A stretch of 40,724 bases of DNA, taken from contig CANQFQ010000012.1 of the NCBI GenBank assembly GCA_947599835.1, forward strand, positions 1 through 40,724, given 5' to 3'. A program made the position numbers and the translations under genes. Every line of letters starts with the position of its first letter. The first letter of the stretch is position 1. The stretch comes from an uncultured Bacilli bacterium. Lineage in GTDB: Bacteria > Bacillota_I > Bacilli_A > RFN20 > CAG-631. The notes under the pieces are model-generated. The model ran no database searches and was not told the DNA's origin. It was given only the letters and a program-made list of their open reading frames with translations. Positions 1 to 40,724 of this stretch are shown in pieces.

Positions 1-213
1 AATAATCAATCCATTATTGAACATGAAGCGACGGTTTCTAAAATTTCTGACGAGCAACTCTTTTATTTAATGAGTCGAGGTTTATCAAAACAACAAGCTA
101 TGCAAATGATTGTTATGGGTTTTATCGAACCTTTTTCAAAGGAATTACCGATGGAATATGCCGTCGAACTCAATCAATTACTTAAATTAAATATGGACGA
201 TAGTATTGGATAA
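1..213 (+). CDS. sufB: Fe-S cluster assembly scaffold SufB, C-terminal end (partial)
   Basis: The window opens inside a reading frame whose last 70 codons match the C-terminus of SufB, the scaffold subunit of the SufBCD Fe-S assembly complex. Diagnostic segments are [10 protein letters not shown] followed by [10 protein letters not shown], then [10 protein letters not shown] and the [11 protein letters not shown] tail. It ends with TAA at 211-213. The 5' end lies outside the window. As the last gene before a strong terminator, it is probably the final gene of a sufCDSUB-type operon. Family assignment is very secure; everything upstream is unseen. Confidence 0.95.
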
Positions 214-229
214 TTTAAAATCATATCTT
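204..229 (+). promoter_or_regulatory. Possible sporulation (sigma-E-like) promoter of yunB
   Basis: TATT at 204-207, a 14-bp spacer, and CATATCTT at 222-229 resemble the sigma-E pattern (-35 ending ATATT, N14, -10 CATACAAT) with 5 of 8 matches in the -10. Transcription would begin near 236, inside the left arm of the following hairpin. The match is weak and rests mainly on the expected mother-cell expression of yunB. Confidence 0.25.
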
Positions 230-230
230 C

Positions 231-269
231 GCCACTTTCAAGCATATATTTGCTTGAGGTGGCTTTTTT
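231..269 (+). terminator. Rho-independent terminator of the suf operon
   Basis: The left arm (231-244, GCCACTTTCAAGCA) pairs with the right arm (251-263, TGCTTGAGGTGGC), with one bulged T and a wobble pair, followed by six T. The right arm contains GAGGTGG (256-262), which also looks like the ribosome binding site of yunB. Confidence 0.85.
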
Positions 270-272
270 GTT

Positions 273-1025
273 ATGAAACAAACAATCACTTATTATAAAA
301 AAAATAATTTTAATGTGATTCGGAAACTCACATTAATTACTTTAAGTATTTTCATTTGTGTGACACTTACGTTTCATATTTCGGCAAAATTACTTTATCC
401 TACTTTTTTAAATTATGCAAAAATGCAAACGAATAAATTGTCGACAGCTTTAGTAAATAAGGCCGTTCAAACCACCATTTTAACGGATTTAGAAAAGGAT
501 GAAATCATCAAAGTAAAGTATCAAGAAAATGGAATTGCAAGCAGTATCGAGTTTAATACATATGTCATTAATAAAATTACTTCTAAAGCCGCTAATAGTG
601 TTTATAGTAATTTAAAATATATTGAAGAAGGAAATATTGAACATATTGAATATGATCGATTAGGGTTGGAGGTGGATACCAATTTACTATCTAAAGGAAT
701 TATTTATGAAATTCCTTACGGAATGGCTTTTCATAATGCCTTGCTCGCTAATTTTGGACCCAAACTTCCCGTTAGATTTACAGTATTAGGCGAGATTACG
801 AGTTTCATCGAAAGTAGAGTGAGTCAATATGGAATCAATAATGCCCTCATAGAAGTTGTCGCTACTTTAAAAATAAAAATGCAAGTGGTAATTCCACTTG
901 CGGCTGCGGACAATGAAATGAATTATGAAATTCCCATAGCTATTAAAGTGGTGACCGGAATGGTACCCACTTATTATCAGGGAAATAATGCATTATCAGA
1001 TAATTTTGTAATTCCAATAAAATGA
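273..1025 (+). CDS. yunB: Sporulation protein YunB family
   Basis: A 250-residue protein with one N-terminal membrane segment (about residues 20-42) and an extracytoplasmic body. The middle and C-terminal parts match the YunB sporulation family: a GxIYEIPYGMAFHNALLANFGP-type block (about 145-165), then FTVLGEITSF and the GINNALIEV motif, then an IP...GMVPTYY end. YunB is a mother-cell membrane protein needed for full sporulation in Bacillus. ATG at 273 is preceded by GAGGTGG at 256-262 (10-nt spacing), which is buried in the upstream terminator stem. The next gene follows 10 bases after the stop, so the two are likely co-transcribed. The family call is firm; the role is taken from Bacillus. 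Confidence 0.85.
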   Translation: MKQTITYYKKNNFNVIRKLTLITLSIFICVTLTFHISAKLLYPTFLNYAKMQTNKLSTALVNKAVQTTILTDLEKDEIIKVKYQENGIASSIEFNTYVINKITSKAANSVYSNLKYIEEGNIEHIEYDRLGLEVDTNLLSKGIIYEIPYGMAFHNALLANFGPKLPVRFTVLGEITSFIESRVSQYGINNALIEVVATLKIKMQVVIPLAAADNEMNYEIPIAIKVVTGMVPTYYQGNNALSDNFVIPIK

Positions 1026-1035
1026 GGTGAAAAAA

Positions 1036-1932
1036 ATGCAATCTTTTATCTTTGACTATTATGGCTATAATGTAAAGGATATTATCGATAGCCACTTTGA
1101 TTATCAAAATTATCGTTTTATATTGATTTCAACGACAGAAAGTGAAAGCAATATTTCAAAATTAGATGATTTTTTAATTTCATTAAGACAAAATTTTGAG
1201 GATGATATTGTTTATTTTGTAAAGAACCGATATAACCAATATATTTCATTAAATGATGCCACAAATATTATTTTATTAACTTATAAAATAGGGGATATCC
1301 AGCTAGATACATTGCAAAAAATGCATATGATTTATCAAAATTATAATCAAGGTAGATTAAATTTAGATGAGATTATTACTTTATGGGAACAAAGAATAGA
1401 ATATTTAGAAAATCAATGTTTAGTAATTTTGAATTTTGATAATCCAGCACATAAAGATTTATATGAATATGCAATGTATGCCATTGGTATGGCTGAAAAT
1501 GCATTACAATATATGAGTGATTTAAAAATTGATTTTAAAGAATATTTCGTGACGACTTTAACCCATCGAAGAATAAAAAAATTAGATAAATGGGAAATTT
1601 TTAATCCCTTTAATCTAATTTTTGATCATAGTGGCCGTGATTTAGCAGAACTTTATAAAAATGATATAATCACATTGAATCAATTAATTCAAATCACAAC
1701 ACAATATCGGTATAAAATCAGTGAATATCAGTATCTTTTGGCAAGAATTCTTTTTCCAGTGTCTGTATTTGATATTTTAGAAGATATTTATTTAGATAAA
1801 AACTATGATTATACGGAAGGAATTTACCAAGCTATTCAAGCCCAAGAAAAGCATATGCAAAAGGTAAAAAGTTTTTATAAATATATGATTAGTAATCTAA
1901 ATATTCGACCTATTCGTTGGTTGGATTTATAG
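1036..1932 (+). CDS. YutH-like spore coat-associated protein (divergent kinase-like fold)
   Basis: A 298-residue soluble protein rich in Tyr, Ile and Asp. The pattern NPFNLIFDHSGRDLAEL (about residues 190-206), followed by an ARILFPVSVFDILEDIY block, resembles the YutH/CotS family of spore coat-associated proteins, which have a degenerate aminoglycoside-phosphotransferase fold. I see no clear catalytic HxD motif. The gene lies between yunB and a YutI/NifU-like gene, and yutH and yutI are also neighbours in Bacillus subtilis, which supports the call. GAGGTG at 1024-1029 fits ATG 1036 (6-nt spacing) and overlaps the in-frame GTG at 1027, so 1036 is preferred. The 3' end overlaps the convergent nifU-like gene by 23 bases. 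Confidence 0.6.
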   Translation: MQSFIFDYYGYNVKDIIDSHFDYQNYRFILISTTESESNISKLDDFLISLRQNFEDDIVYFVKNRYNQYISLNDATNIILLTYKIGDIQLDTLQKMHMIYQNYNQGRLNLDEIITLWEQRIEYLENQCLVILNFDNPAHKDLYEYAMYAIGMAENALQYMSDLKIDFKEYFVTTLTHRRIKKLDKWEIFNPFNLIFDHSGRDLAELYKNDIITLNQLIQITTQYRYKISEYQYLLARILFPVSVFDILEDIYLDKNYDYTEGIYQAIQAQEKHMQKVKSFYKYMISNLNIRPIRWLDL

Positions 1933-2176
1933 CTGTGTCATCACTCACATTCATAACGCCTAAGACACCATCGACTTCTTCCATTAATAGATTTGCAATT
2001 CCATCTTGCAAAGTACTATCAATCATCGAACAACCAGCACAAGCACCTAATAACTTGACATAGACGATTCCATCTTTAAAATCAACAAATTCCAAGTCGC
2101 CACCATCGTGATTGATAAAGGGACGAATTTTTTCGAGAACCATCATGATTTTTTCTTTTGTTTGCTTTTCATCCAT
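1910..2176 (-). CDS. NifU-like Fe-S protein (YutI family)
   Basis: An 88-residue protein that is essentially a stand-alone NifU C-terminal domain. It has the RPFINHDGGDLEF start of the fold and the cluster-binding CAGC pair (CxxC) in LLGACAGCSMIDSTL, about residues 43-57. Such proteins carry and transfer Fe-S clusters, consistent with the SufB gene nearby. A clear AGAAGG ribosome binding site precedes the ATG on the minus strand. The tail overlaps the end of the yutH-like gene on the other strand by 23 bases, so the two genes converge without a spacer. I am confident of the domain; the exact target proteins are unknown. Confidence 0.92.
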   Translation of the reverse strand: MDEKQTKEKIMMVLEKIRPFINHDGGDLEFVDFKDGIVYVKLLGACAGCSMIDSTLQDGIANLLMEEVDGVLGVMNVSDDTAINPTNE

Positions 2177-2242
2177 AATAACGACCTTCTTTCTTCTAGA
2201 AAAATATTATAACACATCTCTTCTATTATTTTGCATTATAAA

Positions 2243-2271
2243 TTGTAAAATTTATAAAAATTCGTTATAAT
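2243..2271 (+). promoter_or_regulatory. Sigma-A-type promoter for yugI-pgi
   Basis: TTGTAA (2243-2248), a 17-bp spacer and TATAAT (2266-2271). Transcription would start near 2278, giving a leader of about 20 nt before the first ATG. Confidence 0.7.
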
Positions 2272-2297
2272 ATTTCAGGGATAAGAGGTGAATGCCA

Positions 2298-2681
2298 ATG
2301 GAATATAAAATGGGGGATATTATTAAAGTTGTTGTCGTTGGCTCACAACCTTATGGATTATTCGTTAAAACACAAGAAAATGATGGCGTTACGGGATTAA
2401 TTCACATTTCAGAAATCTCTTATGGGTTTGTAAAAGATGTGAATCAAATTGCTAAGGTAGATGATCTTTTAGAGGCTAAAGTTTTAAGTTATGACAAAGA
2501 AGCAAAACATTTAAAACTTTCAATCAAAGCTTTATTCGAACGCAATCGTTATCAAAGTGTGACATATTTAAATAAAACGACAAAAAATAAAAGTCGCAAT
2601 TTGAAAGATTTTACACCTCTTGCCGTTCAATTACCCAAATGGATTGAAGCAGAAATAGAAAAGGAAGAAGTAAAAAAATGA
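2298..2681 (+). CDS. yugI: S1-domain RNA-binding protein (YugI / general stress protein 13 family)
   Basis: A 127-residue protein with one S1 RNA-binding domain covering roughly residues 3-75: the GDIIKVVVVG strand, PYGLFVK, the GLIHISEIS core and a final LKLSIKAL strand, followed by a basic tail. It matches the YugI/GSP13 (CvfD) family, ribosome-associated stress or translation factors of Bacilli. ATG 2292 lies one base from the AGGTG Shine-Dalgarno (2286-2290), so ATG 2298 at 7-nt spacing is the better start. The TGA stop overlaps the pgi start as ATGA, indicating translational coupling. yugI and pgi are also close together in B. subtilis. Confidence 0.85.
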   Translation: MEYKMGDIIKVVVVGSQPYGLFVKTQENDGVTGLIHISEISYGFVKDVNQIAKVDDLLEAKVLSYDKEAKHLKLSIKALFERNRYQSVTYLNKTTKNKSRNLKDFTPLAVQLPKWIEAEIEKEEVKK

Positions 2682-3934
2682 TTAAATTAGATTTAAGTAG
2701 AGCCTTTTGCAAAGAACAAATGGCAAATTATGAAAACAAAATTCAAACGATTCATCAAATGATTCAAAATAAAACAGGCTTAGGGAATGATTTTCTAGGT
2801 TGGTTGGACTATGCAAATGGTCTAGATTCATCTTTTTTAGAAAAAATTCAAAGCTTAGCTAATAAAGTTCGTGAAGAATGTGAAGTTTTAGTTGTTATTG
2901 GAATTGGTGGAAGTTACTTAGGCGCAAGAGCCGCGATTGATGCGATAAATGGCTTATTTAAAAAAGATCGATTAGAAATAATATATTTAGGAAATACTTT
3001 ATCGCCTTATTATGTAAGTCAAGTTGTAGAATATTTAAAAGATAAAAAAATTGCGGTCAATGTTGTTTCAAAATCAGGAACTACGATTGAACCCGCAATC
3101 GCTTTTCGCTTTTTAAAACCTTTAGTAGAAAAAGTATGGAAAGAAAGAGCACATGAATTTATTTTTGCCACAACAGACCAACAAAAAGGAGCTTTAAAAC
3201 CTTTAGCAGACAGCAAAGGTTATACAACATTTATCATTCCAGATGATGTTGGGGGCCGTTATTCAGTGATTACGCCTGTAGGTTTATTTCCTATGGCCTG
3301 TGCCGGGTTAGATATTAAAGCCTTTATTGAAGGGGTTAAAGCCGCAATGGTGACTTATCGTCAACCCCATAATATTGCTTATCAATATGCATTAACCCGT
3401 TATTTACATTTTAAAAATAAGCAATCCGTAGAATTTTTTATTAATTATGAACCGCATCTCAATATGTTCAATGAATGGTTAAAACAATTATTTGGAGAAA
3501 GTGAAGGAAAACAAAATCAAGGGTTGCTACCTGCTAGTTTATGTTTTACTACGGATTTACATTCCATGGGTCAATTCTGTCAAGAAGGCCATGATATTTT
3601 CTTTGAAACAACGCTTCGTTTAAGAAATTATCAAGGAGATATTACAATTCCCGAAATGGAAAATGATGCGGATCATCTTAACTATCTAGTAAATAAAAAG
3701 ATTTCTTATGTCAATGATATTGCCATTGATTCTACCCTTAAAGCCCATTGCCTTGGACATCGCTCAAATATTGTCATCGAACTTGAAAAACTTGATGAAT
3801 ATCATCTGGGTGAATTATTTTATTTTTTCATGGTAAGTTGTGCTTGTTCAGCTTATCTATTAGAAGTTAATCCATTTAATCAACCCGGTGTGGAAGTGTA
3901 TAAAAAAGAAATGAAAGAATTACTTAAAAAGTAA
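2678..3934 (+). CDS. pgi: Glucose-6-phosphate isomerase
   Basis: A 418-residue cytoplasmic enzyme interconverting glucose-6-phosphate and fructose-6-phosphate in glycolysis. It shows the GIGGSYLGARAAI phosphate-binding loop (about 75-87), SKSGTTIEPAIAFR (the SIS-domain serine loop), GGRYSVITPVGLFP, the catalytic Glu region GESEGKQNQGLLP, and the C-terminal signature NPFNQPGVEVYK with its catalytic lysine. It is slightly shorter than the roughly 450 residues of Bacillus Pgi but complete. ATG 2678 overlaps the upstream stop and is preceded by a purine-rich AAGGAAGAAG. A terminator follows 27 bases after the stop. Confidence 0.97.
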   Translation: MIKLDLSRAFCKEQMANYENKIQTIHQMIQNKTGLGNDFLGWLDYANGLDSSFLEKIQSLANKVREECEVLVVIGIGGSYLGARAAIDAINGLFKKDRLEIIYLGNTLSPYYVSQVVEYLKDKKIAVNVVSKSGTTIEPAIAFRFLKPLVEKVWKERAHEFIFATTDQQKGALKPLADSKGYTTFIIPDDVGGRYSVITPVGLFPMACAGLDIKAFIEGVKAAMVTYRQPHNIAYQYALTRYLHFKNKQSVEFFINYEPHLNMFNEWLKQLFGESEGKQNQGLLPASLCFTTDLHSMGQFCQEGHDIFFETTLRLRNYQGDITIPEMENDADHLNYLVNKKISYVNDIAIDSTLKAHCLGHRSNIVIELEKLDEYHLGELFYFFMVSCACSAYLLEVNPFNQPGVEVYKKEMKELLKK

Positions 3935-3960
3935 TTAAAACATAACTATAAAATGTAAAA

Positions 3961-3990
3961 AAATCGAGGTTTAATATCTCGATTTTTTTT
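3961..3990 (+). terminator. Terminator after pgi
   Basis: AAATCGAG and CTCGATTT form an 8-bp stem around a 9-10-nt loop, followed by eight T. Confidence 0.85.
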
Positions 3991-4342
3991 ACAATTTCGA
4001 AAATTTAAAAACGATATCGTAATAGGGTCTTTGCAAAAATGTCGAACTCTTAAAGTATCAAGATCAAAAAAATGCGTTTGTTAATCTCCTTTTTTTTAAA
4101 TTTTTGGTGATTATTTTGTTAATAGCTTACCAAAATAAAATATATTTTTTTGAAACATCAACATTTTTCTCTGCCAATAGAAAATAAATATTATAACATT
4201 AAAGAAATATCGGTAAAATCGATAAAATTTGTATGAAAATAGATTGAAAAATACACAAAAAATAATGCCTAAATTACGATAAATAAGTGAATTGTTCGAA
4301 CTTGCAAAAAATCATCCCACAATAAAAAAACAAAAAAATCTG
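3991..4342. other. AT-rich intergenic region, no gene seen
   Basis: About 350 bases of very AT-rich sequence without a credible reading frame on either strand. A short block resembling TTGCAAAAAnT next to a GAAC occurs near 4032 and again near 4300, but I cannot assign a role. Confidence 0.5.
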
Positions 4343-4371
4343 TTGAATGCAATTGGATTTAATGTTAAAAT
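4343..4371 (+). promoter_or_regulatory. Sigma-A-type promoter of the lipoprotein operon
   Basis: TTGAAT (4343-4348), a 17-bp spacer and TAAAAT (4366-4371). The leader is about 30 nt and carries AAAGGAAGGG before ATG 4410. Confidence 0.7.
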
Positions 4372-4409
4372 CTACCTAATTATATATTCTTAAAGGAAGG
4401 GAAAAACAT

Positions 4410-6170
4410 ATGAAAAAGAATAAATTATTTTTATTTCTTTTACCTTTTTTATTAGTTGCTGGTTGTAATGATACTAAAAGTTCATCAACTAATTCAAGTA
4501 GTAGTAAAGAAATAGTAGACTTCGAAGTTCCTATTACATTAGCAAAACTAAAAAACTTATTTGTTAAAGGGGGAGTTTCTTATAATCTTGAAGAACAAGA
4601 AACTAAATCTTCAACTCGACATACTAAGGAGATTACTACTAAGATGTGGTCTATTGAAACGACTATCACTAACGAAACCTTAACCGTTTATGAAGGCCCT
4701 TTTGCTTATTTAACGGGAAGTGAACAGATAACTCATGAAATGACCGATGAATTTGTAAGTCAATATCCAGAAGAAAATGATACGTATCAGGCTTTTCGAG
4801 GCGTTTATAACGATAAATATTATGAAGTAATTGATTATGGCATTGGAAAAGATAGAGACTATGCTGTTGTTCTTGATATTACTGAAAATGTAACTGATAC
4901 AACACAAATAAAAATGGAAGATGTCATTCATTATTCAAATACTACAGCATCTGATTTTGTTAGGCGTTATTTGAATTATATGAACAGTATTAATGGTTTA
5001 CTTGATCCTGATATCAAAGCTGATAAAAGTTTTAGTTACCATTTAGAATCTGAAGGCGAAAGTGCTGATGATTATGGAATTTATCCTTTTAATGTTTCTC
5101 TTGATTTAGATTTTGAAAAAGATGGTTTTTTAAAACGTTATAATCTAGTTTATGAAATGAAATATATTGATGACGAAACTCAAATTGAAATAGATTATGG
5201 TTCAATTGAAGATGAAATAGTTATTACTAGAGGTGCTAAAAATAAGATAAATAGCAATTATCCTTTGGTGCCTACGGATTATTGGCTTACAGATTATGAA
5301 GTACAACTATTGGTTACTAATCGAGATTTAGATACTTATAATGTTAATCCTAATGAAATACCAATTGATTGCTATGTGGATGCTAGTGCTATATCAGTTG
5401 TTCCTGAAAAAGCTCTAGATACTGAACTCAAAATTGTTTCTAGTGCTAATAACGATGTTGTATCAGTAAATGAATATGGGGTAGTTAGATCCGTTGGTGC
5501 GGGTAGTACAACTTTAACAGTTAGTTCAACTACGGGAATAGAAAAAACAATTGATGTAACAGTGTTCATTCCAGATGCTACTTCAGTTGAACTAAAATGC
5601 TATAGTTTACATTATTATAAAGGCGAAACTTATAACTTATATGTTTATTGGAATCCTGATAATGTAAGAGAAGAATTAGATTGGCATGTTGATCATCCAG
5701 AAATCATAGAGGTTGATTTTGATGATGCTGGTGATCCTATTGTTCATTGTTTAGAAGCAGGAACTGCAACGATTACAATCACAGCTAAAGGAAAACCAAC
5801 CATTACAGATTCATTAACATTAACAGTAACAGAAAAATTAAGTGCTGAACAAATTAATCAAGCAGTTATTGGTAAATGGATAAATCAATCACAGTCAGAA
5901 CAATATGTACAATTTAATGCTGATTTGACTGGCAGTTTCTTCTATGACTATGAATTCACATTTACTTGGTCTATAACAATTACAGCAAACAATGTAACAA
6001 TTCATTTATCAACTGTTACACCTAACACAACAGAAATAACATATGCATATGATGGAAATAATATAGCTGATGTTGCTTTAGATGGTTTGTCTTTAAGACT
6101 TGAATTGCGATTTTCTTCATATGATTATTGGGCATTTGAATATGCTGGCACATTTATAAAAGAAAATTAA
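4410..6170 (+). CDS. Secreted lipoprotein with bacterial Ig-like (BIG2-type) domains
   Basis: A 586-residue protein of unknown function. Residues 1-19 are a type II signal peptide with lipobox LVAGC (lipidated Cys19), followed by a short Ser/Asn-rich linker. The body (about 40-300) is acidic and unrecognised. Residues about 320-390 and 393-475 look like two BIG2-type Ig-like repeats: SVNEYGVVRSVGAGSTTLTV, then the TITITA...SLTLTV strands. The last 100 residues begin with IGKWINQ and contain a TGSFF...FTWSI pattern like small beta-sandwich lipoprotein tails. It is probably displayed on the outer face of the membrane. It starts an operon with the next lipoprotein, 16 bases downstream. Confidence 0.75.
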   Translation: MKKNKLFLFLLPFLLVAGCNDTKSSSTNSSSSKEIVDFEVPITLAKLKNLFVKGGVSYNLEEQETKSSTRHTKEITTKMWSIETTITNETLTVYEGPFAYLTGSEQITHEMTDEFVSQYPEENDTYQAFRGVYNDKYYEVIDYGIGKDRDYAVVLDITENVTDTTQIKMEDVIHYSNTTASDFVRRYLNYMNSINGLLDPDIKADKSFSYHLESEGESADDYGIYPFNVSLDLDFEKDGFLKRYNLVYEMKYIDDETQIEIDYGSIEDEIVITRGAKNKINSNYPLVPTDYWLTDYEVQLLVTNRDLDTYNVNPNEIPIDCYVDASAISVVPEKALDTELKIVSSANNDVVSVNEYGVVRSVGAGSTTLTVSSTTGIEKTIDVTVFIPDATSVELKCYSLHYYKGETYNLYVYWNPDNVREELDWHVDHPEIIEVDFDDAGDPIVHCLEAGTATITITAKGKPTITDSLTLTVTEKLSAEQINQAVIGKWINQSQSEQYVQFNADLTGSFFYDYEFTFTWSITITANNVTIHLSTVTPNTTEITYAYDGNNIADVALDGLSLRLELRFSSYDYWAFEYAGTFIKEN

Positions 6171-6186
6171 AAAGAAAGGAAAAAAC

Positions 6187-8100
6187 ATGAAAAAAAGATA
6201 TATATTTACAAGTTTACTCGTTGCTTTACTATTAAGTGCTTGTGGTACAGATGATAAAAAATCTAGTAACTTATCTTCATCAAGTAGTTTAAATAGTTCA
6301 TCTTCAACAACTAACCCATCTCAAGAAAGTTCTACTAGTACTCTATCTAGTTCTACTAGTAGTTCATCTACCACTTCAGCAGATAGTTCTGCTAGTAGTT
6401 CATCAATTGTTCAAGAAGAAAAAAATTTAACAAATATTGATGAATTACTCGATTTTATCGAAAGTTTTTCCAATAAAGAAGTTGAAGAAATTTCTAATGT
6501 TGAATATGAAAAAGAATATATTTATTATTCAGGTTATACTGAAAATTATAAAGAAAGCGGAAGTGTTGTCGCTTATGATGATAATCACATAGTTAATAGT
6601 TATACAAAAATTAAAAGTGATGAATGGTCATCACCAATAACCACTGATTTGCAACAATATTTAGGTTTATATGAAGAAAAACCTAATTATTTCTATGATA
6701 TTTTGATTGATAGTAGTGAACCCAAACCTTTTATGAATAGGTATGAACTCGTTGATATAGTAACTAACGAAAATACACAAATTGCTAAAACAGATGTTAA
6801 TAAAAAAATCAGTTTAAATATCTTTTCAAGTTTTAAAGAATTTATTAATGATGCTGTCGTTGCTTCAAATGGAATAGTTAAAAAGCAAGGAAATACTATT
6901 TTACTTGAAACAACTATTTATACAACTAGCAATGAATTGGATAGTAGTCATGATAATCAACTTGAATGCAGCTTCCAATTTGAATTAGATAATAATGATT
7001 ACATTACTACATTAACATATTATTTTAAAGAACAGGAATATCAAATCTACCAAGAACTCTACAAAGATATTGCTTATTATTCATATAGCTATGAATTTAG
7101 TTATGGTGCAAAAGCTGATGCGGCTGAAAGTGCTATTAATCCTGGAATGTTTGTAGCGACTTCGTTTGATTTACAATTAGAAACCAGTTCTTCTTATTAT
7201 TATGAAGAAGTTGAACCTAATGCTTTGGTGGCTGGAAATAAGCTTCGTGGTGTAGCTAAAAATGTGGTTCCATCAACTGCCATTGATGTTGATTTAACTA
7301 TTCAATTTAGCAGTAATGAAACGATTGTTGATTTAAATGGAAACATTAAAAAATCTGGCCAATCTCATTTAGTGTTTGTAAGTACTGGTGGAATAACTAA
7401 AGAGGTGGATGTAATAGTATCTGCCCCAGCTGCAACTTATATTTATATTTCTTTAAAAAGCAGTTCGGAAACATATAATTTAAATGATACTGTTGAATTT
7501 GAAATAGGTTACACACCCGAAGAAACGGATGACACATTTACTGTATCAGTTACAGCACCTAATGAAACAGTTCAAACTTTACAGCCTAATAAAGATGGAA
7601 AATATTCGTTTGTTGTAACTCAAAAAGGTAAATATGTAATAAATGTTCAAGATGATGATGTTGAATCAGTAAGCGCAACTAAAGAAATTGATGTTGTTGA
7701 ACCACTATCTGATGAAGATTTAAAAAGATTATTAGTTACAGGCAATGGCTTTGTTTGTGAAATTTATGAATATGATGCTGATAGCTATGATTATGTTGAT
7801 GTAACCTATACTTTAAAATTCAATGTAGATGGTACAGCCACTATAACTGCCTCTAAATCTAATTATTGGAGTGCTACTCCAACAGTATCTCAAATTGCTT
7901 CATTTACTTATAAAATAGAAAATGGAAAAATTGTTTTGATTTTTCCATTAACTATTCAAGGTGATGAATATGTATCAGGTACGATTACTTTTCAAATTGG
8001 ATATGATAGCAATAATGAAACTATAATTAGTAGCATTAAATTTGATTTAGAAGCAAGCGGTTATGGTTATTTCTATAAAACATTTGAAAGAGAGGCTTAG
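6187..8100 (+). CDS. Secreted lipoprotein with Ser/Thr-rich stalk
   Basis: A 637-residue protein of unknown function. Its signal peptide ends in lipobox LLSAC (Cys19). Residues about 25-75 are almost entirely Ser and Thr, a typical flexible stalk that lifts the body off the membrane. The body has the same overall plan as the upstream lipoprotein: an acidic central region with many Tyr, then Ig-like strands, then a C-terminal block with LKFNVDGTATITAS, suggesting ancient paralogy. An AAAGGA ribosome binding site precedes ATG 6187. The TAG stop lies inside the loop of the terminator that ends the operon. No function can be stated. Confidence 0.75.
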   Translation: MKKRYIFTSLLVALLLSACGTDDKKSSNLSSSSSLNSSSSTTNPSQESSTSTLSSSTSSSSTTSADSSASSSSIVQEEKNLTNIDELLDFIESFSNKEVEEISNVEYEKEYIYYSGYTENYKESGSVVAYDDNHIVNSYTKIKSDEWSSPITTDLQQYLGLYEEKPNYFYDILIDSSEPKPFMNRYELVDIVTNENTQIAKTDVNKKISLNIFSSFKEFINDAVVASNGIVKKQGNTILLETTIYTTSNELDSSHDNQLECSFQFELDNNDYITTLTYYFKEQEYQIYQELYKDIAYYSYSYEFSYGAKADAAESAINPGMFVATSFDLQLETSSSYYYEEVEPNALVAGNKLRGVAKNVVPSTAIDVDLTIQFSSNETIVDLNGNIKKSGQSHLVFVSTGGITKEVDVIVSAPAATYIYISLKSSSETYNLNDTVEFEIGYTPEETDDTFTVSVTAPNETVQTLQPNKDGKYSFVVTQKGKYVINVQDDDVESVSATKEIDVVEPLSDEDLKRLLVTGNGFVCEIYEYDADSYDYVDVTYTLKFNVDGTATITASKSNYWSATPTVSQIASFTYKIENGKIVLIFPLTIQGDEYVSGTITFQIGYDSNNETIISSIKFDLEASGYGYFYKTFEREA

Positions 8101-8110
8101 CCTCTTTTTT
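8091..8110 (+). terminator. Terminator overlapping the stop codon of the lipoprotein operon
   Basis: AGAGGC (8091-8096) pairs with GCCTCT (8100-8105) around a TTA loop and is followed by a T run. The TAG stop (8098-8100) is at the loop, so the stem is partly coding. Confidence 0.85.
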
Positions 8111-8125
8111 GATTGTAAATAATGC

Positions 8126-8154
8126 TTTATTCTTGAAAAATAAGTTGCTATAAT
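8126..8154 (+). promoter_or_regulatory. Extended -10 promoter of the third lipoprotein
   Basis: TATAAT (8149-8154) is preceded by TGC, a TGn extended -10. The -35 is weak (TTTATT at 8126-8131, 17-bp spacing), as is usual for extended -10 promoters. Confidence 0.6.
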
Positions 8155-8192
8155 TTTTATGGATAGAGGTATAACATGTAGGAGCTGATATT

Positions 8193-9953
8193 ATGGATAA
8201 AAAGTTTTTTAGTCTAGTTTGTCTTATCCTTTCTATTTTTATTCCTGGCTGTACGAAACATAATCATAGTGAGGAAAAACCTTATTATGAAGATCCCAAT
8301 TATGTAATGCAAGATCAAGCAAATGAAACAACGTTTTATGCGAGTGATATTTATGATGATTCCGGCATAAATGCTCGTAAAATTTATAAATTTAAGGCCA
8401 ATGTCAGTGATAAATATTATCTTAATTGTAATCCAGCATTAGAATTAAAATTATATGATGGGAATGGAAATTTAATCCATGATCATTGTTTAAATACCTC
8501 CATTCAGTTAATCAAAGATCGAAATTATTTTTTAGAGGTTCTAACTCAAAATCCAAATCAAGAATTTAAATTGGAATGTTATCCCATTTATAACACCAGA
8601 GTCACACCTTATCCGATTCAAAAAGAAAATATTGAATATAACCTTAAAGATAGTAAAAAAGACCCCTTACAACCGGCAAAATTAAATTATACAAAAAGAG
8701 AAGGGGGAACGTATTTGTATTCAAATGTTCCTGAAAGTATGCCCCAAGAAGTCGTGAATACCATACTAATGCAAAATAAGGACTTAAGTAATGAATGTTT
8801 TTTAACCTTTGAACATCAAAATAAAACAAATACCCAACAATTATATCTAGGGTATCGACTCAAAAATACACAAGAAAAAGATCTTTATATTACGATAATG
8901 AACGTAGGTTATCAAACAAAAGGGTCATGGTTGGGAGAAAAATCGTGGATGGATTATTATGGAGTTCAATTTGATATAGACCCTAGTCAGTTTGTTAATG
9001 ATCCAGAATTAGCTTGGTTTGATGCTTATTTAGGCTTTGATTTAAATTATCAACCCAAAGCATTTCATCCTATTACTTATAAGCTTCCTAAAGGAGAACA
9101 AATTTATATTATTGGGGGTACCACATATGATGCCTATCATCATATTAATGTGCGTCAAACTGCTGATATCTATGTAAATCAAGGGGCTTGTGTGAATGGT
9201 AATGTTCGCTTTAACATTACCAATGGTGTTGCGGTTGGCGAACTTTGTGTTTATGATAATATCAATAAAATTAATCAAGAAAATGTAAAGATTCAAAATT
9301 TACGAAGATATGGTGAAAATGATGATTTTGGCGGTAGAATCGGATATAGTCCAATTCATGGAGTGATTGATAATCATGCTTTTTGGGAATTTAATGATTT
9401 AACAACATCACAAAATCTTCCAGTGACTTATGAATCTTATTATGCTGATACGTTAAAAGCATCTTATGAACCTTTTGAACCTGTGACAGGTTGCTATAAT
9501 CATGTTAAATTGGGAACTTATTGGGAAACACATTTATCAGCTCAAGTACATCGTGATATTAATTTGATTGGCTCAGATATGGTAGATTTGCATGCGATCT
9601 GTGATGGAAAAGAGGTCATCCTTTCTAATTATATAGCTAATCCTACTGGTCAAATCTGGGATTTTGGAAATTGGATGATTGAATATCAGGATGTTTTTAC
9701 CTTTGTCAATAATGGCAATCAAACGCGTAAAGTGCAATGCTATGTACTGAGTGATTATGGTTCTATTTTTTATAATGTAAAATCCTTAGAGGATGAGTTG
9801 TATTATTCTAGTGCTACTGCTATTCGTTGTACAGGAAGAGTTCCACTTGTAGAATATACGATTGCGGCGCATAGTGTTGAAAGTGTTGTATTGCAATATG
9901 TATTGCCGGCGAATACCTCGGGTGGGGTCATTCATTATGTCACTTTAATTTAA
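8193..9953 (+). CDS. Secreted lipoprotein of unknown function
   Basis: A 586-residue protein with a type II signal peptide and lipobox FIPGC (Cys20), followed by a short His/Glu-rich linker. The body contains many aromatic residues and beta-prone stretches, for example YKFKANVSDKYYLNC near residue 65, which resembles the strands of carbohydrate-binding or pre-peptidase-type sandwich domains. I do not recognise a family. TAGGAG at 8179-8184 is 8 nt before ATG 8193. It has its own promoter and is separate from the operon upstream. There is no clear terminator after it. Secretion and lipidation are well supported, function is not. Confidence 0.7.
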   Translation: MDKKFFSLVCLILSIFIPGCTKHNHSEEKPYYEDPNYVMQDQANETTFYASDIYDDSGINARKIYKFKANVSDKYYLNCNPALELKLYDGNGNLIHDHCLNTSIQLIKDRNYFLEVLTQNPNQEFKLECYPIYNTRVTPYPIQKENIEYNLKDSKKDPLQPAKLNYTKREGGTYLYSNVPESMPQEVVNTILMQNKDLSNECFLTFEHQNKTNTQQLYLGYRLKNTQEKDLYITIMNVGYQTKGSWLGEKSWMDYYGVQFDIDPSQFVNDPELAWFDAYLGFDLNYQPKAFHPITYKLPKGEQIYIIGGTTYDAYHHINVRQTADIYVNQGACVNGNVRFNITNGVAVGELCVYDNINKINQENVKIQNLRRYGENDDFGGRIGYSPIHGVIDNHAFWEFNDLTTSQNLPVTYESYYADTLKASYEPFEPVTGCYNHVKLGTYWETHLSAQVHRDINLIGSDMVDLHAICDGKEVILSNYIANPTGQIWDFGNWMIEYQDVFTFVNNGNQTRKVQCYVLSDYGSIFYNVKSLEDELYYSSATAIRCTGRVPLVEYTIAAHSVESVVLQYVLPANTSGGVIHYVTLI

Positions 9954-10079
9954 TTTTTTTAATGGTTTATCTTTAACGAATGCATCGGTTAAGTTTGCTA
10001 AAATTTCAATAGTAAATACTTTTTTATAGGATAGAGTCATTGTTCAGCGATTTTTATACTATCTTTTGAAAATAACTAC

Positions 10080-10109
10080 TTGACGATTTTCCTTTTGATG
10101 TGTTATATT
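10080..10109 (+). promoter_or_regulatory. Promoter of the infC-rpmI-rplT operon
   Basis: TTGACG (10080-10085) and TATATT (10104-10109) with an 18-bp spacer, plus TGT before the -10 (extended -10). Transcription would begin near 10116. Confidence 0.8.
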
Positions 10110-10115
10110 ATTTAA

Positions 10116-10257
10116 GCAACAAAAGTTGTGGAAAGCAGAGGCACCCGCTTCTCACCTGATTGCGTGTAGTAATAGGTCAATGTCACAAACCAATAAAGTT
10201 TTGAGATTCTAAGGGTGCAAATTGCATCCTTTTATTTTATAAAGAGAGGTGTTTATT
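10116..10257 (+). promoter_or_regulatory. Ribosomal protein L20-type leader with transcription attenuator
   Basis: A 140-nt untranslated leader containing the structured segment around AGGCACCCGCTTCTCACCTGA (10140-10160) typical of Firmicutes infC leaders, then an internal terminator (10211-10240). In B. subtilis, L20 binds this leader and promotes termination, so that excess L20 shuts down its own operon. The same logic is inferred here from position and sequence; the folding was not computed. Confidence 0.75.
10211..10240 (+). terminator. Attenuator hairpin in the infC leader
   Basis: AAGGGTGCAA and TTGCATCCTT pair with one G-U wobble and are followed by a T-rich run. It lies upstream of the first gene, as expected for a leader attenuator. 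Confidence 0.75.
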
Positions 10258-10785
10258 ATTAACAACGAGATGCCCAAAAAAGAAGAATATTTAGTCAACG
10301 AAAAAATTCGTTTTCCTCAAGTTTTAGTAATTGCTGCAAATGGGGATTCATTAGGCGTTAAAAGTCGTGCAGAGGCTTTAGCCATTGCAAGAGATGCTGA
10401 ATTAGATTTATTATGTGTAGCACCTAATGCAACGCCACCGGTTTGTCGGTTATTAAATTTTGGAAAATATCGTTATGAACAAGAAAAGAAACAAAAAGAA
10501 ATTCGTAAGAAAGCGGTTCGAATTGATACAAAAGAAATTCGTTTATCTCCTGTCATTGATCGTCATGATAGCGAAACCAAAGCACGTCATGCATGTCGGT
10601 TTTTAAAGGATGGAGATAAAGTTAAAGTCACTGTTCGGTTCCGTGGTAGACAATTATCTCACCCTGAAATTGGTGAAAAGATTCTTGCGGAATTTATTGA
10701 ATTATGTAGTGAAGTCGGTATGGTTGAAAAGGCGCCCGTTTTAGATGGTAAATTTTTAATTGCCATACTCGCACCAAAAAAATAA
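10258..10785 (+). CDS. infC: Translation initiation factor IF-3 (ATT start)
   Basis: A protein of about 175 residues with the IF-3 N-domain ([13 protein letters not shown]...[13 protein letters not shown]), the conserved [23 protein letters not shown] segment leading into the lysine-rich linker, and the C-domain with [14 protein letters not shown] and the [13 protein letters not shown] motif. IF-3 prevents premature subunit joining and rejects non-standard start codons. The AGAGGTG ribosome binding site overlaps GTG 10249, too close to be the start; ATT at 10258 (or 10255) has correct 6-nt spacing. ATT/ATA starts are conserved in infC and allow IF-3 to repress its own synthesis. First gene of infC-rpmI-rplT. 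Confidence 0.95.
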
Positions 10786-10805
10786 TTATAGAGGAGGAAA
10801 CATTC

Positions 10806-11000
10806 ATGCCAAAAATGAAAACAAAAAGAGCCTTAGCAAAAAGAGTTAAAGTGACAGGCAGCGGAAAGTTAAAAAGAAAATGTGCTTATATGTCCCATTT
10901 AGCACCAAGAAAAACGCATAAACAAAAAAGACACCTTAGAAAAGCTAGATTAGTATCACCTAGTGATTACAAACGTATCAAGCAATTATTACAAGGTTAA
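10806..11000 (+). CDS. rpmI: 50S ribosomal protein L35
   Basis: A 64-residue, very basic protein with the L35 signature: [13 protein letters not shown] at the N-terminus, the [14 protein letters not shown] turn, and a Lys/Arg-rich [10 protein letters not shown] helix. It is a structural component of the large subunit. GAGGAGG precedes ATG 10806. It lies 20 bases after infC and 18 before rplT in the universally conserved order. Confidence 0.98.
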
Positions 11001-11018
11001 TTATAGGGAGGAATCAAC

Positions 11019-11381
11019 ATGAGAGTAAAAGGTGGACCAGCCACAAGAAATAGACGTAAAAAAATCTTAAAATTAGCTAAAGGCTATCGTGGTGCTAAAC
11101 ATGCTTTATTTAGAGTTGCCAATCAACAAGTGATGAAATCTTTAAGCTATGCTTATAGAGATCGTCGTCAAGTAAAAAGAGATTTCCGTAAATTATGGAT
11201 TGTTAGAATTGGTGCAGCAGCAAAACAATGTGATTTTTCATATAGCAAATTAATGTATGGTTTGAAATTAGCTAATATTCAAATTAATCGTAAAATGTTA
11301 TCAGAAATTGCAATTCATGATTTTGCAAGTTTTGCTAAATTAGTTGATACTGCTAAAAAGGCCATTGCAAAGAAAAAATAA
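11019..11381 (+). CDS. rplT: 50S ribosomal protein L20
   Basis: A 120-residue basic protein with the L20 pattern: [25 protein letters not shown], then [21 protein letters not shown] and [14 protein letters not shown]. It is an early assembly protein of the 50S subunit binding 23S rRNA, and in Firmicutes it is the repressor that acts on the leader of this operon. AGGGAGG ribosome binding site; last gene before a terminator. Confidence 0.98.
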
Positions 11382-11393
11382 ATTGAAATAAGG

Positions 11394-11443
11394 GCTGTGA
11401 AAAAACCTAACTTTTAAAAAAAGCGAGGTTTCACAGCTTTTTT
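11394..11443 (+). terminator. Terminator of infC-rpmI-rplT
   Basis: GCTGTGAAA...CCT (from 11394) pairs with AGGTTTCACAGC (ending 11437), with a short A bulge, followed by six T. Confidence 0.85.
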
Positions 11444-11584
11444 ATTTATATTTTAATTTTTTTATGAATTATTTTGTAAAAATTAGAATTTGCTTTTGCG
11501 ATTTATGAAATAATTTTTATTTAAAAAATATAAATTATCCGATCTTTTTTGGTTTTCTAAAAATATCATAAATGTATCTAACAA

Positions 11585-11613
11585 TTTTATGCAAAATATG
11601 ATAGAATTATAAT
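11585..11613 (+). promoter_or_regulatory. Probable pnp promoter
   Basis: TATAAT at 11608-11613, with a poor -35 (TTTTAT at 11585-11590, 17-bp spacer). The call rests mainly on the perfect -10 and its position 25 bases before the pnp start. Confidence 0.45.
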
Positions 11614-11638
11614 GTTTGAAAAATATTGAGGTGAAAAA

Positions 11639-13798
11639 ATGAAAAAAGTATTTAGTTTAGAGTTTGAAGGAAGAACTCTAAAAGTGGAAGTTGGAGAACT
11701 TGCCAAACAAGCGAACGGTGCCGCTTTAGTCCGTTATGAAGATACTGCTATTCTTTCGACAGCCTGTTGTGCAAAAGAAGCCAAAACAGGAATTGATTTC
11801 TTTCCATTAACCGTTTCTTTTGAAGAAAAATTATATTCTGTCGGAAAAATACCAGGTTCTTTTTTAAGAAGAGAAGGTCGACCAAGTGAACATGCAATTT
11901 TAACGGCTCGTATTATTGATCGGCCCATTCGACCTTTATTTGATGAAAATTTCAGAAATGAAGTACAAATTGTCAATTATGCATTATCTGTAAATCCAGA
12001 TATTACACCTGAAATGACTGCTTTATTTGGTTCAAGTTTAGCTTTATGTATTTCTGATATTCCATTTACCACACCGGTTGCAGGGGTAAAAGTGGGTTAT
12101 ATTGATTCAAAATTTGTTGTCAATCCAACCCGTGAACAAATGGAAAAATCATTAATTGATTTAACGGTTGCTGGAACCAAAGAAGCCATTAATATGGTGG
12201 AAGCTGGCGCTAAAGAAGTCAGTGAAGAATTGATGCTTGAAGCATTAATGTTTGGTCATGAACAAATTAAAAAATTAGTTGCCTTTGAAGAACAAATTAT
12301 TGCAGAAATTGGCAAAGAAAAAATGCAAGTAGAAATGTTTCAAATTGATCCAGTCATTCAAGAAGAAGTCTTTAAAAAATGCAAAGCTGATTTAGTGGCT
12401 GCATGTCGTATTGAAGGAAAACTTGCAAGATATAATAAAATTGATGAATTAACCCAAAAGGTTATTGATGAATATGAAGCAAAAACCTATGAAAGCGATG
12501 AACAACATGACTATGTTATGAAACAAGTTGAAACCATTACCCATGATATTGTAAAAGATGAAGTTCGTCGTCTAATTTCCGTAGATAAAATTAGACCTGA
12601 TGGTCGAAAGTTAGATGAAATTCGTCCTTTAGATTCACAAGTGGATATTTTAGAAAGAGTGCATGGTAGTGCTTTGTTTACTCGTGGTGAAACTCAAGTT
12701 TTATCCATTACAACTCTAGGAGCTTTAGGAGATCAACAAATTTTAGATAATTTGACACCGGATGAAGAATCTAAACGATTTATGCATCATTATAATTTCC
12801 CACCTTTTTCAGTAGGTGAAGTGGGTAGAATGGGCAATCCTGGTCGTCGTGAAATCGGCCATGGAGCCTTAGGAGAAAGGTCTTTATTACAAGTTATGCC
12901 TTCTGAAGAAGAATTTCCTTACACCGTAAGGGTCGTTTCCGAAGTTTTAGAATCTAATGGATCTTCTTCGCAAGCTTCGATTTGTGCCGCTACGATGTCT
13001 TTAATGGCAGCCGGTGTTCCTATTAAAAGACCCGTTGCCGGTGTCGCTATGGGATTAATTTCTACAGGTGATTTAAACGATCCAAATTGTCCTTATACCA
13101 TTTTAACGGATATTCAAGGTCAAGAAGATCACTATGGAGATATGGATTTTAAAGTTTCCGGTACGACAGAAGGAATTACGGCTTTACAAATGGATATTAA
13201 AATCAAAGGAATTACGAAACAAATCTTTGAACAAGCTTTAGCACAAGCGCATAAAGGTCGCTTAGAAATCTTAGACAATATGATGCAAGCCATTTCTGAA
13301 GTACGACCTGATGTCTCTAAATATGCCCCTAAATTAAATCAATTTATGATTAATCCTGATAAGATCAGAGATGTCATTGGTCAAGGGGGTAAAGTCATTA
13401 ATGATATCATTGAAAAATGTGATCAAGTAAAAATTGATATCTCCGATGATGGTAGAGTTGTCATTTATCATCAAGATCGAGAAATGATTAATAAAGCCAC
13501 CCGTATGATTGAAGCCATTGTTCGTGAAGCAAAGGTAGGCGAAATTTTTGATGCCCAAGTGGTTCGCATTGAAAGTTATGGTGCTTTTGTTGAATTATTT
13601 GAAGGTACCGATGCTTTATTACATGTTTCAAAAATCGCCCATGAACGCGTCAATCATCCTAAAGATGTTTTAAAATTAAATCAAAAAATCAGAGTCATTG
13701 TGACGGATATTGATGATAAAGGTCGTGTGAATGTATCGGCAAAAGATTTACTTCCAAAACCTGTTGAAGATAAAAAAGAAACAGAAAAAAATAAATAA
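11639..13798 (+). CDS. pnp: Polyribonucleotide nucleotidyltransferase (PNPase)
   Basis: A 719-residue phosphorolytic 3'-5' exoribonuclease of full family length. Domains in order: first RNase PH domain (about 5-145, [24 protein letters not shown]), an alpha-helical segment, second catalytic RNase PH domain (about 310-460, with [10 protein letters not shown], the [15 protein letters not shown] and SNGSSSQAS motifs), a KH domain (about 555-610, [11 protein letters not shown] with the GxxG loop) and an S1 domain (about 620-695, [19 protein letters not shown]). It works in mRNA turnover, usually as a trimer and often within a degradosome. GAGGTG ribosome binding site. Monocistronic or joined by the next gene after 77 bases. 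Confidence 0.98.
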
Positions 13799-13875
13799 AT
13801 TCATTAGACATTATGATTCATAAAATAAGAATCATCACATAAAAAAATAAAAATTGAAGAGAAGGAGGATGTTAC

Positions 13876-14688
13876 ATGTATCAATTCGATATCAATTATA
13901 CAAATAAAGAATATATGGAATATTATAAATATGTTCTTATCACTAGAAAAATTATTCGTACGATTATATTTATGGCATTATTTATTGCAATTGCTATCAT
14001 TTGGTGGGTGGATCCAACCAAAAAAACCAGTGGAAATTTTATTCCCATTTTTTCACTTGCTTTTTCCATTATTGTTCCATTAAGTAATTTAATTTATATT
14101 CCATTATTAAAAAGACAATTAAAATTAAGAGATGCTGAAGTTAAAAGCATTAAAATTGGTTTAACTTTTACGGATCAAGAAATTATTTATGAAAATTTAA
14201 CTACACCTGTACAAGCGGAAGAAAATACGTCTTCTGAAACGACAGACATTGAAGAAGATAAAAAAGAAGAAACAGTACCAAATGAAAATGCCAATGAAGT
14301 TCTTCAAGAAGAGGAAAGTCAATATGAACAAGAAGAACCTCAACCAGAACCACAAAGAACCTTTACGTTACATTATAATAATTTTTATGAAGTTACGGCT
14401 ACGAAAAATTTAGTAATGATGTCTTTGGATCATCAAACCGTCATAATTATTCCAAAAAGAACAATTACGGTCGGAACGATCGATGAATTTATTACTTTTT
14501 TAGCAAGTAAGATTCCAGCTAGAAGATTCAAAATTAAAGGTGTGAAGTCAACCTATCAAGCTGAAAATCCTTCTTTTGATGAAGTTGAAAAAAGTGAGCC
14601 AGAACAAACCAATTCAGTCGATTCTGTCGATTCTAAAGAAATTGTTAAAGAAGATGGAGAAGAAAAAAAGGATCATCCTCAAGAATAA
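13876..14688 (+). CDS. YcxB-like membrane protein with acidic insert
   Basis: A 270-residue protein with two membrane helices (about residues 30-50 and 58-80) and a cytoplasmic C-terminal domain. FYEVTATKNLVMM...HQTVIIIPKRTI (about 178-206) matches the YcxB-like domain, whose function is unknown. Between the two halves of that domain (about 112-160) sits a Glu/Gln-rich low-complexity stretch, and the C-terminus is also acidic; both are likely disordered. AAGGAGG at 13862-13868 gives a good start at ATG 13876, and a strong terminator follows. The family call is moderate; no pathway can be inferred. Confidence 0.65.
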   Translation: MYQFDINYTNKEYMEYYKYVLITRKIIRTIIFMALFIAIAIIWWVDPTKKTSGNFIPIFSLAFSIIVPLSNLIYIPLLKRQLKLRDAEVKSIKIGLTFTDQEIIYENLTTPVQAEENTSSETTDIEEDKKEETVPNENANEVLQEEESQYEQEEPQPEPQRTFTLHYNNFYEVTATKNLVMMSLDHQTVIIIPKRTITVGTIDEFITFLASKIPARRFKIKGVKSTYQAENPSFDEVEKSEPEQTNSVDSVDSKEIVKEDGEEKKDHPQE

Positions 14689-14706
14689 TTCTTATATTTA
14701 AAATAA

Positions 14707-14735
14707 AAAGCATCGCATTTGCGATGCTTTTTTTG
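14707..14735 (+). terminator. Terminator after the YcxB-like gene
   Basis: AAAGCATCGCA and TGCGATGCTTT form a nearly perfect 11-bp stem with a minimal loop, followed by T residues. The structure may work in both directions. Confidence 0.9.
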
Positions 14736-14941
14736 TAAAATGAATGTTTTTAAGGGAAAAAAGTTTTTTTAATCCCTATGATAAATGATGGGAAGTAATT
14801 TTTTTAAATGTCGCAAGATTCATTTTTTTCATGTTTTTTTAATTCATATATTTTTTATAGAAATTTTTTCCATAAAAAGATGGTTTGACGGGTAAATTTT
14901 GCTATGAATTATTGGAAAAAAATGACAAAATAAGAAATTTG

Positions 14942-14972
14942 TTGACAAAAATCGGGGGGGGGGATTTATAAT
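14942..14972 (+). promoter_or_regulatory. Poly-G promoter of the giant surface protein locus (candidate phase-variable)
   Basis: A perfect TTGACA (14942-14947) and perfect TATAAT (14967-14972) are separated by 19 bp: AAAATC, ten G, ATT. With G8 the spacer would be the ideal 17. G or C tracts in this position control phase variation by slipped-strand mispairing in Neisseria porA and Bordetella fim promoters. At G10 the promoter is expected to be weak. The homologous layout recurs at 27432-27458. Confidence 0.75.
14954..14963 (+). repeat. Homopolymeric G10 tract in promoter spacer
   Basis: Ten consecutive G in otherwise very AT-rich DNA. It is the longest G run I see in the window and lies exactly between two consensus promoter hexamers. 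Confidence 0.9.
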
Positions 14973-15076
14973 TTTATCGAAAATTATAGCGCTAAGTATT
15001 TTTTTATAGTGCAAATTAGATGGAACTCAAACATTTTCATATTATCCAAATAAAAACATTCTCGGAGGGGAGTAAA

Positions 15077-18000
15077 GTGAAAAAAAGAATTTTTAGTTTT
15101 GTTTTTATATTTTTTAGCTTAATTTTAATTAGTTTAATAATTACTAATTTCTCTAACGTAAACGTAAATTCATTATATGCTTATAATACTGAACCTGATT
15201 TAGATACTTTAATCGACCTTTCGTTAGATTCCAATGGAAAATTTAATAATGAAGAAGTAAATAAATTCATGGTTGCTTTATTAGGTGATGATGGTGCAAC
15301 TTATGGAAAGTTGTATAGTGCCGTTGAGAAAAAATCATATAATTCATCTGATTTTAGTAATACAAATGCAGTCGATGTTAAAATCAATGACCATGCTTAC
15401 ATGGCCGTTTATTTAACTATGAATAAAGACAAAGCTCCAGTCGTTACTTTTTATGAAACCTTTGCTAGTGATAGAGCTCAATTTAGTAATTATAGTGCTT
15501 ATAGCACAAACCTTGATGATGACACTTATCCTTCTTCTCTTTATGGGACTAGTTATATTAGGAATTATTTGGTTGGAAGTCCTTATTCTGCGGATGGGAC
15601 AACACTTTTTGATGCAACATCTGCTAAAAAGACTCAAAGCCCTATTTATCGTAATTTTATCGAAAAATATGATTTGTATTTAGATACCCCATCTGAAGTT
15701 GGTTATCAAGAAGATGAAAGCCAATTTAATACATTGGGAAAATATAATGCATCTTATGGTACCGATTCGAAGTATGTAAATGAGCAATATGAAAATATTA
15801 CCCACAATCCATATTATGATGCTTGGAAAGATGATAAAATTTGGATTCCATCTTCATCTGAAATAGGAATGAACTCTGAACATTTTAGTAACCCAGGTTA
15901 TAATGGCATTTGGGGCCTTACGGCACCACAACGTGCTGGTATGTCTGCCATTTGGCTTCGTTCAGCTTTATATTATCACGATGATAGTTTGGGCGATGGC
16001 ACTTGGTACTTACCTGAAGATCAATTTGCAGATGGTACGAACCATGCTCACCCTACAACCAACATTGTAGGTATAAGAATTGCATTCCATTTAAATCTTG
16101 AACATGTAATGGAAAACATTAATAGCCGAACAGTTATTAAACGCCCAGAAGCCAAAATTGATGGTGATGTTGCGAGTGAAACAACTATAGATTATCCAAA
16201 TCAATCTAATAGTATTGAATTTGAAAATTTTGATTTCAATAGTTTAACATATAAAGTTTATTATTATAGCGAAGAATCAGATATAGACCAAGATGAAGGA
16301 TTAGATGTAACTGATTCATCTTATTTTGAATTTGAAAATGCGAATAAGAATCTATTATTCCATACACCTCACAACGCTCCTATTGGTACATATATTTTAA
16401 AAGCTTATCCACAAGCTGCAAACATGTGGAAAAACACGGCATTACATGAAGAACAAGAAATTGCAAGAATTAATGTTAAAAAAGGAAAGATATCTAAACC
16501 AACATGTGAAACTATATCTGATGAAGTCACTTATCCAGATGCTTATGGTGGTGCAGATACAAGTAATGACTTAAAAATTTCTAATATTAATTTAGATACT
16601 ATTGATTATCGTGTTGTTCGCGATGAAAGTGAAGTAGCAAAAGAATTATATGTTGTTGAAGGGAAAGGCAATTTACTATATTTTAAGATTCCTGAACAAT
16701 CGCCTAAAGGTAATTATCGATTAATGGTAAAACCTAAAGAAAATTATGTTTGGACAAGTGAGGATATTGATAATGAAACAAGGAATGAAATTGAAGTATG
16801 CAATATTCAAGTTAAAGGTGCTACGATTGAATTAAATACTGATGCTATAACTGGCTATGTAGCTGAAAGTAGTCATGATGATGTAATTCAAATCAACCAT
16901 TATTTTGATAGTGATTATCAAACTCAAGGTGGAAAAAGTCATTCAAGAACATTTGAAACAAGTTGGTTTAATGTGATCGGTGATTTTTTAGCATCTATTC
17001 AATATTGTGTGGATAGTGACAATAATTTTGATACTGTTGAATCCTATGTTTGGTCTGATAGTATTGATCCAGTAACGGAAATTGGTAAACATTATTATTA
17101 CCTAAAAGTAAATTGTGAAAACCACGAAGAAAGAATATTTAAAGTTCAGTATGAAGTAATAAATGAAACGGCGACCATTGTTTTCAAGAAAAATAAAACC
17201 CACGTTTATGATGGCACCGGTGCAGATGATTTAAATGAAGAAAGATTATGGAATGAAATTGAAGAAGTAAAAGATTTCCATTATGAAGAAAAAGAATTAA
17301 CTACCGAAGACGCTATCACTCGATTAAAACAAATGATTCGTTTATTTGTTGTAGATGATAGACAAGAAGAATTAACTTCCCAAAAAGCCGGAAATTTCAC
17401 AATTAAATATGAATCTAAAATCGATGGTGATCTAGAAACTTATTATCAATTTATTATAGAAAATCCAGAATATGAAATCACTAAAGCAAATGACAATGCA
17501 TGGACTACTGAATTTAATCGAACGAAGACCACTTATGGTGATCTTAGTGATACATCGATCATCATGCCTACTGCAAAATATGGAACACCAACCGTTAGTT
17601 ATTATAAAGATAAAGACTGCTATGAACCATTAGAAGTGGGAGATAATCCAAATGATTTCTTTAAAAAGGCTGATGCAGGAACCTATTATGCTAAAGCTGA
17701 AGTATTAGAAACCGGAAGTTATAATGGTCTATCACAAGTTTATTCCATTATTATTTCTAAGGCTGATGATGCATTAGTTGATGGGGATTTTGATGTTACT
17801 GATTTTAATTATGGTCATCCTTTCGACGAAACCAAACCAAAAGTTAAAAGTAATAGTGAAGTAACCATCAAATATTATCGTGATGAAGCTTGTGAAAACG
17901 AAATATCGTATGATGAATTAAAAACAGCTTCTAAAGGTACCTATTATGGTAAAGTGATTGTTGAAGAATCAACCAATTATAATGCCTTTGAATATAAATT

Positions 18001-20533
18001 TTCCTTTGAAATCACTTTTTCAAATGATAATCAATTCGATAATAAAGATTCAATGAATGATTTTGTTAGTGGTAGTTATACCTATGCTGAAGAATTACCA
18101 GAACCTAGCAAAGTTGAAAAGCCAACATCATCTTATGGCGATGTAACGGTTAAATATTATACGGATGCTAACTGTCAAAATGAAATAGAAAATCCAGAAG
18201 AATATTTCAAAAACGCTGATGCAGGTACTTATTTTGTTAAAGTAGAAGTACTTGAAACCGAAAGTTATAATGGAACTAGTGAAATCTATCAATTTACCAT
18301 TAATAAAGCGCAAAATAGTTTAAAAGATATAGAAACTTTTGATTTTGCGGGTTGGACTTTTGGTGAACCTGTATCTCCTACGATTCCTGAAGCCACTTTT
18401 GAAAATGCTACAGTTACTATTAAGTTTTACACAGATGAAACTAGACAATCGGAAATCAGTGAATCCGATTTAAGACTAGCAAATGTTGGAAAGTATTATG
18501 GAAGAGTCATCATAGCAAGTACGACCAACTATCTAGAAAGAACCTATGATTTTGAATTCAATATTGATAAATCTAATAAAAATACTTGGTTACTTCCATA
18601 TAGTCGTGATAATTTTGTTTATAAAACTGAACCAAGTATTATTAATCAACCTATCGCTTTATTTGGTGAACCAAAGATTAGTTATTATTATGATGAAAAT
18701 TTAGAAAGACCAATTGAAAATCAAGAACATCCAGACGAATTTTTCAAAACTGCTAAGGCAGGTACTTATTATGCTAAAGTAGAAGTAGAAGGAACAGATA
18801 ACTACAATGGTCTATCTGATAAATATTCATTTACCATTGATAAAGCACCTAATGAATGGAATGTTGAATTCTATTGTGATGATTTTATTTATGGTGATGC
18901 TCCTGAAACATTTTCGGGTGAACCTTCAGTTAAAAATGAAGATGAAGAAGCTGAAATAACGATCACTTATTACACTGATAGATCCTGTGAAGAAAGCTAT
19001 AAAATTGAAAATCCTGCTGAGTATTTTGATGATGCTCCTGTAGGAATGTATTATGCTAAAGTGGATGCAAGTGAAACCACAAATTATCTTGGTATGTCTA
19101 AAGTTTATGAATTTTCAATTTTAATGGCTACGAATGATTTTGATCAAGAATTAAATATTCCTAGTATCACTTATGGTGAAGCAACTCCAGAATCATTTAA
19201 AAACAATTCAACTTCTCTTTTTGGTGCTACGGACGTTAAATATTATCGTGATGAAACATGCTTAGATGAAATTAGTGTTGATGAATTAGCAACGGCTGAT
19301 GCAGGTGTCTACTTTGCTAAAGTGACGGTAGAAGGCAATAGTAACTATAATAGTTTAAGTAAAGTTTATCCTTTTGTCATTAGTCCTGCTGAAAATGAAT
19401 TTGAAAATGAACTTGAAATTGCTGATTTTGAATATGGAAAGCAAGGATCAATTACAACTAGACCTACGACAAAACATGGTGGAAATATCACGATAAAATT
19501 TTATCGTGATGCGGATTGTTTAGATGAAGTACTTCCTGAAGAATTATCTTATCTTCCAGCAGGTAGATACTATGCTAAAGTCATTGTGGAAGCAACTACA
19601 AACTATAAGCGTTTAGAAAAAGTTTATCATTTTGATATTTTAGCTGCGACCGATAATGCATGGATAAATGAATATAAACGTAGTGATTTTACTTTTGGGG
19701 ATCGACCTAGTGTTTATGTAACACCTGTTGCTAAATATGGAACACCTGTGATTACTTACTATAAAGATAGTGCATGTCAACAAGAAATCACTGAAGATGC
19801 CCTAAAAAAAGCTTCCGCAGGTACCTATTATGTAAAAGTAGTTGTAAATGCTACCAGTAACTATAATGGCCTAGAAGCTAGATATTCATTTAGAATTTTA
19901 CCAACCAATAATCGATTCATTCAAGAATATAGTCGAGCTGACTTTGTTTATGGTGAAACGCCTAGTGTTCCAACAATGCCAGAAGTATTAGATGGAACGC
20001 CAGTTATCACCTACTATAAGGATGCTAATCTAACTGAAGTTATCGATGAAAACGAAATTGCTACGGCTCCAGTAGGTAAATATTATGTAAAAGTAGTCGT
20101 TGAAGCTACAGCTAGTTGTCAAAGTATTGAAGGTATTTATTCATTTAGTATTTTAAAAGCTAATAACAGTTGGCTTGAAGAATATGATCGCAAAGATTAT
20201 ACAGTTGGAAGTACACCAAGTGAAGAAACGCAACCTGTTTCTAAATTTGGTGAAGCTACGATTGAATATTATAAAGATATTACTTGTACTGAAAGTGAAA
20301 AAATCAATAAAGAAGATATCAAAAATGTAGGTACCTATTATGTAAAAGTAACTGTTGAAGGTACGGATAACTATAATGGATTAGAAAAAGTTTATAAATT
20401 CAGTATCGTTAAGAAAAACATTGCTTTTGATATGGGAATACTTGTAGGTGTCGTTGGTTTTGAATTATTCATCATGTTAGTGCTAGCTATATCAATAAGA
20501 AGAAGGAGAAAAGAAAATGCTAAATACCATTAA
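15077..20533 (+). CDS. Giant repeat surface protein A (DUF6273-like N-domain, 11 tandem repeats, C-terminal anchor)
   Basis: An 1818-residue exported protein. The signal peptide is about residues 1-35 (KKR then a long hydrophobic core). An N-terminal domain (about 36-345) with IWIPSSSEIG, WLRSALYY and GIRIAFHLNLE resembles DUF6273-like domains. A linker region (about 345-805) with beta-rich modules follows, then 11 repeats of 80-95 residues (about 807-1780). Each repeat has the pattern (N/E)(F/Y)xRxDFxYG...P...YGxxxIxYYxDxxC...EEL...AGTYYAKVxVExTxNYNGLxxxYxFxI, like MBG/Ig-type stalk domains. A single membrane helix (about 1785-1807) and an Arg-rich tail end the protein; there is no LPXTG. 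GTG 15077 is chosen because GGAGGGG (15064-15070) precedes it; an in-frame ATG at 15020 lacks one. Probably an adhesin or stalk. Confidence 0.8.
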   Translation: MKKRIFSFVFIFFSLILISLIITNFSNVNVNSLYAYNTEPDLDTLIDLSLDSNGKFNNEEVNKFMVALLGDDGATYGKLYSAVEKKSYNSSDFSNTNAVDVKINDHAYMAVYLTMNKDKAPVVTFYETFASDRAQFSNYSAYSTNLDDDTYPSSLYGTSYIRNYLVGSPYSADGTTLFDATSAKKTQSPIYRNFIEKYDLYLDTPSEVGYQEDESQFNTLGKYNASYGTDSKYVNEQYENITHNPYYDAWKDDKIWIPSSSEIGMNSEHFSNPGYNGIWGLTAPQRAGMSAIWLRSALYYHDDSLGDGTWYLPEDQFADGTNHAHPTTNIVGIRIAFHLNLEHVMENINSRTVIKRPEAKIDGDVASETTIDYPNQSNSIEFENFDFNSLTYKVYYYSEESDIDQDEGLDVTDSSYFEFENANKNLLFHTPHNAPIGTYILKAYPQAANMWKNTALHEEQEIARINVKKGKISKPTCETISDEVTYPDAYGGADTSNDLKISNINLDTIDYRVVRDESEVAKELYVVEGKGNLLYFKIPEQSPKGNYRLMVKPKENYVWTSEDIDNETRNEIEVCNIQVKGATIELNTDAITGYVAESSHDDVIQINHYFDSDYQTQGGKSHSRTFETSWFNVIGDFLASIQYCVDSDNNFDTVESYVWSDSIDPVTEIGKHYYYLKVNCENHEERIFKVQYEVINETATIVFKKNKTHVYDGTGADDLNEERLWNEIEEVKDFHYEEKELTTEDAITRLKQMIRLFVVDDRQEELTSQKAGNFTIKYESKIDGDLETYYQFIIENPEYEITKANDNAWTTEFNRTKTTYGDLSDTSIIMPTAKYGTPTVSYYKDKDCYEPLEVGDNPNDFFKKADAGTYYAKAEVLETGSYNGLSQVYSIIISKADDALVDGDFDVTDFNYGHPFDETKPKVKSNSEVTIKYYRDEACENEISYDELKTASKGTYYGKVIVEESTNYNAFEYKFSFEITFSNDNQFDNKDSMNDFVSGSYTYAEELPEPSKVEKPTSSYGDVTVKYYTDANCQNEIENPEEYFKNADAGTYFVKVEVLETESYNGTSEIYQFTINKAQNSLKDIETFDFAGWTFGEPVSPTIPEATFENATVTIKFYTDETRQSEISESDLRLANVGKYYGRVIIASTTNYLERTYDFEFNIDKSNKNTWLLPYSRDNFVYKTEPSIINQPIALFGEPKISYYYDENLERPIENQEHPDEFFKTAKAGTYYAKVEVEGTDNYNGLSDKYSFTIDKAPNEWNVEFYCDDFIYGDAPETFSGEPSVKNEDEEAEITITYYTDRSCEESYKIENPAEYFDDAPVGMYYAKVDASETTNYLGMSKVYEFSILMATNDFDQELNIPSITYGEATPESFKNNSTSLFGATDVKYYRDETCLDEISVDELATADAGVYFAKVTVEGNSNYNSLSKVYPFVISPAENEFENELEIADFEYGKQGSITTRPTTKHGGNITIKFYRDADCLDEVLPEELSYLPAGRYYAKVIVEATTNYKRLEKVYHFDILAATDNAWINEYKRSDFTFGDRPSVYVTPVAKYGTPVITYYKDSACQQEITEDALKKASAGTYYVKVVVNATSNYNGLEARYSFRILPTNNRFIQEYSRADFVYGETPSVPTMPEVLDGTPVITYYKDANLTEVIDENEIATAPVGKYYVKVVVEATASCQSIEGIYSFSILKANNSWLEEYDRKDYTVGSTPSEETQPVSKFGEATIEYYKDITCTESEKINKEDIKNVGTYYVKVTVEGTDNYNGLEKVYKFSIVKKNIAFDMGILVGVVGFELFIMLVLAISIRRRRKENAKYH

Positions 20534-20714
20534 ATTATTTGGAACAAATTATGAATTCAATGAATTTGATACCTTTTTTATATGTTGTCTTTTAGTTTTG
20601 TTTCTTTTTGTTGCGATTATTCGCTTGATTTTTGTTTACTGCAATCTTAAAAAGAATTTTAATATTTGCCGTAACGGAATTAGAGTTCGTTATCGTCGTT
20701 ATATTGAAAAATAG
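20517..20714 (+). CDS. Small membrane protein paired with giant protein A
   Basis: A 65-residue protein with one membrane helix (about residues 19-42) and a strongly basic C-terminus. Its N-terminal IKLFGTNYEFNEF motif is repeated almost exactly in the 62-residue product at 26506. The start overlaps the end of the giant gene by 17 bases and has its own AAGGAG site, implying translational coupling and a stoichiometric or assembly partner. I do not recognise a family. The paralogous context gives strong evidence that it is a real gene. Confidence 0.8.
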   Translation: MLNTIKLFGTNYEFNEFDTFFICCLLVLFLFVAIIRLIFVYCNLKKNFNICRNGIRVRYRRYIEK

Positions 20715-20747
20715 TTGTTATTAAGTAATAAGAGAGGAGTCGATTAC

Positions 20748-23700
20748 ATGAAAAAGAAAAACTTTTTTAGCAAAGTTATTATGTTTAGTATTGTGCTCAT
20801 TTTTAGTATGATTACTTATATAACATTTTCATTTAGTTCAAGTCGTCTTGTATTTGCTTATCAACCTATAGATGAAAGGCATGTTTATGATTTAACATTA
20901 GATGATTCAGGTAAGTTTAAGAAAGCTGAATTAAATGAGCTATTCAACGCTTTAGTTAAGGGAAATCAGAATTATAAAGGCATTGTTGATAAATTAACCA
21001 TGAACTCATATGTTTCAAGTGATAAATTTTATCAAAAACAAAATGTCTATGTAAAACTTAATGTAGGTCATGAAGATAGAGTATTTATTGCTACGTGTTT
21101 AACCACCAATTTTAGTAATCAACCTATTCTTACTTTATGGCTTGCTGAAAGTAAAAATGAAGAAGCAGTAGAATTTAGTAATGTTTCTACTGATCACGAT
21201 TTAACGACAAAATCTTTTTTTAAAGATCATGATTTTAAAAATGGTACAGATGATGTTTATGATTATCCTGCTATCGTTTATGGCAATAGTTACGCTAGAA
21301 GTTATTTGGTAGGTAGTGAATATAGAACGTCTGATACTACTTTAAATGATGGAAAAAGCGTTCAAAATAAAGATTGGGCTGCATTTATAGACAAATATAA
21401 AGATTATATTGAAATACCAGCAAACGTTAGTTTACAACAAGAACAAAGTACTTTAGACCATGGTTTCTATGAAAACTCATCTGTAACTAATAAAACTTGG
21501 ATGGTAAAATTAAGTGCTGCTAAATGTTATTTTGCTTGGATAAATGACCCAATTTGGCTGCCTTCTAATTATGAAGTAGGTCAACTTACCACTCAAGAAA
21601 ATGAAAATTCATTTTCTGGCCCTTGGAAAGTTTCATTAAAACAATATCATGAAAATAATTCTACAAACAAAATGACGCTATTAAGAGCTGCTTTTTTTGG
21701 TAATGAACTAGAAGAAGACCCCACTGCAGGTGTTAGATATATTCCTTATACTCCACTGTCTTATCTAAAGGGTTGTCCTGAAACTTCCAATAATTTATAT
21801 ACAAAATATGCTATTAGACCAGCCTTGCATTTAAATCTAGAAAAAGCATTATTAAATGCTTTAGGTAAAGGTGATGCGAACTTAGTGGATCAACCCACAC
21901 TAGAAACAGCAACAACTACAGGTAATATTGTTTGTGAATATCCTAATGCTTCTAGTGATGTGGTTTTATCAAATTTTGATTTTGATAAAATGACTTATGA
22001 AGTAAATTATTCAAAAAATAGCGGTGGTCCTGAATCCACTACTAAAATCCAAGAACAAGTAATAAATCAATATATAGTTGAAGATCATGAAAATAATAAA
22101 ATAACTTTCCACACTCCTGCAGATAGTGAAGTAGGAACTTATAAATTAAGTGTTAAGACAAAAGGAGACTATCTATGGAAAGAAACTGGAACAAATGATA
22201 CGATTAATATCTTTAGTATTGTTGTTAGTGAAGGTGCAATTCAAAGAATCTTAAAACATGCAGATATTGAAACCAATTATGGTGATACTTCAGAAGAAGT
22301 AAGTTTTGATAACTTTGATCAAAACACGATGGAATATAATGTTTATAAAGATGAAGGATTACTCCCTGATAAAGCTACTTATGTAGAAGAAAGAGGAGAT
22401 AGTTTACATTTTAAAACGAATGCCAATACACAAATTGGTAAATATAGTCTCAAAGTTAAACCAAAAGAAAAGTATTTTTGGCAAGACGATTTAAGCCAAG
22501 ATGAATATACGCTGTGTACGATTACAGTAAAAGAAGAAACAATTCAACTCAAAACCGAAGCTAATATCACCGGTTTAGTACCATCAGGTACTTATAATGA
22601 TGAAATTATGTTACAACATTATTTCGATGATATCATTGATACGGATAGTATAGGTGAAAATGGTAAACATTCTAGAGAGTTTCAAAAAGATTGGTTTAAA
22701 ACGAAAGATAATGTTCAAGTTTCAAGCATTCAATATTCTGAATCTGGTGAACTTTATGATTGGCAAGATCATATTGATCCAGTCACAGAAATCAATACTT
22801 ATGAATATTATGTAAAAGTAACCTGTCCAAATCATACTCAAAGAATTTTCCATGTTACTTATCTAGTTGTTCAAGATATTATTAATGTTACCTTTAATAG
22901 TGAAAAAGCTCAAAAAGTTTATGCAAATGGTTCATTTGACAATGAAAAAATTTGGGAAGCCATTACTTCTATTACCGGCATGCATAAACAAGAACAACCT
23001 GTAAATGATTTAGCTGAAGCTAAGGAACGTTTAAGAAAAATCGTGAATTTCTTCTTAACGGATTCTAGTGAAAATAAAGTCGAAGAAGAAAAAGTGGGTA
23101 CTTTTACAATTAGACATGAATTTTTAACGAAAACTGATTCATCAAGAAGTGATAAAGATAGAGATCTAGATTCGGGTTATGGTCTTGTATTAAATAACAA
23201 TAATTATACCATTACTAAGGCTTTAAATAAGGTTCAAGAATTAACTGAATTTGATTTTAAAGGTTTTGTCTATGGTAGTAGTGAGATCACTTTACCTGAT
23301 GCTAGTCAATTACATGGCTATGAAGGAACAACAGTGATAATCAAATATTATAGCGATGCATTATGTACAACAGAACTTACGGAAGCTCAACTTAAAGCTT
23401 CTGAAGTAGGTACTTATTATGCTAAAGTGATCATTGAAGATACAGATAATTATCAACGTTATGAATCCCAAGTCTATAGTTTTGAAATCACGCCGGCTGA
23501 AAATAGTTGGGTAGAGGAATTTGAATATCATGATCGTGAATTTGTTTATGGAAATTCATTTACAATGCCAGACACACCGATATCCGTCAGTGGAGGTAAA
23601 GTCACTATAACCTACTACACTGATGTTAAATGTGATGAAGGAAGTAAGATTGAACATCCTGAAGAATTCTTCAATAGTAAGGCTGCCAATGTGGGTACTT

Positions 23701-26525
23701 ATTATGTGAAAGTTGATGTAGCTGCCACTAAAAACTATAAAGAACTTTCTAAAACCTATTCATTTAAGATTGTTCCAGCAGATAACCAATTGCAAGAAGA
23801 ATTCAATCCTAGTGGTTGGGTATACGAAGCAGAACCTAGTCTTCCTAGCGTTCCTAGTGTTGCAGATGGAACTCCAAAAATTACTTATTATACCGATGCT
23901 GATTGCTTAAATAAGATTGATGATCCTGAAACTTATTTCAAGACAGCTGAAGTAGGAACATATTACTTAAAAGTTACAGTAGAGGCTACGGATAACTATA
24001 AAGCTTATGAAAGTGTTTTCTCATTTGATATTTCTAAAGCAGAAAATCGTTGGTTAACTTCGATTCCAGAAGATGGAATTAGTTTTCAATATAACAATGC
24101 TCCTGAAGAAATAATTCCAAATATTGAAACTGCAAGTAAGGCCAATTATAAGATAACTTACTATAGTGATATCTCGCTGAATGAAGAATATGAAATCGAT
24201 GAATCGACTTTAAGAACATCGGATGTGGGTACTTACTATGCTAAAGTGACAATTGAAGAAAGTAAGAATTATAAAACACTTGAAGTCATCTTACCAATTA
24301 AGATTACAGAAATTGAAAATAGTTGGATTACTGAATTCCATTGTGATGACTTTGCTTATGGTAATCCAAGTGTTGTAACAATGCCTGTTCCTAAATACGG
24401 AAAAAACAATGTCATTGTTACGTATTATGAAGATGAACAATGCATTGATCCTATCAGTGAAGAAGAACTTAAAACTGCTAAAGTAGGGACTTACTATGCT
24501 AAGGTTGATGTTGAAAGTAGTATTAACTATGGCAATATGTCTGAAGTTTATTCCTTTAAGATTGTCAAGGCTGAACAAGATGGAGATTATGCCATTTATG
24601 CTAATGAATTCATCAATCATTATGAAAGAGCAGACTTTGTCTATGGACAAGTTGCAACCACTCCAATTCTACCTATTTCTAGATATGGTATTCCTAGTAT
24701 TAGTTATTATAAAGATGCTAGTTATAGTGAACTTAGTAAGATAGAAAATCCTGATGAATATTTCAATACGGCTGATGCTGGAACTTATTATGTTTTAGTT
24801 ACTGTTGAAGCAACGGATGACTATATTGGCTTAGAAGAAAGAAAAGAATTCCATATCTTAAAAGCTGATAATTCTTGGACTACGGAATTCCATATGGAAA
24901 ATTTCGTTTACGGAAATCCAAATGTTCCTCAAATGCCATCCATTGCTCATGGAAATGATGAGGATATAACAGTTACTTATTATTCTGATGAAAGTTTAAG
25001 TGCAGATAGTATCGTAACTGATTTAAGCATAGCAAATGTGGGTAGATACTATGCTCATGTTAAAGCAAAAGGAGATACTAACTATAATGATCTAGAAGAA
25101 ACCTATTCATTCTATATTACAAAAAATAATGAAAATGATTGGGTTGATGAATTTAGTCGTGATAATTTCACTTTTGAAGAAACGCCAAGTGTAGTCACAA
25201 CGCCAACTTCTATTTATGGAACTCCTGAAATTAGTTATTACACGGATGCATCTTGTGAAGAACGATACAAAATTACTGAAGAAGAACTAAAAACGGCAGA
25301 TGCAGGTACTTATTTTGCTAAAGTCGTTGTAGCTGATACCGATAACTACAATGGTTTTTCTAAGATTTATGCATTTACGATTGATCCTGCTAATAATGAA
25401 TGGTTAATTGAATTCAGTCGTGATAATTTCTATTATGGTAATCCTAGTAGTGTTACGACGCCAACGACAAAATATGGTGGAAAAATAACGATTCGATACT
25501 ATCGGAATCGTGAATGCACACAAATCATCAGCGAAGAAGAACTTAAAGTTGCTGGTGTAGGCACCTATTATGTCAAAGTTAGTGTAGCTGCTACCAAAAA
25601 CCATAAGGCAATCGAAGCCATCTATCAATTTGAAATTTTACAAGCTAATGATAATATGTGGCTTGAAGAATATCATCGTAGTGATTTTGTTTATGGAACT
25701 ACACCTAGTATTGCAAATATTCCAATTGCTAAATATGGTGAAGCTTTGGTTAGTTATTATAAAGATGCTGATTGTCGTATCGCCATTCGTGAAGAACAAT
25801 TCGCTACCGCTCCAATTGGTACTTACTATGCTAAAGTTGAAGTGCCAGCAACGAGTAGTTACAATGGTTTATCCAACGTCTATGAATTCCATATTACAAA
25901 GGGTACGAATCGATGGACTAAAGAATTCAGTCGTAATGACTTTATCTATCAAAATCCTAGTGAGGTAACAATGCCTGTTGCTTTGCATGGAACGGCCACG
26001 ATTAAATATTATCGTGATGAACGTCTAACCGATGAAATCACTGAAGAAGAACTTAAAACTGCTCCTGTGGGTACATACTATGTTCTAGCTGAAACGGTAG
26101 GCAATGAAAATTATAATGGTTTAACTAGTATCTATAGATTTAATATCATGAAAGCAGAAAATAGTTTTATAACTGAATATCATCGTGAAAATTATGCAGT
26201 GGATAAAACTCAAAGTATAGAAACCCAAGCTGTAGCTAAATATGGAGATGTGATTGTTAAATATTATACGGATGCAGATTGCAGTAAAGAAATCAAGAAA
26301 GAAAACATCGATAAAGTAGGTACTTATTATGTTAAGGTCATTGTAGAAGAAACAAATAACTATTATGGTCTAGAAAAAGTTTATAAATTTAGTGTTCTAG
26401 ATAAATACATTGCCTTTGATATGGGTATATTTGTAGCCATCATAGGCTTTGAATTATTAGTGATGTTACTTCTAGTCGTTATGATAAGAGCAAGGAGAAA
26501 TAGATATGCTAATCGAAACCATTAA
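20748..26525 (+). CDS. Giant repeat surface protein B (paralog of A, 12 tandem repeats)
   Basis: A 1925-residue paralog of the protein at 15077 with the same architecture: signal peptide (about 1-40), N-terminal DUF6273-like domain (IWLPSNYEVG near 267, AIRPALHLNLE near 352), a beta-rich linker, then 12 repeats (about 825-1887), a membrane helix and an Arg-rich end. The C-terminal IAFDMGI...GFEL segment is nearly identical in both, while repeat sequences differ. GAGGAG fits ATG 20748; the in-frame TTG at 20715 has no support. It follows the first small membrane gene by 33 bases and no terminator lies between, so all four genes probably form one operon behind the poly-G promoter. Confidence 0.8.
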   Translation: MKKKNFFSKVIMFSIVLIFSMITYITFSFSSSRLVFAYQPIDERHVYDLTLDDSGKFKKAELNELFNALVKGNQNYKGIVDKLTMNSYVSSDKFYQKQNVYVKLNVGHEDRVFIATCLTTNFSNQPILTLWLAESKNEEAVEFSNVSTDHDLTTKSFFKDHDFKNGTDDVYDYPAIVYGNSYARSYLVGSEYRTSDTTLNDGKSVQNKDWAAFIDKYKDYIEIPANVSLQQEQSTLDHGFYENSSVTNKTWMVKLSAAKCYFAWINDPIWLPSNYEVGQLTTQENENSFSGPWKVSLKQYHENNSTNKMTLLRAAFFGNELEEDPTAGVRYIPYTPLSYLKGCPETSNNLYTKYAIRPALHLNLEKALLNALGKGDANLVDQPTLETATTTGNIVCEYPNASSDVVLSNFDFDKMTYEVNYSKNSGGPESTTKIQEQVINQYIVEDHENNKITFHTPADSEVGTYKLSVKTKGDYLWKETGTNDTINIFSIVVSEGAIQRILKHADIETNYGDTSEEVSFDNFDQNTMEYNVYKDEGLLPDKATYVEERGDSLHFKTNANTQIGKYSLKVKPKEKYFWQDDLSQDEYTLCTITVKEETIQLKTEANITGLVPSGTYNDEIMLQHYFDDIIDTDSIGENGKHSREFQKDWFKTKDNVQVSSIQYSESGELYDWQDHIDPVTEINTYEYYVKVTCPNHTQRIFHVTYLVVQDIINVTFNSEKAQKVYANGSFDNEKIWEAITSITGMHKQEQPVNDLAEAKERLRKIVNFFLTDSSENKVEEEKVGTFTIRHEFLTKTDSSRSDKDRDLDSGYGLVLNNNNYTITKALNKVQELTEFDFKGFVYGSSEITLPDASQLHGYEGTTVIIKYYSDALCTTELTEAQLKASEVGTYYAKVIIEDTDNYQRYESQVYSFEITPAENSWVEEFEYHDREFVYGNSFTMPDTPISVSGGKVTITYYTDVKCDEGSKIEHPEEFFNSKAANVGTYYVKVDVAATKNYKELSKTYSFKIVPADNQLQEEFNPSGWVYEAEPSLPSVPSVADGTPKITYYTDADCLNKIDDPETYFKTAEVGTYYLKVTVEATDNYKAYESVFSFDISKAENRWLTSIPEDGISFQYNNAPEEIIPNIETASKANYKITYYSDISLNEEYEIDESTLRTSDVGTYYAKVTIEESKNYKTLEVILPIKITEIENSWITEFHCDDFAYGNPSVVTMPVPKYGKNNVIVTYYEDEQCIDPISEEELKTAKVGTYYAKVDVESSINYGNMSEVYSFKIVKAEQDGDYAIYANEFINHYERADFVYGQVATTPILPISRYGIPSISYYKDASYSELSKIENPDEYFNTADAGTYYVLVTVEATDDYIGLEERKEFHILKADNSWTTEFHMENFVYGNPNVPQMPSIAHGNDEDITVTYYSDESLSADSIVTDLSIANVGRYYAHVKAKGDTNYNDLEETYSFYITKNNENDWVDEFSRDNFTFEETPSVVTTPTSIYGTPEISYYTDASCEERYKITEEELKTADAGTYFAKVVVADTDNYNGFSKIYAFTIDPANNEWLIEFSRDNFYYGNPSSVTTPTTKYGGKITIRYYRNRECTQIISEEELKVAGVGTYYVKVSVAATKNHKAIEAIYQFEILQANDNMWLEEYHRSDFVYGTTPSIANIPIAKYGEALVSYYKDADCRIAIREEQFATAPIGTYYAKVEVPATSSYNGLSNVYEFHITKGTNRWTKEFSRNDFIYQNPSEVTMPVALHGTATIKYYRDERLTDEITEEELKTAPVGTYYVLAETVGNENYNGLTSIYRFNIMKAENSFITEYHRENYAVDKTQSIETQAVAKYGDVIVKYYTDADCSKEIKKENIDKVGTYYVKVIVEETNNYYGLEKVYKFSVLDKYIAFDMGIFVAIIGFELLVMLLLVVMIRARRNRYANRNH

Positions 26526-26694
26526 ACTATTTGGAACAAATTATGAATTCGATGAATTCCTAGTCTTTGTTTTATTTGCTATCTTAATTGTTTTCTTACT
26601 TGGTATTATCATTAAAATGATTTGCATATTAGTGAATCTAATAAGACATAAAATTCTATATTTTAGATGTCGTAAAAGAATTCGTCGTAGATAA
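26506..26694 (+). CDS. Small membrane protein paired with giant protein B
   Basis: A 62-residue paralog of the product at 20517, with N-terminal ETIKLFGTNYEFDEF, one membrane helix (about residues 17-40) and a highly basic tail (CRKRIRRR). The start overlaps the giant gene by 20 bases and has AAGGAG in the coding end of that gene. The most conserved part is the short N-terminal segment before the helix, which may contact the conserved C-terminal helix of the giant. Function unknown. Confidence 0.8.
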   Translation: MLIETIKLFGTNYEFDEFLVFVLFAILIVFLLGIIIKMICILVNLIRHKILYFRCRKRIRRR

Positions 26695-26700
26695 AATAAA

Positions 26701-26733
26701 AAAGGAAAGTAAAGTGGTTTACTTTCCTTTTTA
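26701..26733 (+). terminator. Terminator of the giant-protein operon
   Basis: AAAGGAAAGTAAA and TTTACTTTCCTTT form a perfect 13-bp stem with a GTGG loop and a following T run. Confidence 0.95.
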
Positions 26734-26846
26734 TTTGATCTTTTTGATGATCAGTAGAAATAAAACGATAGTTTTTTCTTACGTATGATTATGAGTTTAA
26801 AAAAAACACATCATCACAAAATAAAGTAAATGAAAGGAAAGATGTT

Positions 26847-27065
26847 ATGAAAAACCAAAAAGATAATGTTTCCATTACGGATTATCATTATGCAAAAGAA
26901 ATACTTTCACTCACTTTAATATTTTTTAAAAAAATTGAATGTTATAAAAAAAATAGTAGTGATGAAGTCGTTTTATCTCTTTTAGAAGAATTAAGTACCA
27001 ATTTATTAGAACAATTTTCACAATTAATTACGATTTTGGAGGTGCAAGATAATGTTTCCAGGTAA
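26847..27065 (+). CDS. Small helical protein, probable spore coat (CotF-like) partner
   Basis: A 72-residue all-helical protein (LTLIFFKKIE... and LLEELSTNLLEQFSQLITIL). Alone it is not diagnostic, but its stop overlaps the start of a CotF-like gene by 14 bases, and paired short and long coat proteins of this kind are common in spore-forming Bacilli. AAAGGAAAG precedes the ATG. I call it a coat-type protein by context only. Confidence 0.55.
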   Translation: MKNQKDNVSITDYHYAKEILSLTLIFFKKIECYKKNSSDEVVLSLLEELSTNLLEQFSQLITILEVQDNVSR

Positions 27066-27381
27066 AAAAAGAGTGAAAACACCTATTTTAAATCCGAATC
27101 AATTGAATGATTATGATATTTTATATGATTGTAAACAAACCTTGCATGATTTATTATTGGAATATTTTAATTTTATGGCGGAAGTTTCAAGTGAACAAAA
27201 TTTTAATCGAATTGAAACCGTTGCTTATGAATTGATTGAAGATTATCGGCAAATTGTTCGACTCATTCAACAGTTAGGATGGTACAAAGAGGAAATTGTT
27301 GGTAATGAAAAAGTAGTAGAACTTATTTTTACTTTAAAGCAAAAAAGAAAAGAAATTGAAGAAAAAAATAATAAAAAGTAA
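27052..27381 (+). CDS. CotF-family spore coat protein
   Basis: A 109-residue protein with the half-ferritin-like pattern of the CotF family: NDYDILYDCKQTLHDLLLEYF, a second helix with ETVAYELIEDYRQIVRLIQQ and the GWY motif (about residues 82-84) that ends typical CotF domains. CotF proteins are packed into the spore coat. GGAGGTG (27038-27044) lies 7 nt before ATG 27052. The C-terminal tail is Lys/Glu-rich. Its presence, with YunB and YutH, argues that the organism sporulates. Confidence 0.65.
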   Translation: MFPGKKRVKTPILNPNQLNDYDILYDCKQTLHDLLLEYFNFMAEVSSEQNFNRIETVAYELIEDYRQIVRLIQQLGWYKEEIVGNEKVVELIFTLKQKRKEIEEKNNKK

Positions 27382-27431
27382 ACAAAAATGAGGCAATATT
27401 TTCCATTTTGGTGATAGGTGTCATTTTTTAT

Positions 27432-27458
27432 TTGACAAAAAGTGGGGGGGGTTATAAT
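27432..27458 (+). promoter_or_regulatory. Poly-G promoter of the sipW locus (candidate phase-variable)
   Basis: TTGACA (27432-27437) and TATAAT (27453-27458), both perfect, are separated by 15 bp: AAAAGT, eight G, T. With G10 the spacer would be 17. The layout and flanks match the promoter at 14942, except that the tract is shorter. At G8 the promoter is expected to be weak. Confidence 0.75.
27444..27451 (+). repeat. Homopolymeric G8 tract in promoter spacer
   Basis: Eight consecutive G between two perfect promoter hexamers, in AT-rich DNA. It is the second-longest G run I see in the window. Confidence 0.9.
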
Positions 27459-27507
27459 AAAATCGCATTTTTTTAAAAAATGTGCTTTATTAGGTGGAGA
27501 ATAGAAA

Positions 27508-28581
27508 ATGATATTTGCAGAAACAAAACTGGATGTTGTGGCCCTAGTTGTTTCGATAATCGTTATTTTCTTTATGACGATTATTTTCTTGTCCTTATTT
27601 TTATTAAATAATGCATTAAGGAAAAAAATAATTATCAAAGGGGTAGATGATGAGACTTTTGCTAAACAATTACAAAAAAGTTGTGTCCCATCTGAAAACA
27701 ATCCAAAAACAAAAGATTTTTATCAAAATTATTTAAAAAAACAAACACGAGGACAAAAAGTATTGTCTGTTCTTTCGAATGCTATTTTCGGTGTGTTAAT
27801 AGCAATTCTTTTAGTATGCTTTACTTTTGCTGCTATTTTTAGGGCGAATGGGGATTTAGTTTTTCTTAATGATAAAGCCTATTTAACTGTCATGACTGGT
27901 TCTATGTCTGAAGTGCATTCAGATAATCAAAATTGGTTAAAACAATATGGCTTACTAGATTCTCGTTATCGTATTGAAACTTATTCCTTAATTACCATCG
28001 AAAAAGTAAAAAAACAAGAAGATTTGAAAGTAGGCGATGTTGTTGCCTATCGTGATTCAAATAAAAATGTCATTGTGCATCGTATTGTTTCGATTACAAC
28101 GACGCCAGTAAAAGATAAAAATAGAAGTGCACCCCTCTATTTTCAATTGCGTGGGGATGCTAATAATACCTCTACAGATGATGAAAAGTCCCTTTCTTTC
28201 GATAAAATTTTAGGTAAATATAATGGGCAAAAAAATTTGGGATTAGGCGCAATCGTCGTTTATATTCAATCCAATATTGGCCTTATTGCCATTTGTTTTG
28301 CTGTTTTAATTATTTTCTTTGTAAGTCTATATGAAGATAAATTAATTACCTATTCTAGGCAACGGATGTTTTATGTTGCAAAATTATTAGGTGATGGCGA
28401 ATTTTTGTTTGAAAGTACCGACAAAAAATTGCAGTATGTGAGAAGAGTTCGAGGATATCGAATAGTTCAGTCTGAACAACCATTCGACGATGCATCATTA
28501 CAATATCATCGAAGAATTCAAGGTTTTAGAAAAATAGAAACGAATGATGATCAAAATCATCATGATTATACAAATAAATAA
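27508..28581 (+). CDS. sipW: SipW-like (Sec11-type) signal peptidase I
   Basis: A 357-residue membrane protein with an N-terminal helix (about 8-32), a second (about 90-115), the extracytoplasmic catalytic domain, and a third helix (about 245-268). The catalytic Ser is in MTGSMS (about 130), the His of the Ser-His type is in VIVHRIV (about 190), and the conserved Asp is in RGDANNTSTD (about 215). These features match the SipW/Sec11 branch, which cleaves TasA-type matrix proteins. The cytoplasmic tail (about 270-357) carries two similar LQYxRRxxGxR repeats and is unusual. AGGTGGAG precedes the ATG. The next gene encodes a typical SipW substrate, 24 bases downstream, and the promoter has a poly-G spacer. 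Confidence 0.85.
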   Translation: MIFAETKLDVVALVVSIIVIFFMTIIFLSLFLLNNALRKKIIIKGVDDETFAKQLQKSCVPSENNPKTKDFYQNYLKKQTRGQKVLSVLSNAIFGVLIAILLVCFTFAAIFRANGDLVFLNDKAYLTVMTGSMSEVHSDNQNWLKQYGLLDSRYRIETYSLITIEKVKKQEDLKVGDVVAYRDSNKNVIVHRIVSITTTPVKDKNRSAPLYFQLRGDANNTSTDDEKSLSFDKILGKYNGQKNLGLGAIVVYIQSNIGLIAICFAVLIIFFVSLYEDKLITYSRQRMFYVAKLLGDGEFLFESTDKKLQYVRRVRGYRIVQSEQPFDDASLQYHRRIQGFRKIETNDDQNHHDYTNK

Positions 28582-28605
28582 TTTAATGGATGCGAGGATT
28601 TAGAT

Positions 28606-30145
28606 ATGTACAAGAAAAAAAATGTTACTTTCAGGCCTTGCATTTGTCGCAGTGGCCGTGATTGTTGGTAGTGGTTTTGCAGTATGGAATTTTGAATCCG
28701 GTGATGATGCTTCCAAAGGTATTTATAATATCGGACTTTATGTTACACCTAAAGTAGATACTGTAGGTACGATTTCTACGAATAATGATTATGCTTTAAT
28801 TCTTGACCAAGGTGCTCTTCCTCAATTAACAAAAGAAGAAACCTTAGCCCAAAACAAAGATTATTATAAAAGAGGCATTTATGTAGGAGAATTAAAAAAG
28901 AAAGCTGATGGCGATGGCTTTGAAACTTTACCTACTGGAAGTTATGATTATACGCAAATTCCAACTTTAACGGGTTATTGGATTCAAGAAGCTGAAGATG
29001 CGCAAAATATTGTTGGTGAAAATGTGAACGATATGTCTTTCCAAACCACGATTAAACTTCGTAAAAAAGCCATTGCTAGATATGTTCAAGTAAATACAGA
29101 AGATGGGCTTTATGAAATTGATGAAGCAGCTAGTGCTAAGGATGAATATATCAATTATGTGTATAATTGGGGTAATTTAGGTGATGTTTTGAAAAACGTA
29201 GACGGTCAATATCGAATTACGAAAACTAAAAAAGAATTTTATGACTATGTCAATGAAAACTTTAACAAATCTTCTGAAAATAATGAATGGTTAGAAGCAG
29301 CAAGAGCAGCTGGTTGGGATAGTAATGAAAATGAAGCAATTACCTTTGCTACTGATTTTAACAGTTCTGATACTTTACATACACTTCCCACAGGATTAGA
29401 AGAAAAAGATGTATATAACGTTGCTTCTAAAGATAATGGAGATCATGGTACTGGTTTAACATTACGCCGTCATTATGCATTAAAAACGTATATGCTTTTT
29501 GATAAGAATGAAAATAAGCCCTTGAAATTTTATGGAACGGAACAAAATGCTAAAGACGCTAGAGAATCTGGCTTTGGTGGTGCCACTGAAGAAAATTGTG
29601 TAATTTCGATTGCATATTTTATGTATTATAAAACAGGTTTAGATGATGCTGGTTTAACGCAATTAGAAAATTTCTCAAACGATCAAAAGGCGGATTTCAC
29701 TGAAGTAGTTAGTGCATCTGAAGCATCACTTACAGTAGGTGCAGAAACATTTACAAGTGTCGATTGTTATTATTTCCAATATACATTGGATGTTTCTAAT
29801 TATGGTTCTATTGGCGATAGTAGTGGCCAAAGAAAGTATGAAAATAAAAGATTTTCTTATTATCCATATTCTTATAATAAGAAAGATGAAGGTTATGCTA
29901 CAGCCACAGTTGATGATAAAAAGTTATATGCTTTACTCAATACTGGCGATGATGAAAATATTTATTATCGAAAACCAGTTAATGTAGATGAATATAAGGC
30001 TATGTTAGCAAAATTTGATGAAGATGCTGCAGGAAAAGTCAATCAATTTGTTAACTTAGATGAAAAATTTGCTATTGTTGAATTTGGTTCTAAGTTAATT
30101 ACTTTAGCTTCTGCAGATCGTGGCTTAGAAGGCCCTGGTATGTAA
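28606..30145 (+). CDS. SipW-dependent exported (TasA-like) protein, start interrupted by an A8 frameshift
   Basis: From 28622 the frame encodes 507 residues beginning MLLSGLAFVAVAVIVGSGFAVW, the hydrophobic core and cleavage region of a SipW-cognate signal peptide, followed by a large acidic, Tyr-rich exported domain of unknown family. This frame lacks a ribosome binding site at 28622 and a basic n-region. ATG 28606 has GAGG (28594-28597) at proper spacing and starts MYKKK, but eight A (28615-28622) put it one base out of frame, giving a 21-residue truncated product. With seven A it would read MYKKKMLLSGLAF, a normal signal peptide. Either this copy is switched off, slippage restores the frame, or there is a sequencing error. 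Confidence 0.75.
28615..28622 (+). repeat. A8 tract at the start of the SipW substrate
   Basis: Eight A directly after codons ATG TAC AAG. Loss of one A restores the frame. Runs of this kind also allow transcriptional slippage. Confidence 0.85.
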
Positions 30146-30181
30146 TCATTTCATCGATTTTATTGAAGCTTTTTATAAAAT

Positions 30182-30234
30182 AGAGATGCTGAAAACGCAA
30201 TGTAAAAGTTGAGTAAATCAGCATCTCTTTTTTT
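30182..30234 (+). terminator. Terminator of the sipW operon
   Basis: GAGATGCTGA (30183-30192) and TCAGCATCTC (30218-30227) form a 10-bp stem around a 25-nt loop, followed by seven T. Confidence 0.8.
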
Positions 30235-30269
30235 CGTTTCTTTAAGTTCAAAAAAAGATGAAATAATCA

Positions 30270-30298
30270 TTGACAATAAGGCCTAAAAAGAATAAAAT
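30270..30298 (+). promoter_or_regulatory. Promoter of the pot operon
   Basis: Perfect TTGACA (30270-30275), a 17-bp spacer and TAAAAT (30293-30298). Confidence 0.85.
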
Positions 30299-30307
30299 TT
30301 TGTTGTG

Positions 30308-30330
30308 TTAGTTTATTTTAAGTAAACTAA
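30308..30330 (+). promoter_or_regulatory. Possible operator for the pot regulator
   Basis: TTAGTTTA and TAAACTAA form an 8-bp inverted repeat with a 7-bp centre, just after the -10. Its position near the transcription start suits repression by the cupin-XRE regulator encoded next. Binding is inferred. Confidence 0.5.
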
Positions 30331-30372
30331 AAGTTTATTATTACAAATCTTAAAATAAAAAGAGGGGTGCTT

Positions 30373-30906
30373 ATGAAAATTGGTAAAAAAATTAAACATT
30401 TAAGATCCATTTGTCAATTAACCCAACAAGAATTAGCGGATCGATGTGATTTAACGAAAGGTTTTATTTCGCAATTAGAAAATGATTTAAATAGTCCTTC
30501 TATTGCTACCTTAACCGTGATATTAAATGCATTAGGAAGTAATTTAAAAGAATTTTTTGCAGATGATGATAATGAAAAAGTAGTGTTCACTCATGAAGAT
30601 TATGTGATTACAAATAATCCTAATAGTAAAATTACATGGTTAGTTAGTAATGCACAAAAAAATATCATGGAACCCATTTATCTTGAAATTGAACCACATT
30701 CAAGCTTAACCATGGATATGCCTCATGAGGGCGAAGAATTTGGTTATGTGTTAAAGGGAAAAGTGGTTTTAGTTTTAGGAAATAAGCAATACAAATTGCA
30801 TGCACATGAAAGTTTTTATTATACTGCCAATCGTCCCCATTATTTAAAAAATGATGGTTCGATGAATGCTTGTATTTTATGGATATCCAGTCCACCTAAT
30901 TTTTAA
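30373..30906 (+). CDS. XRE-family regulator with C-terminal cupin domain
   Basis: A 177-residue protein: helix-turn-helix of the XRE type (about 3-60, LTQQELADRCDLTKGFISQLEND) and a cupin domain (about 100-175, EEFGYVLKGKVVLVL...HYLKNDGSMNA). This architecture is common in small-molecule regulators next to transporters, including the PuuR/PotR-like regulators of polyamine genes. It lies about 100 bases before potA, with no promoter between, and likely controls its own operon. ATG 30373 is chosen over GTG 30367, because AGAGGGG (30361-30367) would overlap the latter. The ligand is inferred to be a polyamine. Confidence 0.85.
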   Translation: MKIGKKIKHLRSICQLTQQELADRCDLTKGFISQLENDLNSPSIATLTVILNALGSNLKEFFADDDNEKVVFTHEDYVITNNPNSKITWLVSNAQKNIMEPIYLEIEPHSSLTMDMPHEGEEFGYVLKGKVVLVLGNKQYKLHAHESFYYTANRPHYLKNDGSMNACILWISSPPNF

Positions 30907-31009
30907 AATCAACGCATTCTCATCAAGGATGATTATGCAACAAAATCAACTCTCAAAGAAAGGAGCATAATAAATATTTTTTAAATTTATTTATTAATTA
31001 AGAAGTACA

Positions 31010-32503
31010 ATGGAAAAAGAAAAAATTATTCAATTAATTGATGTATCTAAAAAATATGATGATACACTTGTTGTTGAAAACTTTAATTTATATATTAATA
31101 AGGGGGAATTTGTTACTTTCCTTGGTCCTTCGGGATGTGGAAAGACAACCACCCTTCGTATGATTGCTGGTTTTGAAATGCCAACCAGTGGGAAAATCTT
31201 ATTAAACAATCAAGATATTACACATCTTCCTCCACATAAACGGCCCATCAATACGGTCTTTCAACGTTATGCGTTATTTCCTCATTTAGATGTTTATGAT
31301 AATATCGCTTTTGGTTTAAAATTAAAGAAAGTACCCCATGAAAAAAAGAAAAATAAGATGCGCCACTTGACCAGTGCAGAAATTGATGAAAAAGTAACCA
31401 ATGCTTTAAAAATTGTCGATTTAGAAGAATTTGAAAATAGAGATATTTCAACTTTATCTGGTGGCCAACAACAACGAGTCGCTATTGCTCGAGCAATTGT
31501 AAATGAACCAGAAATATTACTTTTAGATGAACCGCTTGGCGCATTAGATTTAAAAATGCGTAAAGATATGCAATTCGAATTAAAAGAAATGCATAAAAAA
31601 TTAGGAATTACGTTTATCTATGTTACGCATGATCAAGAAGAAGCTTTAACCATGTCTGATACGATTGTTGTCATGAACGATGGAATGATCCAACAAATTG
31701 GTACACCTTCTGATATTTATAATGAACCTGCTAACGCATTTGTGGCTGATTTTATCGGAGAAAGTAATATTTATACAGGAACTATTATTAGTGAAAATAA
31801 GGTTCGCTTTTTGAATCATACCTTTGAATGTGTCGACAAATTTGAAAAGAACGAAAAAGTCGATGTTGTCGTTCGTCCTGAAGATATTAAATTAATTCGT
31901 AAGGATCGTGGAATGGTTAAAGGAACGTTGATTAGCAAAGTATTTAAAGGAGTTCATTATGAATATGTCATGATGATTGGTAAAAATGAAGTCGTGATTC
32001 AAAGTACGCATGATTATGCCATTAATAAAGAAATGGGCATCATCATTGAACCTGATTTAATTCATATTATGCACAAAGAATTTACTTGTAACGTTTATGA
32101 GGGTTATATTAATAAAAATAATCAAGTTTGCTTTGCAAATGGTGAATTTGATTGTGATGTTACCCAATTATATCCACATTCTAGATTAGATGAAGATGGA
32201 TATTTAATCGATGAAAAGGGTCAATCTCATGATTTAGTGGATGTCGATGTAAAAGTTCAAGTGGAATTTAATGATATCGAAATTACCGATAATGCAGAAG
32301 ATGGCGTTGTTGAAGGAGATATCATTCAAATCCTTTATAAAGGAGATCATTATCAAGTGATTATCCGAACGGAAGATGAAGATGATTTTGTGGTGGATAC
32401 AGAATATACCTATAATGAAAATGATCATGTTGGAATTAAGATTGCAAAGGAAAAAATCAAATTAACTTTGAAATCTGAAGGTAATAAGCATGAAAAAGTT
32501 TAG
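31010..32503 (+). CDS. potA: Spermidine/putrescine ABC transporter ATPase with duplicated TOBE-type region
   Basis: A 497-residue ATPase. It has Walker [10 protein letters not shown] (about 43-51), the Q-loop, signature [14 protein letters not shown] (about 150), Walker [12 protein letters not shown] (about 170) and the switch His in [11 protein letters not shown]. It energises polyamine import through PotBC. The usual PotA is about 370 residues. The extra length is mainly a second TOBE-like unit at the C-terminus: both units contain xVxFxNxxFxCD, then GxxxGxxIxxxxKGxHYxxxI, then GIxIxxxxIxx, at about 260-355 and 365-495. An insert with [14 protein letters not shown] lies after the Q-loop. 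The tail overlaps potB by 14 bases. The ribosome binding site is weak (AAGAAG). Confidence 0.93.
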
Positions 32504-33290
32504 ATTTAGTCGGAAACAATTGGTTATTCCTTATGCAGTATTTTTAGTTTTATTTGTTTTACTTCCTTTATTATTAATTATTTATTATGCTTTTACAAAT
32601 AGTGAAGGACACCTCAGTTTTGTTAATTTTATTCAATTCTTTAGAGATCGTACAAAATTGAATACGTTAGCGATTAGTATTGTCATTGGAGCCTTAAATA
32701 CGATTTTATGTTTATTGATTGGTTATCCAATTGCTTATTTACTCGCTAATAAAAAATATAATTCGAATAAAGTGATTGTAATGTTGTTTGTCATGCCAAT
32801 GTGGATTAACTTTGTTTTAAGAACCGCTGCGACGCGTGATTTGTTATCTGCAATTGGAATTAAAGGGGGAACCATGCCTTATATTGCGGTGATGATTGGA
32901 ATGGTTTATAATTATTTGCCTTTTGTCATTTTGCCTTTATACACGACGATGTTAAAAATGGATAAATCGGTAATTGAAGCTGCAAGTGATTTAGGTGCAA
33001 AACCTTATCAAGTATTTATTAAGACGATTATTCCAATGTCCATGCCAGGGGTAATTAGTGCGGCGACAATGGTGTTTATGCCTACGATGTCTTCATTTGT
33101 TATCAGTGATATTTTAGGTGAAAGAAAAATCCAATTACTCGGTAATTTAATTGATTTAAACTTTAATCATAGTTTATGGAATAATGGTTCAACGATTGCA
33201 TTAATCATGTTGATTATTATTGGTATTAGTATGCTACTCACTAAAAATGTGAAAAAAGAACCAACGAGTAGAGGTGGCGGCATATGGTAA
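32490..33290 (+). CDS. potB: Spermidine/putrescine ABC transporter permease PotB
   Basis: A 266-residue inner-membrane permease with about six helices. The EAA loop, [20 protein letters not shown] (about 160-180), docks on PotA. The N-terminal helix has [12 protein letters not shown] and the second [12 protein letters not shown] pattern typical of PotB. Overlaps potA by 14 bases and potC by 7, so translation is coupled. Confidence 0.95.
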
Positions 33291-34105
33291 AGAAAATTTT
33301 TGCAAAAATTTATATTGGTCTGATTTTACTCATTATGTATGCTCCTATTTTACTTTTAGTGGTCTATAGTTTTAATCATGCGCAATATATTAATTTAAAT
33401 CAACCTTTTGGTCGTTTAACAGGTTCACTGTATATTGATTTATTTAAAAATGAAGAAATTATGACGGCTTTGCTGAATACGGTTTTAATTGCTATTTCAA
33501 GTGCAATAGTTTCTACGATTTTAGGAACGTTAGGTGCCATCGGTATTTTCTATAGTCGAAAAAGAGTCAAGAAAACGATGAGTGCTTTGAATCAAATTCC
33601 AGTTTTAAATGCAGAAATTGTAACCGCCTTATCCCTAACCATTTTATTTGTTAGTTTAAAAAGTATTGGTGTACAATTTAGTTTCTTTACTTTACTTATT
33701 GGGCATGTCGTTCTAACCGTTCCTTTTGTTGTATTAAGTGTCATTCCTAAATTGCAACAAATGGATGTGAATATTTATGAAGCTGCTCTAGATCTAGGTG
33801 CAACGCCTTCAAAAGCTTTAAAAAAGGTCATTTTACCGGAAATTTTACCGGGTATCTTTTCAGGCTTTATGCTGTCTATCACTTTATCTTTAGATGATTA
33901 TATTATTACTGCTTTTACGAAAAGTGATAGTTTTACCACATTAAGTACTTATGTTTATGGTGTTACTGCTAAAGGTCCTTTACCTGCAGAATTAAGAGCT
34001 TTAACGACCCTTATTTTTGTAGGCATTTTAATCGGATTACTCATTTATAATTTTATTATGGCGAAAAGAGCTAAGAAAAATGAAAGGAGGACAAGAAAAG
34101 CATGA
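33284..34105 (+). CDS. potC: Spermidine/putrescine ABC transporter permease PotC
   Basis: A 273-residue permease with about six helices. It has the start IYIGLILLIMYAPILLLVVYSF, the EAALDLGATPSKALKKVILPE docking loop (about 165-185) and the SLDDYIITAF motif, characteristic of PotC. It forms the channel with PotB. The stop overlaps the potD start by 4 bases (ATGA), so all four pot genes are coupled. Nothing unusual seen. Confidence 0.95.
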   Translation: MVKKIFAKIYIGLILLIMYAPILLLVVYSFNHAQYINLNQPFGRLTGSLYIDLFKNEEIMTALLNTVLIAISSAIVSTILGTLGAIGIFYSRKRVKKTMSALNQIPVLNAEIVTALSLTILFVSLKSIGVQFSFFTLLIGHVVLTVPFVVLSVIPKLQQMDVNIYEAALDLGATPSKALKKVILPEILPGIFSGFMLSITLSLDDYIITAFTKSDSFTTLSTYVYGVTAKGPLPAELRALTTLIFVGILIGLLIYNFIMAKRAKKNERRTRKA

Positions 34106-35598
34106 AGAAACCCTTTTGTTTATTAGGTTGTTTATTGGTGACTAGCATTTCCTTGGTAGGATGCAGTAATAAAACGAAACAAGCCGATAATGTGTTAAGA
34201 ATTTATAACTGGCAAGATTATATCTTTGAAGGAGATGACGAAAATCAATCCGTAATTGAACAATTCAAAGAATATTATAAAGAAAATCATGATGGAAAAG
34301 AAATTCAGGTTGAATATTATACTTTCGAAACTAACGAAAACATGTTAAATGTCTTAAATACTGGTAAATCTCAATATGATTTGATCTGTCCATCGGATTA
34401 TACGATTCAAAAGATGATTAAAGAGGGGCTAGTTGAACCGATAATTGATCCACTCACCCCGCAAGATAAAATTGAAGAAGAAATGACTAAGAAATTATCC
34501 AACTATACGAGCATTTCACCTTATATTCGTGAACTATTTGAAACTTCATTAACCAAAAATAAGCAAGGTGAAGATGTTAGTTGGGCAAGTTATTCCATTC
34601 CTTATATGTGGGGGACGATGGGATTCATGTATGATCCTGAACAAGTGAATGAAGAAGATATTCAATCTTGGAGTATTGTTTGGGATAAAAAATATCAATA
34701 TAAAGCAACTTTAAAAGATAGTGTTAGAGATACTTATTGTGCTTGTGTCTTTTATGTTTATCAAGATGAACTCAATGAATTAGCGGCCAAACTAGAATCG
34801 AATGAAATCGATACTAAAGAATATACTGCAAAGATTACAGAAATCATGAATAGAAAAGATAAAACGACCATTCAAAAGGTAGAAAAAGCTTTACAAGAAG
34901 CAAAAGAAAACATTTATGGTTTTGAAGTCGATAGTGGTAAAAGTGATATCGTTACGGGAAAGATTGCAATTAATTTTTGCTGGTCTGGTGATGCTGTTTA
35001 CTCAATGGATACGGCTGAAGAAGAAAATGATACCTATTTAAATTATGTTGTTCCTAAAGAAGGTAGCAATATTTGGTTTGATGGTTGGGTATTAGGAAAA
35101 AATGCGAATAAAGAATTAGCTTATGAATTTCTAAACTTTCTATGTGATCCTAAAATTGCTAGTTTAAATATGAATGAAATCGGTTATACGAGTGCAGTCG
35201 CTGGTCAAGAAATCCTTGAAATGGTTAAGGAATGGTATGAAAGTGAAGAAAGAACAGAAGATAGTCATGCGGTGGATTTATCTTGGTTTTTTGGAAATAC
35301 GGTCGAAGATGGCGATGCGATAATTTATACGGATGAATTAGATAGACAATTTTCAGCACAATATCCTGATTATAATACGGTGATTCGTTGTGCAATTATG
35401 GAAGATTTTGGTAAAGAAAATACAGCCATTCTTGAAATGTGGTCGAGAGCAAAGAGTGAAAATCATTCCTTGTGGGCTTGGATTGTGATCATTATTGGGG
35501 TGGTTGTTTCTATGAGCTTTGTATGTATCTCTAAAGCGAACCGACATGTAAGAACAAAACGTGTGGCATTAAAAAATAAAGCTCATCAAAATAAGTGA
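34102..35598 (+). CDS. potD: Polyamine-binding lipoprotein PotD with extra C-terminal membrane helix
   Basis: A 498-residue substrate-binding protein. The lipobox LVGC gives lipidated Cys21. RIYNWQDYI near residue 33, the YDLICPSDYTIQKMIKEGLVEPI strand, and NFCWSGDAVYSM match PotD/PotF proteins that capture spermidine or putrescine. After the binding domain (about 30-445) there is an unusual addition: a helix LWAWIVIIIGVVVSMSFVCI (about 456-476) and a basic tail (KANRHVRTKRVALKNK). The protein is therefore tethered at both ends. Binding specificity between spermidine, putrescine and others cannot be told. Last gene of the operon, followed directly by a terminator. Confidence 0.92.
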   Translation: MKKPFCLLGCLLVTSISLVGCSNKTKQADNVLRIYNWQDYIFEGDDENQSVIEQFKEYYKENHDGKEIQVEYYTFETNENMLNVLNTGKSQYDLICPSDYTIQKMIKEGLVEPIIDPLTPQDKIEEEMTKKLSNYTSISPYIRELFETSLTKNKQGEDVSWASYSIPYMWGTMGFMYDPEQVNEEDIQSWSIVWDKKYQYKATLKDSVRDTYCACVFYVYQDELNELAAKLESNEIDTKEYTAKITEIMNRKDKTTIQKVEKALQEAKENIYGFEVDSGKSDIVTGKIAINFCWSGDAVYSMDTAEEENDTYLNYVVPKEGSNIWFDGWVLGKNANKELAYEFLNFLCDPKIASLNMNEIGYTSAVAGQEILEMVKEWYESEERTEDSHAVDLSWFFGNTVEDGDAIIYTDELDRQFSAQYPDYNTVIRCAIMEDFGKENTAILEMWSRAKSENHSLWAWIVIIIGVVVSMSFVCISKANRHVRTKRVALKNKAHQNK

Positions 35599-35601
35599 AA
35601 A

Positions 35602-35634
35602 AAAGTGGATTAAACTATGTTTTAATCCATTTTT
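35602..35634 (+). terminator. Terminator of the pot operon
   Basis: AAAGTGGATTAAA pairs with TTTAATCCATTTT (one G-U), 13 bp, with a short loop and following T residues. Confidence 0.9.
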
Positions 35635-35707
35635 CATTAAAAAATCAAAAAATTATTTTTGTATTGCTTTTAAATCTTATTTTTACGTCTTTTTCGATGA
35701 TTTTTTA

Positions 35708-35737
35708 TTTACTTTTAAAAACGGGCTGGTATATAAT
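35708..35737 (+). promoter_or_regulatory. Promoter of ssrA
   Basis: TTTACT (35708-35713), an 18-bp spacer and TATAAT (35732-35737), 18 bases before the mature 5' end. Confidence 0.6.
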
Positions 35738-35754
35738 AAGCATGCAATTATTTT

Positions 35755-36121
35755 GGGGGTGTTTTGGTTTCGACGGGGATAGTTTGGTATGGAGAGCAGT
35801 CGCTTTATCTCGTTATCGATTACAAAACAATATCTGGCAACAGAAATCAAAATTTTGCTTTTGCTGCTTAATTTAAAGCCATCGTCCAATAACGGAAGCA
35901 TAGCCATCACATAAGTCTGGGTCTCTAAGGCTTATGATGGTGTAACAAGAGAGAATAAGTACAAATGATACCTATAAGTTTGTAACGAAAAATACATAGG
36001 TTAGTTTAAGTTAGATTCGTTTACTAATCTTAGCTTAAATGAAAATTGATAGTAAACTAAACTGTAGGGCTCTGTATGGGGCTTTCTTCGGAAGCGAGTT
36101 CGATTCTCGTCACCTCCACCA
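35755..36121 (+). ncRNA. ssrA: tmRNA (ssrA)
   Basis: A 367-nt RNA that rescues stalled ribosomes. The 5' GGGGGTG pairs with the 3' CACCTCC, and the 3' end carries encoded ACCA. The tRNA-like half includes the TTCGATTCTC T-loop near 36099. The 5' segment TTTTGGTTTCGACGGGGATA is typical of tmRNA. The resume codon GGC at 35836-35838 opens the tag GNRNQNFAFAA, stop TAA 35869-35871, preceded by the non-encoded Ala. It resembles the Bacillus tag, which also begins at GGC after ATAACT-like sequence. Pseudoknots were not folded. Followed by a terminator and then a mobile, decayed segment. Confidence 0.97.
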
Positions 36122-36136
36122 TTTTTTTTAAAGAAC

Positions 36137-36188
36137 CAGATTGATACTAAGGCAAACAAGTTTGCAATGGTGTCAGTCTGTTTTATTT
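36137..36188 (+). terminator. Terminator after ssrA
   Basis: CAGATTGATAC and GTGTCAGTCTG (two G-U pairs) with an inner GCAAAC/GTTTGC stem, followed by TTTTATTT. Confidence 0.8.
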
Positions 36189-36232
36189 ATAGAATTTGAT
36201 ATCTAACGTCTATGTGGTTTTAAAGAAAAATA

Positions 36233-36275
36233 GACCCTAGGAAGTGCAAAGTTGCATTTTTCTAGGGTCCTTTTT
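36233..36275 (+). terminator. Second terminator-like hairpin after ssrA
   Basis: GACCCTAG (36233-36240) pairs with CTAGGGTC (36262-36269), with an inner TGCAA/TTGCA stem and five T. No gene lies between it and the ssrA terminator, so it may be a leftover of a lost gene. Confidence 0.75.
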
Positions 36276-36345
36276 GTATACGTCAAAATATCCAATATCG
36301 ACAAAATGAACCAAATGCAAAAGAATGTAGGCAGGAGGTTCGGAC

Positions 36346-36465
36346 ATGGAAAATAATAAATATTTAGAAAAATTTAAACTTGATGTAGAGAAGCCATATC
36401 TGCAAGGACGACAGAAGAAAGAAACTTGCAAAGAATATGGAATAGCAAAATCTACTCTGTGGTAA
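36346..36465 (+). pseudogene. IS3-family transposase orfA remnant
   Basis: ATG 36346 with AGGAGG upstream opens 39 codons with the start pattern MENNKYLEKFKLDV, then YLQGRQKKETCKEYGIAKSTLW, then TAA. This is the N-terminal helix-turn-helix of IS3-type OrfA, cut off by a stop. No orfB was found. It shows that an insertion sequence once stood just after ssrA. The family call rests on a short match. Confidence 0.55.
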
Positions 36466-36522
36466 TGAATGTGCAAGCCTTATTGAAAATATTTATGTTC
36501 TGTCATCTTTTGTTTTATTTTT

Positions 36523-36548
36523 GAAATAAAAACTATACTAATATAGCA
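36523..36548. repeat. Imperfect direct repeat, left copy
   Basis: GAAATAAAAACTAT then AC then TAATATAGCA. The right copy (38507-38530) lacks the AC and has C for T. The pair flanks the ATPase gene and the 14-bp inverted repeats. Confidence 0.6.
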
Positions 36549-36605
36549 GGCTTTTAGATGCTTAGTTTTGACATCCTTCGAAAAATGCCTTTTTGCATCT
36601 TCAAT

Positions 36606-36619
36606 TGTGCCAAAAAATG
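36606..36619. repeat. 14-bp inverted repeat, left copy
   Basis: TGTGCCAAAAAATG, the exact reverse complement of 38015-38028. It lies between the ATPase stop codon and the IS remnant. Confidence 0.75.
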
Positions 36620-36652
36620 ACTAAACTGTTGTTGTGAACACCATAATAAAGT

Positions 36653-37957
36653 TTAAACTTTATTTTTTATACAAAATACGGCATATAAAGGAACTGATTT
36701 TATATTATTTTCAAAGCCAAAGTTTTTAGTAGAAATGCGGATTGCATAAGCAGGTTTGAATTTTGCAATATAAACAGAAAGACTTCTTGAACGAATGTTG
36801 TCGCTAGATTTTACTTCAATTGGAATGATATCTTTTCCAATTCTTGTTATGAAATCTATTTCTGCTTGATTTCCACTTGTCCAATAATAACATTGCTGCC
36901 CATTGACAATCATCTGATTATTTACATAATTTTCCGTTAGTCCACCTTTAAAATCAAGGTATTCATGATTGTCATAAACGATGTCGTCAATTAAAAGATT
37001 TTGACTGGCCGAACATAATCCAACATCATTCATATAAAATTTAAAATCTGTTAAAGATCGATTTGCATTCAGCGGAATTTTAATATGGTCTAATTTGTAA
37101 AGCTGATTTGCAATTCCTGCTAGGCAAAGCCATTGAATTGCATCTTCAAATTCTTTAGCCCTGCTCCCACTTTTAATTGCAGAATACTTAAACTTTTTAT
37201 TTTCTTTTGCAAGTTGGTTGCTTATATTTTGGTAAACGAGTTTCGTCTTTGGGATTTCACTGGCTTTGTTATACTTTCCCATATCATTAAAATACGAATC
37301 TAAAATGGATTGTTGTGCGATTTTTACAAGCTCATAATTTTTATTCTTCAAATATTCTTCTACAACAGCTGGCATACCGCCAACATATAAATATTCTTTA
37401 TATAATTTTAGTGCCAGTTCATGAAATGGTGTCGCAAGCGGTTTGTAAGACACATAACAATTTTTAATTTCTTCAATAAGAAATTGATTGTTTGTTGCCA
37501 TTAAAAACTCTTCAAAGTCCATGGGATACAAATTCATGAATTGAACTTTTCCGACAGGAAAGGAATTTTGCTCACGATGGACAGAAACACCCAAAAGAGA
37601 TCCCATCGCAATCACATGATAATCGCTTGCTTCTTCACAAAAATATTTCAACGAGGTCAATGCCGCAGGGCAAGCTTGAATTTCGTCAAAAATAATTAAA
37701 GTGTGCTCTTGTAAAACTTCTTTTCTTTTGTAATAGGAAATTTTTTTTATAATGTTTTCCGGTATTAAATCAGAAAAAAAGTCAGCAAGTCCCTTCTCTT
37801 TTTCAAAATTGCAATAAACAACATTTGCATATTCATTACTCCCAAACAAATTGACAATGTAAGTTTTTCCAACCTGTCTTGCGCCTTGTAAGACCAAAGG
37901 CTTTCTATCTTTAGAGTTTTTCCATTCAATTAAGCGATTGTAAATTTTTCGTTCCAT
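36653..37957 (-). CDS. AAA ATPase with DUF4143 domain
   Basis: A 434-residue protein on the minus strand. Walker A is in QGARQVGKTYIV (about 21-32), Walker B in LIIFDEIQAC (about 88-97), and the AAA_14 sensor region in VIAMGSLLG (about 115). The C-terminal half (about 200-430) matches DUF4143, with FYMNDVGL and the final YYWTSGNQAEIDFI and IPIEVKSS strands that look like a restriction-nuclease-like fold. Family members are common in anaerobes and spirochaetes; their target is unknown. It stands alone in a decayed region. The start at 37957 has AAGGTGATG upstream. Repeats (TGCCAAAA) cluster upstream. Confidence 0.9.
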   Translation of the reverse strand: MERKIYNRLIEWKNSKDRKPLVLQGARQVGKTYIVNLFGSNEYANVVYCNFEKEKGLADFFSDLIPENIIKKISYYKRKEVLQEHTLIIFDEIQACPAALTSLKYFCEEASDYHVIAMGSLLGVSVHREQNSFPVGKVQFMNLYPMDFEEFLMATNNQFLIEEIKNCYVSYKPLATPFHELALKLYKEYLYVGGMPAVVEEYLKNKNYELVKIAQQSILDSYFNDMGKYNKASEIPKTKLVYQNISNQLAKENKKFKYSAIKSGSRAKEFEDAIQWLCLAGIANQLYKLDHIKIPLNANRSLTDFKFYMNDVGLCSASQNLLIDDIVYDNHEYLDFKGGLTENYVNNQMIVNGQQCYYWTSGNQAEIDFITRIGKDIIPIEVKSSDNIRSRSLSVYIAKFKPAYAIRISTKNFGFENNIKSVPLYAVFCIKNKV

Positions 37958-38014
37958 AATTCATCACCTTGACATCATAATATTATATAATTGCAAAAAA
38001 ATCAAACATTTTTA

Positions 38015-38028
38015 CATTTTTTGGCACA
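38015..38028. repeat. 14-bp inverted repeat, right copy
   Basis: CATTTTTTGGCACA, the exact reverse complement of 36606-36619, upstream of the ATPase gene and part of the TTTTGGCA cluster. Confidence 0.75.
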
Positions 38029-38059
38029 TATATTTTGGCAAAAATTACACTTTTTGGCA
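38019..38059 (-). promoter_or_regulatory. Three TGCCAAAA repeats upstream of the ATPase gene
   Basis: TTTTGGCA on the plus strand at 38019-38026, 38033-38040 and 38052-38059, so TGCCAAAA on the coding strand of the ATPase. Their position 60-100 bases before the start suggests an operator or iterons. Spacing (14 and 19 bp) is not regular. Confidence 0.5.
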
Positions 38060-38506
38060 TTTAATCAAAAAAATGAATGTGCTTATCATCGCTTAATGAT
38101 CTTTCATAGGATAACAAAACACTCACATCGTGTGATGTCTATTATTGTTCTCATCACTATCTTTAATCTTCTTAACTTGCTAAATTTATTTCTGATCATT
38201 AAGCGTCCTTAAAGAAAAAAAATGAAAATAAGAAATTAAATAACAACAAGAAAAGCTTCACGCGAATAATGTTTATAATGATAAAAATCATTTTAAATGA
38301 ATTCCATTTTTAGCACTATAAAGCATCTTATTTGGTATTTTGAATCCGACAAAATGATTGAACACGTTAACGAAGATATTAGCTGAAACAATCGCATTCT
38401 AAATCTTGATAGTGGCGATTCTCATTAAACAAAAAAGAATGCTGCGAAATCTAATAACAAATCACAAAGGGTAGTAAATATATAACAAAGTTTTTTAAAA
38501 AATCAA

Positions 38507-38530
38507 GAAACAAAAACTATTAATATAGCA
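38507..38530. repeat. Imperfect direct repeat, right copy
   Basis: GAAACAAAAACTAT then TAATATAGCA. The left copy is at 36523-36548. The pair spans 2.0 kb containing the ATPase. Confidence 0.6.
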
Positions 38531-39012
38531 AGTTTGGTTATTGATTTTTCAAAAGTGAAATTTAAGAGTTTCAAGAAAGTAATTGCTTGTCATCAGCAAA
38601 AAATTTAATAGGTGTGTATAAGAGAAAAATATGTTCAATGAACTCAAATCAAAAGTTTTAAAAAAATTATCGGATAATACCAAAAAACGATGATGAAAAA
38701 GAAATTTTTTTTGATAATGAAAGATGAAAATAATTGATTTTTGAACAAAAAAATAAAAAGACTTTTAATATTAAAAATCTTTAAAGAAAACGAATGAATA
38801 TGGATATTGACACAAAAAATATGCCATCTTATCTTTCATGTTGAATGAATCCGATTGATCCCTTGTGCTAATCTGTTTTTTATAAGGGTTAATTTCCGCA
38901 TCAATGAAAAACAAAAACTAGTAAACATAGGATGATGTGAAATCGCAGATCGTGAATTAAAATGAGATTAGAAACCCAAAATAATTCTAATAAATTCTGT
39001 GTATCGTGTTTT

Positions 39013-39080
39013 AAAGTCTACTTTAAAGTATACCAAAAAAGTAACCAAAAAGTAGACTTTAAAGTAACTTAAGAGTAACT
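39013..39080. repeat. 12-bp inverted repeat and AAAGTAAC-like cluster
   Basis: AAAGTCTACTTT (39013-39024) and AAAGTAGACTTT (39049-39060) are exact reverse complements, 24 bp apart. Between and after them are AAGTAACC, AAAGTAACTT and GAGTAACTTT. It may be an iteron-like or binding-site array, or a decayed Lys/Val/Thr-rich coding stretch. Confidence 0.5.
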
Positions 39081-39170
39081 TTTAAAAATAAGGTTATCTT
39101 TCATTAGAACATAAGAAATGAATTGTCTACCATTTAAATTGTAATATTTTAGTATGTTTAAGACACATAA

Positions 39171-39206
39171 AAAAACAGATGGATATCCTATGTCCGTCTG
39201 TTTTTT
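39171..39206. terminator. Bidirectional terminator after the TetR gene
   Basis: AAAAACAGATGGA pairs with TCCGTCTGTTTTT (one G-U). A and T runs on either side make it functional in both directions. It ends the minus-strand TetR gene 90 bases upstream. Confidence 0.8.
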
Positions 39207-39295
39207 GTTAGGAAAGATTTTAAGCATGTATGAAGATATTTTTAAAGAAAATGAAAAGAAATGCTAACCCTCTATATCATCATAAATGATTTATT

Positions 39296-39886
39296 TTATT
39301 GTTGGGTTGTTTGTGGTATACAGGCAATGATGATTTCAACAATAAATAACATATCATCTTGACAATCACGATTAATCCATTCGTCTACAATGGATGTTAT
39401 GCCAGTCAAATAAAACTTCGACATATAGTTCATAATTAAATCATTTGTAACACCCATCCTAATAAAAATAGGTTTTAAAACATATTCAAATAAATCATTA
39501 TAAGCCTCATCCACTCCAAATGTAGAAAGATTAGATAAATAAGTTTTAAAGAGTTTTTTGTGTTCTTTTACATATTCTAAATAGGGAATGAGATATTTAG
39601 GCGATATAAAAAGAAATTCATCATTTTTATTCTTTGAAAAGTCAGGGAACTTAATAGAATAGTTATTAAAATAATTAGCAAAATCTTTCATAATTTCTTT
39701 TTGTGTTTCTTTTAATAATTCGCTAGTATTCAAATAATGATGATAAAAAGTAGATCGATTCACCCCTGCTTCACGACAAATTTCTGCCACACTAATTTCT
39801 AAGAAATCTTTGATTTCAAGTAATTTTAACATTGCTTTATCCATTTTTAATGCGGTATTTTGATATTTTGCTTCTGATTTTCCCAT
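39296..39886 (-). CDS. TetR-family regulator
   Basis: A 196-residue protein. The N-terminal helix-turn-helix (about 14-58, FLEISVAEICREAGVNRSTFYHHY) is typical TetR. The C-terminal half is helical (PKYLIPYLEYVKEHKKLFKTYL, then MSKFYLTGITSIVDEWI) and resembles the TetR_C subgroup that controls drug-efflux and similar genes. A clear GGAGGAACT precedes the ATG on the minus strand. It is divergent from an ABC transporter, whose control region holds two palindromes that could be its operators. Ligand unknown. Confidence 0.9.
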   Translation of the reverse strand: MGKSEAKYQNTALKMDKAMLKLLEIKDFLEISVAEICREAGVNRSTFYHHYLNTSELLKETQKEIMKDFANYFNNYSIKFPDFSKNKNDEFLFISPKYLIPYLEYVKEHKKLFKTYLSNLSTFGVDEAYNDLFEYVLKPIFIRMGVTNDLIMNYMSKFYLTGITSIVDEWINRDCQDDMLFIVEIIIACIPQTTQQ

Positions 39887-39928
39887 AGTTCCTCCTTATT
39901 TCATGTTTGAGATAAACATTTTTTGTGA

Positions 39929-39943
39929 AAACAACACTTGTTT
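39929..39943. promoter_or_regulatory. Candidate TetR operator 1
   Basis: AAACAA and TTGTTT with a CAC centre, a perfect 6-bp inverted repeat between the divergent genes. Shares TTGTT with the second site. Confidence 0.5.
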
Positions 39944-39949
39944 GATTGA

Positions 39950-39979
39950 TTGTTGGATGCTTTGCAACCAAATTATAAT
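39950..39979 (+). promoter_or_regulatory. Promoter of the ABC transporter gene
   Basis: TATAAT (39974-39979) with TTGTTG (39950-39955) 18 bp upstream. Candidate operators lie on either side. Confidence 0.55.
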
Positions 39980-39997
39980 ATTATAAAAATGTAAAAT

Positions 39998-40009
39998 CAA
40001 CAGATGTTG
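39998..40009. promoter_or_regulatory. Candidate TetR operator 2
   Basis: CAACAGATGTTG, a perfect 12-bp palindrome between the -10 and the ribosome binding site of the ABC gene, well placed to block transcription. Confidence 0.55.
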
Positions 40010-40026
40010 TTTTGAAAGGAGAAACA

Positions 40027-40724
40027 ATGAACGCAATAGAAATTAAAAATTTATCAAAAAGTTTTCGTGGTTTGTATGCACTTGATGATTTTCACATGAC
40101 TGTACCTGTTGGAGCAATTTATGGTTTTATTGGCGAAAATGGTTCGGGGAAATCCACGACTGAAAAATGTATTTGTGGTCACTTAGTGCCAAATCAAGGC
40201 GAAATCAAATTATTTGGTAAAGATTATACTGATCCAGGAGTAAGAGCAAGAGTAGGCGCCTTAATTGAAAATGCTGGATGTTTTCCAAGTTCTAGCATTT
40301 ATGCCAATTTGAAAATGCAAGCACTAAATTTAGGAATTGAAAATATTGATGATGAAATTCATCGGGTATTAAAAATAGTAAGAATGGAAGAACACATTAA
40401 TCTTCCATTTAAAAAATGCTCTTTAGGCATGAAACAAAGAGTCGGTATTGCCATGGCATTGCTTAATAATCCTCTTTTACTTATTTTAGATGAACCGATC
40501 AATGGTCTAGATACTGATGGTATGAAAATGATGCGAGAAATCTTAGTGGATATTACTAAAAATTATCATTGTACTGTTTTAATATCATCACATATTTTGG
40601 GAGAACTTGAAAAAATAGCGACGCATTATGGAATAATCCGTCAGGGTAAAATGATTCAAGAAATTTCCGCAAAAGAAATGGAAGCAAGAAATCGTACCTT
40701 TATTGAAGTTGAAACGAATAATAA
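40027..40724 (+). CDS. ABC transporter ATPase, BcrA-like (partial, cut by window end)
   Basis: The first 232 codons of an ABC ATPase: Walker A GENGSGKST (about 38-46), signature SLGMKQRVGIAMAL (about 135-148), Walker B LLLILDEPINGLD (about 152-164) and the switch His in ISSHILGEL (about 185). The sequence resembles the bacitracin/lantibiotic-type exporters (BcrA family), which carry antimicrobial peptides or act in their defence; membrane partners should lie downstream. AAAGGAG precedes ATG 40027. The residues after Walker A (TTEKCICG) differ from the usual TTxxxxxG. The divergent TetR gene is the probable regulator. Confidence 0.9.
   Translation, partial: MNAIEIKNLSKSFRGLYALDDFHMTVPVGAIYGFIGENGSGKSTTEKCICGHLVPNQGEIKLFGKDYTDPGVRARVGALIENAGCFPSSSIYANLKMQALNLGIENIDDEIHRVLKIVRMEEHINLPFKKCSLGMKQRVGIAMALLNNPLLLILDEPINGLDTDGMKMMREILVDITKNYHCTVLISSHILGELEKIATHYGIIRQGKMIQEISAKEMEARNRTFIEVETNN

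Follow-up and report, generated by a model that had tools for sequence, protein, structure and literature searches.

A poly-G spacer promoter before a sipW-like gene, one of at least nine candidate phase-variable promoters in an uncultured Bacilli genome

Overview

We propose that the promoter of a SipW-like signal peptidase gene in an uncultured Bacilli bacterium is a phase-variable sigma-A promoter that switches by slippage of a G tract, and that the genome has at least nine promoters of this kind, making up a phasome that is kept in a sister species and consists mainly of surface and export genes; we place the probability of this reading at roughly 0.86. Six observations support it: the promoter architecture, the non-random number and position of the tracts, their conservation, the bias towards surface genes, a length difference confined to the tract (in another genus), and the avoidance of 17-bp spacers. 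The window is the whole stretch of 40,724 nucleotides that was analysed; the genome from which it comes, here G000, is a 1.40-Mb draft in 27 contigs, and the sister species is G001.

Under this reading, replication slippage would add or remove G residues between a consensus -35 and -10. A change of one or two bases would bring the spacer closer to about 17 bp or take it further away, and transcription of the sipW-like operon would rise or fall with it in a random, reversible and heritable manner. The promoter would be ON at 17 bp and OFF or weak at 15 and 19, most cells would be parked OFF, and slippage within the species itself would be expected to alter the cell surface. If a signal peptidase gene is switched, a whole group of its substrates would be switched at once, and with the genome's other poly-G promoters, mostly before surface and export genes, the locus would form a contingency regulon. 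As G8 is a short tract, the slippage rate may be modest.

A G8 tract in the spacer of the sipW promoter

The promoter elements below were read from the window, the -35 hexamer also by pattern match.

27432-27437, + strand: -35 hexamer TTGACA of the sipW promoter
27438-27443, + strand: AAAAGT between the -35 and the G tract
27444-27451, + strand: G8 tract, within the 15-bp spacer 27438-27452
27452, + strand: single T between the G8 tract and the -10
27453-27458, + strand: -10 hexamer TATAAT of the sipW promoter
27508-28581, + strand: SipW-like ER-type signal peptidase, 357 aa, with an N-terminal membrane extension and the motifs TGSM, HRIV and GDANN
28622-30145, + strand: presumed peptidase substrate, 507 aa, with a signal-like N-terminus (..VGSGFAVWNF)
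14942-14972, + strand: twin promoter, TTGACA (14942-14947), AAAATC, G10 (14954-14963), ATT, TATAAT (14967-14972)
15077-20533, + strand: giant surface protein, 1818 aa, with an N-terminal export signal, tandem repeats and a C-terminal membrane anchor
20748-26525, + strand: second giant surface protein of the same design

Direct reading gives a spacer of 15 bp for the sipW promoter and 19 bp for its twin, and the earlier note's description of the former (27432-27458) is exact; its arithmetic also holds, in that the sipW spacer would measure 17 bp with a G10 tract and the giant-protein spacer with a G8 tract. The ATG of the peptidase gene lies about 50 bp 3' of the poly-G promoter, which is the nearest consensus promoter to the gene start at 27508, and a scan of the + strand from 27158 to 27508 yielded no further promoter candidate with a 16-18 bp spacer. 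A homopolymer between -35 and -10, a feature of porA-type phase variation by spacer slippage, was found in this promoter and in the genome's other poly-G promoters. Upstream of sipW is a small gene (27052-27381, 109 aa, no known family) whose sister-species relative is instead located upstream of the giant-protein promoter. Behind the twin promoter, the 1818-aa gene has a GTG start preceded by the ribosome site GGAGGGGAG and encodes repeats of the form ..YYKD..GTYYVKV..YNGL..YSF.I; the two giant-protein genes are probably one transcription unit. Elsewhere, the window carries a tmRNA gene (35755-36121) with the tag GNRNQNFAFAA.

The peptidase matched NCBIfam TIGR02228 at E 3.9e-12 (46.3 bits, below the curated cut-off of 51.85) and the SipW model NF046067 at E 4.4e-12 (46.0 bits, below the curated cut-off of 190). 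The Ser and His catalytic motifs (TGSM and HRIV) and the Asp-containing box (GDAN(N)) are present, as aligned with the L044 peptidase, which exceeds the TIGR02228 cut-off; a back-translation search of genome contigs found no relatives of the sipW protein. The downstream 507-aa protein shares 37-53% identity with four sister-species proteins (L054), which are paralogues at the same locus. No TasA/camelysin family match, nor any other known family, was found for it among Pfam and NCBIfam models, and its identity as TasA is thus not established; its AlphaFold model (mean pLDDT 43) was too poor for use. Within 28594-28634, an ATG at 28607 with a GAGG ribosome site reads through an A8 run in a frame different from that of the 507-aa ORF (ATG 28622), and the sister-species relatives have a lysine-rich start in frame. 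The A8 run may be a second, translational tract or an assembly error.

Poly-G promoters recur in the genome and are kept in a sister species

G8 runs gave four overlapping matches in the window, where shuffles led us to expect 0.09. The whole genome holds ten tracts of G8 or longer, eight of them within a -35/-10 spacer, and a ninth poly-G promoter has a G7 tract; in the sister species, 11 of 14 tracts are in promoters. The strict pattern TTGACA..G6+..TATAAT matched five times in G000 and its reversed control not at all, and a poly-C control pattern likewise gave 0 in the genus. When the -10 was loosened, there were 9 matches in G000 and 13 in G001 (two of the latter overlapping at one site, and one being a G6 match without a good -35), with 0 for the control. 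The other genus of the family (two genomes) has tracts, none of them in promoters. With at least nine candidate switchable loci in the genome, the four surface phenotypes envisaged in the earlier note would be too few.

Four orthologous loci retain the tract in both species, even though the remaining spacer sequence differs between the two at most of these loci. The sister-species promoter of the sipW-like orthologue reads TTGACA AACGAGCC G9 T TACACT, and that of the giant-protein orthologue has a G10 tract; the promoter of a lipoprotein/ABC operon has G8 in both species, and that of an ABC-2 transporter G9 in G001 and G8 in G000. In the sister species the flanks of the sipW-like and giant-protein promoters each total 9 bp and both optima would therefore be G8, which speaks against opposite responses of the two loci as a design. 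At a further slot, shared upstream genes (L039:1884-3529 and L056:2146-3788) precede a poly-G promoter in both species (L039:3737 and L056:3922, the former about 700 bp from the first ORF) and the cargo differs, being a polysaccharide cluster in G000 (L039) and an exported protein in G001 (L056).

Tract length varies and the 17-bp spacer is avoided

In another genus, orthologues from two genomes (G325 and G319) were compared over 1,860 bp at 93.9% identity; they differ by 111 mismatches and one indel, which is a gain of two G in the promoter tract (G10 to G12). A third genome (G393) shares the G10 of G325. Two neighbouring paralogous lipoprotein genes in G001 have near-identical promoter cores save for G8 versus G9. 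In both cases tract length differs while the flanks are alike, and these alignments, made between species or paralogues rather than within one population, show the tract as the length-variable spot.

Ordinary TTGACA/TATAAT pairs in the DNA retrieved have a spacer peak at 17 bp (15 sites, the next highest length having 5). Poly-G spacers (G8 or more) of 15, 16, 17, 18, 19 and 20 bp numbered 27, 26, 12, 37, 34 and 13 among the matches listed, which are unevenly spread and carry error in their assembled G-run lengths, and relative to ordinary promoters the 17-bp spacer is avoided (Fisher p 2e-8). Shuffling G lengths over the flanks of the 153 poly-G promoters listed gave an expectation of 28 at 17 bp against 12 observed (p about 2e-4), with 15 and 19 bp in excess and 16 and 18 bp as expected. 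The depletion persists with one promoter per genome (9 observed versus 24), and none of 20 poly-G promoters in the genus of the window has a 17-bp spacer. Illumina sequencing has trouble at G tracts (PMC9187656), and assembled lengths may accordingly be wrong; random error of this kind would blur a dip at 17, however, rather than create one. The distribution is the inverse of the known spacing dependence of sigma-70-type promoters, and from it we infer that the perfect promoter is a reserve state and that the majority allele, as assembled, tends to give a weak promoter.

One may postulate instead an ordinary regulon with no switch, in which a common regulator recognises the G tract as an invariant binding site or DNA-shape element. 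TC stands immediately 5' of the tract in most poly-G promoters of the genus, the tract is nearly always G rather than C on the coding strand, and in 98 of 157 poly-G runs among the matches listed the run directly adjoins the -10, which always places a G near -14, in the manner of extended -10 promoters; each of these would suit such an element. The strand preference is also not something that slippage alone predicts, and one idea is that the extended -10-like G accounts for it. A fixed element is nevertheless hard to reconcile with tracts that range from 7 to 16 with unlike flanks across lineages and phyla, with close orthologues (G325/G319) that differ by a tract indel alone, or with the avoidance of 17 bp, which indicates that spacing matters, and we consider this explanation improbable. 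Slightly less probable still is that the spacers set fixed promoter strengths gene by gene, with little switching within a population. The enrichment of 15 and 19 bp is what low-strength settings would produce, and some orthologues do have equal tracts (G8/G8 at the lipoprotein operon, G10/G10 in G325/G393); yet fixed tuning does not require a G run, slippery tracts persist while their flanks diverge, and G8/G9 and G10/G12 differences separate otherwise similar promoters.

That the tracts are chance or assembly artefacts is the least credible alternative, and we give it very little weight. The genome is a draft and G runs are prone to sequencing error, but the window's excess over its shuffled expectation, the empty control patterns, the conservation of orthologous loci in a separate assembly and the strong surface-gene bias refute this explanation as to the presence of the tracts, and it bears on their exact lengths only. 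Slippage in the spacer thus remains our preferred reading.

Genes behind the promoters

The targets of poly-G promoters are mostly surface or exported proteins, transporters and capsule enzymes. Within the genus they comprise the sipW-like operon, the giant repeat proteins, which have a signal at the N-terminus and an anchor at the C-terminus, lipoproteins and another SipW-like operon (L044), in which a PARCEL-repeat surface protein is also encoded. Genes for polysaccharide synthesis and acyltransferases, YfhO, an SPFH/zinc-ribbon operon and an ABC-2 type transporter likewise stand behind such promoters. A hydrophobic N-terminus was found in 14 of 18 first genes versus 76 of 206 other genes in the genus (p 9e-4), and in 61 of 89 versus 202 of 780 in a pooled sample (p 5e-15). 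The sister species also has a BREX defence operon (BrxP, E 2e-239; BrxC, E 2e-190) behind a poly-G promoter at L048:9043 (G001:C1:214034, - strand), and BREX phage defence in that species is possibly phase-variable.

Distribution and the link to SipW-type export

A search of relatives for TTGACA, a G run and TATAAT, which the earlier note had suggested, returned examples in the sister species and in a class-wide sample, often before surface genes. Across the 395 genomes of that sample there were about 329 poly-G promoter matches in 61 genomes (a sum over counts that includes overlapping alternatives), compared with 10 for the reversed pattern and, among the matches listed, 10 for poly-C in 9 genomes. 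Scanning 85,000 species recovered at least 118 stretches, most of them from Clostridia and Bacilli of the gut that are uncultured; Saccharibacteria, Ancillula, Streptobacillus, Spirochaetes, Chloroflexi and others were also among the matches listed. Phages were considered as carriers and rejected, given 4 matches in 2.9 million virus contigs.

A family of the same class (f17) has up to 55 matches per genome. Dozens of near-identical poly-G promoters per genome (L249-L317; G285, G417, G352, G168, G306 and others) stand there before protein families with SipW-type signal peptides, several at contig ends. The model for the SipW-dependent signal, TIGR04088, matched below threshold at best, and the signal was therefore scored by pattern (..GTTFAFF.., ..GSSYAYF..) with a control set: 35 of 53 sampled genes behind poly-G promoters in this family had it, versus 6 of 105 others (p 8e-16). 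The same pattern was not enriched in the genus of the window (1 of 18 first genes). In a different family of the window's own order (L326), a poly-G promoter precedes a unit of two genes, one for a SipW-type substrate and the other for a SipW-like peptidase, and the link between poly-G promoters and SipW-type export thus recurs in at least three lineages.

Relation to known systems

Known cases of phase variation through promoter tract length concern single loci in a small number of Gram-negative pathogens and spirochaetes. In Neisseria meningitidis porA, as summarised in a later paper, a poly-G tract lies between -35 and -10 with an optimum of about 17 bp (van der Ende 1995, via PMC7864442). 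Our promoters resemble it in having a G run in the spacer and surface protein targets; that summary describes porA as one locus in a Gram-negative pathogen, whereas a single Bacilli genome here has at least nine, a SipW-like export operon among them. Treponema pallidum tp0126 likewise has a poly-G spacer, with transcription best at 17 nt, but belongs to an unrelated phylum and concerns other target genes (PMC7864442). Bifidobacterium breve, a gut commensal, uses poly-G slippage in pilus genes for surface structures, although the switch described is translational and within the coding sequence, with promoter-spacer G tracts mentioned in passing (PMC9187656). As in the tapA-sipW-tasA operon of Bacillus subtilis, an ER-type signal peptidase gene lies beside those of presumed cell-surface substrates; unlike that operon, for which the papers found report no slippage switch, the present one has a poly-G promoter, no TapA was seen and the presumed substrate has no detectable TasA family match.

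The central proposal of the earlier note, a phase-variable promoter of this kind before a SipW-like gene, is supported by a tract that is kept in the sister species and recurs genome-wide before surface genes. It knew of no described SipW/TasA system with such a promoter; other SipW-type systems that have one do exist, in the sister species, in L326 and in f17. Among open-licence papers we found none reporting SipW/TasA slippage, nor any on poly-G spacer promoters from Bacilli or Clostridia. The mechanism is already known, and its scale as a regulon, its breadth and the SipW link appear to be undescribed. We judge the odds about even that poly-G spacer promoters are a large undescribed contingency system of uncultured gut Firmicutes and some other phyla, with up to dozens per genome, G nearly always on the coding strand, SipW-secreted proteins under control in several lineages, and a majority allele off 17 bp, such that a minority of cells would come to display a surface protein through rare slippage.

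Promoter phase variation would here constitute a regulon in uncultured Bacilli, with an architecture that is common in other uncultured gut lineages. Chance would then decide the surface composition of each lineage of these bacteria, with consequences for phage resistance, for mucosal immunity and for the comparison of strains from metagenomes. The avoidance of 17 bp predicts that most cells are off the optimum and a minority at 17.
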